Of a DNA stretch of 64,000 bases, positions 1 through 64,000 are shown piece after piece. The translations under genes were made by a program, and so were the position numbers. The notes beneath the pieces are model-generated. The model did not search any database, had not been told where the DNA came from, and worked only from the letters and a program-made list of their open reading frames with translations. Each line of letters starts with the position of its first letter. The stretch's first letter is position 1. The stretch is from an uncultured Cohaesibacter sp. (lineage in GTDB: Bacteria; Pseudomonadota; Alphaproteobacteria; Rhizobiales; Cohaesibacteraceae), in NCBI RefSeq assembly GCF_963667045.1, contig NZ_OY762934.1, forward strand, positions 3,240,501 to 3,304,500, given 5' to 3'.

Positions 1-75
1 CGATATCAGCAGAACTGCCCAGGTTGCCCAGAAAACGGGATGGTCTTGCATGTCTTTGCTGAGGGTGTTGCGCAT
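1..75 (-). CDS. N-terminus of a possible membrane protein (partial)
   Basis: An ATG on the minus strand at 75 opens a frame that runs off the window edge after 25 codons. The visible residues begin MRNTLSKDMQDHPVFWATWA and then turn hydrophobic (VLLIS), which suits the start of a first membrane segment. Only a weak purine stretch (CAAGG) precedes the start. No family can be assigned from so little sequence, and a chance open frame cannot be excluded. Confidence 0.4.
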   Translation of the reverse strand, partial: MRNTLSKDMQDHPVFWATWAVLLIS

Positions 76-245
76 GGTCCGGCCTTGAGGTGTCTTCTCC
101 CTCTGCCTAGCCGATTTCAGGCGGGAATTAAAGTGCGTTGATGTGCTTGCAACCAGAGAGGCTTTTGTGCAGGACTGTCCCTGCCGGGTTTTTGATGGTG
201 ATTCCATCTCCAGATCGCGTTGAGCGTGGTGGAAAGGATCGAGCA

Positions 246-581
246 ATGATGAGCGTTGGAACGAGATTGACCCGTTTGGTTCATACAGGAGTGACAGTTG
301 CTGCTCTAATGATGATTGCCGCCGGGTCTCCGTCTCGGGCTGCCAGTTGTCAGGGGCTCAACAAGGTGAGCTGCGAGGGGGCTTCGCACTGCCTCTGGAT
401 GGAGCGCTACAAGAGTGAGGCTGGTCCTCTGGTGCGTGCCCATTGCGTCGACAAGAACAAGAAAAAAGGTGCCATCCTGAACCGGCTTTTCAATACCAGG
501 ACATCATCGACGACCATCACAAAGCTGCCGACCAAGAAGAGGGTGAATGTGAATTCCAAACCGGCCTCCAAACTGAAATGA
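246..581 (+). CDS. Small secreted protein with conserved-looking cysteines
   Basis: This is a 111-residue protein. I chose the ATG at 246 because GGAAAGGA lies just upstream and because the N-terminus then forms a signal peptide (basic start, hydrophobic VAALMMIAAG, likely cleavage after SRA). The mature part holds four cysteines in the order C-x6-C-x6-C and, further on, a C in RAHCVDK, around the motif SHCLWMERYKSEAG. The tail is Lys/Thr rich (KLPTKKRVNVNSK). The pattern resembles a short secreted Cys family I have seen annotated only as hypothetical in Rhizobiales; that resemblance is from memory. The protein is probably periplasmic and its function is unknown. A strong terminator follows at 648-690. 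Confidence 0.7.
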   Translation: MMSVGTRLTRLVHTGVTVAALMMIAAGSPSRAASCQGLNKVSCEGASHCLWMERYKSEAGPLVRAHCVDKNKKKGAILNRLFNTRTSSTTITKLPTKKRVNVNSKPASKLK

Positions 582-647
582 CAACCCTGCCGATTGCCGG
601 GCCGTTGATTGGGTGCTGTTGTGGCGGGGTCTTGCGGATTGGACATG

Positions 648-690
648 AAAAGAGCCGATGATCAGGGGGCCCCTTTTCAATCGGCTCTTT
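648..690. terminator. Bidirectional rho-independent terminator
   Basis: AAAAGAGCCGAT and ATCGGCTCTTT form an 11-bp stem, with A/T runs on both sides. It can end the 246-581 gene (plus strand) and the small ORF at 753-905 (minus strand). Confidence 0.75.
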
Positions 691-694
691 ATGT

Positions 695-737
695 CAAATC
701 CGGACTGACGGAGGTTCGTCGGTCATGTCCGGTTTGA
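695..737. repeat. Imperfect inverted repeat next to the terminator
   Basis: TCAAATCCGGACTGAC at 695-710 is largely complementary to GGTCATGTCCGGTTTGA at 721-737. It has no T-run of its own. It lies between the stop of the small ORF (753) and the terminator at 648-690, so it may protect the 3' end of that transcript or act in tandem with the terminator. Confidence 0.45.
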
Positions 738-752
738 CGGTCGGATGATCAC

Positions 753-905
753 TCAGTGTTTGTGGGTAATGGCATGCAGGATGTTGACCCAGGGCAGGAA
801 AGGTTGCCACTCGGGGCGCTCGAACGGATCCTGGAAGGCATCTGCCTTGTTGCGATGATGTTTCGTTGCAGAATTCCACAACAGCAGGGTTTGCATGTGT
901 GTCAT
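753..905 (-). CDS. Unannotated 50-residue protein divergent from a LysR regulator
   Basis: An ATG on the minus strand at 905 is preceded by AGGAG eight bases upstream, a near-ideal ribosome binding site, and opens a 50-codon frame ending in TGA at 753. The product begins MTHMQTLLLWNSATKHHRNK, is rich in Trp, His and Pro, and has motifs such as FERPEWQPFLPW. It has no signal peptide or membrane helix. The gene is divergent from the LysR regulator at 1161 and is followed by a hairpin and a terminator, so it looks like a complete transcription unit. I do not recognise the family. The binding site and flanking signals are the evidence for coding; conservation is untested. Confidence 0.55.
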   Translation of the reverse strand: MTHMQTLLLWNSATKHHRNKADAFQDPFERPEWQPFLPWVNILHAITHKH

Positions 906-1160
906 GCTCTACACTCCTGATTTTGCACAAGGCAGCCCTATTCCTGATGTGCGGGGGCAATCAGGGTGTCGCCTTGTGCGGTCTATGACTGATGGGTCCC
1001 TTTTTGTTTCCGGGCGCTGATTGATGGAAAATCGCGCGAGCGGTATCGGGCCTTGTTTCGACTATAGCACCGGGGCTGTCGGGGATGTAGATTTGGCATT
1101 GAAAGTCGTTTTTCATTCATGTGCGTTGCAAGGGATTGCTGCCTGTAGGAAACAAGCATC
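906..1160. promoter_or_regulatory. Divergent promoter region
   Basis: 255 bp separate the small minus-strand ORF (starts 905) from the LysR gene (starts 1161). LysR regulators often bind such gaps and control the divergent gene. I see no unambiguous -35/-10 pair or LysR box. Confidence 0.4.
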
Positions 1161-2030
1161 ATGGAAGCAAGTTGGGACGATCTGAAGCTGTTTTTGATTG
1201 TGGCTGAATGCGGGGGACTGTCCGGTGCGGCAGCCCGCACGGGGCTTAGTGCGCCCACTATCGGGCGGCGTATTCTGGCGCTTGAGCGGACGATGAACCG
1301 GCTGCTCTTCGAGCGCAGCAGGCGGGGCTATGTTCTGGCCAAGGATGGCGAGAAGCTGCTGGCCCGTGTCCGCGAGATGCAGAAGATCTCCTCGGAAATC
1401 ACCGATTGGCATGGTGGCGCCTTCAAGGACCCTGTCGTAGAGGTGGCCGGTGATACCTGGATGGCGATGTTCTTTGCCAGGCATGCTCATGCCCTTTCCA
1501 AGGGGCCGGGGGACATTCGCGTCGGCTTTACCGATTTTCACGACTCGACCCAGCTGGTTAACCGCGACCGGCAGGTCTTCGTGACCGTCGTCCCTCCGAC
1601 ATCGGGCAACTATGCCATCCTGCAATCGGTCGTGATGCGTTTTGCGATCTACAAGAGCGAGGCGCTTGCCGGGATCACGGATGCGCCCTGGGTGTCGCTG
1701 AGCAAGGAGACGTCACGGTTTCCGGCGGACCGCTGGGTGTTCGAGCATCATGATCAGCAAATCTACAGCTGGACCAACAAGGCGCATATGGCGCTGCATC
1801 TCATGCTGAGCGGGCAGGGGCGCGGGGTGCTGCCCTGCTTCATCGGCGATGTCCAGCAAGGGCTCGTTCGCGAGGGCGATTGCATCGAGGACCTCACCAC
1901 CCGGCTCTATATCGTGGTCAATGATGATGACCGGCGGCGGCCGGAAGTGCGGCTGATGATGGATCGGATGACCGGGTTGCTCAGTGACCATGCGGAGCTG
2001 TTTGCCGGTAGGGGGCGGGTGGACGCGTGA
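1161..2030 (+). CDS. LysR-family transcriptional regulator
   Basis: A 289-residue LysR-type DNA-binding regulator. The N-terminal winged helix-turn-helix lies at about residues 5-62 (DLKLFLIVAECGGLSGAAAR, then LSAPTIGRRILALE and LFERSRRGYVL, the typical LysR signature). A linker helix and an effector-binding domain follow. The start is fixed by AGGAAACAAG upstream. It is divergent from the 50-residue ORF at 753-905, which is the obvious target candidate. The effector domain diverges from the well-known subfamilies, so ligand and regulon cannot be named. Confidence 0.9.
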   Translation: MEASWDDLKLFLIVAECGGLSGAAARTGLSAPTIGRRILALERTMNRLLFERSRRGYVLAKDGEKLLARVREMQKISSEITDWHGGAFKDPVVEVAGDTWMAMFFARHAHALSKGPGDIRVGFTDFHDSTQLVNRDRQVFVTVVPPTSGNYAILQSVVMRFAIYKSEALAGITDAPWVSLSKETSRFPADRWVFEHHDQQIYSWTNKAHMALHLMLSGQGRGVLPCFIGDVQQGLVREGDCIEDLTTRLYIVVNDDDRRRPEVRLMMDRMTGLLSDHAELFAGRGRVDA

Positions 2031-2087
2031 ATCAGATGGTCTGACACTGAAAGTCTGGTGCCGAAAGCTTGGGAGGCCTTGCCGGGT

Positions 2088-2546
2088 TCAGAGACCTTTT
2101 GGCCGGTTGTCGAGCGAGCGGCGGACAATGCCTGCGCCTCTCCCTGCAATCAGCCAGTAGACAAAGCCGCCGATGAGGCCTGATGCCATGGCCCGGACGT
2201 CGAGCCCGATGGCCAGACTGTCAATCGGCTCGCCCGGCGCGTGGGTGACGAAGAGAGACAGAACCAGCCCGTAGGCAAGATAGATCCAGAGGCTGCGCCA
2301 TGAAAAGATCTCCGCAACGATCAGTCCCATGATGGCCGGGTAGAAGGCGAAATGCCCGATCGGGAAGGCGAGCACGAAACCGGAAAAGATGGCGAAGATA
2401 TTCTCGGCAGCAGGATCGCCATAGACCGCAGGGCCCGGATACATGGCATTGATGGCAAAGCCAAGGAAGATGCTGGCTGCGATGATGGCCAGAAACAGAC
2501 CAATCGGCACCATGAATATACGGGCAATCAGGCGGGACAGGCTCAT
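2088..2546 (-). CDS. Hypothetical integral membrane protein
   Basis: 152 residues with about four hydrophobic segments: PIGLFLAIIAASIFLGFAI near residue 20, IFAIFSGFVLAFPIGHFAF near 52, LWIYLAYGLVLSLFV near 88 and a C-terminal SGLIGGFVYWLIAG. The start at 2546 has a clear AGGAG site. It lies 66 bp downstream of rlmN on the same strand and may share its transcript. The C-terminus (RRSLDNRPKGL) is basic and probably cytoplasmic. I recognise no family; similar small membrane proteins next to rlmN occur in other Rhizobiales, but that is recollection, not shown here. Confidence 0.75.
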   Translation of the reverse strand: MSLSRLIARIFMVPIGLFLAIIAASIFLGFAINAMYPGPAVYGDPAAENIFAIFSGFVLAFPIGHFAFYPAIMGLIVAEIFSWRSLWIYLAYGLVLSLFVTHAPGEPIDSLAIGLDVRAMASGLIGGFVYWLIAGRGAGIVRRSLDNRPKGL

Positions 2547-2612
2547 TTCTGGCTCCTAGGCTTTCGGGTATCAAAAGGCTTGAAGGCAGCCGCCGGGGCT
2601 GCCATTCATGTG

Positions 2613-3932
2613 CTATTCGTCTTCTTCGATATCGTCGTTGGCGCCGTCGCCGACAAGGTTTGCAAGGCGCATTCTTTCCAGAGCAGCCAGTTCGGCCTCC
2701 AGTTTTTCCCGTTCGACCTTGCGCAGGCGCTCGGATTCGGACTTCAGCTGACCGCAGGCGGCATAGATGTCACGACCGCGCGGCGTGCGCACCGGCGAGG
2801 CGTAGCCAGCGCGGTTGATGAAGTCGGCAAATTCCTCGATCTGGTCCCAGTCGGAGCATTCATAGTTGCTGCCCGGCCACGGGTTGAACGGAATGAGATT
2901 GATCTTGGCCGGGATGCCACGCAGCAGCTTGACCAGATTGCGGGCGTCTTCGATGGAGTCGTTGACACCCTTCAGCATCACATATTCAAAGGTGATGCGC
3001 TTGGCGTTGGACACACCGGGATAGGTACGGCAGGCCTCCAGCAGCTCCTTGAGGTTCCACTTCTTGTTGATCGGCACGATCTCGTCGCGCAGTTCGTCAT
3101 TGGTGGCGTGCAGTGAAATGGCCAGCATGCAGCCGACTTCCTCACCGGCGCGCCGGATGTTGGGCACATGACCGGAGGTCGACAGGGTAATGCGGCGCTT
3201 GGAGATGGACAGGCCCTCACCGTCGGCCATGATCAGCATCGCGGTCTTGACGGCGTCATAGTTGAACAGCGGCTCACCCATGCCCATCATCACGACGTTG
3301 GAGACGAAGCGGCCCATCTTGGGAACGATGGCGCCGGTTTCGGGTTCTCGTTCCGGAAAGTCGTTGAGCATTTCGCGGGCCACCCGCAGCTGGGCGACGA
3401 TTTCCTCGGCTGTCAGGTTGCGCACCAGTTTCTGAGTGCCTGTGTGGCAGAAGGTGCAGTTGAGTGTGCAGCCGACCTGGCTGGAAACGCACAGGGTGCC
3501 ACGGTTTTCATCGGGGATATAGACGGTTTCCACTTCGACCGGACGACCGGCCCCGCGCGGCGGGAAGCGTAGCAGCCATTTGCGCGTGCCATCCACCGAG
3601 ATCTGCTCGGCGACCAGTTCGGGATGGGTGATCGTGTAGACGAAGTCCATCTTGGCGCGCAGATCCTTGGAGACGTTGGTCATCTGGTCAAAGGACGTTG
3701 CCCCTCGCACATAGATCCAGTGCCAGAGCTGGGCGACGCGCATGCGGATCTGTTTCTCGGCAACCCCGATGCGGCGCATGGCTTCGCCAAGCTCGGCACG
3801 GTCCATGCCCACCAGGTTCATCTTGTCCGGATCAAGCGCTGGCCAGCTATAGGAGTGGCTGGTGGCGATCACGGCGGTTTCTGGTGCCACTGTGGTTTCC
3901 GGTGTGGTTTCAACGACTGACAGGTTGGTCAT
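2613..3932 (-). CDS. rlmN: Dual-specificity RNA methyltransferase RlmN
   Basis: A radical SAM enzyme that methylates C2 of A2503 in 23S rRNA and of A37 in some tRNAs. It is 439 residues, longer than the E. coli enzyme (384) because of an N-terminal extension of about 40 residues rich in Thr and Glu and an acidic C-terminal tail. The radical SAM cluster motif [11 protein letters not shown] is present, as is [10 protein letters not shown] (SAM binding). The two methyl-transfer cysteines should be the one near the C-terminus in YAACGQL and the one in the cluster region. Minus strand, 66 bp upstream of the membrane protein gene at 2088-2546. Confidence 0.95.
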
Positions 3933-4179
3933 GTTGGCTTTCTACCCGCAGGTCCTTGCTGCGGCTCCTCTTTTCAAGGCCGATCACTGCTGCTTTCCGG
4001 CGTCCCCTTCGCAGGGTGCGGTTGTCGGTGGGCGGGCGTGATCCTTCAAGACTGCCATTCCGGAACGCCAAACCAGTATGAGGGTGTGGCCTGATCCTTG
4101 CCCTTTCGCCAACGTTCCGTTGACCATCAGGGGGCAGCCCGTTTGAATTCTGGGCGAATTCGCGGGTGTATAAAGCAAA

Positions 4180-4203
4180 AAAGCGGCTTTGTCAGCCGCT
4201 TTT
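4180..4203. terminator. Rho-independent terminator of ialB
   Basis: AAAGCGGCT-TTGTC-AGCCGCTTT, followed on the minus strand by a T-run. It sits 25 bp past the stop of the IalB gene. The rest of 3933-4227 shows nothing further I can name. Confidence 0.8.
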
Positions 4204-4227
4204 GTTGGTTCTCTTAGCTGTTTTTGC

Positions 4228-4740
4228 TTACTGGCACTCGGCCAGAGCCTTCTGCGTTGCGGCCGTGATCCCGGAAAGGGAATAGGTGTCGACGGTCACA
4301 GTGCCGCGAGAAGAGGTGCCCTTGATGACCATGCTGGCGCCGCGGCGCATGGCATTGACCAGACGCGCTTCTTCAGCTGCATTCTCAAGCCATGCCCCAT
4401 CTCCCGAAGTGTAAAGGGAGAACGAGTCAGAGCCGACCTGAATGGTGGTCTTGGACCCTTCCTTGTAAGGATAGCCGGTGATCACGTTGACTTCTTCGCG
4501 AACACCTTCGCGCGGACGCGTGGTGACGAAGAAATAAACGGGGTCGCGGTTCACATTCTTTGGCTCCATGTCTTTGGGCTGGCTGACCGCAAAGCACATC
4601 TTGCCGCGTTGAGGATCATTGAAAACATAAGCACCCCAATCCTTGAATTGTTCGACGCGAGTGGCCGCGCCCTGAGCATGTGCTGCAGTGGCGGAAAGTG
4701 CGAGAAGGGTGGCTGCTCCGAGGATTTTTACGCTTTTCAT
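4228..4740 (-). CDS. ialB: Invasion-associated locus B (IalB) family protein
   Basis: A 170-residue exported protein of the IalB family, named after a Bartonella invasion gene and widespread in non-pathogenic alphaproteobacteria, where its role is unclear. I chose the ATG at 4740 over the upstream one at 4794 because it has an AGGTAGAG site and gives a clean signal peptide (MKSVKILGAATLLALSATA, cleavage after AHA). Family traits seen: WGAYVF near the mature N-terminus, CFAVSQPKDMEP, FFVTTRP, GYPYKEGS, and a C-terminal AECQ giving a cysteine that can pair with the one in MCFAV. Monocistronic, with its own terminator at 4180-4203. Confidence 0.9.
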   Translation of the reverse strand: MKSVKILGAATLLALSATAAHAQGAATRVEQFKDWGAYVFNDPQRGKMCFAVSQPKDMEPKNVNRDPVYFFVTTRPREGVREEVNVITGYPYKEGSKTTIQVGSDSFSLYTSGDGAWLENAAEEARLVNAMRRGASMVIKGTSSRGTVTVDTYSLSGITAATQKALAECQ

Positions 4741-5021
4741 CTCTACCTGTCGCTTTCGACTGGATGCCAACAGGAGCCTCAGGCTCCAATTCATTCATTT
4801 AACATTTACCAAAGTCAGGGTTACCAAACCGTGAAGCTGCGGCAAATTTTGATTTTTTTTCAAATCGGCTGCAATTCCTGATCATGATTCCCAGAATCTG
4901 ATGGGTTGACGTGCAAGATTCAATGCAAATGCGGCAAGAGATGGGCACTGCCTTGTCTTCATTTGGCTTTCGGTCCTGCGGACGCCATCAAAGCTCCGTT
5001 ATACGCCCCCTGCCGCATCTT

Positions 5022-5564
5022 TCAACCCTTGAGACCGTCCGGAATGTCGCCCCGGAACTTCGGCTGGCCGTGTTGATGGACCTTCAGTTCCCTTGGGCCA
5101 CCGGCGCGCACCGGCCGGTCGGTAAAGCCTCCCATGGACTGGACCCGATCATACATGATGATGGCCCCCGCCGTTGCCACATTCAGGCAGAAGCGGGTCG
5201 GGATCTTGACGATGAACTCACACTTGTCCTGCATCGACTGGGTCAGATTGCCTCTTTCCGGCCCAAGAATATAGGCGGCTTTGGTCGGATGCCGGAACGA
5301 GGGCAGATCAACCGCGTCATCGGTCAGCTCGACGCCGACCAGCCGGCAATCCTTCGGCAGGATCAGATCCTCTTCACTGGCCCAGGGGTAATAGGGCAGA
5401 TGATCGCCGCTGTTGGAGGTGTCCGTGCCGGGCTTGGCGAAGGTCCGCTCTGCCGCAATCGTGAAAAAGAAGCTGGCGCCAAAGGCATGTGCCGTGCGCA
5501 GCAGATTGCCGAAATTGCCCTCTTTGGATAGCCCCTGTACGCCCACTGCGAAATATCCGCGCAT
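5022..5564 (-). CDS. TrmH-family RNA 2'-O-methyltransferase
   Basis: A SPOUT-class methyltransferase of 180 residues. The start at 5564 is chosen because AGGAACGAG precedes it and the first residues (MRGYFAVGVQGLSKEGNFGN) match the family's opening strand and N-G-N-R-like loop (N-x-G-N-L-L-R). Motif 2 is YILGPERGNL and motif 3 is FCLNVATAGAIIMYD, which together form the trefoil-knot SAM site. Short TrmH proteins of this kind usually modify tRNA or rRNA ribose. The target here is unknown. It is a single gene. Confidence 0.88.
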   Translation of the reverse strand: MRGYFAVGVQGLSKEGNFGNLLRTAHAFGASFFFTIAAERTFAKPGTDTSNSGDHLPYYPWASEEDLILPKDCRLVGVELTDDAVDLPSFRHPTKAAYILGPERGNLTQSMQDKCEFIVKIPTRFCLNVATAGAIIMYDRVQSMGGFTDRPVRAGGPRELKVHQHGQPKFRGDIPDGLKG

Positions 5565-5925
5565 CTCGTTCCTGTCTTCCGATCTGTTTTCTGAAATCCT
5601 GTTCTGCAAGAGCCGGTCGATCTTTCATGCGAGCGGGCCCGCTGCAGATGCGCTGTTCTAGACCAGATTTGTCTCAAAGGGAACCATGTGGGGCAAGAGG
5701 GGCAAAGTTGGGTCAGGTGAGCCGGACAAAAAACGCAATCCTGAAATTTTTGGTTGAAGAAAAAATGTTTGAAACCCTACTGTTCCAAACGGTTGTTTTG
5801 CGCCTGTGCGGGTGCGCTGATCTGCTCCGCTCTCTCCTTTCGTCTCATTGGCGGGTTTTGCGCCTTTGTGATGGCGCTTTGCCATGGTAGGGCTTGAGCG
5901 TGGTTGAACAAACGGGGAGCCGAGC
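5565..5925. other. Gene-free stretch of 361 bp
   Basis: Divergent upstream region of the methyltransferase (minus) and the quinone oxidoreductase (plus). Short open frames exist, including a 75-codon minus-strand one at 5658-5885, but none has a ribosome binding site or a convincing protein. No hairpin or operator stands out. Confidence 0.5.
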
Positions 5926-6900
5926 ATGCGGGCGATACTTTGCGATGCCTTTGAAGGCGTTGACAATCTGAAACTGGTCGAGCTGGACAAACCATCTGTC
6001 GGGCCGGGCGAGGTTCTGATCCGGGTCAAGGCGGCGGCGCTCAATTTCTTCGACACGCTGCTCCTGCACGATAAATACCAGTTCACGCCAAATCTGCCCT
6101 TCTCGCCTGCCGGTGAGATTTCCGGCATCATCGAAGAGGTCGGCGAGGATGTCGACTCTTCCCGCGTCGGGGAGAAGGCGTTGTGCTATCTTCGCTGGGG
6201 CGGCGCCCGCGACTATGTCGTGGTTCCTGCCCGCGACGCCATCACCATGCCCGATCCGCTCGGCTTCGAGGAAGCCGCCGGTCTGATGATCACCTATGGC
6301 ACGACCATTTACGGGTTGCGGAGCCGGGCGCGGATGCAGCCGGGTGAGACGCTGGCAGTGCTCGGGGCTGCCGGTGGCGTCGGCTTGGCTGCGGTGGAAA
6401 TCGGCAAGCTGATGGGGGCTCGGGTCATTGCCTGTGCCTCGTCGGACGAAAAGCTGCAGCTTTGTGCCGCCCACGGGGCTGATGATCTGATCAATTACAA
6501 GACCATGGACCTCAAGGAAACGCTGAAGGACATGACACATGGCCACGGGGCTGATGTGGTTTATGATCCGGTCGGTGGTGACCTGTCGGAGGAGGCCCTG
6601 AGGGCAACAGACTGGTACGGTCGCTTTCTTGTTGTCGGCTTTGCCTCGGGTACCATTCCGAAAATGCCGCTCAACCTTGTCATGCTCAAGGGCGTGGATG
6701 TGCTCGGGGTCTTCTGGGGCGAGGCGATCCGGCGGGAACCGGCAGATCATGCGGAAAACATGAAGCTGATCATGGCCTGGGTGGCCGAGCGCAAGCTCAA
6801 ACCCCATGTGGGGCGGTGCTATCGGCTGGAGGAAACGCCCGACGCGATCCGGGCGATTGCCAACAGGGAGGCAAAGGGCAAGGTGGTCATCACCCTGTAG
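5926..6900 (+). CDS. NADPH:quinone oxidoreductase (zinc-free MDR family)
   Basis: 324 residues of the medium-chain dehydrogenase/reductase superfamily, quinone-oxidoreductase branch: a GroES-like N-terminal domain (residues 1-120; ALNFFDTLL, PFSPAGEISG) and a Rossmann domain with the NADP-binding loop LGAAGGVGLAAVEIGK near residue 145. The Cys/His zinc ligands of alcohol dehydrogenases are absent, as expected for this branch. The end RAIANREAKGKVVITL is typical. GGGGAGCC precedes the ATG. Likely NADPH-dependent reduction of quinones or enones in the cytoplasm. The physiological substrate is not evident from context. Confidence 0.9.
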   Translation: MRAILCDAFEGVDNLKLVELDKPSVGPGEVLIRVKAAALNFFDTLLLHDKYQFTPNLPFSPAGEISGIIEEVGEDVDSSRVGEKALCYLRWGGARDYVVVPARDAITMPDPLGFEEAAGLMITYGTTIYGLRSRARMQPGETLAVLGAAGGVGLAAVEIGKLMGARVIACASSDEKLQLCAAHGADDLINYKTMDLKETLKDMTHGHGADVVYDPVGGDLSEEALRATDWYGRFLVVGFASGTIPKMPLNLVMLKGVDVLGVFWGEAIRREPADHAENMKLIMAWVAERKLKPHVGRCYRLEETPDAIRAIANREAKGKVVITL

Positions 6901-6996
6901 TCAGGACCTGATGAACGGGCCAGATGAACGGGCCAGATGATCGGGCAAGTGGCGGCTACGGCTTTCACTTGCCGTTCAACCCTTATCGCTCGGCAT

Positions 6997-7422
6997 CTAT
7001 CTTTCAACGTGGACATCATGCTCCGCCATTGCCTGTTTGGCGCGCAGGCGATGGGTGTCGGTGATGTTGCTGTGCACAGTCTTGATGACATAGGTGAGCA
7101 GGGCGATATCGTCGGCAAAGCCGAGGCCGAAGATCATGTCGGGGATGGCATCAAGCGGCAGCACGAAGTAGGCCAGCGCTCCGATCAACGTCAGGCGGAC
7201 CTTGACCGGTGTTTCCGGATCGAATGCACAATAATAGGCGGCCACAACATCTTCGATGATCGGCATCTGCCGTGCAGCCTTGCGCACGACCGACCAGAAT
7301 TTCTTGCGCACATTGGCTGCCTTCTTGGCCATGGACGAGTCGCGATGGCCCTGTTCATCCTCGGCCGCCTTCTCTGGTGGCAGCAGCTCGATGTCATCTT
7401 CGGAATAATGCTTGTGTACCAT
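6997..7422 (-). CDS. DUF1232 (YkvA-like) membrane protein
   Basis: 141 residues from the ATG at 7422, which begins the conserved-looking sequence MVHKHYSEDD; an in-frame start 10 codons earlier is possible. The DUF1232 core is clear: YYCAFDPETPVKVRLTLIGA, then YFVLPLDAIPDMIFGLGFAD and DDIALL. The P-x-D-x-I-P-D motif is the family hallmark. The family is associated with membranes, and its function is unknown. The N-terminal third is charged and probably cytoplasmic. Confidence 0.88.
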   Translation of the reverse strand: MVHKHYSEDDIELLPPEKAAEDEQGHRDSSMAKKAANVRKKFWSVVRKAARQMPIIEDVVAAYYCAFDPETPVKVRLTLIGALAYFVLPLDAIPDMIFGLGFADDIALLTYVIKTVHSNITDTHRLRAKQAMAEHDVHVER

Positions 7423-7569
7423 GCTTCGGTCCCCGCGAAATTCTGCTCTCATTCGATATGGGGAATTGTCACGGCAAACACAAGCGGTGCGGTGGAAAGG
7501 CTGGATAGAGATAAAGGGTCGGGGCCAGATTTGGGCTGCCTGTTTGTGGCAGATTGAGGCCGGACAATC

Positions 7570-7600
7570 AAAAGGGGACCGTCTCAGACGGTCCCCTTTT
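7570..7600. terminator. Perfect 31-bp palindromic terminator
   Basis: AAAAGGGGACCGTCT and AGACGGTCCCCTTTT are perfect 15-base arms around a single C at 7585. It lies downstream of the repeat-protein gene (minus strand, stop at 7723) and upstream of the DUF1232 gene. With A/T ends on both sides it can terminate in either direction, though the one-base centre means the innermost pairs must open to form the loop. Confidence 0.75.
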
Positions 7601-7722
7601 GATAGGAGTGAGCCTGTAAGGATGAGATCACCTACAGGGTCGTCTTTGGGGTGCTTTCACCTGTTCCCATTGGCCTTGCGCCGTTTGGAAGAGGATTCGA
7701 AGCGCCGAAGGCCTGATGGCCA

Positions 7723-8115
7723 TTAGCCGGCAGTGACATAGTCGACGATGAAGGTGCTGCTGTCGTCAGAAGGAACGCCGAGTTTCAGATTGACTTTTTC
7801 CTTGGAAACCGGAGCCTTTACGCCAGCCTTCTGGGAATTGACGACATAGTCGACGATGAAGGGGCTGGAGTCATCGGCAGAGGTACCGAGAGCGATCTTG
7901 CTGACTTTGCCCTGTTCGGTGTTGAGAGGAGCATTTGCTCCGGCCTTCTGGGAAGACGTGACGTAGTCGACAATGAACAGGCCGCTGTGATCAGCTGGCA
8001 TGATCTTGGACTGCGAGAAATCTGCGCCTGCGAAAGCGCTGGAAAGAGGTGCTGCGACAGCAACGCCTGCGACAACTGCTGCCAATACTGCCGATTTTAC
8101 ATAACTGTTTTGCAT
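7723..8115 (-). CDS. Secreted protein made of FIVDYV repeats
   Basis: 130 residues starting at the ATG at 8115 (GGATAAAAACA upstream); a start 11 codons earlier is less likely. A signal peptide (hydrophobic AVLAAVVAGVAVAAPL, cleavage after AFA) leads into three tandem repeats of about 36-40 residues. Each is built on (D/H)-S-x-x-F-I-V-D-Y-V followed, in the first two, by xxSQKAGxxAP and a Lys/Val-rich linker ending in LG. The third copy stops right after FIVDYVTAG. No cysteines or lipobox occur. I recognise no named family. It could be a small periplasmic or surface repeat protein. The gene sits downstream of an AT-rich leader and ends at the palindromic terminator 7570-7600. Confidence 0.75.
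   Translation of the reverse strand: MQNSYVKSAVLAAVVAGVAVAAPLSSAFAGADFSQSKIMPADHSGLFIVDYVTSSQKAGANAPLNTEQGKVSKIALGTSADDSSPFIVDYVVNSQKAGVKAPVSKEKVNLKLGVPSDDSSTFIVDYVTAG
7735..7977 (-). repeat. Three DNA copies of the FIVDYV unit
   Basis: The sequence CATAGTCGACGATGAA occurs at 7737-7752 and 7845-7860, and as CGTAGTCGACAATGAA at 7962-7977. The spacings of 108 and 117 bp are multiples of three. The DNA identity is strongest over the FIVDYV codons. Confidence 0.8.
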
Positions 8116-8525
8116 TGTTTTTATCCTTTTCTTAATTTGAAATGTCAATATTTGTCAATTGAACATTTCTTTGCAAGTTTGCTATTGTGGTTGGTCTTTA
8201 TCTTCTCTTGTTGATTAATATTTGGGGATTGAATACTTTTCTTCAAGTACGTGAACAATTTGTAATGCTTGGTTTTGTTTTCACAGTGCCCTTGAATATT
8301 CACAAACCCGTCCCAAACGAAGCTGATGGGATGCCACAATCCTCCAGCGGGATGGTTCTGTGGGCAATCCGGACATACAAAAAGCCCGAAGCGGTTGCTC
8401 CGGGCTTTGCTAGTTTCAGCGGTGGCTGATCCAGATGGCTACGAACCAGGTATGGTCAAGCGCCTGAATTCTGCTTTCACACGTATCCCTGTCTGACAGC
8501 CGTGCAGACCTTTCGGTTTGCGCTG
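8116..8525. promoter_or_regulatory. AT-rich intergenic region upstream of the repeat protein
   Basis: 410 bp with clearly lower GC than the neighbours, especially 8116-8290. On the minus strand TTGACA occurs twice, 11 bp apart, just before the gene (8159-8154 and 8148-8143), which could be -35 elements. No matching consensus -10 is clear. The purH terminator occupies 8379-8408. Confidence 0.4.
8379..8408 (-). terminator. Rho-independent terminator of purH
   Basis: AAAGCCCG and CGGGCTTTTT flank a loop; on the minus strand the stem ends in a T-run. It lies about 120 bp past the purH stop. Confidence 0.8.
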
Positions 8526-10139
8526 TTAGTGGCGGAAGTGGCGCATGCCGGTCATGACCATGGCAAGGCCTGCTTCGTCGGCCGCATCGATCACGTCCTG
8601 ATCGCGCATGGAGCCGCCCGGCTGGATCACTGCGGTTGCCCCTGCTTCGGCTGCGGCCAGAAGGCCGTCGGCAAACGGGAAGAAGGCATCGGAAGCGACA
8701 ACGCAGCCCTTGGTCAGCGGTTCGGAAAGACCGGCAGCCTCAGCGGCGTCTTCTGCCTTGCGGGCTGCGATGCGGGCGGAATCGACACGGCTCATCTGGC
8801 CTGCCCCGACGCCAACCGTTGCGCCGTCCTTGACATAGACGATGGCGTTGGACTTGACATGCTTGCAGACGCGGAAGGCAAACTTGAGGTCGGCCATTTC
8901 CTGCTCGGTTGGCTGGCGCCTGGTGGCAACCTTGAGATCAAGGTCATCGACATTGCCATTGTCACGGTCCTGAACCAGCAGGCCGCCGGAAACAGACTTG
9001 ACGGTGACACCTTCCTCGCGCGGGTTGGCAAGGCCGCCGGTGAGCAGCAGGCGCAGGTTCTTCTTCTTGGCAACCAGATCCTTGGCGCCTTCGGTGGCGT
9101 CCGGAGCGATGATCACTTCGGTGAAGATCTTGGTGATTTCCTCCGCGGCTTCCTCATCAAGGGTGCCGTTCAGCGCAACGATGCCGCCAAAAGCGGAAAC
9201 CGGGTCGCAGGCCAGAGCTTTCTCATAGGCTTCCTTGAGGGAAGCGCCGATGGCCACGCCGCACGGATTGGCATGCTTGATGATGGCGACAGCCGGGGAA
9301 ATGGCGGGATCGAACTCGCACACCAGCTCGAAGGCGGCGTCGGTATCGTTGATGTTGTTGTAAGACAGCTGCTTGCCCTGCACCTGGGTTGCGGTGGCAA
9401 CGCCGGGGCGGGAAGAGGCGGTCTTGTAGAATCCGGCTTTCTGGTGCGGGTTTTCGCCATAGCGCATCACTTCGGCGAGCTCGCCACCAAAGGCGCGGAA
9501 GGTCGGGGATTCGATTGCCAGTTCCTTGGCGAACCAGCCAGAAATGGCTGCGTCATAGGCGGCGGTGCGGGCATAGGCCTTGGCGGCAAATTTCTTGCGG
9601 GCGTCATAGGTGATGCCGCCCTTCTCGTCGATCAGCGCGAGGATCTCGGCATAGTCGGCCGGGTCGACCAGTGTGGTGACGAAGGCGTGGTTCTTGGCCG
9701 CAGCACGGATCATGGCCGGGCCGCCGATGTCGATATTCTCGACTGTGGTGGCATAGTCTGCGCCCTTGAGGATGGTTTCCTCGAACGGATAGAGGTTGAC
9801 CACCAGCAGGTCGATTTCCGGAATACCATGTTCCTTCATCGCCGCGCTGTGGGCCTCGACGGAGCGGGCACCGAGCAGGCCACCATGAACGCGGGGGTGC
9901 AGGGTCTTGACGCGGCCATCCATGATTTCCGGGAATTCGGTCACTTCGGAAATATCCTTGACCGCAATGCCTGCTTCGGCAATGGCCTTGCAGGTGCCGC
10001 CGGTGGAGACGAGCTCGACACCCTTTTCGGCGAGGGCCCTGGCAAAATCGACAATGCCGGTTTTATCGGAAACGGAGATGAGAGCGCGCTTGACGGAAAC
10101 AACTTCCGGCGCGGTAACGGAAAGTGGAGCTACGGACAT
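8526..10139 (-). CDS. purH: Bifunctional AICAR formyltransferase / IMP cyclohydrolase
   Basis: 537 residues, the normal length. It carries out the last two steps of purine synthesis: formylation of AICAR and closure to IMP. The N-terminal MGS-like cyclohydrolase domain begins at [20 protein letters not shown] and includes STGGT. The C-terminal transformylase domain includes the catalytic [19 protein letters not shown] and [10 protein letters not shown] near the end. AGGATGACCG precedes the ATG. It lies downstream of rsmB and the heparinase gene on the same strand, with its own terminator at 8379-8408. This rsmB-heparinase-purH order is, to my knowledge, common in Rhizobiales. Confidence 0.97.
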
Positions 10140-10300
10140 CGGTCATCCTGCTGCGTTTGATAGGGGAAAAATTTCGCCTCTCCGATAGCACGAATTGGCG
10201 GAGAGGGAAACAACCCATTTAGCACAAATCGGCATCAATGTGTTGCTGTTTCGGCATCATTGGTGCGGGGCCGTTCCGATCACCGGATCCGTGTCGGGGG

Positions 10301-12142
10301 TTAGCGGGTCGCCCTGGTAACCCGTTCGAAGAACCAGTTGACGGTCGGCACATGGCTGGCGTGGCCATAGATGACCAGCTGGCTGGTCTTGCGGATGCCA
10401 TGAATGTCGGAAAGATAGACGCTTTCCTCTATGTAAGGGTCCACTTCCTGGGAAATGAACTTCCAGATCTCGCCATTGTTGAGACCCAGATAGACGCAAT
10501 CCCGGTCTTCGGAGAATTCCAGCTCGACGGACGGATGCAGGTGGAAGCGGATGGCAAAGCTGTCCTTGGCGCGAGTGATGCCCTTGCCGATGGCTTCCAT
10601 CTCGTCCCGCCCGTCAAGGCGGCGGCCGTCGATGGCCAGCCAGATCTGGCGGTTGTGGCGGATACCGAACTCGGGGCCATAGGCGTCATGGCTGGCGCAG
10701 ATGGTTTCCTGTCCGCGGTCCAGAAAGCGCTCATAGCGGGTTCTGGTTTCTGGACAGATCAGCGGGCGACCTTCCAGATCGAAGCGCTTGGGCGCGATCT
10801 TGCAGGTGGAATGATCCTGAATGACCAGCGTCGAATGGGCCGCCGTGCTGCGGGCAAGCTCGCGCCAGCCTTCATGCTGGGGGGCGGGGGTGCCGCAGTT
10901 GACCACCATCGGTGCGGTTCCGGAGCTCATTTCGAATGACAGGGTTCCGGCGTGGGCGGTGGCCGACTGTTCCGGTGGCGGGGTGTCGCCGGTGTCCATG
11001 ATCAGCACCGACTGGCCCGCTTCCATGCGCTGGTAGCCCGAGAAGGAAGCATCGCAGACCGGCGCGCCGCGGGTGTCGTCATAGGCCAGGATGGTGGCAA
11101 GGGAATCGGCTGGCGTTGCACCGGCGCCGTTGAAATGGGCGAAGCTGCCATTGGGGTGGCGGAAGAAACGCAGCATCGGCATCATGCGCTCAATGGCCAG
11201 ATTCATCCCTTCCGGCGGTACCATGTCGCGGGACAGGAAGGTCTGGCGCAGAGGCAGCAGCTCCAGCAGGATGGAAATGATGGCCAGCGGATTGCGCGAG
11301 ACATGGCCACCGTCGGGCAGGATCTGGTCACTGAGTTCCTTGACCAGCCGCCGCGACACCGAGCGGGCAAGCCGCTCCCTGCCGGCAAAGCAGAGCCATC
11401 CGGCCAGTTCGGCGATGACCAGTTGCAGCCGGTCCATGTTGTCGGGCATGCCGGAATAGGAGGCACGCAGGAAGCGCACCTGCAGATAGAGCGCCCGCAG
11501 GAAGGCCCGGTAGAAGTCGTGATCGGCATCCTGAAGGATCAGCGGCGAATTGTTGAGCCAGGCAAGAACGCGGCTTGAGACAACCGGTATGGACCAGGCT
11601 TCCTGATCCAGTTTGCCGGAATTCCTGATCCAGTCTTCCACCAGGGTGCGGGCGTTGGATCTGGTCATCGAGGTGTTGGAGGCGCGCAAGTGGCGCAGCC
11701 AGCGAAAGCCGTGCAGCTCTCGGGCCCATTCTCGGCTCGGGGCCGGGTGGAGAAAAGGTGAGCGGGTGCCACAGTTTTCCACCTGACCGGCAAAGATGAA
11801 CAGGCCAGCGTAGATGTCTTCGGCAACAGTCGGGTCGGAGGTTCTCAGATCCTGCGGCGCGATCAGCAGACGATCGGGACAGCGCGGGACGTAGCGTGAG
11901 TTGCAGGCTGGCCGTCTCACAGGGAGGCGCTTGCACTGGCGTAGCAGGGCCGCCATGGAAATTCGCAGTTTTTGCCAGTTTTGAGACACGCAATCGTCGT
12001 CCGTCTTCTGCCAGTCTCCGACGTCTTGCCGTGCCGAGGACCCATATCTGTCTGGATTGACCCCGCGCCGCCATGCCACAAAGACAGGGCGGCTGCGCTT
12101 CATCCGCTTCAGGAAAAAATCGAGTGTGTTTGCATCCGGCAA
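10301..12142 (-). CDS. Heparinase II/III family protein
   Basis: The open frame allows up to 613 residues from a TTG at 12142. Other in-frame starts are ATG at 12103 and ATG at 11956 (551 residues, starting MAALLRQCKRLPVRR). No candidate has a good ribosome binding site. The 11956 start fits best the proteins I remember, in which the segment RLLIAPQDLRTSDP lies near residue 40. The C-terminal heparinase II/III-like beta-sandwich is evident: MVVNCGTPAP, ARSTAAHSTLVIQ, and HNRQIWLAIDGRRLDGRDE. Relatives are polysaccharide lyases or lyase-like; substrate unknown. It sits between rsmB and purH on the same strand. Confidence 0.85.
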   Translation of the reverse strand: MPDANTLDFFLKRMKRSRPVFVAWRRGVNPDRYGSSARQDVGDWQKTDDDCVSQNWQKLRISMAALLRQCKRLPVRRPACNSRYVPRCPDRLLIAPQDLRTSDPTVAEDIYAGLFIFAGQVENCGTRSPFLHPAPSREWARELHGFRWLRHLRASNTSMTRSNARTLVEDWIRNSGKLDQEAWSIPVVSSRVLAWLNNSPLILQDADHDFYRAFLRALYLQVRFLRASYSGMPDNMDRLQLVIAELAGWLCFAGRERLARSVSRRLVKELSDQILPDGGHVSRNPLAIISILLELLPLRQTFLSRDMVPPEGMNLAIERMMPMLRFFRHPNGSFAHFNGAGATPADSLATILAYDDTRGAPVCDASFSGYQRMEAGQSVLIMDTGDTPPPEQSATAHAGTLSFEMSSGTAPMVVNCGTPAPQHEGWRELARSTAAHSTLVIQDHSTCKIAPKRFDLEGRPLICPETRTRYERFLDRGQETICASHDAYGPEFGIRHNRQIWLAIDGRRLDGRDEMEAIGKGITRAKDSFAIRFHLHPSVELEFSEDRDCVYLGLNNGEIWKFISQEVDPYIEESVYLSDIHGIRKTSQLVIYGHASHVPTVNWFFERVTRATR

Positions 12143-12263
12143 TGGCGAATCATCGAATGGAAGCGCTTTCCGGTCATCGATTGGTTACAATTTTATCAAG
12201 CTATGGTTAACAAGGTCTATCCGAGACCCTCTGGCCATTGCTTTTTGCAAGAAAGGGTGGGGC

Positions 12264-13604
12264 TCAGGAGGGGGCGTAGTTGTGTAGCCGGATGGCAAAG
12301 AAGCCATCCATGCCACCAGCCTCCGGCCAGAAATCCGGCCGGGTTCTGAGACTGCCATCCGGTTCGATGAACGGGGCGAGTTGAGGCATTTCCTCGGCGG
12401 TCAGCGGGTCGATGCCGAAATCGGGATTGTTCATCAAGAAATCGGCGATGAGGCCCGGCCCCTCTTCGGGCTGAAGCGAGCAGGTGCAGAAGACCATGAC
12501 CCCGTCAGGAGCCAGCAGCTCTGCCACATGGTCGAGCATCTTTGCCTGCAACTTGGAAAAATGGGCGATGTCCTCGGGCGAGCGCTGATGGACCAGTTCG
12601 GGATGACGCCGCACGGTGCCGGTTGCCGAGCAGGGAGCGTCGAGCAGGATGAAGGGCCATTTCTCGTCAAAGGTCTTCTTGAGCACGTCGCCCTCGACCA
12701 GCTCGGCCTTGAGCCCGACCCGCTGCAGGTTTTCCTCGATGCGGGCAAGCCGCTTGGCGGAGATATCAAGGGCGGTCACATCGGCGCCACGGGCTGCCAG
12801 CTGCATGGTCTTGCCACCGGGGGCAGCGCAGAGGTCAAGCACCTTGCGGCCTGCGATATCACCGAACATCTGGACGGGCAGTGTTGCGGCTGCATCCTGC
12901 ACCCACCATGCGCCCTCGGCGTAGCCTTCCAGAAGGTCAACCCGCTCGTGGCTGGCCAGACGAAGGCTGCCGGTCGGCATCTTTTCGGCGCCCAGGCGTT
13001 CCGCCCAGGCATCAGCTGAGGCTGGATCCTTGAGACTGAGATCAAGGGGAATCAGTTGTCTGGCGTATTGTGCCATCATGGCGGTGGTTGCGTCAGTGCC
13101 GTAGGTGCTGGTCAGGGCCTTGTACATCCAGTCGGGCAGATTGGCTTTGGCCGGATCGATGGAGGCGAGCTCGTCGGGGCCCTCCTTGCTGACCCGCCGC
13201 AATACGGCGTTGGTCAGGCCCTTGAAGCCTGCATATTTGCGCCAGGTGCGATAGTGCGACACGGCACAGTCGACCACCGCGTGGGGCGGCGTGTTCAGGA
13301 ACAGAAGCTCGGCGGTACCGATGCGCAGGATATTGCGCAAGGGGCCGGACTTCTTGGGAATGCCGCGCTCCATGAAGCGGGCCAGCAGCGTGTCGATTTC
13401 GCCCAGATGCTGCAACACGGTGGTGGCAATCCGTTTGGCAAAGGCCCGATCATTGCCGGTCAGCTTGCGCAAGGGGCCTTCGGCCAGCTCATGGGCATAG
13501 GCATCGTCCAGCAAGGCCTTTTCGCTCAATACGGCGTGGATGAGGCGCAGGGCGCCTGCACGTGCGGCCATTCCGCTTTTGCCGGAGGATTCGGATTTTT
13601 CCAT
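12264..13604 (-). CDS. rsmB: RsmB/NOP-family 16S rRNA cytosine-C5 methyltransferase
   Basis: 446 residues. The N-terminal NusB-like RNA-binding domain (residues about 15-150; LIHAVLSEKALLDDAY, NAVLRRVSKEG) precedes a Rossmann methyltransferase domain. SAM motif I is LDLCAAPGGKTMQLA, motif IV with the PC dipeptide is DAPCSATGTVRRHPE, and motif VI with the nucleophilic cysteine is FCTCSLQPEEG. By family it makes m5C967 in 16S rRNA or a related site. TAAGG lies before the ATG at 13604. First gene of the rsmB-heparinase-purH run. Confidence 0.95.
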   Translation of the reverse strand: MEKSESSGKSGMAARAGALRLIHAVLSEKALLDDAYAHELAEGPLRKLTGNDRAFAKRIATTVLQHLGEIDTLLARFMERGIPKKSGPLRNILRIGTAELLFLNTPPHAVVDCAVSHYRTWRKYAGFKGLTNAVLRRVSKEGPDELASIDPAKANLPDWMYKALTSTYGTDATTAMMAQYARQLIPLDLSLKDPASADAWAERLGAEKMPTGSLRLASHERVDLLEGYAEGAWWVQDAAATLPVQMFGDIAGRKVLDLCAAPGGKTMQLAARGADVTALDISAKRLARIEENLQRVGLKAELVEGDVLKKTFDEKWPFILLDAPCSATGTVRRHPELVHQRSPEDIAHFSKLQAKMLDHVAELLAPDGVMVFCTCSLQPEEGPGLIADFLMNNPDFGIDPLTAEEMPQLAPFIEPDGSLRTRPDFWPEAGGMDGFFAIRLHNYAPS

Positions 13605-13687
13605 TTTTCGAGGCCTTACGGTGCATCTGGAAGCTTTGGGCCGTATGTCACGGCTCGGCAGAAGGGCTGCCTGACGATGAAGCAGCG

Positions 13688-13714
13688 CCCACGCAAAGGA
13701 TTGCCTTGCGTGGG
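13688..13714. other. Stem-loop between xthA and rsmB
   Basis: CCCACGCAA and TTGCGTGGG form a perfect 9-bp stem with a 9-base loop, about 100 bp past the xthA stop and 84 bp before the rsmB start. No T-run follows on either strand, so it is not a standard terminator. It may be an mRNA end-protection or processing element. Confidence 0.5.
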
Positions 13715-13810
13715 TGGCTATACATCATATCACCGGAACGGATGCAAGGAAAAGGTTGGCAAACCGGTCCGATGGGCGCTTTGAGCCCCTTGGGAAGCCC
13801 CAAGAGAGCA

Positions 13811-14626
13811 TCAGCCTTGCGGCAGGAGATCGAGTTTGGCGATCACCGGCGCGTGGTCTGACGGCTTCTCCCAGCCTCGGGCGTCTCGGAAGACCTCGAT
13901 GGCGCTGACCTTGTCGGCTGCGGCATCGGTTGCCCAGATATGATCCAGACGGCGGCCCTTGTCGGCGGCCGACCAATCGCGGGAGCGGTAGCTCCACCAG
14001 CTGTAGAGCTGATGGTCGACGGGAATGTGATTGCGCACCACGTCCTGCCAGGGACCGGCAGCCTGCACTGCGTTGAGGGCTTCGACCTCGACCGGGGTGT
14101 GGCTGACGACCTTCAGGAGCTGCTTGTGGTTCCAGACATCATTCTCGTGTGGTGCGATGTTGAGGTCGCCGACCAGAATGGAAGCGTTTGACGTCTCGCC
14201 GCCGTTCAGCCAACCTTTCATTTCCTCAAGGAAGTCGAGCTTGTGCTGGAACTTGTCGTTGAGGGCCGGATCCGGGATGTCGCCACCCGCCGGGACATAG
14301 AAATTGTGAATGCGCAGCGGGCCCTGATCGGTGTCGATGGTGACTTCCACATGGCGCGCGTCACCTTTGTCGCAGAACCCGTGCATGTCGATACCGGCAA
14401 AGGGGATGCGCGAGAGGATGGCCACGCCATGATAGCCCTTCTGTCCGTTGATGGCGAAGTGCTTGTATCCCAGCTTTTTCAGGGCAGCCGTCGGGAACTG
14501 GTCATTGTGGACCTTGGTTTCCTGCAGGCAGAGGATATCTGGTGCCCGATCGGCATTGAATTGCGCGACATGATGCAGTCTGGGGCGGATGGAATTGATG
14601 TTCCAGGTGGCAAGGGTGATGGTCAC
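13811..14626 (-). CDS. xthA: Exodeoxyribonuclease III
   Basis: 271 residues of the endonuclease/exonuclease/phosphatase fold, acting as an apurinic-site endonuclease in base-excision repair. Starts with GTG at 14626; the resulting MTITLATWNINSIRPRL is the expected family N-terminus. Catalytic features seen: ATWNINSIR (Asn), CLQETKVHND (Glu metal ligand), YYSWWSYRSRDWSA-like region as WSYRSRDWS, VGDLNIAP (Asp/Asn), and the terminal SDHAPVIAKL (Asp-His pair). Minus strand, downstream of lolA but separated from it by a terminator. Confidence 0.95.
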   Translation of the reverse strand: MTITLATWNINSIRPRLHHVAQFNADRAPDILCLQETKVHNDQFPTAALKKLGYKHFAINGQKGYHGVAILSRIPFAGIDMHGFCDKGDARHVEVTIDTDQGPLRIHNFYVPAGGDIPDPALNDKFQHKLDFLEEMKGWLNGGETSNASILVGDLNIAPHENDVWNHKQLLKVVSHTPVEVEALNAVQAAGPWQDVVRNHIPVDHQLYSWWSYRSRDWSAADKGRRLDHIWATDAAADKVSAIEVFRDARGWEKPSDHAPVIAKLDLLPQG

Positions 14627-14720
14627 GAGCGGCGCCTTGTTGATGGAAGGATGCGGATTCGAGAATCGATCCTATGATGGGGAATCGACATTCACTTCAT
14701 ATATAGCAGGCGTTCGGCAC

Positions 14721-14754
14721 AAAAAAAGCACCGCAAGGCATTTCGCAGTGCTTT
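14721..14754 (-). terminator. Rho-independent terminator of lolA
   Basis: AAAGCACTGCGAA pairs imperfectly with the facing arm ending GCGGTGCTTTTTTT (minus-strand reading), giving a stem plus a seven-T run. It lies 38 bp past the lolA stop. Confidence 0.85.
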
Positions 14755-14791
14755 GATCTCTTCTGGTCGTCCAGAGGCGTGAAAAAGCGGA

Positions 14792-15493
14792 TCACTTCTG
14801 GCTGGGCGACAGGTCATACTTGATCTTGAAGACCGATGGCTTGATGGGTTTGCCCACCTCGACGTTGAAGACGGTGACCGTGGTGTCGTTGCCATTGGCA
14901 TCACGGATGGTCCACTGGCGCAACAGGGAGTCTTCCCGGTCGAAGATCAGCGTCAGGATGCCATCGCCGAACAGGCTTTCCTGCTCCACGACCACCGAGA
15001 CGATGTCATCGGCGATGCTGGCCTGACGGACGCGCGGGTCGTGGGCCAGATCGAGCTTTTCTGACAGCAGAACGCGCAGCGGTGTCTTGCTCAGCGGATA
15101 GATATCCTGTGTCTTGAGCTTGCGGTCCTCGATGGACAGGGTCTGGCCATCGGAAATGATGTCGGTGTAGGACGGCTTGGAATAGTAGAAGCGGATCTTG
15201 CCGGGGCGCTGGATGAAGAAATAGCCTTGCAGCGTGTCTCCGTTCGGTGCCGTCTGGATGAACTCACCATTCATGGTGGGAGTGGTGTTGAAAGCCTTGG
15301 AGATTTTCTCCAGCGCTGCCGTGGAATCGTCGGTCATGTCGGCGCGGGCGGTGTTGGCAAGGCAGAGGCTGAACAGTACCAGAAGGCTGGCAAACAGCAG
15401 CGCGACCGGTTGGAACAGGCCCGCTGATGCGGTCTTGGTGGGCGCAGGCTTGTTGAGGGTCAGGCTGTTTGACTGTCGGTAATCCATGATCAT
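14792..15493 (-). CDS. lolA: Outer-membrane lipoprotein carrier protein LolA
   Basis: 233 residues from the ATG at 15493 (GAAGGC upstream); an ATG two codons later is equally possible, and the further upstream start at 15583 adds an unlikely 30 residues. An N-terminal hydrophobic stretch (PVALLFASLLVLFSLCLA) is followed by a signal cleavage region (TARA). The mature LolA-like fold shows MNGEFIQTAPNGDTLQGYFF, RPGKIRFYYSKP, ISDGQTLSIEDRKLKTQDIY and FKIKYDLSPSQ. The signal region is unusually long, with about 25 charged/polar residues before the hydrophobic core. It moves lipoproteins from LolCDE across the periplasm. It lies downstream of ftsK on the same strand. Confidence 0.9.
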   Translation of the reverse strand: MIMDYRQSNSLTLNKPAPTKTASAGLFQPVALLFASLLVLFSLCLANTARADMTDDSTAALEKISKAFNTTPTMNGEFIQTAPNGDTLQGYFFIQRPGKIRFYYSKPSYTDIISDGQTLSIEDRKLKTQDIYPLSKTPLRVLLSEKLDLAHDPRVRQASIADDIVSVVVEQESLFGDGILTLIFDREDSLLRQWTIRDANGNDTTVTVFNVEVGKPIKPSVFKIKYDLSPSQK

Positions 15494-15679
15494 GCCTTCG
15501 TTTTCTCGCTTCCCTTGCGTCGCGCAGTGGGGCCTTGCGACGCTCATCTCAATAATCCGGTTCTGGTTGTATCCTGATAGCAAGGCAATGCGGCAGAATC
15601 ACGAAACAATTCTGGTCATTCCTTGATTGTTGCCAAACCTGCCTGCTTCCGGCTCACCCATGCCAGGTCTTGTCCGGCC

Positions 15680-18499
15680 CTACATCGGGGATCCTTCTTC
15701 CGGCACCAGAACCTCGCGCTTGCCGGCATGGTTGGCCGGGCTGATCACACCATCCTTCTCCATCTGCTCGATCAGGGTGGCTGCCCGGTTGTAGCCAATG
15801 GACAGGCGGCGCTGGATGTAGCTGGTCGAAGCCTTGCGGTCGCGGATGACGATGTCGACGGCCTTGTCATAGAGGGTTTCGGCATCGCTGGCGCTGCCGC
15901 CGCCTGCACCACCGCCGCCGCCATAGCTGTCAGGCCCTTCGCTATCGGTATCTTCGGTCACCGCTTCCAGATAATCCGGTGTGCCTTGCAGCTTGAGGTG
16001 GGCGACGATTTCCTCGACCTCCTCGTCGGCAACAAAGGCACCGTGGACGCGCTGGATGCGGCCGCCACCGGCCATGTAGAGCATGTCGCCCATGCCCAGC
16101 AACTGCTCGGCACCCATTTCGCCCAGAATGGTGCGGCTGTCGATCTTGGAGGTGACCTGGAAGGACATGCGGGTCGGGAAGTTGGCCTTGATGGTACCGG
16201 TGATGACGTCGACCGATGGACGCTGGGTTGCCATGATGAGGTGAATGCCGGCGGCACGGGCCATCTGGGCGAGGCGCTGGATGGCGCCCTCGATGTCCTT
16301 GCCGGCGACCATCATCAGGTCGGCCATTTCGTCGACGACGATGACGATATATGGCATCGGCTCCAGATCCAGCGTCTCCTGTTCGTAAATCGGATCGCCG
16401 GTTTCCGGATCAAAGCCGGTCTGGATGGTGCGGGTGACTTCCTCGCCCTTGATCATCGAATCGCGGACGCGCTTGTTGAAGCCGTCGATGTTGCGCACGC
16501 CCATCTTGGACATGCTCTTGTAGCGCTGTTCCATTTCGCGCACCGCCCATTTGAGGGCGACAACGGCCTTCGACGGATCGGTCACGACCGGGGTCAGCAG
16601 ATGCGGGATGCCGTCATAGATGGAAAGCTCGAGCATCTTGGGGTCGATCATGATCAGGCGGCATTCATCCGGACGATGCCGATAGAGCAGCGACAGGATG
16701 GTGGTGTTGATCGAAACGGACTTGCCCGAGCCGGTGGTACCGGCGACGAGCACATGGGGCATGCGGGCCAGATCGACGACGACCGGATCGCCCGCGATAT
16801 TCTTGCCCAGGCAGATGGGCAGCTTGGCCTTGGATTTCTCAAAATCCTTCGACGCCAGCATTTCGCGCAGATAGACGGTCTCGCGTCGCGCATTGGGCAG
16901 CTCGATGCCGATGGCGTTGCGGCCCGGCACCACGGCGACGCGGGCGGAAATGGCACTCATGGAGCGGGCGATGTCGTCGGCGAGGCCGATGACGCGCGAA
17001 GACTTGATTCCCGGTGCCGGTTCCAGCTCATAAAGGGTGACGACAGGGCCGGGGCGTACCTTGATGATTTCGCCGCGGATGCCGAAGTCGGACAGAACGC
17101 CCTCCAGAAGGCGGGCATTGTGCTCGAGCTGGTCGGCGGTCAGACCTGCGTTCGGGCCGAGGCTTTCCGGTTCGGAGAGAATCTCGAGGGACGGGAACTG
17201 ATATTCATCCTTGCGGGTGAACAGGTTGCCCTGACCGGCGCGGACCATGCGTTTGCCCTTGCCACGGCCAGCGGCGCCTGCCGGACGGGCCTTGGCGTCT
17301 TCATTGGTTGCGGCTCGGTTACCAGACTGGCTGGATGGCCGGTCAATCTCTGGCGGAGCGATGCCGACCGGAACCGACTGCGGTGTGCCATCGTCATCCC
17401 AGTCGTCATCATCGTCATAGCCGTCATCATGGCCTTGCTGCGAAGGCGGGGCAAAATCCTGCGGTCCATTGTAGCCCATGTCGAGGGCAGGGCCGGGTCT
17501 TTGTGGCGGATAGCCGGTCGCGGCTGAACGATCCAGGCGCGGCTCCATGCGATCGCTCAGATCATTGAGGCCGTCGTCTTCATCGGCCAGAAGACGGGCA
17601 AAGAAGGATGGCTTTTTGGCCTTTTCCTGTTGCTTGATGCTGCGTTCATGCGCCTTTCGGGCCTTGCTGGCCTGACGTGACAGACGCCAGTGGCTGAGGG
17701 CCCCGAGGGGCACGGACAGCAGGGAGCCACGCTTGCGACCAGAGCCCTTGGTCCGGTCGAGGGTGCCATCATTGTCGTGATCATAGTCGAAGGCGTCTTC
17801 TTCGTCGTCTTCTTCCCACTCTTCCTCCTCATACTCGGGTTCGGCATAGCCACGGGCCTCATCCTCGGCGGGACGGGCAGGCTTGCGGCGGAAGGAGAGG
17901 TCACGGAAGCCAAGATCGACGGATGCCAGCAGGATCACGAAGCCGAACAGGCCTGTGCCCGCACCAACGATGATGGCGCCCAGCCCTTGCATGAAGTTGG
18001 CGTCGAAGCGATTGATGACGGACAGGAATGCGTCGCCCACCATGCCGCCGAGACTGAGCGGCAGCGGCCAGCTGGACGGCGCGGGAATGCTGGAGCAAGC
18101 GATAGCCAGCATGCACAGACCGGCAAACCAGGCCATCAGCCGGTTGCGACTGGCGCGGGCCGGGCGCATCAGGACCAGTCGCCAGAACCAGACGGCTGGC
18201 GGAATGATCAGAAAGGCCGATGCCAGACCGAGGGCCTGAAAGCTCAGATCGGAAATGATCGCACCGGCCAGCCCGAACGCATTGCGCGGGCTGACCTCGG
18301 TTGCGTTGGACAGGCTCGGGTCGGCGACATGCCATGTGACCAGACTTGTCGCCACGACACCACAAAGCAGAAGTCCGAGCAACCCAAGGCCCGCATAGGC
18401 ATTGCGCCGCAAGGCATGCTTCAAGGCTCCATCACGATCTCGTCTTCCCATGGTTCCGCCTTTATAGGGTGCGGTTCGATACTCGTCGAATGTGGTCAT
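15680..18499 (-). CDS. ftsK: DNA translocase FtsK
   Basis: 939 residues. Four N-terminal membrane segments (residues about 30-190) anchor it at the septum. A long linker is exceptionally acidic: [20 protein letters not shown] near residue 230 and [14 protein letters not shown] near 360. The motor follows, with Walker [16 protein letters not shown] near 600 and Walker [16 protein letters not shown]. The C-terminal gamma winged helix that reads KOPS sites is present ([20 protein letters not shown]). Function by family: chromosome dimer resolution and terminus segregation at division, with XerC/XerD; xerC is also in this window. Flanked by the DapC-like aminotransferase and lolA, all minus strand. 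Confidence 0.96.
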
Positions 18500-18607
18500 G
18501 ATCTGCTCGGGTCCAGTTTCATCTGCCGCATTTCAACCTTTGTACTGTTTTTCAATCACCCTTTAAGGACGCGCTCCGATCTGATGTTGCGGTGTCTTGC
18601 CAGCGGG

Positions 18608-19810
18608 TCAGCCGACAAGACAGGTGCGCAGCCTTGTGAGGGCTTCTTCTGTTTCTGCCAGATCGCCCACCAGAGCCAGACGCAGGAAGCCGTCTCCGGG
18701 ATTGACCCCCGTGCGGTCTGCGCGTGCCAGATAGGAACCCGGAATGACCTTGACGCCCACCTCTTTCCAGAGCTTCTCGGTGACCGAGACATCATCGCCA
18801 TAGGCACTGACATCAAGCCACAGGAAGAATCCTGCAGGTGGGGTCTCGTATGGCAACTCTTTGCCCAAAATACGGCGTGCCGCATCGAACTTTTCATTAT
18901 AGAGACGCCGGTTTTCCTTCACATGCTCTTCATCGCGATAGGCAGCGGCGGCTGCCGCTTGTATCGCCATGGAGACCTGCGGGGCAACCAGATTGCGGTA
19001 TTTTGTCCACTGGGTCATGAAGGCGCCATCCCCGGCAGCAAAGCCGCAGCGCATGCCGGCAAGGTTGGAGCGCTTGGAAAGGGAATGGAAGGCCACAACG
19101 TTTGAGAAATCACCCTCGCAGGCCTGAAGAACACCCGGAGGCGGGGTTTGCCGGTAGAGCTCGGAATAGCATTCGTCAGCAAGAATCAGGAACTTGTGCT
19201 TGCGGGCCAGCGCAATCAACTTCTTCCATGTGGCGATGTCGGCGATGTTGCCTTGCGGGTTGGCTGGCGACGCGTAGAAGAAGGCGATGGTGCGATCAAG
19301 AAGCTCTGTTTCTCCGGCCAGTTCGTCAAGGTCTGGCAGGAAGCCTGTCTCGGCTGTGCCGTTGAGGAAAATCTGCTCGGCATCGATGGCTGCAGCGGCG
19401 CCCTTGTAGGTGTGATAGAACGGGTTGGGCAGCAACACGGCGGCGTTGCTGGTGTCCTTGCCAAAATGGGAGCGAGCCCAGTCGCGGGCGCCGACGCAGG
19501 CATGGAACAGCCCTTCACGGGTGCCGTTGAGCGGCAGGATATTCTTGTCTCCGAGCGGCAGGCCGCCCAGATCATAGCGCCAGTTCAACCAGTCTTCCAC
19601 CGCCTTGCGGAACTCGTCGGTGCCGCGCATCTGCGGATAGGGGCGAAAATTGTGGGCGTTTTTCATGATGACTTCGGGGATGAAGTCTGGAAACGCGTGG
19701 CGCGGCTCGCCAATGGTCATGTCGACTGGCCGGGCGTCTTTTTCATTCAGCGGTACAACACCGTTCAGCAGATCTGCCAGTTTCTGGAAAGGAGAACGTT
19801 CGTCTTGCAT
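18608..19810 (-). CDS. PLP-dependent aminotransferase, DapC-like
   Basis: 400 residues, class I/II aminotransferase. The pyridoxal-phosphate lysine is in HSLSKRSNLAGMRCGFAAGD, and the wording S-L-S-K-R-S-N matches the proteobacterial N-succinyl-diaminopimelate aminotransferase group (DapC) rather than AspC. Other motifs: GEPRHAFPDF, NGTREGLF, LPNPFYHTY, ASPANPQGNI, LADECYSELY. If DapC, it acts in lysine and meso-diaminopimelate synthesis for peptidoglycan. No other dap gene is nearby (asd at 31.6 kb acts in the same pathway). Upstream of ftsK on the same strand. Confidence 0.88.
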   Translation of the reverse strand: MQDERSPFQKLADLLNGVVPLNEKDARPVDMTIGEPRHAFPDFIPEVIMKNAHNFRPYPQMRGTDEFRKAVEDWLNWRYDLGGLPLGDKNILPLNGTREGLFHACVGARDWARSHFGKDTSNAAVLLPNPFYHTYKGAAAAIDAEQIFLNGTAETGFLPDLDELAGETELLDRTIAFFYASPANPQGNIADIATWKKLIALARKHKFLILADECYSELYRQTPPPGVLQACEGDFSNVVAFHSLSKRSNLAGMRCGFAAGDGAFMTQWTKYRNLVAPQVSMAIQAAAAAAYRDEEHVKENRRLYNEKFDAARRILGKELPYETPPAGFFLWLDVSAYGDDVSVTEKLWKEVGVKVIPGSYLARADRTGVNPGDGFLRLALVGDLAETEEALTRLRTCLVG

Positions 19811-20283
19811 TGGGAATCAGGGCCTTTCAAAAGCCTTGGGTGTTGCGATAAATCAGCCGTTATTTTAGCTGGCTTTAGGTTAAGACAGCATTAACTTTTA
19901 CAAGCGGTAAAGAATGCATAGGCATCCGGCTTGCCGTTGCTGAGCGCATCAGCGGCAGGCCCCGGGCCTTGCGCCAATCTATCACAGTCTTGGAGGCAAC
20001 AGGTTCATGGAACCGCTTCGGGCGGACCCGGAGCGTAACTCTGGCGTTGGCCAGAGGCTTGCCAAAAAGATGATCCAAAGTGATGCATGAGGCAAGGCTT
20101 CGGGCATTGATGAAACATCCGATGGTCATGACTTTGGGGAATGGCTAGTGCCAAGTCAGCAGGGCAGATGCTGGGCTGGTGCTGGGCTGGTGCTCGGTGG
20201 GGGCATTGGCAAAACAGCCTGATCGCGCAATGCCATCAGGCTGTTTCAATGGTGTGGTCAGTTCTGCTCAGGGGTCAGGCCCC
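19811..20283. other. Gene-free stretch of 473 bp
   Basis: Holds the gdhZ terminator (20211-20246) and, at 20169-20200, an 11-bp unit TGCTGGGCTGG repeated twice with a third diverged copy. An 84-codon minus-strand frame (19875-20129) has no binding site and no recognisable protein. Confidence 0.55.
20211..20246. terminator. Rho-independent terminator of gdhZ
   Basis: AAACAGCCTGAT and ATCAGGCTGTTT form a perfect 12-bp stem with an 11-base loop, 38 bp past the gdhZ stop. The minus strand ends in TTTT. Confidence 0.85.
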
Positions 20284-23200
20284 TCATGCTTCATGGGCAA
20301 GGTCTGACAGAAGACCGGCTGCAACCGCGAACTTGGATACCGTCAGGTCATCGCTTTCGGTAATGGCGTTGACCGCCTTGACCGTGCGCTGGATGGCGGC
20401 GGATTCCTGTTCGAGCCAGATTTCCATGCCGCTCTTGTCCTCGGTGGCCAGACTGAGCACATAGGCGGTCATCTGGTTGTGGGCGGCGGAGATGGAATCC
20501 CTGACGCGGTCGAGGGCCAGCCCTTCATAATAGTCCGACACATCGAGATTCTCGGCAAGGGCGTCGATGCGGCCAATGTTGAACTGACCGGCAACCGCAA
20601 AATAGGCGGCGGCGACTTCGCTGAGCGAATGATGGGACCGTTCCGCAATCAGCACCATGTCGGGGATGTCCGCGATCAGGAACAGCCGGGCGATTTTGGC
20701 GGCGAGATCGGCCGGGATGTCATGCTGTTCGAACTTGCGGGATTCCTTTTCCACCAGTTCACCCAGATAGGCGGGCAGATACTGGTCGAGGCTCTGCGAC
20801 AATTCGCTGATGCCCTTGCGATAAAGCGCAACGGTTTCCGCGATCGGGCAGGATGGTGGAATGTTGCGCATGAACCACTGGATCTTGCTTAGCAGCAGCT
20901 TCTGCACTTCGCCATAGAGCTCCAGCTGGACGGCACCGGAAATCTTGGTGTCGAGCGCATCGATTGACGCATTGAGACCGGGCAGATCGAAGGAATCGCG
21001 CACGATCATGTAGGCGCGGGCGATATCTGCGGTCGAAGCACCGGTCTTGTCGGCAATGCGCGGCACCAGCGTCGCGCCACCGCGGTTGATCATCGAGTTG
21101 GCGATGACCGTCGAGATGATTTCCCGACGCAGGCGATGGCCCCTGATTTCCTCGGCATAGGTTTCGCGCATCTTCTCGGGGAAGTAACGCATCAGTTCCA
21201 GCTCCAGATAGGGATCATCGGGGAAGCTGCTGTGCAGCAGGCTGGAATAGAGGGTGTTCTTGGCATAGGCCAGAAGCAAGCCCACCTCGGCGCGGCTCAG
21301 TGGCTGACCCTTCTTGCGTGCCTCCTTGAGGGCTTCATTATCGGGCAGGAACTCGACCGCACGATCCAGCTCGCCGGATTCCTCCAACCGTTCCATCAGG
21401 CGGCGCTGATAGCCGAAATCTTCCATGCCGCGCAGCTCGGTGAGCGAGATCGACAGGGTCTGGAGATAGTTGTTGCGCAGGATCAGTTGCGAGACATTGT
21501 CCGTCATCTCGACGAGCAGCCGGTTGCGTCCCTCCAGATCGATCTTGTTCTGCCTGATGGCGGCGCCGAAGGCGATCTTGATGTTGACCTCCATGTCCGA
21601 GCTGTTGACGCCAGCGGAATTGTCGATGGCGTCGGAGTTGCAGCGGCCGCCGAGATGATGAAACTCGACGCGAGCCCGCTGGGTGACGCCCAGGTTCGCC
21701 CCTTCGCCGATGACCTTGACGTTGAGATCCTTCGGTGTCACGCGGATGGCGTCGTTGGCGCGGTCACCCGCGTCGGCATTGGTCTCAGAGCTGGCGCGGA
21801 TATAGGTACCGATACCGCCGAACCAGAGCAGGTCGACCTCGGCCATCAGAATGGCCTTCATCAGTTCCTGTGGTGTGACCTTGGTCTTGGTGATGCCAAG
21901 AGCGGCGCGAGCTTCCTTCGACAGGGAAATGGCTTTTTCCGTGCGTGCATAGATGCCGCCACCCTTGGAAATCAGGCTCTCGTCATAATCCCGCCAGGAG
22001 GAGCGGCCCAGATCGAAGACCCGTTTGCGTTCCTTCCAGCTTTTGGCCGGATCCGGATCGGGATCGATGAAGATATCCCGGTGGTCGAAGGCGGCGATCA
22101 GCCGGGTTTCCTTGGACAGCAGCATGCCGTTGCCGAAGACGTCGCCGGACATGTCGCCCACGCCGACTGCGGTGAAGGGCTCGTTCTGGATGTCACGATT
22201 CATTTCGCGGAAGTGGCGCTTGACTGCTTCCCAGGCGCCCCGGGCGGTGATGCCCATCTTCTTGTGGTCATAGCCGGCGGAACCACCAGAGGCAAAGGCG
22301 TCGCCGAGCCAGAAATCATAGGACTCGGAAATGCCGTTGGCGATGTCCGAGAAGGACGCGGTGCCCTTGTCGGCGGCGACAACCAGATAGGGGTCGTCCT
22401 CGTCGTGACGGATGACATCTTTCGGTGGCAGGATGGCCTGACCTTCCAGATTGTCGGTGACGTCAAGAAGTGCCGAGATGAACAGCTTGTAGGAGGCAAT
22501 GCCCTCGGCCATGTAGGCTTCCCGGCCGCCTGTGGTCGGCAGGTGCTTGGGCACGAAGCCCCCCTTGGAGCCGACGGGCACGATGACTGCGTTCTTGACC
22601 TGCTGGGCCTTCACCAGGCCAAGCACTTCGGTGCGGAAATCCTGTGGCCGGTCCGACCATCTCAGACCCCCGCGGGCAACCTTGCCAAAGCGCAGATGCA
22701 GGCCCTCGACCCGCGGGCTGTAGACGAAGATTTCGCGGAACGGCTTGGGCTCGGGCATGTCTTCCATGGCGCGCGGATCAAGCTTGATCGACAGGGTCGG
22801 CTTGACGTCGCCATCGGCGGTGCGCTGGTAGAAGTTGGTGCGCAGAGCGGCCTGCACCACATTGTGGAACTTGCGCAGGATGCGGTCGTCGTCCAGGTTG
22901 GAGACCTGTTCCAGAGCGGTGAGAATGCCATTTGACAGGCGATTGCATTCCTCCGTCCGCTTGGCAAGGGCCGGGTCGAACCGGGCGTGGAACAGGTGCA
23001 CGATGAGGGCAGCCAGATCCGGATAGGTGTTGAGGGTCTCCCACATGTAGTCCTGATCATAGGGAATGCCGATCTGGCGCAGATAGCGGGAAATGGTTCT
23101 CAGGATCGTGATGTCGCGCCATGGCAGGTCAGCGGCCATCGACAGCTTGTTGTAGCCATCATTCTCGGCCTCGCCGTTCCAGACGGCCAGTAAGCAGGCT

Positions 23201-25113
23201 TCCAGATCGTCGTGAACATCCTTGAAGGGGATCGGCTTGCCACTGGCGCGTTCCAGATCCATGTCATGGAGCCAGTATTTCAGGTTGGAATCGAGCGGTG
23301 CGATCTCATAGGACCTCTCGTCAATGACACGGAAGCCCATGTTTTCGAGAATCGGGACTCGCTCGGACAGGGGAATGGGTGTGCCCTGATGGAAGATCTT
23401 CAGGGTGACGCGGTGCTCTGCCTCACGTTCCTTGCGGTAGAACTGGATGGCGGTGTCGTTCGCACCATCCATGCCTTCCATGATGGCAATGTCCTCCATC
23501 GCCGTCTCCGGCTTGAAGGTGTCGCGATAGGCATCGGAGAAGGCGACGCAGTAGCGGTTGATCAGCCTTGAGGCGGTCTTGATGGAGTTTCTGGACCGGA
23601 CCACCTGTGTCAGGCTGTCGACCCATGTGCGGACGATATTGTTGACTGCATCTTCCAGAATGGCACGTGTCGGTTTCGGGGTCTGGCCTTCGGAGCGGCC
23701 GATGATGAAATGGACCCGGGCGAGCGGGCCATCCGGGAACTCGGGGTAGACTGCTGACAGCCGTCCGTCATAAGCTTCCTTGAGGAACTGGCCGATCTGG
23801 ACACGCACCTCGGTGTCATAGCGATCCCGCGGCACGAAGACGAGGCAGGAGACGAAGCGGTCGAACTTGTCGACCCGCGAGAGGACTCTCACCTTGGGGC
23901 GCTGGTGCAGGCGCAGGATCTCCTGGGCGTGGTAGAGCAGGGTCTCGCTGTCGGTCTGGAACAGCTCGTCGCGGGGATAGTTTTCCAGCGCGTTGAGCAT
24001 CGCCTTGCCCGAGTGACCGGACGGATCGACTGCGGCCATGTCGATGATGCCCTCGACCTTGCGTCTGAGGAACGGAATATTGAGAACGGAGCGGTTGTAG
24101 GCGGTGTTGGTAAACAGGCCGACGATGCGCAACTCGCCCGACAGCTTGCCTTCGCCGTCATAGAGCTTGATGCCGATGTAATCCATGTAGGTGCGGCGGT
24201 GCACCCGCGTCTTGACGTTGGCCTTGGTAATGAACAGCGGTTCCGGGCGCATCAAGAAGTCGCGGATTTCCGGCGTCATGGTCACGAGCTCGTTACCACG
24301 CCGCAGGACTCTCACTTCCGGATTGCGCAACAGGCCGAGGCCCGCCCGTTTGGTGCGCACCAGATCTCCCTCCTCGGTCGTGCCGTCGAAGGTATATTCG
24401 CGCATGCCCAGAAGGGTGAAGTTGTTGTCGACCAGCCAGCGCAGGAACTCGACCGTTTCGGTGATGTCGCCTTCCGGCAGTGGCGGCGGGGTGATCTTCA
24501 GGATGGCGATGGTTTCTTCCAGCCGCAGCAACATCGGTTTCCAGTCGCTGACGACGGAATCGACGTCATCCAGAATGGCGTCGAGTGTCTTTTGCAGCTG
24601 TTTGCGCTTTTCGCCGTTTGACAGCCGTGAGATGTGGACATGGATGAGACTTTCGCGTCGGAGCTGCGGATTGGTCTGAACGTCCTTGCGCTCCCTCAGC
24701 GCGACGGCCCGGTTTTCCGCGTCCCGCTCGACATTCATGATCGGGTGCAGCACCAGATGGATATCGAGCCCGGCCTGCTGCAACTCGCCCATGATGGAAT
24801 CGACCAGAAACGGCTTGTTGATGTTGTGCAGCTCGATGATGGAAATCTGGTTGGTGAAGGCGTCCTTGCGGTCCTTGAAGCTGGGCTCGAAAATGTCGAT
24901 CCGGTGCTTGCCATCAAAAGGTGCCTGGAATTTTTCCAATGAATGGTGCGAGAGAAACGCCAGTTCTTCGGCGCTGTAGCGGGACAGGTCCTCTATGTCG
25001 CCCTGAATGAAGAACCTTTCCAGAAAGTCCGCTTCCAGTGCACTGCTTTTGGCCGCCAGAGCCCTTGCTTCCGACAAGAGCTTTTCGTGCGCGCGTTTCA
25101 GATCCGTTACCAT
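20284..25113 (-). CDS. gdhZ: NAD-dependent glutamate dehydrogenase, 180-kDa class
   Basis: 1609 residues, the usual size of the large (L_180) NAD-GDH family (about 1600-1650). It deaminates glutamate to 2-oxoglutarate and feeds the TCA cycle. The ATG at 25113 is chosen because GGAGGAAAAA immediately precedes it; a start 25 codons earlier lacks this. The N-terminal half carries the ACT-like regions typical of this class. The catalytic GDH domain is visible in the middle: FGKVARGGLRWSDRPQDFRT, VPVGSKGGFVPK, GGIGTYIRAS and VIGEGANLGVTQRARVEF. The C-terminus is helical. Single gene with its own terminator. Confidence 0.95.
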   Translation of the reverse strand: MVTDLKRAHEKLLSEARALAAKSSALEADFLERFFIQGDIEDLSRYSAEELAFLSHHSLEKFQAPFDGKHRIDIFEPSFKDRKDAFTNQISIIELHNINKPFLVDSIMGELQQAGLDIHLVLHPIMNVERDAENRAVALRERKDVQTNPQLRRESLIHVHISRLSNGEKRKQLQKTLDAILDDVDSVVSDWKPMLLRLEETIAILKITPPPLPEGDITETVEFLRWLVDNNFTLLGMREYTFDGTTEEGDLVRTKRAGLGLLRNPEVRVLRRGNELVTMTPEIRDFLMRPEPLFITKANVKTRVHRRTYMDYIGIKLYDGEGKLSGELRIVGLFTNTAYNRSVLNIPFLRRKVEGIIDMAAVDPSGHSGKAMLNALENYPRDELFQTDSETLLYHAQEILRLHQRPKVRVLSRVDKFDRFVSCLVFVPRDRYDTEVRVQIGQFLKEAYDGRLSAVYPEFPDGPLARVHFIIGRSEGQTPKPTRAILEDAVNNIVRTWVDSLTQVVRSRNSIKTASRLINRYCVAFSDAYRDTFKPETAMEDIAIMEGMDGANDTAIQFYRKEREAEHRVTLKIFHQGTPIPLSERVPILENMGFRVIDERSYEIAPLDSNLKYWLHDMDLERASGKPIPFKDVHDDLEACLLAVWNGEAENDGYNKLSMAADLPWRDITILRTISRYLRQIGIPYDQDYMWETLNTYPDLAALIVHLFHARFDPALAKRTEECNRLSNGILTALEQVSNLDDDRILRKFHNVVQAALRTNFYQRTADGDVKPTLSIKLDPRAMEDMPEPKPFREIFVYSPRVEGLHLRFGKVARGGLRWSDRPQDFRTEVLGLVKAQQVKNAVIVPVGSKGGFVPKHLPTTGGREAYMAEGIASYKLFISALLDVTDNLEGQAILPPKDVIRHDEDDPYLVVAADKGTASFSDIANGISESYDFWLGDAFASGGSAGYDHKKMGITARGAWEAVKRHFREMNRDIQNEPFTAVGVGDMSGDVFGNGMLLSKETRLIAAFDHRDIFIDPDPDPAKSWKERKRVFDLGRSSWRDYDESLISKGGGIYARTEKAISLSKEARAALGITKTKVTPQELMKAILMAEVDLLWFGGIGTYIRASSETNADAGDRANDAIRVTPKDLNVKVIGEGANLGVTQRARVEFHHLGGRCNSDAIDNSAGVNSSDMEVNIKIAFGAAIRQNKIDLEGRNRLLVEMTDNVSQLILRNNYLQTLSISLTELRGMEDFGYQRRLMERLEESGELDRAVEFLPDNEALKEARKKGQPLSRAEVGLLLAYAKNTLYSSLLHSSFPDDPYLELELMRYFPEKMRETYAEEIRGHRLRREIISTVIANSMINRGGATLVPRIADKTGASTADIARAYMIVRDSFDLPGLNASIDALDTKISGAVQLELYGEVQKLLLSKIQWFMRNIPPSCPIAETVALYRKGISELSQSLDQYLPAYLGELVEKESRKFEQHDIPADLAAKIARLFLIADIPDMVLIAERSHHSLSEVAAAYFAVAGQFNIGRIDALAENLDVSDYYEGLALDRVRDSISAAHNQMTAYVLSLATEDKSGMEIWLEQESAAIQRTVKAVNAITESDDLTVSKFAVAAGLLSDLAHEA

Positions 25114-25327
25114 TTTTTCCTCCGGCGGCCTTGTTCGATGCAAGTCCTGCCTGATTGTTCTGTTCGATTTGAGCTCGCCTGCCGCCAATCCACCTCATGC
25201 GGCAATGTCCTGAGGACAAAAGATACGCGATTTGCTTAAATGAGCGTCAAACAACATCGTGCAACTTTCGTATAATTTACTGATATGATGTGGAGTTTGT
25301 GGCACGAAGACGGCAGGCCGGAGGCGG

Positions 25328-26233
25328 TCAGCCGTTTTTGTCTTCCCTGTGGATGCTGCGTGCCAGAGCAATGAAGGCGGCGGCCGTGGGCGAGGGGTTG
25401 CCGCGCAGGATTGCCGTTGCGATTGTCGCTTTCATTGGCAGCTTCTTGAGATGCTTGTAGCTGACGTTGTCGAGTGCCAGCTGGCGCATGCATTCGGGGA
25501 CAAGAGAAATCCCCTGTTCGGCCGAGACCATGCTCATGATTGATGTGATCTGCGGGGCGGACTGGCCAAGGATCGGCTCAAAGCCAGCGCGTCGGCAAGC
25601 GGCGATGGCCGAATCATGCAGGCTGAGGCCGATGTGTCGGGGGGTGAGGACCAGCGGCTCGTCGCGCAGCTTGAGCAGGTCGATGTCGTCGCTGCCCGGT
25701 TCGGGATCGCGAGAGGTCGGAATGGCGGCGATCAGCGTTTCCGATGACAGCGGATAGGTGACGATGGTCTTGGGGTCGTCGTGGTTGGGCCGCAGAATGG
25801 CAATGTCCAGCGTTCCGTTGAGCAGATCTTCGCGCAGTTCCACCGAATTGCCTTCCTCCAGCTTGAAGCTGACGTCCGGGTGATCGCGCCGGAAGGTCCG
25901 GATCAGCCGGGAAACCGTGGGGTTGAGAAGCGAGGCGCCGGTGAAACCGAGGTTGAGGGTGCCGGTTTCGCCGCGCGCTGCCCGGCGGGCGGCTTCGGCA
26001 GCTTCCCGGGCGACACCGGGCAGGACGATCACCCGCTCCATGAAAGCCTGTCCGGCTGATGTCAGTTCGGCTCCATGAGGTACGCGATGGAACAGCTGTA
26101 CCCCGACTTCCCGTTCAAGGTCGCGGATCTGCTGGCTGAGGGGAGGCTGGGCGATGCCGAGCTTCTCGGCGGCGCGGGTGAAGTTTCCCTCTTCGGCAAC
26201 GGCCAGAAAATAGCGGATGTGACGCAGTTCCAT
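25328..26233 (-). CDS. LysR-family transcriptional regulator
   Basis: 301 residues. The N-terminal helix-turn-helix is textbook LysR: MELRHIRYFLAVAEEGNFTR, AAEKLGIAQPPLSQQIRDLE, VQLFHRVPHGAELTSAG. The effector domain begins LNLGFTGASLLNPTVSRLIR, close to the BenM/CatM-type group. It is divergent from the MFS transporter at 26381, so control of that transporter is the natural guess. The 147-bp gap holds a four-copy tandem repeat (26314-26365) on the transporter side. Confidence 0.92.
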   Translation of the reverse strand: MELRHIRYFLAVAEEGNFTRAAEKLGIAQPPLSQQIRDLEREVGVQLFHRVPHGAELTSAGQAFMERVIVLPGVAREAAEAARRAARGETGTLNLGFTGASLLNPTVSRLIRTFRRDHPDVSFKLEEGNSVELREDLLNGTLDIAILRPNHDDPKTIVTYPLSSETLIAAIPTSRDPEPGSDDIDLLKLRDEPLVLTPRHIGLSLHDSAIAACRRAGFEPILGQSAPQITSIMSMVSAEQGISLVPECMRQLALDNVSYKHLKKLPMKATIATAILRGNPSPTAAAFIALARSIHREDKNG

Positions 26234-26313
26234 GGTATATGAATTTCATATCAACAAAGACAGTTTCATATATTAGATAACTTGCCGCTTCCGCGCTATA
26301 GTATTTTCTCCCG

Positions 26314-26365
26314 CCTCATAGAAGAGCCTCATAGAAGAGCCTCATAGAAGAGCCTCATAGAAGAG
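26314..26365 (+). repeat. Four exact tandem copies of a 13-bp unit
   Basis: CCTCATAGAAGAG is repeated four times head to tail without a mismatch (26314, 26327, 26340, 26353). It is followed at once by TCCCAGGAAGAGTCA and the MFS start codon at 26381, so the array forms the 5' leader of that gene. The end of each unit (AGAAGAG) resembles the ribosome binding site GGAAGAG. Confidence 0.95.
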
Positions 26366-26380
26366 TCCCAGGAAGAGTCA

Positions 26381-27655
26381 ATGTCTACCACCTACCCCAA
26401 TCCCGGAGAGATCGCTTCGGGGTTAGACGCCAATGCCGCGTCTTTCGGTCACCCCGCTTCACGCCAGCCGTCTCACGTCCAGTCCGGTACCGGTGAATTC
26501 CGCCGCATTTCCATTGCCTTCTTTCTGGCTGGCTTTGCAACCTTCGCGCTGCTCTATTGTGTGCAGCCGCTGCTGCCGCTGTTTGCGCAGTATTTCGATG
26601 TGCTGCCTGCCACCAGTTCGCTGCCGCTTTCCCTGACGCTGGGGTGCCTTGCCCTGTCGATCATGATCATGGGCGCACTGTCTCAGCAGTTGGGGCGCAA
26701 GGGGCTGATGCTCTGTTCGATGGTTTCCGCCGCCGTGCTCAACCTGTTGGCCTCCATCGCGCCTGACTGGAATTCGCTGCTGATCGCGCGGGCATTGGAA
26801 GGGGTGGCGCTTGGTGGCCTGCCCGCTGTGGCGATGGCCTATCTGGCCGAGGAGATCGATCCGAAACACCTGCCAAAGGCGATGGGCATCTATATTGCCG
26901 GGACCTCGGTCGGCGCCATGCTCGGGCGCGTGGGGATGGGGTCGCTAACGGAATTCATTTCCTGGCAGCAGGCGATGGAAGTTCTTGGCGTGCTGTGTCT
27001 GATGGCTGCTGGCGGTTTTGCGCTGCTGTTGCCGCCTTCGCGCAATTTCACCAAGACCAGCCACGCCGGTCTCGCCTTCCATCTGCAGACCTGGCTGGGG
27101 CATCTCAAGAACCCGGCGCTGCAGAAGGTCTACGGGCTTGGCTTCTGCCTGACCGGTGTCTTCTCCACGGTCTATAACTATCTCTCGTTCCGTCTGTTTG
27201 AGCCACCCTATAGCATGAGCCCCTTCACGGTCAGCCTGATGTTCCTGCTGTTCCTGTTCGGAACGGTCGCCTCCTCCTATACCGGCGCGCTGACCCTGCG
27301 CTTCGGGGCCAAGCGGCTGCTGCTCGGCTCCTTCGGGCTGACCTTTGTCGGCGTGTTGATCACGCTGCCCGGCTCGCTGTTCCTGATCTGTGTTGGCATC
27401 GCCTTTACCACCGTCGGCTTCTTCATCGGCCATTCGGTGGCGAGCGGGCTGGTCGGGCTGTCGGCCAAAGGCAACAAGGGCCATGCCTCCTCGCTCTATC
27501 TGCTGTTCTACTACATGGGCGCGAGCCTCGTGGGCTATGTCGGCGGCTGGTTCTGGCATTTGGGCCACTGGCCCGGTCTTGCGGCTCTCACCTGTCTTCT
27601 GGCGCTGGCTGCCCTTATCATCTCGTCCCGGGTTCGGGTTTCCCGTCCGGCCTAG
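26381..27655 (+). CDS. MFS transporter, YnfM-like
   Basis: 424 residues with 12 predicted membrane helices after a polar N-terminus of about 45 residues. The MFS signature between helices 2 and 3 appears as GALSQQLGRKGLML, and helix 4-5 carries ARALEGVALGGLPAVAMAYL. The overall wording is nearest the YnfM/arabinose-efflux-like branch of drug:H+ antiporters, so export of a small molecule is likely. Ligand unknown. GGAAGAG site nine bases before the ATG. Divergent from a LysR gene. Terminator at 27744-27775. Confidence 0.9.
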   Translation: MSTTYPNPGEIASGLDANAASFGHPASRQPSHVQSGTGEFRRISIAFFLAGFATFALLYCVQPLLPLFAQYFDVLPATSSLPLSLTLGCLALSIMIMGALSQQLGRKGLMLCSMVSAAVLNLLASIAPDWNSLLIARALEGVALGGLPAVAMAYLAEEIDPKHLPKAMGIYIAGTSVGAMLGRVGMGSLTEFISWQQAMEVLGVLCLMAAGGFALLLPPSRNFTKTSHAGLAFHLQTWLGHLKNPALQKVYGLGFCLTGVFSTVYNYLSFRLFEPPYSMSPFTVSLMFLLFLFGTVASSYTGALTLRFGAKRLLLGSFGLTFVGVLITLPGSLFLICVGIAFTTVGFFIGHSVASGLVGLSAKGNKGHASSLYLLFYYMGASLVGYVGGWFWHLGHWPGLAALTCLLALAALIISSRVRVSRPA

Positions 27656-27743
27656 GCCGTAAAGGGGCCGGTGGCGACTTTTAAGCGCATGTTTGCGGTC
27701 GCAGGTAGGGCTTCTGTGTCTTGCAGCATTGAGGCTTGCATTG

Positions 27744-27775
27744 AAAAAGCCGGATGGTTTCCCACCCGGCTTTTT
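27744..27775. terminator. Bidirectional terminator between the MFS gene and leuB
   Basis: AAAAAGCCGG-A-TGG and CCA-C-CCGGCTTTTT pair with one mismatch. The two genes converge here and both can use it. Confidence 0.85.
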
Positions 27776-27802
27776 GTCTGTTCTCTATGAAGGCGCGTTG
27801 GC

Positions 27803-28909
27803 TTATGCCAGAGCCTTCAGTTCGGCCAGAACGGCAGCGCCCATTTCGGAGGTGGTGACAACAGTGTCGCCTTCTCTGGCGATGTCGCCGGTCCTCAGAC
27901 CCTTTTCCAGCACGGTTGCGATGGCCTTGTCGATCATGTCGGCTTCCTTGCCCATGTCGAAGCTGTAGCGCAGGGCCATGGAGAAGGAGGCGATCATGGC
28001 GATCGGGTTGGCAATGCCCTTGCCGGCGATGTCCGGTGCAGAGCCGTGAACCGGCTCATACATGGCCTTGCGCTGGCCGGTCTTTTCGTCCGGAGCGCCG
28101 AGCGAAGCGGATGGCAGCATGCCGAGGGAACCGGTCAGCATGGCAGCGACGTCAGACAGGATGTCGCCGAACAGGTTGTCGCAGAGGATGACGTCGAACT
28201 GCTTGGGACGACGGACCAGCTGCATGGCGCAGTTGTCTGCCAGAATGTGCTCAAGCGGGGTTTCCGGATATTCCTTGGCGCCGATGCGGGTGACGACTTC
28301 CTTCCAGAGCAGGCCGGATTTCATCACATTGTGTTTCTCGGCAGAGGCCACGCGGTTGGAGCGGGTCTTGGCAAGATCGAAGGCCACGCGGGTGATGCGT
28401 TCGATTTCGCCGGTGGTGTAGAGCTGGGTGTCGACAGCGCGCTTCTGGCCGTCTTCCAGCGTGACGATTTCCTTCGGTTCGCCGAAATAGACGCCGCCGG
28501 TCAGCTCGCGCACGATCAGGATATCGAGACCCTCGACCAGTTCCTTCTTCAGCGAAGAGCTGTCGGCCAGAGCCGGGTAGCACAGGGCCGGGCGCAGGTT
28601 GGCAAACAGCCCCAGATCCTTGCGCAGACGCAGCAGCGCAGCTTCCGGGCGGGCTTCGTAAGGAACGTCAGCCCATTTCGGGCCACCCACGGCACCGAAG
28701 ATAACCGCGTCGGCAGCCAGTGCCTTGGCCATGTCCTCTTCCGAGATGGCAACGCCGTAGGCATCATAGGCGCAGCCGCCCACCAGACCATCATCGGTTT
28801 CAAAGCTCACGTCGAGATTGGCGTTCATCCAGTCGATGATCGCCTTCACTTCGTTCATGATTTCAGGGCCAATGCCGTCGCCGGGCAGAAGAAAGAGTTT
28901 GTGGGACAT
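27803..28909 (-). CDS. leuB: 3-isopropylmalate dehydrogenase
   Basis: 368 residues, normal length. Oxidatively decarboxylates 3-isopropylmalate in leucine synthesis. Motifs: LPGDGIGPEIMNEV at the N-terminus, RELTGGVYFGEP (substrate arginine and loop), AEKHNVMKSG (Lys), CDNLFGDILSDVAA (Asp metal ligands) and HGSAPDIAGKGIANPIA (NAD loop). CGGAAG precedes the ATG. LeuD lies upstream on the same strand but is separated by a terminator, so leuB probably has its own promoter in 28910-29060. LeuC is not in the window. Confidence 0.97.
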   Translation of the reverse strand: MSHKLFLLPGDGIGPEIMNEVKAIIDWMNANLDVSFETDDGLVGGCAYDAYGVAISEEDMAKALAADAVIFGAVGGPKWADVPYEARPEAALLRLRKDLGLFANLRPALCYPALADSSSLKKELVEGLDILIVRELTGGVYFGEPKEIVTLEDGQKRAVDTQLYTTGEIERITRVAFDLAKTRSNRVASAEKHNVMKSGLLWKEVVTRIGAKEYPETPLEHILADNCAMQLVRRPKQFDVILCDNLFGDILSDVAAMLTGSLGMLPSASLGAPDEKTGQRKAMYEPVHGSAPDIAGKGIANPIAMIASFSMALRYSFDMGKEADMIDKAIATVLEKGLRTGDIAREGDTVVTTSEMGAAVLAELKALA

Positions 28910-29061
28910 GATTTACTTCCGAGGTTGGATTTCGCTTCGAATTTGCCTGCTATGCGCAAGGATCGAAAAGATTGGATGCGTTCAGCATTCGATTAATACC
29001 GATCGGGCGCGATTGCAAGGTCTAAGCCGAACGCAGCGGGGCTGCAACTGCTATCTGATAC

Positions 29062-29090
29062 AAAAAAGCCAGACCTTGCGGACTGGCTTT
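29062..29090 (-). terminator. Rho-independent terminator of leuD
   Basis: AAAGCCAGTCC and GGTCTGGCTTTTTT (minus-strand reading) form a stem with a GCAA-type loop and a six-T run, about 110 bp past the leuD stop. Confidence 0.85.
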
Positions 29091-29202
29091 GATATTCATT
29101 TGTCAGACCCTGTGGTCTCAAAACGTCTGAGGTTCAAAACACCTGTCGCTGTGAAAACTGCGGCTGTAGTGCCTTCTGTAGCATTTCGCCAGGCAAAATG
29201 CT

Positions 29203-29808
29203 CTAGACCCAGGGGCGTTCCTTGACCATTGCGGTTTCGAATTTCTCGACATTGGCGATCTTTTCCATGGTCAGACCGATGTCGTCGAGGCCTTCGAGCA
29301 GGCATTTTTTCTTGAACGGGTCGAGCTCGAAGCTCAGTTCGCCGCCATCCGGACCCTTGATGACCTGATTTTCCAGATCGATGGTCAGGGTGGCGTTGGA
29401 GCCGCGGGAGGCATCGTCCATCAGCTTGGCATGGTCTTCTTCGCTGACCACGATCGGCAGAATGCCGTTCTTGAAGCTGTTGTTGTAGAAGATGTCGGCA
29501 AAGCTCGTGGAGATGATGCACTTGATGCCGAAGTCCTTCAGCGCCCACGGGGCATGCTCACGGGAAGAGCCGCAGCCGAAGTTGTCGCCAGCCACGATGA
29601 TTTCCGCCTTGCGGTAGGCGTCCTGATTGAGAACGAAGTCCTTGTTCTCGGTGCCGTCTTCGTTGTAGCGCATTTCGTAGAACAGATCGACGCCTAGCCC
29701 CGAGCGCTTGATGGTCTTGAGGAACTGCTTCGGGATGATCATGTCCGTGTCGATGTTGATCAACGGCATGGGTGCCGCAACAGCGGTCAAGGTAGTGAAT
29801 TTTTCCAT
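29203..29808 (-). CDS. leuD: 3-isopropylmalate dehydratase small subunit
   Basis: 201 residues, standard for bacterial LeuD. With LeuC (elsewhere) it isomerises 2- to 3-isopropylmalate. Motifs: [17 protein letters not shown] near residue 20, [20 protein letters not shown] (the conserved substrate-binding loop) and [20 protein letters not shown]. The start at 29808 lies only 20 bp past the argC stop, and GGAAGGACC serves as binding site, so it is probably co-transcribed with argC. Confidence 0.97.
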
Positions 29809-29828
29809 TGTCTGGCGGTCCTTCCGAT

Positions 29829-30785
29829 TTAGAGATCGGCAACGCTGAGACCTGTGGTCTCGTCAATGCCCATCATGATGTTCATGTTCTGAATGGCAGC
29901 GCCAGAGGCGCCTTTGCCCAGATTGTCGTAAACTGCCAGCAAGACGGCCTGTCCGGTTGCGTCATTGCCGTGAATGTGCAGGTGGAGCGAGTTGGTGCCG
30001 TTGAGCCGTTCCGGCGTGATCGCTTCAAGGCGCCCTGCCGATTCCAGCGGGGCAACTCTTACAAATACTTCGTCCCTGTAGCGCCGCTCGAGGCAGGCGT
30101 GCAGGTCAGCCAGCTTGACCTTGGTGTCGAGCGCCCAAAGGTTGAGCGGCACCGCGTCGATCATGCCCTGTGCGTAGAGGCCGACGGCTGGCTGGAAGAC
30201 CGGCGGATGGTCGAGCCCGGCATGGAAGGTCATTTCCGGCACGTGCTTGTGGGCCAGCGTCAGGCCATAGGGCCAGTAAGGCACGGTCACCGGGTTTTCT
30301 TCCCGCTCATAGTCGGCAATCATGCTCTTGCCGCCACCGGAATAGCCCGAGACGGCATTCAGCGTTGCCGGGAAGGTGGCCGGAATGATGCCCGCGTCGA
30401 CGAGCGGCCGCATGATGGCGATATAGCCCTGCGGATAGCAGCCGGGGTTGGCGACCCGCTTGGACGCGGCGATCTTGTCGCGCTGATCCGGAGCGAGCTC
30501 GGCAAAGCCATAGGTCCAGCCCTCGGCGGTCCGATGGGCGGTGGAGGCGTCGATGACGCGCGTATCCTTGCTCTCGATCAGGCTGACCGCTTCAATGGCT
30601 GCTGCATCGGGCAGGCAGAGAATGGCGATGTCCGCCTCGTTGAGCATCTGCGCCCGTGCCTCGGCATCCTTGCGCAGATTTTCAGGCAAGCGCAGGAGTT
30701 TGATATCGTCGCGGGCCTCAAGGCGGGTCCGAATCTGCAATCCGGTTGTGCCTGCTTCGCCGTCGATGAATAGTTTTGTCGTCAT
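29829..30785 (-). CDS. argC: N-acetyl-gamma-glutamyl-phosphate reductase, type 2
   Basis: 318 residues from the ATG at 30785 (GGCAGAAGACC upstream); an earlier start at 30827 would add 14 residues without family support. The third step of arginine synthesis, NADPH-dependent. The NADP loop is [17 protein letters not shown] and the catalytic cysteine lies in [23 protein letters not shown] and HVPEM follow. Its length and the short loop design match the type-2 family found in alphaproteobacteria. It precedes leuD by 20 bp, an unusual pairing of arginine and leucine genes. Confidence 0.95.
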
Positions 30786-30883
30786 GGTCTTCTGCCTGAT
30801 AGCCTGAATGGGCGATTGATTGCTCACGGGGTGGGGGAAGTGATCCGTGTCTGGATCCTGATTACAGCACTATGGGTCTTTTG

Positions 30884-31156
30884 TCATCGTGTGAAATGAG
30901 TGACAAGCCACAGAACCAGAAAGATTGCGAAAATAACGCCACCAATGCGCCCGATGCGGGTGCCCCAGATCTCGATCGGGTCGTTCGGGTCCGCATCTCC
31001 GGCGCCAAGGTGCTGCCTTGCCCGGTTTGCCGTGCGGGCAAAGGCCGAGGTGCCAAGGGCTTCGCCTTCCATGTCGACACGGTCGAGAATGCGCTGGGCT
31101 TCCCGGGCCTTGTCGTCCTGGCGTTGGTGCCGCGATTTTGGATCATGCTCTGTCAT
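30884..31156 (-). CDS. Small single-span membrane protein
   Basis: 90 residues. The first 65 are polar and charged (KSRHQRQDDKAREAQRILDR, then RTANRARQHLGAGDADPND). The C-terminus is a single helix, GRIGGVIFAIFLVLWLVTHF, ending TR. It is therefore a tail-anchored inner-membrane protein with a cytoplasmic domain. AAGAGC precedes the ATG. No named domain is recognised; similar short proteins are common in Rhizobiales. It is divergent from the asd leader region. Confidence 0.7.
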   Translation of the reverse strand: MTEHDPKSRHQRQDDKAREAQRILDRVDMEGEALGTSAFARTANRARQHLGAGDADPNDPIEIWGTRIGRIGGVIFAIFLVLWLVTHFTR

Positions 31157-31360
31157 GATTGCTCTTTAACCCGCTTTTCGCCGATTGTTCAAGCGCAGAA
31201 CAGCATCTGAGGGTTCCCGGGGCTGTTCTTTTCGGTCGATTCCGTACCGCGATCGGCAAATTGTGAGTATTTTTTCTTGACTTGCGCGCACCCATACCGC
31301 AAAAGGCTTGACGTGAACCGAGAGGGTTGGGCACTCGCTGCCGCACGTGAGTTTGTGACA

Positions 31361-31474
31361 ATGGCACTCAAGATGAAAACAGCAATGATGCGCAAGACCG
31401 CTGACGTCCTCGCCGGGGCGTTCACTGCTGGCCAGACCACACCCACAACAACCACTACCACCACCAAGGTTTAG
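31361..31474 (+). CDS. Candidate threonine-rich leader peptide of asd
   Basis: A 37-codon frame ends with Gln, then TTPTTTTTTTKV and TAG: nine Thr codons in ten positions, using ACC, ACA and ACT. It lies 124 bp before the start of asd, which makes aspartate semialdehyde, the branch point to threonine. Inference: a ribosome stalling on Thr codons could switch the competing hairpins at 31476-31579. The start is unsure (ATG at 31361, 31373, 31385 or 31388) and no strong ribosome binding site is visible. TTGACT at 31277-31282 could be a -35 element. The thrL leader of enterobacteria works this way, but I know of no such leader for alphaproteobacterial asd. Confidence 0.5.
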   Translation: MALKMKTAMMRKTADVLAGAFTAGQTTPTTTTTTTKV

Positions 31475-31598
31475 GCCCCTCTCGCTCCCTGTCTGGCTTC
31501 CCCCAGGGATGTGAGGGGAGCGAAACCGCCCGCCAGCGCGCAAGCGACAGGCAGGGTGGCAATCTCGGGGGAGCTTGCGGATCAGGAGATCATTGAAA
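31475..31598 (+). promoter_or_regulatory. Structured 5' leader of asd with competing stems
   Basis: Stem A: CCCCTC (31476-31481) with GAGGGG (31513-31518), plus inner CCCTG (31487-31491) with CAGGG (31504-31508). Stem B: CCCTGTCTG (31487-31495) with CAGGCAGGG (31548-31556), one G-U pair, which excludes the inner part of A. Stem C: CGCAAGC (31539-31545) with GCTTGCG (31573-31579), ending five bases before the asd site AGGAG (31584-31588). No U-run is present, so control, if any, would be on translation or by Rho. Confidence 0.45.
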
Positions 31599-32642
31599 AT
31601 GGGTTATAAAGTTGCAGTCGTCGGGGCTACGGGCAATGTCGGTCGCGAAATGCTCGACATTCTTTCCGAACGCGGGTTCCCCGCAGATGAAGTCGTGGCA
31701 TTGGCTTCCAGCCGTTCCAAGGGCAAGGAAGTGTCCTTCGGTGACAAGATTCTGAAATGTCAGGTGCTGGACAATTATGACTTTTCCAACACTGATTTCT
31801 GTCTGATGTCCGCAGGTGGCAGCATCTCCGCCGAATGGGCTCCCAGGATTGCGGCTCAGGGCTGCATCGTCGTCGACAACAGCTCCCAGTGGCGCTATGA
31901 TGAGCGGATCCCGCTGATCGTTCCGGAAGTGAACGCTCCGGTGCTGGAAGAGTGGATCAAGAAGAAAGACCGCATCAACATCATCGCCAACCCGAACTGC
32001 TCGACGGCGCAGCTGCTTGTGGCTCTGAAGCCCCTGCATGACGCGGCAACCATCAAGCGCATCGTGGTCGCGACCTACCAGTCCGTTTCCGGCGCCGGCA
32101 AGGAAGCCATGGACGAGCTGTTCACCCAGACCCGAGCAGTGCTGGTTTCCGATCCGATCGAGGTGCACAAGTTCACCAAGCGCATCGCTTACAACGTGAT
32201 CCCGCACATCGACAAATTCATGGAAGACGGCTACACCAAGGAAGAATGGAAGGTCGTTGCCGAAACCAAGAAGATGCTTGATCCGAAGATCAAGGTGACC
32301 TGCACCGCCGTTCGCGTTCCGGTGTTCGTGTCCCATGCCGAAGCGGTCAACATCGAGTTTGAAAAGCCGATCACGGCTGACGAGGCCCGCGATATCCTGC
32401 GTGAAGCGCCTGGCTGTCTGGTCATCGACAAGCGCGAAGATGGCGGCTATATCACCCCGGCAGAAGCGGCTGGTGAAGACGCAACCTACATCTCCCGTAT
32501 CCGTGAAGATGCGACGGTCGAGAATGGCCTCAACATCTGGGTTGTTTCCGACAACCTGCGCAAGGGTGCTGCCCTCAACACCATTCAGATTGCCGAAGCC
32601 CTGATCAACCGCGGTCTGGTCAAGCCTCGCTCTGAAGCCTGA
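31599..32642 (+). CDS. asd: Aspartate-semialdehyde dehydrogenase
   Basis: 347 residues from the ATG at 31599 (AGGAG ten bases upstream). Reduces aspartyl phosphate to aspartate semialdehyde, the branch point to lysine/diaminopimelate, threonine and methionine. NADP loop VAVVGATGNVGREML at the N-terminus; catalytic cysteine in NPNCSTAQL; substrate-binding regions SVSGAGKEAMDEL and RVPVFVSHAEAVN. Monocistronic, with a strong terminator at 32671-32704 and a 440-bp upstream region that holds the Thr-rich leader. Confidence 0.97.
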   Translation: MGYKVAVVGATGNVGREMLDILSERGFPADEVVALASSRSKGKEVSFGDKILKCQVLDNYDFSNTDFCLMSAGGSISAEWAPRIAAQGCIVVDNSSQWRYDERIPLIVPEVNAPVLEEWIKKKDRINIIANPNCSTAQLLVALKPLHDAATIKRIVVATYQSVSGAGKEAMDELFTQTRAVLVSDPIEVHKFTKRIAYNVIPHIDKFMEDGYTKEEWKVVAETKKMLDPKIKVTCTAVRVPVFVSHAEAVNIEFEKPITADEARDILREAPGCLVIDKREDGGYITPAEAAGEDATYISRIREDATVENGLNIWVVSDNLRKGAALNTIQIAEALINRGLVKPRSEA

Positions 32643-32670
32643 TTGACGGCCTCACGGTCCTGATCGTTTA

Positions 32671-32704
32671 AAACCGGTCTGGTTCTTAACCAGACCGGTT
32701 TTTT
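32671..32704. terminator. Terminator shared by asd and the carbonic anhydrase gene
   Basis: AAACCGGTCTGG and CCAGACCGGTTT form a perfect 12-bp stem with loop TTCTTAA, followed by T on the plus strand and preceded by A on the minus side. It lies between two convergent genes. Confidence 0.9.
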
Positions 32705-32772
32705 CATGTTCAAAGCTGATCTTTGGCAGCTTTAGGCTGTTTTGAGCGTTTGCCGTCCTGTTGGCGCTGGCT

Positions 32773-33423
32773 CTATGCTGGCACCTTGAGGAAGGTGCCC
32801 TGTTCTTCCTCGTAATATTCCAGCTCACCGGTCGAGATGTCGAACCATGCACCATGCAGGGACAGCTTGCCTTCCAGCACGCGGGTCTTGATGAACTGGT
32901 AGGAATAGAGATTTTCCAGCGAGTGGATGATGGAAGAGCGCTCCAGCAGGCCGCCGTGGTCCAGCTCGGGGCGATTGAGTGCCTTGTAGCGGATCGGGTT
33001 GTCTGCCGACTGCAACTGGCCGGACCATTTGCCGATATAGTTGCTTTCGGAAAGCGGCTCGGACTCATCGGCTGAAATGTAGCTCTTGACGCCACCGCAA
33101 CGGCCGTGGCCCATGATGACGATATGTTCAACCTTGAGGCCGTTGACGGCAAATTCCAGCGCCGCCGTGGTGCCATGGATGCCGTCGTCCTGGGATGACT
33201 TGTGTGGCACGATGTTGGCCACGTTGCGCATGACGAAGATTTCGCCCGGGCCCGAGTCGAAGATGATTTCCGGTGCCGCCCGGCTGTCGCAGCAGCCTAC
33301 GAGCATGATATTCGGATTCTGGCCCTTCTCGGCCAGCTTTTCATATCGTCCCTGTTCGGTCGGGAAACGTCCCTTTTTGAACTCGGCATAACCTTCGAGC
33401 AAGCGTTCAGGTAATTGGGCCAT
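32773..33423 (-). CDS. Beta-class carbonic anhydrase
   Basis: 216 residues. Interconverts CO2 and bicarbonate. Zinc ligands are visible as the Cys of GCCDSRA (with the conserved C-x-D-x-R dyad) and the His and Cys of MGHGRCGGVK. AGAGGATACG precedes the ATG. The enzyme belongs to the plant-like beta group. Bicarbonate supply for carboxylases is the usual role. It converges on asd and is followed upstream by a pyridoxal kinase gene in the same direction. Confidence 0.95.
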   Translation of the reverse strand: MAQLPERLLEGYAEFKKGRFPTEQGRYEKLAEKGQNPNIMLVGCCDSRAAPEIIFDSGPGEIFVMRNVANIVPHKSSQDDGIHGTTAALEFAVNGLKVEHIVIMGHGRCGGVKSYISADESEPLSESNYIGKWSGQLQSADNPIRYKALNRPELDHGGLLERSSIIHSLENLYSYQFIKTRVLEGKLSLHGAWFDISTGELEYYEEEQGTFLKVPA

Positions 33424-33597
33424 CGTATCCTCTTTCGTCGCGTACTGGTTTTTCCGTATGACATCTCGCGCCGGACCGATAAAAAATCAAGGGTGAGGAA
33501 GCCTTTTGTCCTGCTTTTTGCGGGGAATGGGCCAGAATGGCCAAACCTGGTCTTAAAACTAGCCTGGAAATTGGGCAGGAACGGCTCTGTATCGCCG

Positions 33598-34566
33598 TCA
33601 GTGCAAGGGTTTCGGCTTCTTTGGGGGTCTTCTCACCGCTGTCCGTTGCGGGCCAGCGCCGAGCTGGCGCATGTTGACCATGGCCATCGGGGTGTAGAAC
33701 CGATCGGAGAAGCGGGCGACTTCCAGATCGCGGTAGCCCATGCTGGCCGAGCGTGTGACCACTTCGAGGACACCGCTCGAGGCCTTTTTGAGGGCCAGCT
33801 CGTCCGAAGCACCGCTGAGCTTGAGGCCGAGGAAGAGCGACGCCATCATGTCGCCGGTGCCATTTTGCGGATTGGGAATGGCCGGGTGCTCGCACATGAT
33901 GGGCAGGGGGACTTTGCCGGTTTCTTCGGCATGAATGAGCAGATTGGCGATGGCGTTGCGCATCAGGGCAAAGGCGCTGGTGATCAGGGTGGTCTTGCGG
34001 CCGAGTTTTCTGGCCTGCTCGATCAGGCCGTTGTTGTTGCTTTCTTCCGAGCCGGTCAACCAGTTCAGCTCGAAACGGTTCGGCGAAATGATGTCTGCGC
34101 GCGGAATCAGCTGATCGCGGATAGCGACGGCGATGGCCTCCTTCATGTAGAGGCCTTCCTTGTCGCCGATCACCGGGTCGCAGAAATAGAGCCCGTCCGG
34201 ATTGGCCTGCTTGTAGGCGTCCACCAGCCCGGCAATGGCTTCCACCTGTTCGAGCGAGCCCAGATAGCCCGAATAGATGGCCGAGACCGATGCGAAGTCG
34301 GGATGGCGTGCGAGATCCTCAAGGCTGCTGGCAAACAGGGCAGGGTCGATTTTTTGGATGGTCGATGGGCCGTGGCCCGGGTGCCATGGCATGATCACTG
34401 TGGGCACTTCCCAGACCGGAAAGCCCATGCGTTCAAGCGTGAAGGCGGCGGCGCGGTTGCCCACCGCGCCAGCCATGACATGGGAAGAGATGATGATGAT
34501 CGGCCGGGCGACAAAGGGCGCCTCGCTCTTGGTCGGGTTGCCCTCACGGGGCATGAAGTCGGTCAT
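33598..34566 (-). CDS. pdxY: PfkB/ribokinase-like pyridoxal kinase
   Basis: 322 residues, longer than typical PdxY (about 287) mainly through the first 20 and last 20 residues. Features of the family: PIIIISSHVMAGAVGNRAAA at the N-terminus (substrate loop), SGYLGSLEQVEAI, YFCDPVIGDKEGLYM, ISPNRFELNWLTG, and the anion-hole motif NGTGDMMASLFLGL, where the catalytic Asp is the D of GTGD. Phosphorylates pyridoxal or pyridoxine in vitamin B6 salvage. The gap to the downstream carbonic anhydrase start (33424-33597) shows nothing I can name. It lies 24 bp after the FAD oxidoreductase on the same strand. Confidence 0.9.
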   Translation of the reverse strand: MTDFMPREGNPTKSEAPFVARPIIIISSHVMAGAVGNRAAAFTLERMGFPVWEVPTVIMPWHPGHGPSTIQKIDPALFASSLEDLARHPDFASVSAIYSGYLGSLEQVEAIAGLVDAYKQANPDGLYFCDPVIGDKEGLYMKEAIAVAIRDQLIPRADIISPNRFELNWLTGSEESNNNGLIEQARKLGRKTTLITSAFALMRNAIANLLIHAEETGKVPLPIMCEHPAIPNPQNGTGDMMASLFLGLKLSGASDELALKKASSGVLEVVTRSASMGYRDLEVARFSDRFYTPMAMVNMRQLGAGPQRTAVRRPPKKPKPLH

Positions 34567-34590
34567 GCGATCATCTCTTCGTCGTCTCGG

Positions 34591-35757
34591 TCAGATGATA
34601 TTGAATTCTCTGACGGGTTTGTTGTTCGCTATCCTTTCATAGCCGAAAATCGAGAGATCAAGCGAGCGATATTCGCCATAGAGGAAAAGTTCTCCAATGC
34701 CGCGTCCCGCACCCGGCCCGTGCTGCAGGCCGTGGCCGGAATAGCCGGCGTTGATGTAGAAGTTGGTGATCTCGGGGTGGGCACCGATGAAGGCATTCTG
34801 ATCGAGGGTGCAATATTCATAATGACCGGCCCAGGCATTGGTCATCTTGATGGCGTCAAAGCCCGGCATACGGTTGTAGAGGGCAGGCCAGATGACTTCG
34901 TCGAACAGATCGTAATGGGGATCATGATCCTCATAGTCGGCAGCCGGATCTTCGATCGGCGGGCAGCCGGAGATGAAGAACTCGCCTTCGGGACGGATAT
35001 AGACGCCGGTGGTATCGGTGATCAGCGGCATGTTGGGATGCGGCTTCTTGTTGTCGATGACAAAGATCGTGCGCTTGCGCGGCTCGATCGGCAGGGGAAT
35101 GTCGAGAAGGGCCGCGACCTTGCCTGCGTTGGCCCCGGCGCAGTTGACCACGGCACCGCAGGCGATGGTGTCGCCATTGTCGAGCTTGACGGCAGTAACC
35201 TTGCTGCCCTGCTGCTCCATGGCGACCACGGTGCCCTTGATGAAGTTCGCACCGGCGGCAATGGCCCCCTTGCGGACCAGATCAAGGAACATGTGGGCGT
35301 CGAACCAGCCTTCGCCGGAGCGGCCATAGGCGCCGGCTGCCAGATCCTCGACATTGAGCCAGGGGAAGGTCTTCTTCATCTCATCGGGGGACATCAGCTC
35401 GATGTCGGCACCGCATGCAATCTGGGTCTTGTAATTGTTCTGCAGGATCGGTAGTCCGGCCTCGGAGGCCAGAATGAGATAACCGCCCTCGTGGTAGGCG
35501 ATATCTGCATCGGGTCCGAAACGATCTTTCAATTCGCTGAAGAATTGCAGCCCGTACTGGGACAGGGCGATGTTCTCCGGCGTAGAGAACTGCTGGCGAA
35601 TCGACGCCGCCGAAAGTGTGGTTGAACTGTTGGCATAGGTGGGGTCCTTCTCGACCACAAGGACCGACCCTTCGAAGCCGAGATCCTTCTTCAGGAAATA
35701 GGCTACAGAGGCACCCATGATTGCGCCACCAATAATGACGAGATCTGCCTGTTTCAT
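34591..35757 (-). CDS. FAD-dependent oxidoreductase (DAO family)
   Basis: 388 residues of the D-amino-acid oxidase / sarcosine oxidase beta family. The FAD dinucleotide-binding motif is DLVIIGGAIMGASVAYFLKK at the N-terminus, followed by VVEKDPTYANSSTTLSAASI. Later segments are VVNCAGANAGKVAALL, TGVYIRPEGEFFISGCPP and NAGYSGHGLQHGPGAGRGIG. Such proteins oxidise secondary or N-methyl amines or amino acids; the substrate here cannot be named. It is transcribed with pdxY (24 bp apart) and diverges from mcl2. Confidence 0.92.
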   Translation of the reverse strand: MKQADLVIIGGAIMGASVAYFLKKDLGFEGSVLVVEKDPTYANSSTTLSAASIRQQFSTPENIALSQYGLQFFSELKDRFGPDADIAYHEGGYLILASEAGLPILQNNYKTQIACGADIELMSPDEMKKTFPWLNVEDLAAGAYGRSGEGWFDAHMFLDLVRKGAIAAGANFIKGTVVAMEQQGSKVTAVKLDNGDTIACGAVVNCAGANAGKVAALLDIPLPIEPRKRTIFVIDNKKPHPNMPLITDTTGVYIRPEGEFFISGCPPIEDPAADYEDHDPHYDLFDEVIWPALYNRMPGFDAIKMTNAWAGHYEYCTLDQNAFIGAHPEITNFYINAGYSGHGLQHGPGAGRGIGELFLYGEYRSLDLSIFGYERIANNKPVREFNII

Positions 35758-35886
35758 TTGCTGTTCCGCTTTTCTTCTTGTCTTCCTTCAGGGGAGGTTG
35801 GCCTAAGGAAGGGGATGGCTAGGTGCGCGTTTGTGTTTTAAGTTGTCGCGCGCTCGCATATTGCCTCAAAGATTGGAGAAATTTCA

Positions 35887-36774
35887 ATGTCTTTCAGACC
35901 GCGCCGAACAGCTCTTTACATGCCCGGTTCCAACGCTCGTGCTCTTGAAAAAGCCCGTGGCCTTGACGTGGATGTGCTGCTGCTTGACCTGGAGGATTCC
36001 GTCGCCATGGACATGAAGGATATGGCTCGCAAGCAGGTCGCCGAGGCTGTGAAGGCCGGTGGTTTTGGGCATCGGGAAGTAGTGATCCGGATCAACGGAC
36101 TGGAAACTCCATGGGGTGTCGACGATCTGGCTGCAGCCATTGAGGCCAAGCCGGATGCGGTGCTCATCCCCAAGGTCAACTGCGCAGAAGATGTCTATGT
36201 CGTCGGGCGCAAGATGAACGATGCCGGAGCGGATCAGGCCATCAAGATCTGGGCGATGATGGAGACCCCGCAGGGCATGCTCCGCGCCCTTGAAATTGCC
36301 GGTGCGACACAGGAATACCACGGCCGCCGTCTGAGCTGTTTTATTTTGGGAACCAATGACTTGGTCAAGGAAACCCGGGTTGCCATGGTGCCCGGACGGG
36401 CTCCAGTCTATGGCTGGTTGATGACCTGTCAGGCTGCTGCCAGAAGCTACGATCTCGACGTCATCGACGGGGTCTTCAACAACTTCAATGACGCCGATGG
36501 TTTCGTTGCCGAATGCGAACAGGGCAAGGAAATGGGGATGGACGGCAAGACCATCATTCACCCCAAACAGATTGCCGATTGCAACCGGATCTTCTCGCCC
36601 GACGAGGCAGAAGTGGCGTGGGGACGACGGGTGATCGAGGCCTTTGACGCGCCGGAGAATCAGTCCAAGAATGTCATGACGATTGATGGTAAAATGGTCG
36701 AGCGGCTGCACGCGGAAATGGCGCGCCGGCTGGTCGACATCGCCGAGGCCATCGCGGCCCGGGATGAGGAATAG
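35887..36774 (+). CDS. mcl2: HpcH/HpaI-family CoA ester lyase, malyl-CoA thioesterase-like
   Basis: 295 residues of the citrate lyase beta / HpcH family. It resembles R. sphaeroides Mcl2, the (3S)-malyl-CoA thioesterase of the ethylmalonyl-CoA pathway, more than Mcl1: RTALYMPGSNARALEKARGL, LLLDLEDSVA, VIRINGLETPWG, AVLIPKV, IWAMMETPQGML, ILGTNDLVKE and MDGKTIIHPKQIADCN. Inference: hydrolyses malyl-CoA to malate. The assignment rests on remembered sequence, and a lyase role is possible. GGAGAAATTTCA precedes the ATG. The DUF1737 gene begins two bases after its stop codon, and the mesaconyl-CoA hydratase gene lies 2 kb on. Confidence 0.88.
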   Translation: MSFRPRRTALYMPGSNARALEKARGLDVDVLLLDLEDSVAMDMKDMARKQVAEAVKAGGFGHREVVIRINGLETPWGVDDLAAAIEAKPDAVLIPKVNCAEDVYVVGRKMNDAGADQAIKIWAMMETPQGMLRALEIAGATQEYHGRRLSCFILGTNDLVKETRVAMVPGRAPVYGWLMTCQAAARSYDLDVIDGVFNNFNDADGFVAECEQGKEMGMDGKTIIHPKQIADCNRIFSPDEAEVAWGRRVIEAFDAPENQSKNVMTIDGKMVERLHAEMARRLVDIAEAIAARDEE

Positions 36775-36776
36775 TC

Positions 36777-36995
36777 ATGAACGAAAAACAAAGAGTATAC
36801 CGGTTTCTCACAGGGGTGGATGACGCCAACTTCTGTCACCGGGTTACCGAGGCGCTGTCCAAGGGCTGGGAGCTGCATGGCTCGCCAAGTCTGGCCTATG
36901 ACGCAGAGGCCAAGGTCATGAAATGCGGGCAGGCCGTGACCAAACTGGTCGAGCCCTTCGAGTATAGCCGGGACGTTGTTCTGGGAGCGCTTTGA
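36777..36995 (+). CDS. DUF1737 protein
   Basis: 72 residues. Begins two bases after the stop of the CoA ester lyase gene, so the two must be co-transcribed. The DUF1737 core is readable: YRFLTGVDDANFCHRVTEAL, then GWELHGSPSLAYD and GQAVTKLVEP. The family is small and of unknown function, and pairs repeatedly with malyl-CoA genes in Rhizobiales (from memory). Confidence 0.85.
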   Translation: MNEKQRVYRFLTGVDDANFCHRVTEALSKGWELHGSPSLAYDAEAKVMKCGQAVTKLVEPFEYSRDVVLGAL

Positions 36996-37042
36996 CCAGA
37001 GCGCTTTCTGATTGCTCCGCTCTGGCCAACAGGCAAAAAGAT

Positions 37043-37077
37043 AAAGATACAGCCTCAATTCTGAGGCTGTATCTTTT
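37043..37077. terminator. Terminator overlapping the end of the acetyltransferase gene
   Basis: AAAGATACAGCCTCA and TGAGGCTGTATCTTTTT form a perfect 15-bp stem with loop ATTC. The plus strand ends the mcl2-DUF1737 unit. On the minus strand it contains the last codons and the stop (37055-37057) of the acetyltransferase gene. Confidence 0.9.
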
Positions 37078-37603
37078 TGCGCATCGTGTAGTCAGTAACT
37101 TCGAAGTCCTGTGATCGATACAGGGCCAACGCCCGCTCGTTGAAGGCGAAGACATGCAGCCCGATGGATGACAAGCTCATGCCCGTTGCCACATCTTCAA
37201 GCGCTTGCATGGCGGCCCGTCCATAGCCCCGGCCGCGCATGGTTTCCTCGATTTCGATGTCATAGATGAAGGCGCTTTTCTGGTCGAATTGGCTCTGAAC
37301 CGCAAACCAGATGGTTCCGACCCTGTTGCCCTTCAGATCTGTCACCATGAACAGGTGATTGTTACTGGTTTGCAGCTTGTCAGGAAGGGCTTGCTGCATG
37401 CTGGATTGGGCAAATGCGCGTGCCGCTTCAAGGCTGCAGCCAAAAGTCTTCTGTTTGTCCTTGGCGTATTCTTCCGTGCAATGGTCAAACCAGCTCTGGA
37501 AATCACATTCCTCAAATGGCACGAGCTTTACTATTGCCGCTTCGCCTGCCTTTGACGATGCTTTGGTGGCTGGCGAGGGTGTGTGTGTTGGTACCTTGTT
37601 CAT
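37055..37603 (-). CDS. GNAT-family N-acetyltransferase
   Basis: 182 residues from the ATG at 37603 (AAGAGACC upstream). GNAT fold: the acetyl-CoA-binding motif A is RGRGYGRAAMQALEDVA near the middle of the domain, preceded by IYDIEIEETM, and motif B is IGLHVFAFNERALALYRSQD. The N-terminal 30 residues are low-complexity and probably flexible. Acceptor unknown. The stop codon and last seven codons lie within the terminator hairpin 37043-37077. Divergent from the siderophore-interacting protein gene. Confidence 0.9.
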   Translation of the reverse strand: MNKVPTHTPSPATKASSKAGEAAIVKLVPFEECDFQSWFDHCTEEYAKDKQKTFGCSLEAARAFAQSSMQQALPDKLQTSNNHLFMVTDLKGNRVGTIWFAVQSQFDQKSAFIYDIEIEETMRGRGYGRAAMQALEDVATGMSLSSIGLHVFAFNERALALYRSQDFEVTDYTMRKKIQPQN

Positions 37604-37829
37604 GAACGGTCTCTTTGGTGCAGGGATTGACGCGGATCGCCGGAGAGTGGTTCGATTCGCTCGGATTCTTCCCATTTTAGAAAGTGTGCTGGTGGATGGA
37701 TACAGGGATAACGGGCGGAGCGTGGCTTTCTTTCGTTATGTTAGAAAAGTTGAGTGCAATACTCTTGAATTGTTTCGTGAGCTTCCGATATGGTTCGGAT
37801 ATTTTGAAAACAGAGTGAGTGACGACACC

Positions 37830-38612
37830 ATGACCCTGGAAAACAGCAATGCCCCCGCCGTCGAGCGGGTGCGTCATGAATTGAAGAAACGGGACCTTGA
37901 AGTCTTGAGCGTCGAGCGGCTGACGCCTTCGATGGTGCGGGTGACACTTGGCGGCGAAAGCTTGGCGGACTTTACCAGTCTGGCGGCCGATGATCACATC
38001 AAGCTGTTCGTGCCGGACGCCAGCGGCATGATGGTTATGCGGGACTATACGCCGCGCGCTTATGACAATGAAGAGCAGACGCTGGTGGTCGACTTTGCTG
38101 TGCATGACGCCGGTCCGGCGATGGCCTGGGCGCTGACGGTGAAGCCGGGGGACAGGTTACAGGTTGGTGGCCCGCGTGGGTCTGCCGTGTTGAAGGGCGA
38201 TATCCGGCGCTTCATTCTCATTGGCGATGAAACCGCGCTGCCAGCGATCGGCCGACAGATCGAGGAAACCGGTGCTGGTGTGACAATCGATGCTTTCATC
38301 GCAGTTCCAGGTGCTGCGGACGAGCAGTCGTTCAGCACGGACGCGACCCTGACAACGACATGGATTCACCGGCCTGAGCATGCTTCCGGCGATCCGGAGC
38401 CATTCCTTGCCGCCATCGGCGATGTAGCCTGCGGGGAAGGTACCTATGTCTGGATTGCCGCCGAAGCTCGCGTGGCCAAGGCCATTCGTACCCATTTTCT
38501 GGAAGAGCGTGACCATCCCCTGACGTGGATGAAGGCCTCTGGCTACTGGGTCAAGGGGCAGGCAGACAGTTCGGAAAAGTCGATCGGGGAGGCTCCGCCC
38601 AAGATGGCCTGA
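37830..38612 (+). CDS. Siderophore-interacting protein (FAD reductase)
   Basis: 260 residues from the ATG at 37830 (GAGTGAG upstream). Family known for NAD(P)H-dependent reduction of ferric siderophores. The FAD-binding motif is RDYTPRAYD near residue 70, followed by FAVHDAGPAMAWA and the phosphate-binding region GGPRGSAV. The NAD(P) lobe shows FILIGDETALPAIGRQIEE, and the C-terminus has WIAAEARVAKAIR. An Irr/Fur-type iron box is not evident in 37604-37829. It stands between the mcl2/DUF1737 pair and mesaconyl-CoA hydratase, and is divergent from a GNAT gene. Confidence 0.9.
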   Translation: MTLENSNAPAVERVRHELKKRDLEVLSVERLTPSMVRVTLGGESLADFTSLAADDHIKLFVPDASGMMVMRDYTPRAYDNEEQTLVVDFAVHDAGPAMAWALTVKPGDRLQVGGPRGSAVLKGDIRRFILIGDETALPAIGRQIEETGAGVTIDAFIAVPGAADEQSFSTDATLTTTWIHRPEHASGDPEPFLAAIGDVACGEGTYVWIAAEARVAKAIRTHFLEERDHPLTWMKASGYWVKGQADSSEKSIGEAPPKMA

Positions 38613-38678
38613 GCCAGTGTGGCGGTGGGCATGCGTTGAAGGGGTGGCGGGAGATCGGCATTGCTCTTACTTTTCCTG

Positions 38679-38698
38679 TCTCTCTCTCTCTCTCTCTC
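38679..38698 (+). repeat. TC dinucleotide repeat (10 units)
   Basis: An uninterrupted (TC)10 tract lies 107 bp upstream of the mesaconyl-CoA hydratase gene, in a pyrimidine-rich stretch. It is not within a coding region. Confidence 0.9.
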
Positions 38699-38805
38699 TT
38701 GGCCTTTCTCCGCCTTTCCTCCAAATGACAGCTTTGCTGCGCTGCAATATATTGTCCGCAAGGCCCACGGCTTTTCTCATGCCGCGGGACAAGGAGGAGG
38801 GGACC

Positions 38806-39855
38806 ATGAGCAAGACAAATCCGGGCAATTATTTCGAAGATTTTTCAATCGGGCAGGTGATTCGCCATGCAACACCGCGCACGGTAACTGCCGGGGACGC
38901 TTCTCTCTATACGGCACTCTATGGGTCTCGTTTTGCAGTGCAGAGTTCCGACGCGTTTGCCCGGGGCCTTGGCTATGAAAAAGCGCCGCTCGATGATCTG
39001 CTGGTGTTCCATATTGTCTTCGGCAAGACCGTGCCGGATATTTCGCTCAATGCCGTGGCCAATCTGGGCTATGCGGGTTGCCGTTTTCTTGTGCCGGTGT
39101 TCCCGGGCGATAGCCTGACGGCCACCTCGGAAGTGATCGGGCTCAAGGAAAACTCAAACGGCAAGACCGGCGTCGTCTATGTGCGCTCCTGTGGGGTGAA
39201 CCAGCATGACGAGACCGTGCTCGATTATGTCCGCTGGGTGATGGTGCGCAAGAAGGATCCTGCCACGCCTACCGATCAGGACAGCGTGCCGTCGCTGCCA
39301 GCGGCACTAGCCCCCGATTCGCTTGGCGACGCGGTGCCCATTCTGGATGTCGACGGGTTTGACACTGATCTCTCGGGTTCGCCTTACAAGTGGTCCGACT
39401 ACGAGGTCGGCGAAAAGATCGATCATGTGGATGGCATGACCGTGGAAGAGGCCGAGCATCAGATGGCGACGCGTCTCTATCAGAACACCGCCAAGGTGCA
39501 TTTCAACCAGTTCACCGAAGGCAAGGGCCGATTCGGACGCCGGCTCATCTATGGCGGTCATGTGATTTCGCTGGCCCGCGCCCTGTCCTTCAACGGCCTG
39601 TCCAATGCCTTCCACGTCGCGGCGATCAATGGCGGACGTCATGTTGCGCCGCTTTTTGCCGGAGAAACCGTGTTTGCCTGGTCGGAAATCCTCGACAAGG
39701 CCGAACTGCCGGCACGGGACGATGTCGGGGCTTTGAGGGTCCGGCTGTGCGCCACCAAGGATGCCCCCTGCAGCAGCTTTCCGGGCAAGACGGAAACCGG
39801 TTATGAACCATCTGTCATTCTGGATATGGATCTGTGGTTGGTGCTTCCGCGCTGA
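38806..39855 (+). CDS. mch: MaoC-like mesaconyl-CoA hydratase
   Basis: 349 residues from the ATG at 38806, preceded by the strong site AAGGAGGAGGGG. Two hot-dog MaoC-type domains: the first with NYFEDFSIGQVIRHATPRTV, SSDAFARGLGYEKAPLDDLL, LNAVANLGYAGCRFLVPVFP and GLKENSNGKTGVVYVRSCGV; the second with YEVGEKIDHVDGMTVEEAEH, NTAKVHFNQ and IYGGHVISLARALSFNGL. Length and wording match mesaconyl-CoA hydratase (Mch, beta-methylmalyl-CoA dehydratase) of the ethylmalonyl-CoA pathway, which hydrates mesaconyl-CoA to beta-methylmalyl-CoA. It probably works with the mcl2-type product. It lies upstream of sdhCDAB. Confidence 0.9.
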   Translation: MSKTNPGNYFEDFSIGQVIRHATPRTVTAGDASLYTALYGSRFAVQSSDAFARGLGYEKAPLDDLLVFHIVFGKTVPDISLNAVANLGYAGCRFLVPVFPGDSLTATSEVIGLKENSNGKTGVVYVRSCGVNQHDETVLDYVRWVMVRKKDPATPTDQDSVPSLPAALAPDSLGDAVPILDVDGFDTDLSGSPYKWSDYEVGEKIDHVDGMTVEEAEHQMATRLYQNTAKVHFNQFTEGKGRFGRRLIYGGHVISLARALSFNGLSNAFHVAAINGGRHVAPLFAGETVFAWSEILDKAELPARDDVGALRVRLCATKDAPCSSFPGKTETGYEPSVILDMDLWLVLPR

Positions 39856-40302
39856 TCATGTTACAACGGGGTGAACCACCTTGGTTCGCAAGGCACCCTG
39901 ACATGTCCATGTTGCCGGGGTGACGAGGAGGGAATTGCGCAGAGTTTCGGCTCCGGGAGAATCGCCCCGAGGGCTTTTTGGGCTCATGCGTCAATGATTT
40001 GTGGCTTTAATGCCAAAAAATGGGAGGGTTTGCGAAATATCATTTATCATCCCCATCATTGCAACTAAGTTGCGTCACGTCCGCTAAGGTATTGCATACC
40101 TGATCTTAATCTGATCGGGGTAGTTGCTTCATTGTTCAAATGTGATGCTGTCCGTTAGGCGCAGTTTGGGCAAATTTCATCGATTTAGCGGGTTGGTCGC
40201 TTTGACCAGATCCAGAATTATCGCTATGACATCAGACATGCAGGCCAAAGTTTTGGTTAAATTTACCCATATAGCAAGTGTCAGCTGTCGAGGACCGAAA
40301 AT
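39856..40302 (+). promoter_or_regulatory. sdhCDAB promoter region
   Basis: 447 bp free of genes and AT-richer than its surroundings. A good promoter candidate is TTGACC (40202-40207), 17 bp, TATGAC (40225-40230), placing the start site near 40237. Farther up are a 6-3-6 palindrome AGGTAT-TGC-ATACCT (40087-40101) and direct repeats of CTGATC at 40100 and 40111. These could be operators. Confidence 0.45.
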
Positions 40303-40707
40303 ATGACAGACGTCGACCTGAAGGGCAAACGCCCTATTTCTCCCCATGTTCAACACGGTGCCTATAAAGTTACCCTGTCGATGGCAACCTCAATCAGCCA
40401 TCGTATGTCTGGTGTGGCCCTTTATGTTGGCATGTTCTTCCTGGCTTACTGGTTGATTGCTCTGGCAATCGGACCGGACGCCTTTGAAACCGCTCAGACC
40501 CTTTGGGGGGCCATTCTGGGACGGCTTGTGCTGTTCGTCTTTACCTGGGCGCTCATGCATCACATGATTGGTGGTATCCGTCACTTCATCTGGGATATCC
40601 CAGCCATGATAGAAAAGCCACAAATCGAATTTCTTTATCGCGCGACCCTGGTTGGTGGTTTTGTAACTACGATCATCATCTGGGTTATCGGCTACGCAGT
40701 GATGTAA
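40303..40707 (+). CDS. sdhC: Succinate dehydrogenase cytochrome b556 subunit
   Basis: 134 residues with three membrane helices (MFFLAYWLIALAIGP, LFVFTWALMHHMIGGIRHFI, GGFVTTIIIWVIGYAVM). The family motif S-x-S-x-x-H-R-x-(S/T)-G is present as SISHRMSG near residue 33. The His in ALMHHMIGGIRH is a candidate haem ligand. Membrane anchor of complex II, handing electrons from SdhB to ubiquinone. The ATG at 40303 opens the operon sdhCDAB. SdhD follows 18 bp downstream. Confidence 0.95.
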   Translation: MTDVDLKGKRPISPHVQHGAYKVTLSMATSISHRMSGVALYVGMFFLAYWLIALAIGPDAFETAQTLWGAILGRLVLFVFTWALMHHMIGGIRHFIWDIPAMIEKPQIEFLYRATLVGGFVTTIIIWVIGYAVM

Positions 40708-40725
40708 GTGCGAGGAGAGAGGACA

Positions 40726-41100
40726 ATGAAAACACCTATCAAAATTACGCGCGGTCTGGGTGAGGTTCACCACGGAACCGAACATCACTGGATGATGCGT
40801 CTGACTGCTGCGTTCCTGGTTATCCTCGGGCTTGGCTTTGTTGCCTTCGTCATTGCAGCCGCTGGCTCCAATTACGAAGAGGCCAAGGCGCTCGTGGGTC
40901 ATCCGCTCGTTGCTGTCTTCCTGCTGCTGGTTATCGGTGTTTCCGGATATCACACCTATCTTGGTGCAACCACGATCCCGGAAGACTATTTCCAGAACCA
41001 GCTTTACCGGACGCTGAGCAAGATCGTGAACAGCTTTGCGGCGATCGTCGTCTGTGCCGCCCTTTTCTTCGCGGTGCTTAAAGTGGCATTTGGAGGGTAA
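40726..41100 (+). CDS. sdhD: Succinate dehydrogenase hydrophobic anchor subunit
   Basis: 124 residues from the ATG at 40726, preceded by GAGGAGAGAGGAC; the 18 bp before it belong to the site, not the protein. Three membrane helices, with H-H-W at the N-terminus (GTEHHWMMRLTA) and YHTYLGATTIPEDYF between helices, the anchor's quinone/haem face. It completes the membrane part of complex II. Confidence 0.94.
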   Translation: MKTPIKITRGLGEVHHGTEHHWMMRLTAAFLVILGLGFVAFVIAAAGSNYEEAKALVGHPLVAVFLLLVIGVSGYHTYLGATTIPEDYFQNQLYRTLSKIVNSFAAIVVCAALFFAVLKVAFGG

Positions 41101-41106
41101 GATCAG

Positions 41107-42954
41107 ATGGCCAATACATATAATATCAATGGTCGTGCCTATGATGTTCACGACCACTATCATGACGTTGTGGTTCTGGGTGCCGGTGGTGCCGGGCTGC
41201 GCGCAACGCTCGGCATGGCCGAACAGGGGCTGCGCACCGCTTGCGTGACCAAGGTTTTCCCGACCCGTTCGCACACGGTTGCTGCTCAGGGCGGTATCGC
41301 TGCTTCCCTGCAGAACATGGGTCCGGACAGCTGGCAGTGGCATATGTATGACACCGTCAAGGGGTCTGACTGGCTCGGCGATACCGACGCCATGGAATAT
41401 CTTTGCCGTGAAGCGCCTGCTGCCGTTTACGAACTGGAACACTATGGTGTGCCTTTCTCCCGTACGGAAGAAGGCAAGATCTATCAGCGTCCGTTCGGCG
41501 GTCACATGCAGAACTACGGCGAAGGTCCTGCTGTGCAGCGTACCTGTGCTGCTGCCGACCGTACCGGCCACGCCATCCTGCATACGCTCTATGGCCAGTC
41601 CATCCGCAACAAGGCTGAATTCTACATCGAATATTTCGGCCTTGATCTGTTGATGAGCGAAGACGGTGTCTGCGAAGGTCTGGTTGCCTGGAACCTTGAC
41701 GACGGCACCATCCATCGCTTCAACGCAAAGATGGTTGTTCTGGCTACCGGCGGTTATGGCCGTGCCTACTTCTCCGCAACGTCGGCTCATACGATTACCG
41801 GTGACGGTAACGCCATGATCGCTCGCGCTGGCCTGCCGCTGCAGGACATGGAATTCGTTCAGTTCCACCCGACCGGCATCTATGGCGCCGGCTGCCTGAT
41901 CACCGAAGGTGTTCGTGGTGAAGGTGGTTATCTGGTGAACTCCGAAGGCGAACGCTTCATGGAGCGCTATGCTCCGAGCGCCAAGGACCTTGCGTCCCGT
42001 GACGTTGTTTCCCGCTGCATGACCATCGAAATTCGTGAAGGTCGCGGTGTTGGTCCTCTCAAAGACCATATCTATCTGCATCTCGATCACCTTGATCCGG
42101 ACATGCTGGCAGAACGTCTGCCGGGTATTTCCGAATCGGCCGAGATCTTTGCCGGTGTTGACGTGACCAAGGAGCCAATTCCGGTTCTGCCAACGGTTCA
42201 CTACAACATGGGTGGTATTCCGACCAACTATTGGGGCGAAGTTCTGGCTCCGACCAAGGAAGATCCGAACGCGATTGCTCCGGGCCTCATGGCGGTTGGT
42301 GAAGCTGCCTGTGCGTCTGTTCATGGCGCAAACCGTCTTGGTTCCAACTCGCTCATCGACCTTGTGGTCTTTGGCCGCGCCGCTGCCATCAAGGCAGGCA
42401 AGGTTATTGACCGCGAAGCTCCGATGCCGACGCCGAACCCGGCCTGCTTCGACAAGATCATGTCCAATTTCGACAAGGTCCGTCATGCAAACGGTTCGCA
42501 GTCCACTGCCCAGTTGCGCCTGAAGATGCAGAAGAGCATGCAGAACAATGCTGCCGTCTTCCGTACTCAGGAAACGCTGGAACAGGGTTGCAAGGAAATG
42601 GCTGCCATCTGGGGCGAGCTGGGTGACATGAAGGTGACCGACCGGTCGCTGGTATGGAACTCCGACCTGATGGAATCCCTTGAGCTGCAGAACCTGATGA
42701 TCAACGCCCTGCCGACGGTCGTTGGTGCTGAGGCCCGTAAGGAAAGCCGTGGCGCTCACGCTCGCGAAGACTATAAAGATGGTCCTCTGGGTGGTCGTGA
42801 TGACGAAAACTGGCGCAAGCATACGCTGGCTTGGATCGCTGAAGATGGCAAGGTCAAACTCGACTATCGTCCTGTCATTCTCGATCCGCTGACACCTCCG
42901 GAAGAAGGCGGTATCGAGTTGGCGAAGATCGCGCCGAAAGCTCGCGTCTACTAA
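41107..42954 (+). CDS. sdhA: Succinate dehydrogenase flavoprotein subunit
   Basis: 615 residues, usual length. Oxidises succinate to fumarate. The FAD dinucleotide fold is [20 protein letters not shown], and the FAD-binding His is in [10 protein letters not shown]. Active-site features are [21 protein letters not shown] and [14 protein letters not shown]. Codon choice (GGT, GCT, GTT frequent) differs from the neighbouring ordinary genes and suits a highly expressed enzyme. Follows sdhD with a 6-bp gap. Then a hairpin separates it from sdhB. Confidence 0.97.
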
Positions 42955-42966
42955 TGCCCTTCAAGT

Positions 42967-42994
42967 CGGGCAACATGACGTTGCCCGGCCTTTT
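42967..42994 (+). terminator. Terminator-like hairpin between sdhA and sdhB
   Basis: CGGGCAAC (42967-42974), loop ATGAC and GTTGCCCG (42980-42987) form a perfect 8-bp stem, followed by GCCTTTTCG with four T. It lies within the operon, 12 bp past the sdhA stop, so it may cause partial termination or act as a processing/stabilising element. Confidence 0.55.
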
Positions 42995-43056
42995 CGAACT
43001 TTATACCCGACGTCGCCGTGATGCGACCAGGGACGACCCGAATACGGAGCGAAAAG

Positions 43057-43839
43057 ATGGTTGAACTTGCGCTGCCGAAAAATTCACGGATTAAAGAAGG
43101 CAAGACCTGGCCAAAACCTGAAGGTGCGACCAACTTGACCGAATTCCGCGTGTATCGCTGGAATCCTGATGACGGCAAAAACCCACAGATCGACACCTAT
43201 TATGTTGATCGTGACAATTGTGGCCCAATGGTTCTCGACGGGCTGCTCTACATCAAAGACAATATCGACGCAACGCTGACGCTGCGCCGGTCCTGCCGCG
43301 AAGGCATCTGCGGTTCTTGCGCCATGAACATTGATGGTGCAAATACCCTCGCCTGCACCTTCGGCATGGATCAGTGCAAGTCCAAGACCGTCAAGGTCTA
43401 TCCGCTGCCGCACATGAAGGTGGTCAAGGACCTGGTACCCGACCTCAACAACTTCTATGCCCAGCATGCGTCCATCGAACCTTATCTGAAAACGGATACC
43501 CCGGCTCCGGATACCGAATGGCTGCAGTCCCATGAAGATCGTCAGAAGCTTGACGGCCTTTATGAATGTATCCTTTGCGCCTGCTGCTCGACCTCCTGCC
43601 CATCCTACTGGTGGAACGGCGATCGTTACATCGGCCCATCGGCTCTGCTGCAGGCTTATCGCTGGATCATCGACAGCCGCGACGAATATACCGGTGAACG
43701 TCTTTCCCAGCTCGATCATGCCTTCGGTGCCTATCGTTGCCACACGATCATGAACTGCACCAAGGTTTGCCCGAAAGGCCTGAACCCGGCCAAGGCAATT
43801 GCCGAAATCAAGCGCATGCTGCTTGAGCGCGCCGTTTAG
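43057..43839 (+). CDS. sdhB: Succinate dehydrogenase iron-sulfur subunit
   Basis: 260 residues from the ATG at 43057 (CGGAGCGAAAAG upstream). Three Fe-S clusters: the [2Fe-2S] site [16 protein letters not shown] with the distal LAC, then [15 protein letters not shown] for the [4Fe-4S] cluster, and [17 protein letters not shown] for the [3Fe-4S] cluster. Passes electrons from SdhA to the membrane anchor. Last gene of sdhCDAB, ended by the terminator 43880-43912. Confidence 0.96.
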
Positions 43840-43879
43840 GATTTCTGCGCAAGGGTGGTTTGCAGCCCACACGATTTCA

Positions 43880-43912
43880 GAAGCCGCTCTCCTGTATGGA
43901 GGGCGGCTTTTG
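43880..43912 (+). terminator. Terminator of sdhCDAB
   Basis: GAAGCCGC-T-CTCC and GGAG-G-GCGGCTTTT pair with one mismatch and end in T on the plus strand, 41 bp past the sdhB stop. Confidence 0.8.
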
Positions 43913-44255
43913 TCGTTTGAAGGGGTCGTTTGCAGCGAAACAAAGGCGGTGTGATTCCCAAGGTCGGGGGCTGGCGACGCGGAATGAACTAGACCGCGCT
44001 GTCCATATGTGGATGACGTCGAATGCGGCAGGAATGGGCATATGACGGTGAAAGTCTTTGAATTTATTGTTATAATTGGATCCTTGAAAGATCAGATGGG
44101 GCAAACCAGATAGGGGGAGTGCTGCCGACTAACCTGTTCTGTTGAGTACCGGGCCGATCAGGCGTTCGCGGATTGCGAATTTTCCTGATTGTCATGGTGT
44201 TGTCGGAAAGTTGGTTTAGTTGGCTGCCTGACTGTCCGCATAACGGGAGGCTCTC
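43913..44255. promoter_or_regulatory. Upstream region of the ArsC-like gene
   Basis: 343 bp without a gene. TATAAT at 44071-44076 in an AT-rich patch is a possible -10 element, but its -35 (GTGAAA, 44048-44053) is poor. Nothing else is recognised. Confidence 0.35.
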
Positions 44256-44708
44256 ATGCTGCAGACGAATATTCTGTTTCTCGACAAGACAAACAATGAT
44301 CGAAGCATATTGGCGGAAGCCTACTTCAATCGGGGGCTGAACAATGCCGTTCGAGCCTTCAGTGCCGGATTTGACCCATCCGAGCAGCTTGATCGCCATG
44401 TCTTCGATGTGCTCAGAGAGAACGGAATTGCGCCGGATGACTATATTCCGAAGCCGGTCGACATCTTCCTGCAGGCCTATTCGCCACGGATCGATCTGGT
44501 GGTGCTGTTTGAGCCGACGAGCCAGCGCTACAAGATGCCAATCTTTCCGGACAATCCTCCCGTGACCGTGCTGAGCGTTCTTGGTAATCTAGACCGGCAA
44601 GAGGCCGGTAGCCGCAAACGGGCGGTGAGGGCCTGCTATGCGGACCTGCGCCTGGCCATTGATCGGGCCGTGGCCACCGGATTGCTGCCGGGCTCGCTCG
44701 CCGCATGA
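44256..44708 (+). CDS. ArsC/LMW-phosphatase-like protein lacking the catalytic cysteine
   Basis: 150 residues. It follows the layout of arsenate reductases and low-molecular-weight tyrosine phosphatases: NILFLDKTNNDRSILAEAY corresponds to the N-terminal phosphate loop normally C-x5-R-S, then RAFSAGFDPSEQLD and FDVLRENGIAPDD match the ArsC-type FSAG and alpha-2 segments. The catalytic cysteine position, right after I-L-F-L, is Asp, and the loop glycine is Thr, while the R-S end is retained. The region where the ArsC redox cysteine would be also lacks Cys. So it is probably catalytically dead or repurposed. GGGAGG site before the ATG. Alone between sdh and fba. Confidence 0.75.
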   Translation: MLQTNILFLDKTNNDRSILAEAYFNRGLNNAVRAFSAGFDPSEQLDRHVFDVLRENGIAPDDYIPKPVDIFLQAYSPRIDLVVLFEPTSQRYKMPIFPDNPPVTVLSVLGNLDRQEAGSRKRAVRACYADLRLAIDRAVATGLLPGSLAA

Positions 44709-44999
44709 CGGAAGATGGCTTGGAAAACGGCCAAATCAGGCGATAAGCCATGCTCCAAGCGCATGCCTGTCTTTGTAAAAGTGCAGATGTTGGCCACCTA
44801 GGATGGTGTGGCGCAATGCCCGGTTCCGTTTCGCTAGTAATCGTTGAAGTGATTCAACATGTTGTGCTAATACCGGAATAACACTAATCGATAGTACCTA
44901 TGGAACACCATTCTTTGCTATTTTCTGGACGTTGAAGAAGGAATGTTTTATTTGACTATCGAGAATTAATTTAGTCTCGAAACTATAAGGGAGATCAGC

Positions 45000-46082
45000 G
45001 TGAGCGGATTCAAATTGCGCCCCGGCGTCGTCACCGGTGAAGAATATTTGCAGCTTCTGGAAGCCTGCAAAGAAGGTGGATATGCCCTGCCAGCCGTCAA
45101 TGTTACCGGCACCAATAGTCTCAACGCAGTGATGGAAGCTGCTGCCAAAGCGAAATCCGATATCATTATCCAGATGTCTAACGGCGGTGCCCAGTTCTAT
45201 GCTGGTCAGGGTGCACCCGATGCTATGCGTGCCCGCGTGCTCGGTTCTGTTTCCATCGCTCAGCATGTTCATCTGCTTGCTGAAGAGTATGGCATCTGCG
45301 CTGTTCTTCATACCGACCACTGCAGCAAGAAACTGCTGCCATGGGTAGATGGTCTGCTTGACGAAGGAGAAAAATACTTCAAGGCAAATGGCAAGCCGCT
45401 CTATACCTCCCACATGATCGACCTGTCTGAAGAGACCCTCGAAGAGAACGTTGCCATCAGCGCCAAATATCTGGAACGCATGGCTCCGATGGGCATGAGC
45501 CTTGAAATCGAGCTGGGTGTGACCGGTGGTGAAGAAGATGGTATCGGCAAAGAGCTGGAAGAAGGTGATGCAGCCGATCCGCGTCTCTACACCCAGCCTG
45601 AAGACGTGCTCTATGCCTATGACATTCTTTCCAAGATCGGCCACTTCACCGTTGCCGCTTCCTTCGGTAACGTGCATGGGGTTTATGCTCCGGGCAACGT
45701 CAAGCTGCGTCCGGAAATTCTGAAGCTTTCCCAGGCTCTGATTGCCAAGGAACGTGGTCTTGGCGAAAAACCGCTGAGCCTTGTGTTCCACGGTGGTTCG
45801 GGCTCTCCGAAAGAACAGATCGCAGAAGCCGTGTCCTATGGCGTGTTCAAGATGAACATCGACACCGACATCCAGTTCGCTTTTGCTGAAGCCGTTGCTG
45901 CCAACATGGATCTCAACCCGGTTGCCTTCAAGCATCAGGTTGATCCGGAAAATGGCACTCCGTACAAGAAATTCTACGATCCGCGCAAATGGCTCCGTGC
46001 TGGCGAGCAGGGCATGATTGCCCGTCTTGAAGAAGCCATGAAGGACCTTGGCTCTTCCGGTCGTACGGTTGTTTCTGCCTGA
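45000..46082 (+). CDS. fba: Class IIA fructose-bisphosphate aldolase
   Basis: 360 residues. Starts with GTG at 45000 behind AAGGGAGATCAGC. Metal-dependent aldol cleavage/condensation of fructose-1,6-bisphosphate. It follows E. coli FbaA nearly domain for domain, the IIA subgroup: PAVNVTGTNSLNAVMEAAAK, SNGGAQFYAG, LHTDHCSKKLLPWVDGLLDE (zinc His), SHMIDLSEETLEENV, ELGVTGGEEDG, FGNVHGVYAPGN, VFHGGSGS and KMNIDTDIQFAF. To my memory Rhizobiales more often carry the IIB type, so its presence here is unusual. Terminator at 46113-46147. An inverted repeat TCGAGA/TCTCGA (44959-44980) lies just before the ribosome binding site. Confidence 0.94.
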   Translation: MSGFKLRPGVVTGEEYLQLLEACKEGGYALPAVNVTGTNSLNAVMEAAAKAKSDIIIQMSNGGAQFYAGQGAPDAMRARVLGSVSIAQHVHLLAEEYGICAVLHTDHCSKKLLPWVDGLLDEGEKYFKANGKPLYTSHMIDLSEETLEENVAISAKYLERMAPMGMSLEIELGVTGGEEDGIGKELEEGDAADPRLYTQPEDVLYAYDILSKIGHFTVAASFGNVHGVYAPGNVKLRPEILKLSQALIAKERGLGEKPLSLVFHGGSGSPKEQIAEAVSYGVFKMNIDTDIQFAFAEAVAANMDLNPVAFKHQVDPENGTPYKKFYDPRKWLRAGEQGMIARLEEAMKDLGSSGRTVVSA

Positions 46083-46112
46083 TAGGCTTTGGCGTCTCAC
46101 GTATTCATTGCT

Positions 46113-46147
46113 GGCTTTCCGGGTTTGCGCCCGGGAAGCCTTTTTTG
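46113..46147 (+). terminator. Terminator of fba
   Basis: GGCTT-T-CCGGG and CCCGG-G-AAGCC form a near-perfect stem, then a run of six T. Confidence 0.9.
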
Positions 46148-46373
46148 TGTCTGGTGCGGGCTTTGTTAGCGGTTCCAAACGGCGCTGATGGCAAAACTTA
46201 GTAAGAACACTGAATTTGGTAAAAAGGTTTTGTCTTTGCCACATTTCCCTGTTAACCGTGGATATGCATTTGGGATTGTACAGAACAAAATTCCTGGTTG
46301 TTTTGTCGGTTTTGGGGCGGCTTGTATGCTTGCTTCAAAGCCTGTTCCCAAGGGCTTGTGGTTTGGCTGATGG

Positions 46374-47042
46374 ATGAAGCTGATTGTGAAAAAAGTCAAA
46401 GATATCATGATCATGTCGGTCTGCTCCCTGATGCTCGGGGGCTGTGCCGTATCGGGTGCGGGGCTCGGTAGCTCAAGCGCTCAAAGGCAGCCGGGGCTCG
46501 CAGAATCAACCCTTCCGCCTGTGCCACAAATCGAACCAAGCAATGATCTTGCCCTTGCTTCCGCTTCGGACAAGTTTTCCAAGTCCAACCAGCAGACGCT
46601 TGTCGCGGGTGATGACGCCCGGTCGTTCGATGCGGTGGATGCCGAGTTTCGTCAGGCCTATGCCGAAGCCAGCAAGCGTTCCGTTTCTCTCGGCACCGAG
46701 CATGTCAGCCTGAAGCCCTATGTCGGGCGCTGGCAGTTGCAGGCGAAGGGTTTGCGCGCCGCCGCCGATGGGCTTGCCCGGCAGGCTGGGTTCACTTCCG
46801 GGTTTGCTGCTGCCTGCGAAGTGTTTCTGGAAGATCAGCCCGGTGGCTATGGCTACAGGGCAACCGGCACGTCGGCCTGCCCGACCAGCCTGTTCATGCT
46901 CGACAGCTGGGTTGCCTTTGATGACCGCATCGTGCTTCGGGATCATATGGGTGATGATATCGTCAAATTGCGGTCTGATGGCCGCGGCGTCTGGGCCGGT
47001 GTGAATAAAGAGGGTGATACCCTCGTTCTCAAAAAGTCTTGA
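46374..47042 (+). CDS. Lipoprotein with an Inh/Omp19-like domain
   Basis: 222 residues. The N-terminus MKLIVKKVKDIMIMSVCSLM leads to a lipobox LMLGGC, so this is an outer-membrane lipoprotein candidate. A polar, Ser-rich linker (residues about 30-110) precedes a C-terminal domain with the Inh/Omp19 (AprI) pattern: YVGRWQLQA, AACEVFLED, GYGYRATGTSACPTS, and WVAFDDRIVLRDHMGDDIVK, with the cysteine pair typical of the fold. Whether it inhibits a protease is unknown. No clear ribosome binding site, and the ATG at 46374 is one of several choices. The next gene is a second member of the same kind, so they may be tandem paralogues. Confidence 0.8.
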   Translation: MKLIVKKVKDIMIMSVCSLMLGGCAVSGAGLGSSSAQRQPGLAESTLPPVPQIEPSNDLALASASDKFSKSNQQTLVAGDDARSFDAVDAEFRQAYAEASKRSVSLGTEHVSLKPYVGRWQLQAKGLRAAADGLARQAGFTSGFAAACEVFLEDQPGGYGYRATGTSACPTSLFMLDSWVAFDDRIVLRDHMGDDIVKLRSDGRGVWAGVNKEGDTLVLKKS

Positions 47043-47139
47043 TTTGAAAGACTTTGGTCTTTAAGCTTGTTTCAAAACGCTCTTGAAAAGTTCCCAATAT
47101 GAATCAACACTCACATTTGTGTGACGTAAGGAGAGTGGT

Positions 47140-47730
47140 ATGATTCGCTATTCCGCGCTTTTGTGTGCCGGTTTGTTGCTCACAGCTTGTTCGTCCGCTG
47201 GCTTTGACCGGTTCGGGGGCGGTGATGCTGCCCCGTTGAATCCGGCACCCACGTCACCGGTAGAGAGCCAGCAACTTGGCTCCCTGATCCCGAACGACCA
47301 GTATCCAAACCAGTCCTATTCCACGGCCACTCAGGCCGGGCAGCCCATCAACAATGCGATGGGGGCTGAGGCTGAGCTGGCGCCACCGGTGCAGAATGAC
47401 ATTTCGGCTCTCAATCAGCCTGTTCCCTCTTCCGCTCGTGAGTTGAAGCGCACGGATCTGCTGGGGGCATGGACGCTGACCTCAGGGGCCGAGCAATGCC
47501 AGTTGACTGTCAACCTGACCAACTGGACGGGTGGCTATCGCGCTTCGACGCGTGGCTGTAACAGCTCCGACTTGCAGCGCATCAACGCCTGGCGTCTGGA
47601 TGGCAAGAAGCTCGTCGTCTTCATTGCCGAGGACGGGACGACAATCCTGTCGCGCTTCTATTCGAACGGCACCGGGCGTTTCTCCGGCCAGTCGACGATG
47701 GATGGTCGCACGCTGTCCTTCTTCCGTTGA
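47140..47730 (+). CDS. Omp19-like lipoprotein (AprI/Inh inhibitor family)
   Basis: 196 residues. Signal peptide and lipobox MIRYSALLCAGLLLTACSSA. A Pro/Ala/Gln-rich linker (residues 30-100) is followed by the domain found in Brucella Omp19: LLGAWTLTSGAEQCQLTVNL, GGYRASTRGCNSSDLQRINA, WRLDGKKLVVFIAEDGTTIL, SRFYSNGTGRFSGQSTMDGR. A disulfide between the two Cys is expected. Omp19 is an outer-membrane lipoprotein with protease-inhibitor activity in Brucella. GGAGAGTG site before the ATG at 47140. It lies 97 bp after its likely paralogue. Confidence 0.88.
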   Translation: MIRYSALLCAGLLLTACSSAGFDRFGGGDAAPLNPAPTSPVESQQLGSLIPNDQYPNQSYSTATQAGQPINNAMGAEAELAPPVQNDISALNQPVPSSARELKRTDLLGAWTLTSGAEQCQLTVNLTNWTGGYRASTRGCNSSDLQRINAWRLDGKKLVVFIAEDGTTILSRFYSNGTGRFSGQSTMDGRTLSFFR

Positions 47731-47980
47731 TCGCCTTTTGGCGGTGCAATACCGGATCTCCACCGGCCGGTCATCTGTGTGCGGTGGAGCGATCCTTTGC
47801 GTTCGAGGGTCTGATTCGTCTTAGGAATCATTTCCTTGCGCCGATATTTCCCCTAAAGCAGGACCATTCCCGCCGCCACTCTTATGCGCGGCGGATCGGG
47901 TTAGCTGTCGGTTTCATGGTGTGTGGGGGTGTCACCGTGGGGCTGGCCGATTTGATGTCATGAGCATATGAGGCATATTT

Positions 47981-49126
47981 TTGACTGGAGATCTGGGCGA
48001 CATATCGGTTTCCGATTTTTACGACAGCAAGGTGCGCCACGGCGAGATCGAGGCTGATGCAGACCAGCGGGCGCTGGCTGTTCGCTTTGATCGTCTGCTG
48101 GAACAGGTGAGTGAAAAGCGCCTGTCCCGCAAGGCCTCTTCTCTTGGCTGGCTGTTTGCCAAGCGCCAGCCTGCCGAGCCCGTCAAGGGCCTCTATGTCT
48201 GGGGCGAAGTTGGTCGTGGCAAGACCATGATCATGGATCTGTTCTTTGAAATCGTGCCGGTCAGACGCAAGGGGCGGTTCCATTTTCACGAATTCATGCG
48301 CGACATGCATGCCCGCATCAAAGAGGCGCGGGCTGACATCGCCAGCGGTAAGATCAAGGGTGATGATCCGATCAAGCCAGTGGCCGAGGATCTGTGCAAG
48401 GAAGTGCGGCTGCTGTGCTTTGATGAGTTCAGTGTCACAGACATTGCTGATGCCATGCTGCTGGGGCGGCTGTTCTCGCGGTTGTTTGCCGATGGTGTGG
48501 TGGTGGTGGCCACATCGAATGTCGAGCCGAACCTGCTATACAAGGATGGCCTGAACCGCCAGCTGTTTGTGCCCTTCATCGGGCTTTTGCAGCAGCGTTG
48601 CGAAGTGGTCCGTCTGTCGTCCCGCACGGATTTCCGCATGGAGAAGCTTGGTGGGCAGCCTGTCTACCTTTACCCCGATGGGCTGGAGACGCGGCAGCGG
48701 TTCCAGTCGATGTGGGAAACGGTGATCGAGGGGCCGTGCGCGCCCAGTGATGCGGTGGAAGTTCAGGGGCGCAGCATTCACGTGCCTCAGGCCTATCACG
48801 GCATGGCCCGGTTTTCCTTTGCGGACCTGTGCGCCAAACCGCTGGGGGCGTCGGACTATCTGCGCCTTTGCGAACTCTATCATACGGTGTTTATCGAAGG
48901 CATTCCACGCTTCGAGCGCTCCATGCGCAACGAGGCCAAGCGCTTCATCATCCTGATTGACACTTTCTATGACAATCATCTCAGGATCATCGCTCTGGCT
49001 GAGGCATCGCAGTTCGAATTGGGTGGGCTTCTCAATGGAACCGAAGCCTTTGAATTCGACAGAACCGCGTCCCGTCTTACGGAAATGCAGTCGGATGAGT
49101 ATCTCGATAAGTGCTTGGGCTTATAA
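47981..49126 (+). CDS. zapE: AFG1/ZapE-family ATPase
   Basis: 381 residues. Starts with TTG at 47981: the nearest upstream in-frame stop (47969-47971) rules out an earlier codon, and AGG lies upstream. Walker A GEVGRGKTMIMDLFF near residue 75, Walker B LLCFDEFSVTD near 148, then TSNVEPNLLYKDGLNRQLF. The family couples to the Z-ring (ZapE) and to mitochondrial protein quality control (AFG1). Ends at 49126, and mdh follows with a 150-bp gap that contains complementary segments to its 3' flank. Confidence 0.92.
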   Translation: MTGDLGDISVSDFYDSKVRHGEIEADADQRALAVRFDRLLEQVSEKRLSRKASSLGWLFAKRQPAEPVKGLYVWGEVGRGKTMIMDLFFEIVPVRRKGRFHFHEFMRDMHARIKEARADIASGKIKGDDPIKPVAEDLCKEVRLLCFDEFSVTDIADAMLLGRLFSRLFADGVVVVATSNVEPNLLYKDGLNRQLFVPFIGLLQQRCEVVRLSSRTDFRMEKLGGQPVYLYPDGLETRQRFQSMWETVIEGPCAPSDAVEVQGRSIHVPQAYHGMARFSFADLCAKPLGASDYLRLCELYHTVFIEGIPRFERSMRNEAKRFIILIDTFYDNHLRIIALAEASQFELGGLLNGTEAFEFDRTASRLTEMQSDEYLDKCLGL

Positions 49127-49129
49127 TTA

Positions 49130-49265
49130 CCTTAACGTAAAGGTTAAGTTCACCAAAAGTCTCGGGTTTTTTATGCATTTAAAACTATCTGCGACTTGAA
49201 AGCGCACCGGATTCGCGGTACTCACAGCCATCCATTCCCAGTTCTGGGAGAACCTTACGTTAAGG
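49130..49265 (+). promoter_or_regulatory. mdh leader with long-range complement to its binding site
   Basis: CCTTAACGTAA (49130-49140), four bases after the zapE stop, is the exact reverse complement of TTACGTTAAGG (49255-49265). The latter contains the AAGG of the mdh ribosome binding site (AAGGGAAAC) 11 bases before the ATG. In addition TCCCAG-TT-CTGGGA (49236-49249) can form a hairpin, and CTTAAC/GTTAAG (49131-49148) a local inverted repeat. If transcripts run through from zapE, the 11-bp duplex would block initiation at mdh. Confidence 0.5.
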
Positions 49266-49273
49266 GAAACTGA

Positions 49274-50239
<966 letters not shown>

Positions 50240-50502
50240 GGCTGATTGGCGATTGAGATCCCCCCTCTTGAGACGGCTTGATCAATCGAGAGGGCATGAT
50301 ACCGGATATTCCTGAGCTCCTGGCTTACGGCTCAGGAATTTCTCCGGCCTAAATTATTGTATCACTTCCCTGTAGGGCGAGGTCCATGGGGATGGTCCGC
50401 GTGACGCAAGGAAGTGGTGCATTAAGACCATAAGCAAAGACCAGTCTGGTGGCGCTTGCTCACGGTGTTCATCAGGCCGATCCAAAGATTAGGGGAGATC
50501 CC
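50240..50502 (+). promoter_or_regulatory. Structured mdh-sucC intergenic region
   Basis: 263 bp with several possible stems: ATTCCTGAGC (50308-50317) with GCTCAGGAAT (50330-50339), 10 bp; CACTTCC (50363-50369) with GGAAGTG (50410-50416), 7 bp closing a 40-base region; and AGCAA (50433-50437)/TTGCT (50456-50460) around ACCAG-T-CTGGT (50440-50450). The first could be an mdh terminator, although its T-run is weak. The others lie in the sucC 5' leader. Confidence 0.45.
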
Positions 50503-51699
50503 ATGAATATTCATGAGTATCAGGCGAAGGCGCTTCTAAAGGAATATGGAGCGCCTGTCGCCGACGGCATTGCTATATTTTCTGCAGAAGAAGCGGCTGC
50601 TGCCGCAGAAAAACTTGGCGGTCCGCTCTGGGTTGTCAAATCCCAGATCCACGCGGGTGGCCGTGGCAAGGGCAAATTCAAGGAAGAAACTGCTGGTGAA
50701 AAGGGCGGTGTCCGCCTGGCTTTCTCGAAAGAGGACGTCAGCACCTTTGCCAAGCAGATGCTGGGGGCAACCCTGGTAACCAAGCAGACCGGCGCTGCCG
50801 GCAAACAGGTCAACCGCCTCTATATCGAAGATGGCGCCGATATTGATCGCGAGCTTTATCTCTCCATTCTGGTGGACCGCTCCTGCGGTCGGGTGTCTTT
50901 CGTGGTTTCCACCGAAGGCGGCATGGACATTGAAACCGTCGCCGAAGAAACCCCGGAAAAGATCGTCACGGTTGCCATCGACCCGAATGCGGGCGTTACG
51001 GCCGACAATGCCATTGCGCTGTGTGATGCACTGGGGCTTGAGGGCTCTGCGCGCGATGACGGCATGCACCTGTTCCCGATCCTCTACAAGGCCTTTGTCG
51101 AGAAGGACATGTCCCTGCTTGAGGTCAATCCGCTGATCGTCATGGAAAACCAGCGTCTGCGCGTGCTCGATGCGAAGGTTTCCTTTGATGGCAACGCCCT
51201 GTTCCGTCACCCGGACGTGATGGAGCTGCGCGATCTGACGGAAGAGGACGAAAAGGAAATCGAGGCCTCCAAATTTGATCTTGCCTATGTCGCACTCGAT
51301 GGCAACATTGGCTGCATGGTGAATGGTGCCGGTCTTGCGATGGCAACCATGGACATCATCAAGCTTTACGGCGCCGAGCCTGCCAACTTCCTCGACGTGG
51401 GTGGTGGTGCGAGTGTCGAGAAGGTCACGGCGGCGTTCAAGATCATTACCTCCGATCCGAATGTCAAAGGCATTCTGGTCAACATTTTCGGCGGCATCAT
51501 GCGCTGCGATGTGATTGCGCAGGGCGTCTTGACGGCGGTTCAGGAAGTCGGGCTGCAAGTGCCCCTCGTTGTGCGACTGGAAGGGACGCGGGTTGAAGAA
51601 GGCAAGAAACTCATCGCGGAGAGTGATCTCAACGTGATTCCTGCTGACGATCTCAACGACGCCGCTCAGAAAATCGTGGCAGCAGTGAAGGGGGCCTAA
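50503..51699 (+). CDS. sucC: Succinyl-CoA synthetase beta subunit
   Basis: 398 residues from the ATG at 50503 (AGGGGAGATCCC). ATP-grasp fold that phosphorylates ADP from succinyl-CoA. N-terminal [20 protein letters not shown]; lysine-rich [17 protein letters not shown] (nucleotide); EVNPLIV and [45 protein letters not shown] (CoA-binding loop); and [12 protein letters not shown]. It forms the alpha2beta2 enzyme with SucD, whose start is four bases after this stop. Confidence 0.97.
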
Positions 51700-51703
51700 T
51701 TCG

Positions 51704-52615
51704 ATGTCGATTCTTGTCAACAAAGACACCAAAATCATCGTGCAGGGCCTGACCGGCAAGACCGGTACGTTCCACACGGAACAGGCTCTTTGCTACTTCG
51801 GTACGAAGATGGTTGCGGGCGTTCATCCCAAAAAGGGTGGGGAAACCTGGTCCTCCGGGGTCGAGTGTGCCGCAGAACTGCCCATTTTCAAGACTGTAAA
51901 GGACGCCAAGGACGCCACCGGTGCTACCGCTTCGGTCATCTATGTGCCGCCCGCAGGGGCTGCTGCTGCGATCATCGAGGCGATTGAAGCCGGAGTGGAG
52001 TTCATCACCTGCATCACCGAGGGCATTCCCGTAGTGGACATGGTGAAGGTGAAGCGGCGTCTGGAGGATTCCAACTCCCGGCTGCTTGGTCCGAACTGCC
52101 CGGGTATCCTGACCCCTGAAGAATGCAAGATCGGCATTATGCCGGGCTCCATCTTCAAGAAAGGGTCCGTGGGTATTGTTTCGCGCTCCGGCACACTTAC
52201 CTATGAGGCAGTGTTCCAGACGACGAATGAAGGTCTGGGCCAGACCACTGCCGTTGGTATCGGTGGTGATCCGGTCAAGGGCACAGAGTTTATCGATGTG
52301 CTGGATCTGTTCCTGGATGATCCTGAAACCGAGTCGATCATCATGATTGGTGAAATCGGCGGCTCCGCAGAAGAGGAAGCGGCCGAGTGGCTCAAGGAGC
52401 AGGCATCCAAGGGGCGCAAAAAACCCATGGTTGGCTTTATTGCTGGCCGTACGGCGCCTCCGGGGCGCACGATGGGCCATGCCGGCGCCGTGATTTCTGG
52501 CGGCAAGGGCGGGGCCGAAGATAAAATTGCTGCGATGGAAAGCGCAGGGATTCGCGTTTCGCCTTCCCCTGCAAGTCTCGGTACCACTTTGGTTGACTTG
52601 CTCAAAGGTAAGTAA
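51704..52615 (+). CDS. sucD: Succinyl-CoA synthetase alpha subunit
   Basis: 303 residues. CoA- and phosphohistidine-carrying subunit. Motifs: [18 protein letters not shown] at the N-terminus, [59 protein letters not shown] and the active-site His in [19 protein letters not shown]. The gap to sucC is four bases, with the binding site inside sucC's end. Confidence 0.97.
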
Positions 52616-52637
52616 AAGCGCGACATTAGATTATAGC

Positions 52638-52726
52638 TGCGGGGTAGGGGTTGTCCCTGCCCCGCAACTGCAAACCAGTTCAGCAATGGTGCTGTATCTG
52701 AAATAAGAGACCGAACGAATGTTCGG
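52638..52726 (+). other. Two hairpins in the sucD-sucA gap
   Basis: TGCGGGG-TA-GGG and CCC-TG-CCCCGCA (52638-52665) form a long, GC-rich stem without a T-run. CCGAAC-GAAT-GTTCGG (52711-52726) is a perfect 6-bp stem 11 bases before the sucA start. Together they may limit or protect the transcript between sucCD and sucAB. Confidence 0.55.
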
Positions 52727-52737
52727 CGGTGGTGACG

Positions 52738-55725
52738 ATGGCACGTCAGGACGCAAATGAAGCGTTCGCGTTATCTTCTTTCCTCTATGGGGGTAACGCG
52801 TCCTATATCGAAGATCTTTATGCCCGTTTTCAGGAAGATCCAACATCCGTTGCAGAAGAGTGGCGAGTCTTCTTCAGGGATCTGCAGGATAACAAGAACG
52901 ATATTGTCGCAAACGCAAAGGGGGCTTCGTGGAAGCGCGCAGACTGGCCTCCCGCGGCCAATGGTGAGTTGGTCTCGGCACTTGCTGGCGGTGATTTCGC
53001 TGTTGACGAGAAGAAGCTGGGCGACAAGCTGAAAAGCAAGGCGCAGAGTCAGGGTGTGGAACTGACCGATGCTGCCGTCCAGCAGGCGACGCGGGATTCT
53101 GTCCGCGCCCTGATGATGATCCGCGCCTACCGCATGCGCGGCCATCTGCACGCCGATCTCGATCCGCTCAATCTGGCCGATGCGAAGGATCACGAAGAGC
53201 TGCATCCTTCCTCCTACGGCTTCACGGAAGCTGATTATTCCCGCAAGATTTTCATCGACCATGTTCTCGGGCTTGAGTTTGCAACCATCCCGGAAATGCT
53301 CGAAATTCTGCGCCGGACCTATTGCTCTACCCTCGGGGTGGAGTTCATGCATATTTCCGATCCGGCTGAGAAGTCCTGGATTCAGGAACGCATCGAAGGG
53401 CCGGACAAGCAGATCGCCTTCACCAACAATGGCAAGAAGGCCATTCTCTACAAGCTGGTGGAAGCAGAAGGTTTCGAGAAATTCCTCGACCTGAAATACA
53501 CCGGCACCAAACGGTTTGGTCTTGATGGTGGCGAGTCTCTCATTCCCGCGCTGGAGCAGATCATCAAGCGCGGTGGTGCCATGGGCGTCAAGCAGATCGT
53601 TTTCGGCATGGCCCACCGTGGCCGCCTCAACGTTCTCAGTCAGGTGATGGGCAAACCGCATCGCGCCATTTTCCATGAATTCAAGGGTGGCTCGATCACG
53701 CCGGATGACGTGGAAGGTTCGGGCGATGTGAAGTATCACCTTGGTGCTTCTTCGGACCGTGCGTTCGACGACAACAATGTCCATCTGTCGCTGACCGCAA
53801 ACCCGTCGCATCTGGAAATCGTCAACCCGGTTGTTCTGGGCAAGGCGCGCGCCAAGCAGGATCAGCTATCCGCTCACGATGGCAAGTTCATCGAAACCAC
53901 CCAGGTGGACCGGACGTCGGTTCTGCCGTTGCTCATCCATGGGGATGCCGCCTTTGCAGGGCAGGGGGTTGTGGCCGAGTGTTTCGGTCTTTCCGGCCTC
54001 AGAGGCCATCGGACCGGCGGGTCCATCCATTTCATCATCAACAACCAGATTGGCTTTACGACCTATCCGCGCTTCTCGCGGTCGTCGCCTTATCCGTCCG
54101 ACCTGGCCAAGATGATCGAAGCCCCGATCTTCCACTGCAACGGGGATGATCCGGAATCTGTGGTGTTCGCCGCTAAGATTGCGACGGAATTCCGTCAGCT
54201 GTTTGGCAAGCCGGTCGTGATCGACATGTTCTGCTATCGTCGCTTCGGTCATAACGAAGGTGACGAGCCGGCCTTTACCCAGCCGCTGATGTACAAGAAG
54301 ATTCGTCAGCATCCGACGAGCCTGCAGCATTATGCCGACAAGCTGATTGCTGAAGGCGTGATCACACAGGACGACTTCGATCAGATGCGCGCCGACGTTC
54401 GCAAGATGCTTGATGACGAGTTTGAGGCTGGTCAGAGCTTCTCGCCGAACAAGGCCGACTGGTTCGACGGCAAGTGGTCCGGTCTGACGACCGCCAGCGC
54501 CGAAGACGATCGTCGGTCCGGCAATACGGGCGTTGACGTGGAAACCCTGCGCGAGGTTGGCCACAAGCTGACCACGGTTCCGGAAAGTTTCAACGTGCAT
54601 CGCACGGTGCAGCGCTTCCTTGATAACCGCGCCAAGATGATGGAAACCGGTGAAGGCATCGATTGGGCCACCGCCGAATCCCTTGCCTTTGCTACGCTGG
54701 TGCGCGAGGGTCACCCGGTTCGTTTGTCCGGTCAGGACAGTGAACGCGGTACCTTCTCTCAACGTCATACTGTGCTGTATGATCAGCAGGACGAAAGCCG
54801 CTACATTCCGCTCAACCATGTTGCCGAAGGGCAGAACCGCTATGAGGTCATCAACTCGATGCTCTCGGAAGAGGCTGTTCTCGGCTTCGAATATGGCTAT
54901 TCGCTTGCGGAGCCGGGCGGTCTGACGATGTGGGAAGCCCAGTTTGGTGACTTTGCCAACGGGGCGCAGGTGGTGTTTGACCAGTTCCTCAGCTCGGCAG
55001 AACGCAAGTGGTTGCGTGCGTCCGGTCTGGTGGTGCTGTTGCCGCATGGCTACGAAGGGCAGGGTCCGGAACACAGTTCTGCCCGTCTGGAACGTTATCT
55101 TCAGTCTTGCGCCGAGGACAACATCCAGGTGGCCAACTGCACCACGCCAGCCAACTATTTCCATATTCTGCGCCGTCAGGTGAAACGCAGCTTCCGCAAG
55201 CCGCTGATCCTGATGACTCCGAAGAGCCTCCTGCGCCACAAGCGGGCTGTTTCCAACCTGGCCGAACTGGGTGCGGGCAGCACGTTCCATCGTGTGCTCT
55301 GGGATGATGCGGAAATCCGGCCAAACCAGGAAATCAAACTGACGTCGGATGACAAGATCCGCCGCGTCATTTTGTGCACCGGCAAGGTTTATTATGATCT
55401 TTATGAAGAGCGCGAAAGACGCGGTATCAATGATGTCTACATCATGCGTGTCGAGCAGCTCTACCCGTTCCCGGCAAAATCCCTGATCAAGGAACTGAGC
55501 CGCTTCAAGCAGGCTGACGTGATCTGGTGTCAGGAAGAACCGAAGAACCAGGGGTCCTGGACCTTCATCGAGCCTTACATGGAATGGGTTCTCAATCAGA
55601 TTGATGCGAGTGTCAAACGGCCGACCTACGCTGGGCGTCCGGCATCCGCAGCGACAGCGACCGGTCTTATGAGCCGACATCAGGCTCAGCTCAAGGCCTT
55701 CCTTGATGATGCGTTTGCCGAGTAA
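52738..55725 (+). CDS. sucA: 2-Oxoglutarate dehydrogenase E1 component
   Basis: 995 residues from the ATG at 52738; two GTG codons upstream are alternatives. Thiamine-diphosphate enzyme that decarboxylates 2-oxoglutarate and hands succinyl to SucB. N-terminal SSFLYGGNASYIEDLYARF typical. Catalytic parts: MAHRGRLNVLSQVMGKPHRA, HLSLTANPSHLEIVNPVVLG (His), HGDAAFAGQGVVAE (TPP), NNQIGFTTYP, RRFGHNEGDEPAFTQP, and the C-terminal WEAQFGDFANGAQVVFDQF and HGYEGQGPEHSSARLERYLQ. Followed by sucB after 35 bp. Confidence 0.97.
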   Translation: MARQDANEAFALSSFLYGGNASYIEDLYARFQEDPTSVAEEWRVFFRDLQDNKNDIVANAKGASWKRADWPPAANGELVSALAGGDFAVDEKKLGDKLKSKAQSQGVELTDAAVQQATRDSVRALMMIRAYRMRGHLHADLDPLNLADAKDHEELHPSSYGFTEADYSRKIFIDHVLGLEFATIPEMLEILRRTYCSTLGVEFMHISDPAEKSWIQERIEGPDKQIAFTNNGKKAILYKLVEAEGFEKFLDLKYTGTKRFGLDGGESLIPALEQIIKRGGAMGVKQIVFGMAHRGRLNVLSQVMGKPHRAIFHEFKGGSITPDDVEGSGDVKYHLGASSDRAFDDNNVHLSLTANPSHLEIVNPVVLGKARAKQDQLSAHDGKFIETTQVDRTSVLPLLIHGDAAFAGQGVVAECFGLSGLRGHRTGGSIHFIINNQIGFTTYPRFSRSSPYPSDLAKMIEAPIFHCNGDDPESVVFAAKIATEFRQLFGKPVVIDMFCYRRFGHNEGDEPAFTQPLMYKKIRQHPTSLQHYADKLIAEGVITQDDFDQMRADVRKMLDDEFEAGQSFSPNKADWFDGKWSGLTTASAEDDRRSGNTGVDVETLREVGHKLTTVPESFNVHRTVQRFLDNRAKMMETGEGIDWATAESLAFATLVREGHPVRLSGQDSERGTFSQRHTVLYDQQDESRYIPLNHVAEGQNRYEVINSMLSEEAVLGFEYGYSLAEPGGLTMWEAQFGDFANGAQVVFDQFLSSAERKWLRASGLVVLLPHGYEGQGPEHSSARLERYLQSCAEDNIQVANCTTPANYFHILRRQVKRSFRKPLILMTPKSLLRHKRAVSNLAELGAGSTFHRVLWDDAEIRPNQEIKLTSDDKIRRVILCTGKVYYDLYEERERRGINDVYIMRVEQLYPFPAKSLIKELSRFKQADVIWCQEEPKNQGSWTFIEPYMEWVLNQIDASVKRPTYAGRPASAATATGLMSRHQAQLKAFLDDAFAE

Positions 55726-55760
55726 CCGGCGACATAAATTGATAAATGTGAGATAACCAA

Positions 55761-56984
55761 ATGGCTACGGAAATCAAAGTCCCTACACTGGGCGAATCAG
55801 TGACCGAAGCGACTATCGGTCAATGGTTCAAGGCAACCGGTGATGCGGTTCAGGCCGATGAGCCGCTCGTCGAGCTGGAAACCGACAAGGTAACCATCGA
55901 GGTGCCTGCTCCGGTCTCTGGTACTCTTGGCGATATTGTTGCCGCCGAAGGGGAAACGGTTGAAGTTGGCTCGCTTCTGGCCATGCTGCTGGAAGGTGAG
56001 GGGGCTGCTGCTGCGGCGCCAGCTCCAAAGAAAGAAGCCGCCAAGGCACCGGCACCGGCACCCGTTGCCGCTCCGGCTGCTCCGACCTCCATGCCTCCGG
56101 CACCGAGCGCTGCCAAGATGATGGCCGAGAAGAAGGTGGATCCTGCTTCTGTGGCCGGTTCCGGCGTGCGCGGTCAGGTCCTCAAGGGCGACGTGATCAA
56201 TGCCATCGCTGCTGGTGTAACGGCTCCTGCCGGGGCTCAGCCTGCGCCGGTGGCCAGCCGTCCGGCTTCTGCGCCAGGTGACGCTGCCCGTGAAGAGCGG
56301 GTCCGCATGACCAAGCTGCGCCAGACCATCGCACGCCGCTTGAAGGATGCGCAGAACACGGCTGCCATGCTGACCACATTCAACGATGTGGACATGTCTG
56401 CCGTCATGGGTATGCGCAAGCAGTATAAGGATCTGTTCGAGAAGAAACACGGTGTTCGCCTCGGCTTCATGGGCTTCTTTGCCAAGGCAATCTGTAAGGC
56501 TCTGGAAGAAATTCCTGCCGTGAATGCAGAAATTGATGGCACGGATCTGGTCTACAAGCATTTTGTTCATCTCGGGGTTGCCGTGGGCTCTCCGCGCGGT
56601 CTGGTGGTTCCTGTTTTGCGGGATGCCGATCAGAAATCGCTCTCTGAGATCGAAAAGGAAATTTCAGACTTTGGACGCCGTGCCCGCGATGGCCAACTGA
56701 CCATTGAGGAAATGCAGGGTGGCACCTTCACCGTTTCCAACGGCGGTGTTTATGGGTCCATGATGTCCACGCCGATCCTCAATGCGCCGCAGTCAGGTAT
56801 CCTCGGCATGCATCGCATCGAAGATCGTCCGGTGGTTCGTAACGGTCAGATCGTGATCCGCCCGATGATGTATCTGGCATTGTCCTATGATCACCGCGTT
56901 GTGGATGGCAAGGAAGCCGTGACTTTCCTTGTGCGCATCAAGGAAAGCCTTGAAGATCCTCAGCGTCTGGTTATGGATATCTAA
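55761..56984 (+). CDS. sucB: Dihydrolipoyl succinyltransferase (E2 of 2-oxoglutarate dehydrogenase)
   Basis: 407 residues. Lipoyl domain with the lysine in [16 protein letters not shown] near residue 43; an Ala/Pro linker ([20 protein letters not shown]); peripheral-subunit-binding domain [20 protein letters not shown] near 120; catalytic domain with [15 protein letters not shown] and the active site [14 protein letters not shown] (His, Asp). Transfers succinyl from lipoate to CoA. Terminator at 57001-57028 separates it from lpd. Confidence 0.97.
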
Positions 56985-57000
56985 TCCAGAGAACATTGCA

Positions 57001-57028
57001 AAACGGGGTCTTTGCGCCCCGTTTTTAT
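57001..57028 (+). terminator. Terminator after sucB
   Basis: AAACGGGG-TCTTTGCG-CCCCGTTTTT gives a compact stem and T-run, 16 bp past the sucB stop and 59 bp before the lpd start, so lpd may need its own promoter or read-through. Confidence 0.85.
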
Positions 57029-57086
57029 TTATCTGTTTGGTTGCACAAACGCTCCATCTATCCAGCATTCTTCGGGAGTGAATGAA

Positions 57087-58487
57087 ATGTCATACGATAT
57101 GGTCGTGATCGGTACGGGTCCTGGCGGTTATGTCTGCGCGATTCGTGCTGCACAGCTGGGCATGAAGGTTGCCGTTGTCGAAAAACGCAGCACTCATGGC
57201 GGAACCTGCCTGAATGTTGGCTGCATTCCCTCCAAGGCGCTGCTGCACGCCTCGGAACTGTTCGAGGAAGCGGGCCATGATTTCGAGAACATGGGCATCA
57301 AGGTCGGCAAGCCGAGCCTCGATCTGAAAGCCATGATGGGCCACAAGGATGAGGTGATCGCCAGCAATGTTGGCGGTGTCGACTTCCTGTTCAAGAAGAA
57401 CAAGATCGATGTCTTCCACGGCGCCGGCAAGATTGTTGCTGCCGGCAAGGTGGACGTGACCTCGGAAACCGGGGATGTCCAGACTGTTGAAGCCAAGGCG
57501 ATCGTGATTGCCACCGGTTCGGACGTCGCGCCTCTGCCGGGCGTCGAGATCGACGAGAAACATGTGGTTTCCTCGACCGGAGCGCTGGAACTGGACAAGG
57601 TGCCGGGCAAGCTGATCGTGGTCGGTGCCGGTGTCATCGGGCTGGAGCTTGGTTCGGTCTGGCGTCGTCTCGGCTCCGAAGTGACCGTTGTCGAGTTCCT
57701 TGACCGGATTTTGCCGGGCATGGATGGCGAAGTGGTCAAAAATGCGCAGCGAATCTTCAAGAAACAGGGCTTCGACTTCAAGCTTGGCACCAAGGTGACG
57801 GGCGTTGAAAAGCACAAGAAGGGTGTCAAGGTCACGCTGGAGCCTGCCAAAGGTGGGGAAGCCTCTGAACTGGAAGCCGATATCGTGCTGGTGGCCATTG
57901 GCCGTCGTCCCTATACCGAAGGTCTGGGGCTGGCCGAGGTCGGCGTTGCGCTCGACGAGCGGGGCCGCGTGGCAACCGATGGTCATTTCAAGACCAGCGT
58001 TGACGGCATCTATGCCATCGGCGACGTGATTGCTGGCCCGATGTTGGCGCACAAGGCTGAAGATGATGGCGTAGCTCTGGCTGAAATCTTGGCCGGTCAG
58101 GCCGGGCATGTGGACTATAATCTGGTGCCGGGCGTGGTCTATACCATGCCGGAGATTGCTGTGATCGGGAAGACCGAGGAGCAGCTCAAGGAAGCCGGTA
58201 TCGACTATAACGTAGGCAAATTCCCCTTCACTGCCAATGGTCGCGCCAAGGCTCAGCGTCATACGGAAGGCTTCGTCAAGATCCTTGCCGACAAGACGAC
58301 GGACAAGGTGCTCGGCGTTCACATGATCGGCGCAGGTGTTGGCGAAATGATCCACGAGGCATCGGTTCTGATGGCCTTCTCCGGCTCTGCGGAAGATCTG
58401 GCGCGGACGATCCATGCTCATCCGACACTGTCTGAAGCGGTCAAGGAGGCGGCTCTGGCCGTCGACAAGCGCCCTATCCACATGTAG
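57087..58487 (+). CDS. lpd: Dihydrolipoyl dehydrogenase
   Basis: 466 residues from the ATG at 57087, preceded by CGGGAGTGAATGAA; an upstream start at 57012 would add 25 residues inside the terminator. Reoxidises lipoamide in the 2-oxoglutarate (and possibly pyruvate) complex. FAD loop MSYDMVVIGTGPGGYVCAIR; redox disulfide GGTCLNVGCIPSKALLHASE; NAD loop IVVGAGVIGLELGSVW; YAIGDVIAGPMLAHKA; and the active-site His in HAHPTLSEAV near the C-terminus. Terminator at 58510-58540. Confidence 0.97.
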   Translation: MSYDMVVIGTGPGGYVCAIRAAQLGMKVAVVEKRSTHGGTCLNVGCIPSKALLHASELFEEAGHDFENMGIKVGKPSLDLKAMMGHKDEVIASNVGGVDFLFKKNKIDVFHGAGKIVAAGKVDVTSETGDVQTVEAKAIVIATGSDVAPLPGVEIDEKHVVSSTGALELDKVPGKLIVVGAGVIGLELGSVWRRLGSEVTVVEFLDRILPGMDGEVVKNAQRIFKKQGFDFKLGTKVTGVEKHKKGVKVTLEPAKGGEASELEADIVLVAIGRRPYTEGLGLAEVGVALDERGRVATDGHFKTSVDGIYAIGDVIAGPMLAHKAEDDGVALAEILAGQAGHVDYNLVPGVVYTMPEIAVIGKTEEQLKEAGIDYNVGKFPFTANGRAKAQRHTEGFVKILADKTTDKVLGVHMIGAGVGEMIHEASVLMAFSGSAEDLARTIHAHPTLSEAVKEAALAVDKRPIHM

Positions 58488-58509
58488 GGCTTATCTGCAT
58501 AGACACATG

Positions 58510-58540
58510 AAAAAGGCCGCCTCTTCGGGGTGGCCTTTTA
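58510..58540 (+). terminator. Terminator after lpd
   Basis: AAAAGGCC-G-CC and GG-GT-GGCCTTTT pair around TCTTCG, followed by T on the plus strand. Confidence 0.85.
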
Positions 58541-58612
58541 TTTTGCCAATTTTTGTCAAACCGGACCGTTGTCAAGGTCAGAGCTACTCAAAGGCCCAAA
58601 AGGGCAAGGCGT

Positions 58613-59023
58613 CTATTTGCGCCAGAGCACGAAAGACCGCTGGGTGTTGGGCTTCTTGGGGTCGTGGAAGTCATCATAGACGACTGCGTCCATGCGCTTG
58701 CCATTGATCGATACTGTTACAGTGCGGCGGGCAAAGAATGTGTTGTAGCTGACGGTGAGGCTGGTGGAACTGCTCTGATGGGCGATGGACCGCCCCCAGG
58801 TGCAGTCGCGTGGTGCGCAGGCTGTGTAGGCCTTGACCTGAATGTGAGGAACGGTATGGGCGTTGCAGATCGCCTTGATCTCAAGCCTTGTGAGATCATA
58901 GCGATCGCCTGCGAAGGGATTTTCCCAAATGCCCAGGGTTTGCGTGTCAACGCATCTGCCTGCATGGGCCAGCGGTGCCATGAACAGGGTCAGCAGTGCG
59001 AACACCACGGCGCGATATACCAT
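58613..59023 (-). CDS. Secreted hypothetical protein
   Basis: 136 residues. Signal peptide MVYRAVVFALLTLFMAPLAH, cleavage after HAG or HA. The mature part has four Cys (GRCVDTQ, KAICNAH, TACAPRDC). Segments such as WENPFAGDRYDLTRLEIKAI and SYNTFFARRTVTVSINGKRM suggest a small beta-rich fold. The C-terminus ends RSFVLWRK. No named family is recognised. Probably periplasmic. It converges with lpd, and an AGGATGAAAT site precedes its start. Confidence 0.75.
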   Translation of the reverse strand: MVYRAVVFALLTLFMAPLAHAGRCVDTQTLGIWENPFAGDRYDLTRLEIKAICNAHTVPHIQVKAYTACAPRDCTWGRSIAHQSSSTSLTVSYNTFFARRTVTVSINGKRMDAVVYDDFHDPKKPNTQRSFVLWRK

Positions 59024-59252
59024 TTCATCCTCCGATATATCGTTTGAGTGCCAACATAAGGAACGGTTCCAAGTTATGTGACACTTTATTTTAAGTATAG
59101 CGCCAAATTGTTACGCGGTTGTTAAGGAAAATCCATCTCGATTTGAGTGAAAACGTATCTTGTTTATTGAATTTATTTGGTTTCTCACTGTGCTGAGCTG
59201 GGTTGGTGGCATTGGCAGCTCTGCTCAATTTCTTCGATACTATCTGGAATGG

Positions 59253-60212
59253 TCATGATCGTGGATGTGCCTTCTGGTAGATGGACATAAGTTCCGACAT
59301 TTCTACTTCAGTATAAGCTTGGGTGGTCGACAGACTGGCGTGGCCAAGTAGCTCCTGGATCGTGCGCAGATCACCACCATTGGCCAACAGGTGCGTGGCG
59401 AAGGAATGGCGCAGGGCATGGGGCGTGGCACTGTCCGGCAGACCGAGAGCGCCGCGCATGGCGGCGATCGTCTTCTGGACGATGCGCGCGCTGAGCGGTC
59501 CGCCGCGCACGCCGCGAAACAGACTGCCGTCCGGTTCCAGCTCGAACGGGCAAAGCGAAAGATAGTGCTGCAGGGATGATTGCACGATGGGCAGTATCGG
59601 CAGGCGCCGCTGCTTGCCACCCTTGCCGGTTATGGTCATGGCGTCCTGTCCGGGCAGGGGGGCGGTTGCCGGGGTTAGGGCGAGGGCTTCGGAAATGCGC
59701 AGGCCCACCGCATAGAGCAGTAGCATGACGGCGCTGTCGCGCGCCGCGACCCAGGGCTCCATGGCTAGGGACTCGGTCGGGTCCACCAGCTGGGCGGCCT
59801 TTTCCATGCTGAGGGGTTTGGGCAGGGAGCGGGAATATTTCGGCGTCTGGATCGCGTTGAAGGGTGCTGTGGTTGCGAGCCCTTGTTCTTCCAGATAGTG
59901 CACGAAAGAACGGATGCCTGCCATGCCACGGGCCAGCGAGCGGGACCCGATACCCTGCCGTCGGCGCTGGGCCATGAAGGCCCGAATGTCAGCGGGCCGG
60001 AGCTGCGGGAAATGGCCAAGGTCGGATACCTCGCCCATATGCCGGGTGAGGAAAGAGAAGAACTGATCGAGATCGCGGTCATAGGCCTCCAGCGTGGCCT
60101 CAGAGAGGCGGCGTTCGTTGCCAAGGCTCTTGAGCCAGCCTTGCTGCTTCTGGCGCAGGGCGGGCGTTGCGATGATCAGGGGGGCATCATCCCCAGGCTG
60201 CAGTTTGGGCAT
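59253..60212 (-). CDS. xerC: Tyrosine recombinase XerC
   Basis: 319 residues from the ATG at 60212; the longer frame to 60332 adds 40 residues without support. N-terminal SAM-like core-binding domain (SEATLEAYDRDLDQFFSFLT), then the catalytic domain: Arg in GLRISEALALTPATA, Lys in ITGKGGKQRRLPILP, H-x-x-R as HALRHSFATHLLANGGDL, and His plus Tyr nucleophile in LGHASLSTTQAYTEV. With XerD it resolves chromosome dimers at dif under FtsK control; ftsK is at 15.7 kb. Downstream of the transaldolase gene on the minus strand and divergent from nothing. Confidence 0.93.
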   Translation of the reverse strand: MPKLQPGDDAPLIIATPALRQKQQGWLKSLGNERRLSEATLEAYDRDLDQFFSFLTRHMGEVSDLGHFPQLRPADIRAFMAQRRRQGIGSRSLARGMAGIRSFVHYLEEQGLATTAPFNAIQTPKYSRSLPKPLSMEKAAQLVDPTESLAMEPWVAARDSAVMLLLYAVGLRISEALALTPATAPLPGQDAMTITGKGGKQRRLPILPIVQSSLQHYLSLCPFELEPDGSLFRGVRGGPLSARIVQKTIAAMRGALGLPDSATPHALRHSFATHLLANGGDLRTIQELLGHASLSTTQAYTEVEMSELMSIYQKAHPRS

Positions 60213-60385
60213 GCGTGTTCCGGAGTGCTCTGGTTTCGGGCCGGTTGACGGGGGCAGCTCCTGTCGATCGCCGCAAGGCGGTGTGGCAGGAGCTGGATGG
60301 CAAAGCGTAATCCAGTTCGCTCGATCCGTCAAAAGGATGGCAATGGCGTATGGGGCTTGCTCAAGGTCTTTCGCAGCCGCGAATC

Positions 60386-60418
60386 AAAACCCCGATGCAG
60401 AAGAGCTCGGCATCGGGG
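60386..60418 (-). terminator. Terminator of the transaldolase gene
   Basis: CCCCGATGC and GCATCGGGG (9-bp stem, 11-base loop), followed on the minus strand by TTTTG, 78 bp past the transaldolase stop. The remaining part of 60213-60495 holds nothing else I can identify. Confidence 0.85.
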
Positions 60419-60495
60419 TCGTGTTGTGCACAGGCGATCCGGCAGAGCTGTCTCTGCCCAGATCACGCCCAGAGGGCAGGCCTAGAGGCCAGGCC

Positions 60496-61149
60496 TTAGA
60501 GGATTGACTGGCCTGTGGTTGCCCAGTCTTTCATGAAGGCTTCGAGGCCCTTGTCGGTGAGGGCATGATTGACCAGCCCCTTGATGACGGACGGCGGGAT
60601 CGTTGCAACGTCGGCACCGGCAAGGGCGCAGTCCTTGACATGGTTGGCGTTGCGGATGGAAGCGGCCAGAATTTCGGTCTCGAAACCGTAGTTGTCATAG
60701 ATGGTGCGGATGTCTTCGATCAGTTCCATGCCATCAATGTTGAGGTCGTCGAGACGGCCGATGAACGGGGAAATGAAGGTTGCACCGGCCTTTGCAGCCA
60801 GAAGTGCCTGGTTGGCAGAGAAGCAGAGGGTCACGTTGACCATGTGGCCATTGTCGGTCAGGGCCTTGCAGGTCTTCAGGCCGTCGATGGTCAGGGGAAC
60901 CTTGATGGCAATGTTGTTTGCGATCTTGAGCAGTTCCTTGGCTTCAGCCATCATCTGGCTGTGTTCCAGCGCGGTCACTTCAGCGGAAACTGGGCCGTCG
61001 GTGATTTCGCAGATTTCAGCGATGACTTCCTTGAAGTCGCGGCCAGATTTGACGATCAGCGACGGGTTGGTGGTCACACCGTCGATCAGGCCCGTGGATG
61101 CCAGTTCGCGGATATCTTTGGTTTCGGCAGTATCGACGAAGAATTTCAT
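60496..61149 (-). CDS. fsa: Fructose-6-phosphate aldolase / TalC-type transaldolase
   Basis: 217 residues from the ATG at 61149 (AACGGAGCACGAAAGACA). The short, single-domain transaldolase of the TalC/Fsa family (usual length about 215-220). N-terminal [20 protein letters not shown] and [16 protein letters not shown]; the Schiff-base lysine in [16 protein letters not shown]; then [19 protein letters not shown] and [20 protein letters not shown]. Whether it acts as a transaldolase in the pentose-phosphate pathway or as an aldolase cannot be told from sequence alone. Divergent from priA. Confidence 0.93.
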
Positions 61150-61313
61150 TGTCTTTCGTGCTCCGTTTCCGTTAGCCATGTGAGCGCGACAACCGGTTTG
61201 GAAATCGCGGCCGGGGTACGATATGTTCATTAAACCATAGTGTAGGGGTCGTCAGCCCGCATCTAAGGCGAAATCAATTTATTTGCATCCTTGATGAAGG
61301 AAAAGGGATCATC
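61150..61313. promoter_or_regulatory. Divergent fsa/priA promoter region
   Basis: 164 bp. No matching -35/-10 pair is clear on either strand. Confidence 0.3.
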
Positions 61314-63530
61314 TTGTCGTCAACGTGCCAAATTGTGTCAGTTCTCGTCCCGGTCTATGTGGATAGCTGTTACAGCTACCGGGTACCCGCTGATTCGCCC
61401 TCGCTGTTTGATGACGACGGGGCGGCGCGGTTTGCTGACAGGCTGGTGCCGGGGCAGGTAGTCCGGGTGCCGCTGGGGCCGCGCTCCGTGCTGGGCGTGG
61501 TCTGGGACGACCCGAGCGACTTTTCCGATGAATCCCGCCTCAAGGATGTTGAGGCGGTCTATCCGGACGTCTGCCTGTCCGACGATTTCCGCAAGTTCGT
61601 GGACTGGATTGCCCAATATACGCTGGCGCAGCGGGGCATGGTGTTGCGCATGGTGCTGCGCGGCGAAGAGGCCCTGTTGCCGCCAAGGGCAGTGTCTGCG
61701 CTGCGCCTGACAGGCGCGCCACCCGAACGCCTGACGAAGGCGCGGGAGCGGGTTCTGGAGGTGATGGAAGGCGGGTTGGCCGAGACCAAGGCGGCGATTG
61801 TCGAGCGAGCGGGTGTTTCGGCGTCGGTAATTGACGGTCTGGTGAAGGGCGGCACATTGTCGCCGTGCGAATTGCCGCCGCCAGCCCTCATGGAGGCGCC
61901 GCAGGCCGATTTTGCGCCGCCAGCTCTCAATGCGCTGCAGGCCGAGGCGGCAGAAAAGATCCGTCAAATCGTCGCAGCACGTGGCTTTGAAACCGTGCTG
62001 CTGGACGGGGTGACCGGATCGGGCAAGACCGAGGTCTATTTCGAGGCGGTCGCCGAGGCTCTCAGGCAGGGTAAGCAGATCCTGATTCTTGTGCCGGAAA
62101 TCGCCCTGACGGATGCCTTTTTACACCGGTTTGAAAGCCGGTTTGGTGTGCGGCCGGGGGAATGGCACTCCGGGCAGGCGCAACGCTACAAGAATCTGGT
62201 CTGGCGCGGGGTGGCGACCGGCGAGGTGCAGGTGGTCGTGGGCGCGCGGTCGTCGCTGATGCTGCCCTTCCGGAACCTTGGCCTCATCGTGGTGGATGAG
62301 GAGCATGACGGCGCCTACAAGCAGGAGGACCGCGTCATCTACAATGCGCGGGACATGTCGGTGGTGCGGGGCCATCTTTCCGGCTTTCCCGTCGTTCTTG
62401 CCAGTGCGACCCCGTCGGTTGAAAGCCGCAACAATGCTGATCAGGGGCGCTATCGCCATATCCGATTGCCAAGCCGCTATGGCGGGCAGTCGATGCCGGA
62501 CATTTCCCTCATAGACATGCGGGCCAATCCGCCTGAAAAGGGCAGCTGGCTGTCGCCGATTCTGATTGATGCGGTCAACGAAACGATCGAGGCGGGGCAA
62601 CAGAGCCTGTTGTTCCTCAACCGGCGCGGCTATGCGCCGCTGACCCTTTGTCGCACCTGCGGGCACCGTTTCCAGTGCCCGAACTGTTCCACATGGCTGG
62701 TCGAACACCGGTTCCGCAAGCAGCTGGTCTGCCATCACTGCGGACATTCGGAGCCGGTTCCGCCGACCTGTCCTCATTGTGGCGACGAACACAGCCTTGT
62801 TGCCTGTGGCCCGGGCGTCGAGCGGATTGCCGAAGAGGCGGCCAGTCGCTGGCCGGATCGCAGAATCGTGATCCTGTCGAGCGATCTTATCCACGGGATG
62901 CAGCAATTGCGGGCCGAGCTGGAGCTGATCTCGTCCGGTCAGGCAGATATCGTCATCGGCACGCAGCTGGTGGCCAAGGGGCACAATTTCCCGGCCATGA
63001 CGCTGGTTGGCGTCATCGATGCGGACCTCGGGCTGGCCCACGGTGACCTTCGGGCTGGTGAAAAGGTGTTCCAGACTCTGGCACAGGTGACTGGCCGTGC
63101 TGGTCGCATGCAGGGGCAGGGGCGCGGCTTGTTGCAGAGCTATGTGCCGGACCATCCGGTCATTGCTGCGCTTGCGAAAGGGGAGCGGGAAGAGTTTTAC
63201 ACATATGAGTTGGACCAACGTCGTAAGGCCGGTATGCCGCCTTTCGGACGACTGGCTGCGGTGATTCTGTCTTCCGAGCATCGCGAGGCGGCGCTGGCCT
63301 ACGGGCGGGAGATGGTGCGGGCCGTTCCGCACGAGGAGGGGGTGCGGGTTCTCGGGCCTGCGGAAGCGCCGATTTCTGTGCTTCGTGGGCGTTTTCGCTT
63401 CCGGCTGCTGGTGACCGCGCCGCGGACTTTTCCCCTGTCCCAATGGATGCGCAAGTGGTTGGCACAAAGCCCCAAGATAGCAGGGTCACTACGTATGCAG
63501 GTCGATATTGATCCTGTTTCCTTCATGTGA
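61314..63530 (+). CDS. priA: Primosomal replication protein N' (PriA helicase)
   Basis: 738 residues, started by TTG at 61314 because no ATG or GTG lies in frame nearby and AAGGGATCATC precedes it. Restarts stalled replication forks. N-terminal DNA-binding domain (SVLVPVYVDSCYSYRVPADS), then helicase lobe 1 with Walker A GVTGSGKTEVYFEAV and DEEHDGAYKQED (DEAH-type). The zinc-binding region has CRTCGHRFQCPNCSTWL, CHHCGHSEPVPPTCPHCGDE. Lobe 2 shows ILSSDLIHGMQQL and GTQLVAKGHNFPAMTLVGV. Followed by the ATP synthase operon. Confidence 0.95.
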   Translation: MSSTCQIVSVLVPVYVDSCYSYRVPADSPSLFDDDGAARFADRLVPGQVVRVPLGPRSVLGVVWDDPSDFSDESRLKDVEAVYPDVCLSDDFRKFVDWIAQYTLAQRGMVLRMVLRGEEALLPPRAVSALRLTGAPPERLTKARERVLEVMEGGLAETKAAIVERAGVSASVIDGLVKGGTLSPCELPPPALMEAPQADFAPPALNALQAEAAEKIRQIVAARGFETVLLDGVTGSGKTEVYFEAVAEALRQGKQILILVPEIALTDAFLHRFESRFGVRPGEWHSGQAQRYKNLVWRGVATGEVQVVVGARSSLMLPFRNLGLIVVDEEHDGAYKQEDRVIYNARDMSVVRGHLSGFPVVLASATPSVESRNNADQGRYRHIRLPSRYGGQSMPDISLIDMRANPPEKGSWLSPILIDAVNETIEAGQQSLLFLNRRGYAPLTLCRTCGHRFQCPNCSTWLVEHRFRKQLVCHHCGHSEPVPPTCPHCGDEHSLVACGPGVERIAEEAASRWPDRRIVILSSDLIHGMQQLRAELELISSGQADIVIGTQLVAKGHNFPAMTLVGVIDADLGLAHGDLRAGEKVFQTLAQVTGRAGRMQGQGRGLLQSYVPDHPVIAALAKGEREEFYTYELDQRRKAGMPPFGRLAAVILSSEHREAALAYGREMVRAVPHEEGVRVLGPAEAPISVLRGRFRFRLLVTAPRTFPLSQWMRKWLAQSPKIAGSLRMQVDIDPVSFM

Positions 63531-63766
63531 TCTTATTGCTTATGCGAAGAGATGAAGCTGTGTAGAACGCGGTCACAAGTCCGTAAAAGCGATACGGTTT
63601 ACGACTTATGGCTTTAACCGCAATGTTGCGCATGCTCATTCCATGTGCTAGACGAGCTAGCGGTTTCAGGGATTTACCTCCCCGGACAGATGAGACGAAC
63701 TCCCAAGGGAGATAAGGGCTTTAACCGGCTCGTGTTTTCGCATAACAGGTTGGGAGTATTCTCCAA
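63531..63766 (+). promoter_or_regulatory. Upstream region of the atp operon
   Basis: 236 bp. The atpH binding site GGGAG (63752-63756) lies in a small hairpin, GGAG-TATT-CTCC (63753-63764), which abuts the start codon. CTCCC/GGGAG (63700-63711) is a second complementary pair that could compete. No promoter motif is clear. Confidence 0.4.
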
Positions 63767-64000
63767 ATGTCAGAGAGCAACCAGGTGACAGATACTAATT
63801 CAGAAGTTTCAGGAGTGGCCGAACGTTACGCTCGCGCGTTGTTTGATCTCGCTCTCGAAGAGAAGGCAATTGAAGCGTCAGAAGCTGATCTGGCGCGTAT
63901 AGAAGCCATTATGGATGAAAGTGAAGACTTCATGCGGCTTGTTAAAAGCCCCGTCTTTGCTGCTGAAGAGCAACTTGCTGCCGTTTCAGCACTTTTGGAC
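63767..64000 (+). CDS. atpH: ATP synthase F1 delta subunit (partial, N-terminal)
   Basis: 78 codons visible, cut by the window edge. The sequence SGVAERYARALFDLALEEKA matches the N-terminal six-helix domain of the delta subunit (OSCP), which links F1 alpha subunits to the peripheral stalk. LLKSPVFAAEEQ-like wording (LVKSPVFAAEEQLAAVSAL) is also typical. GGGAGTATTCTCCAA precedes the ATG. Probable first gene of the atpHAGDC operon. Confidence 0.92.
   Translation, partial: MSESNQVTDTNSEVSGVAERYARALFDLALEEKAIEASEADLARIEAIMDESEDFMRLVKSPVFAAEEQLAAVSALLD

Follow-up and report, generated by a model that had tools for sequence, protein, structure and literature searches.

The thrL leader of enterobacteria, located upstream of thrABC, has Thr as well as Ile codons and makes use of an intrinsic terminator. 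In repZ/repY of plasmid ColIb-P9, which serves plasmid copy control by antisense RNA, a hairpin loop pairs upstream of the Shine-Dalgarno (SD) sequence in a manner coupled to leader translation, and the pseudoknot is a translation switch. The leader described here is located before asd, a gene that many bacteria need to live and whose step comes immediately before the pathway splits into Lys/diaminopimelate and Thr/Met/Ile branches. The LEU element of Actinobacteria combines a Leu leader peptide with a pseudoknot before leuA, and its base stem joins the Leu codons and the leuA SD; in the accessible part of that report its authors doubted leader-peptide control, found no effect of Leu codon mutations and left the mechanism open (PMC1262725). 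The uORFC-8-2 motif, located before cysS in Rhodobacterales, contains Cys codons and an intrinsic terminator, according to the available text of PMC8632094. SEP5 is an sORF of Sinorhizobium meliloti with six Thr and three Lys codons, located in the 5′-UTR of a gene called 'aspartate dehydrogenase', and its translation was shown in S. meliloti by Ribo-seq and Western blot; the accessible portion of the report regards it as a possible leader peptide with conservation limited to Sinorhizobium, and gives no RNA structure or mechanism (PMC10117765). No asd leader was found in the available portions of PMC1273637, PMC2965389, PMC8632094 and PMC4117421 (in the last, 'asd' denotes anti-Shine-Dalgarno), and no RNA mechanism for an asd leader was found in the open-licence literature, a scope outside which most subscription journals fall.

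The locus described here shares with SEP5 a Thr/Lys cluster near the 3′ end of an sORF before asd. In Sinorhizobium americanum (L092) and S. psoraleae (L096), the leaders before asd have the ending KTTAKTTTKTV and the composition of SEP5; we infer from this likeness that leaders of the L092/L096 type are identical with SEP5, since these two Sinorhizobium species were among the loci and S. meliloti was not. The earlier note on this DNA had known of no described case in this group, a statement overtaken by the S. meliloti report (available text of PMC10117765). Unlike SEP5 as described there, such leaders were found here in 24 of the 44 sampled families and with a predicted pseudoknot, and those of Cohaesibacter have few Lys codons. 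With thrL the locus has in common a Thr-codon leader for an aspartate-pathway product, Thr filling 9 of 10 codons here, but the asd leader has no terminator, contains Thr and Lys codons and precedes asd. Among known combinations of a leader with a pseudoknot, the actinobacterial LEU element comes closest: it has a pseudoknot between the leader ORF and the ribosome binding site (RBS), as is predicted here with covariation and shuffle controls, whereas the codons and gene of the LEU element are Leu and leuA in another phylum and those found here are Thr/Lys and asd. As in repZ, the loop of the asd hairpin is predicted to pair with a segment directly upstream of the SD, but repZ concerns copy control and not amino acid sensing, and there is no known homology. 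The uORFC-8-2 motif is likewise an alphaproteobacterial uORF with cognate amino acid codons and differs by its Cys codons and its terminator. By anatomy this is a SEP5-type asd leader and in its probable action a thrL-like sensor, with a predicted pseudoknot replacing the terminator.

The window, a stretch of 64,000 nucleotides, comes from a genome assembled as a single contig of 5.24 Mb and belonging to Cohaesibacter, order Hyphomicrobiales. The leader and the gene that follows it are placed as follows.

31361–31474, + strand: leader ORF, 37 codons, MALKMKTAMMRKTADVLAGAFTAGQTTPTTTTTTTKV followed by the stop
31436–31465, + strand: sensor run of ten codons (nine Thr, one Pro), with Lys and Val codons next
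31584–31588, + strand: asd SD, AGGAG, assigned from sequence and invariant in the genus
31599–32642, + strand: asd, aspartate-semialdehyde dehydrogenase, assigned by profile match

The leader ORF starts with the ATG at 31361 and ends in TTPTTTTTTTKV and a TAG stop at 31472–31474, and the distance from this stop to the asd ATG (31599) is 124 nt. The nine Thr codons in ten positions that the earlier note had placed 124 nt before asd were thus confirmed on the sequence, and the controls given below put them beyond chance. The asd product scored above the NCBIfam cut-offs of TIGR01296 and NF011456. When both strands of the 5.24-Mb genome were searched, six consecutive ACN triplets occurred in one other place, out of frame with respect to a long collagen-like ORF there. 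An ATG-started ORF of 35–39 codons ending in T-K-V or T-K-I is present in 18/18 Cohaesibacter genomes. In 17 of them the ATGs align in a single column; L014 has CTG in that column and an ATG one codon on. Between Cohaesibacter genomes, codons inside the Thr run change synonymously among ACA, ACC and ACT, and the run varies in length (e.g., five Thr codons in L011 and L017).

The distribution of the leader was evaluated on 150 asd upstream regions, from 70 of 81 related genomes (one of these 70 regions, L022, spans 138 nt only) and from 80 named loci that were the best 80 of 587. Two pairs of regions come from the same genome (L013/L074 and L031/L118), and two more pairs have identical proximal DNA. 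A region was scored as having a leader when Thr + 0.7 Lys was at least 5.5 in the last 16 residues of an ORF with its stop at −65 to −180, a threshold that was chosen after the pattern was seen and that misses the weak leaders L088 and L133 and a leader at −198 (L047). By this rule, a Thr- or Thr/Lys-rich leader ORF is present in 101/150 regions (97/146 without identical proximal DNA) and absent from 49/150. The rule was satisfied by 100/149 real regions versus 5/2980 dinucleotide shuffles, by 1/149 reverse strands and by 0/149 regions shifted 200 nt further upstream. Among the relatives outside the genus (L019–L070), 29/52 regions passed, and these represent the 24 of 44 families referred to above. 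The observation is real, and the leader is a widely conserved, probably regulatory element before asd. It is absent by the rule from Bradyrhizobium L146, Xanthobacter L127, Ancylobacter L091 and L110, three of four Methylobacterium loci (L122, L125 and L131; L129 passes) and two of three Bartonella loci (L136 and L137; L121 passes). In other alphaproteobacterial orders, 3/28 asd upstream regions passed (L156, L161 and L178), the 28 belonging to 29 loci chosen as top scorers from 108 genomes in which a match was found. L156 contains a 10-bp match, UCUCUUCUGC:GCGGAAGAGA, at the positions of the Y2 and R2 segments defined below, but its S1 stem scored poorly; L161 likewise had a poor score, and no knot was obtained for L178.

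Many Rhizobiaceae share the leader end SKTxAKTTTKTV, and KTTTTKTTV, IKTTKTTTV and AKTTTTTTL occur elsewhere. At least two Lys codons are present in 7/18 Cohaesibacter leaders versus 77/83 others, and the mean number of Lys codons per leader is 1.4 versus 2.8; the 83 others include L074 (Cohaesibacter celericrescens, a copy of a Cohaesibacter locus with one Lys) and the duplicate L118. The proposal of the earlier note that threonine is sensed before asd in the manner of thrL is supported with respect to the leader and the missing terminator but not with respect to Thr alone, since Lys codons are interspersed in most relatives.

Between the leader stop and asd, an H-type pseudoknot is predicted in which the loop of a hairpin, S1, pairs with a segment upstream of the SD to form S2. 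The order-wide consensus is a CUCUCCC-like loop paired with a GGGAGAG-like segment, and the parts of the predicted structure in the window are as follows.

31475–31491, + strand: S1 5′ arm (stem A of the earlier note), starting with the base that follows the leader stop
31495–31503, + strand: Y2, GGCUUCCCC, S1 apical loop and 5′ strand of S2, complementary to R2
31504–31521, + strand: S1 3′ arm, pairing with 31475–31491 (16 bp)
31522–31566, + strand: L3 linker, 45 nt, variable, with a local hairpin of non-conserved sequence
31567–31575, + strand: R2, GGGGGAGCU, 3′ strand of S2, SD-like, ending 8 nt before the asd SD

Three stems, A to C, had been proposed for this stretch, with A and B excluding each other. 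Stem A stands, extending slightly beyond its original span; within Cohaesibacter 97.2% of S1 cells and 100% of S2 cells are paired. Stem B (reconstructed as 31487–31491:31552–31556) is intact in 2/18 Cohaesibacter genomes and stem C (reconstructed as 31539–31545:31573–31579) in 3/18, and since neither is supported the competition between A and B is not supported either; B is not conserved, and the conserved partnership is that of the stem A loop with 31567–31575. Folding of the part after the stop (31470–31600) is more stable than that of shuffles (z −2.47), but the whole leader from 31361, for which a folding prediction had been suggested, folds no better than shuffles (z −0.24). Neither the window nor the loci of six relatives gave an Rfam match at the gathering cut-off; a single hit, to a snoRNA family, had an E-value of 0.5 and lay far below its cut-off. 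The lack of a U-run terminator, also claimed earlier, was borne out by a terminator scan, which found no terminator-like site in 31150–31700. The scan was confined to the window; T-runs were counted in the relatives, and the longest T-run after the leader stop is at most 4 in 95/101 regions.

Within Cohaesibacter, no pair changed on both sides and the covariation score was not above that of shuffles. Compensatory changes in stem A and a conserved Thr run, which the earlier note had proposed to look for in an alignment of relatives, were found between families, while within the genus two-sided pair changes were lacking. Evidence across the order was obtained by permutation tests on 48–59 representatives below 0.80 similarity, which do not model the phylogenetic tree; the partner-permutation and local-fold sets were limited to regions with 88–130 nt between the leader stop and asd. 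When each segment was paired with its own or with swapped partners in 50 representatives, Y2:R2 covaried with z −5.6 (0/2000), and a wider-window version of the permutation gave 1/5000. The S1 flanks, anchored on Y2, also paired with their own partner (z −5.0, 0/2000 permutations, n = 48/50); in coarse windows the covariation of Y1:R1 was not significant (z −1.6, 50 representatives). Partner covariation was not found among the 50 representatives for ORF:Y1, ORF:R1, ORF:R2, upstream:Y1 or upstream:Y2, and the ORF end:R2 pairing gave z −1.1. A coarse Y1:Y2 signal (z −3.5) was rejected as a pairing of its own and attributed to S1, the Y1 and Y2 windows touching one another. Duplex folding of the two halves was set aside because it allowed many interior loops.

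Geometry was evaluated in 61 modelled regions, consisting of the 59 representatives and two of the three regions from other orders. S1 is 12–17 bp long in 45 and 9–18 bp in 57, and it starts 1–3 nt after the leader stop in 44/61; L1 is 0–4 nt in 51/61, L2 is 0–1 nt in 48/61, and S2 ends 11–30 nt before the asd start codon in 51/61. All criteria together (L1 ≤ 5, L2 ≤ 1, S1 start ≤ 5, total ≤ −28) were satisfied by 59% of the 59 representatives versus 6% of 1180 shuffles. Taken singly in the same representatives, L2 ≤ 1 was found in 81% versus 45% of shuffles and S1 start ≤ 3 in 73% versus 49%, with a weak difference for L1 ≤ 4 (85% versus 76%). Summed stem energies were better than those of all 40 shuffles in 27/50 and than all but at most two in 41/50. 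A knot with a total of ≤ −28 kcal/mol, searched for without reference to the ORF, was present in 84/100 regions with the leader, 8/49 without it and 8/149 controls, and six of the eight leaderless regions with a knot (L048, L088, L101, L123, L133 and L149) carry, as judged by eye, weak Thr/Lys frames below the threshold. When 24 Rhizobiaceae and relatives were aligned, RNAalifold recovered S1, in which three pairs had changed on both sides. The leader-associated pseudoknot is thus a prediction backed by covariation between families, by geometry and by co-occurrence with the ORF. Several Rhizobiaceae (L071–L098) contain an extra pyrimidine segment between S1 and R2 (e.g., UUUCCCCCUC in L071), which may be a rival to Y2 in pairing with R2 or the SD and so provide a third state in their version.

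We infer that the element is probably a ribosome-mediated, terminator-free regulatory leader of asd, its sign and translational level being part of that reasoning. A more specific form, which we put forward tentatively as a plausible reading, is that stalling on Thr/Lys codons preserves an activating H-type pseudoknot by the asd RBS, giving a two-amino-acid translational switch that would respond mostly to Thr in Cohaesibacter. A ribosome would translate the short ORF ending in Thr codons (Thr and Lys in most relatives), both amino acids being end products of the pathway to which Asd contributes, and, when charged tRNA-Thr or tRNA-Lys is scarce, would presumably stall in the run; the whole of S1 could then fold and its loop pair with R2, forming the pseudoknot beside the asd SD. 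With plentiful amino acids the ribosome would stand at the stop and cover about 10 nt beyond it, the base of S1 would be opened, and other folds would replace the knot. A ribosome with the last Thr/Lys codon in its A site extends about 3 nt past the stop, and one with the stop codon in its A site about 10 nt. In 78/101 leaders the run closes with its final Thr or Lys codon exactly two codons ahead of the stop, and because of these footprints and this spacing a stall in the run would leave S1 whole and termination would invade it. The knot would be the shortage state, which we take as ON for asd because biosynthesis should rise in shortage. It might ease 30S loading on asd, in the way of the repZ pseudoknot of ColIb-P9, or mask R2 as an SD-like decoy; masking is one possible mode of action given the predicted anti-Shine-Dalgarno affinity of R2 (−7.3 kcal/mol, compared with −7.0 for the true SD region and −3.2 for background), which is at least equal to that of the true SD in 33/54. 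The action would presumably be on translation, not Rho or decay.

Knot and nested folds were compared in modelled ribosome states for 53 of the 59 representatives, those passing a knot energy and geometry filter, with an assumed pseudoknot penalty of 5 kcal/mol. With S1 free, the best nested fold was on average 2.7 kcal/mol more stable than the knot, which equalled or beat it in 14/53 regions, the nested fold being preferred in 39/53. A ribosome placed at the stop widened the gap to 6.5 kcal/mol, and the knot then equalled or beat the nested fold in 0/53, an outcome partly built in by removing the S1 arm. In local folds computed without constraints, Y2 stayed in the loop of S1 in 19/50 representatives only, versus 9.8% of shuffles. 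The shift between states was toward knot loss at the stop in 40 of the 53 regions and opposite in 8.

Classical four-segment attenuation, in which the apical segment would pair either within stem A or near the SD in exclusive nested helices and the segment paired near the SD would hinder initiation on asd once the leader has been translated to its end, appears unlikely. Exclusive nested folds do exist in Cohaesibacter because Y1/Y2 and R1/R2 are near repeats there, and RNAalifold, using these near-repeats, prefers one such fold in the genus, Y1:R2 plus Y2:R1. In the modelled regions, however, Y2 is in the S1 loop and not in an arm, with 0–1 nt to the 3′ arm in 48/61. The Y2:R1 pairing covaried in coarse windows (z −4.1) but not significantly when anchored on Y2 (z −1.2), for which reason the coarse signal was attributed to S1 and a Y2:R1 hairpin was rejected as a general alternative; Y1:R2, Y1:SD and Y2:SD were without partner covariation in the 50 representatives, as was R1:R2. 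Opening the SD is costlier with the ribosome at the stop in four genus members (L001, L010, L012 and L015), but this effect is absent order-wide: compared with a stalled ribosome, the cost was higher in 53 and lower in 48 of 101 regions, with no consistent difference, and values for the unpaired SD did not separate the modelled states (0.53/0.52/0.55). A simple switch by SD sequestration was rejected on the same nested folds. A metabolite- or protein-binding, riboswitch-like pseudoknot with an accidental ORF seems extremely improbable. Pseudoknots near the RBS are typical of several riboswitches, but inspection by eye showed no conserved unpaired nucleotides resembling a ligand pocket, the distances between the last Thr/Lys codon, the stop and S1 are fixed, and Rfam gave no match, a result with which a new riboswitch class would remain compatible.

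Rho-dependent attenuation would have the position of the ribosome expose or hide a Rho loading region between the leader stop and asd, with the structures tuning Rho access; we consider it quite unlikely. The window has no U-run terminator, a long untranslated stretch follows the leader stop, and the available text of PMC12218461 mentions uORFs at which stalling uncovers a rut site or an element that antagonises Rho, but the conserved loop:R2 helix adjoining the SD is left unexplained. That the peptide or transcript has some other function, as a small protein or a trans-acting RNA, and that the codon run is incidental, is in our estimate very improbable. A probable counterpart is translated in S. 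meliloti (accessible text of PMC10117765), and leader peptides can act in trans, as reported for peTrpL in the available part of PMC7298713; against this, the peptides differ widely between families outside the Thr/Lys run, as judged by eye, and the ORF and the pseudoknot co-occur.

On the reading that we prefer, stalling that preserves the pseudoknot, the leader probably allows more Asd to be made when Thr and Lys run short, and because asd stands just before the branches separate, a sensor of both amino acids on this gene would be a simple branch-point control. Much of a large order, to which rhizobia and other associates of plants and animals belong, carries the element. This reading gives SEP5 of S. 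meliloti a testable function, and a proteobacterial class of leader peptide plus pseudoknot would be added beside the actinobacterial LEU element.

Two further conserved elements are located upstream of the leader ORF in the window.

31276–31281, + strand: CTTGAC, −35-like hexamer, kept in 16/18 Cohaesibacter genomes and different in L010 and L012
31318–31326, + strand: conserved 5′ element CCGAGAGGG, complementary to 31477–31484 (CCCTCTCG) at the start of S1

CTTGAC is likely a promoter element of the leader and asd transcript; a scan with the sigma-70 consensus found no promoter at this site, so the assignment follows from conservation. CCGAGAGGG lies between this putative promoter and the leader ORF in 16/18 Cohaesibacter genomes and was not seen in the family member L019. 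It could be an anti-S1 segment for the untranslated leader or a site for a protein or sRNA; as a general 'segment 1' it was rejected, upstream:Y1 showing no covariation order-wide (z 0.1). Elsewhere in the same genome, no Thr/Lys-rich frame was found at two homoserine dehydrogenase loci (L183 and L184) or directly upstream of an AA_kinase match (L185), which we take by eye for aspartate kinase; a frame scoring 6.0 lies about 650 nt away from the latter. After asd, at 32672–32705, there is a strong inverted repeat with a T-run (AACCGGTCTGGTTCTTAACCAGACCGGTTTTTTC), which is probably a terminator common to asd and the convergent downstream ORF.
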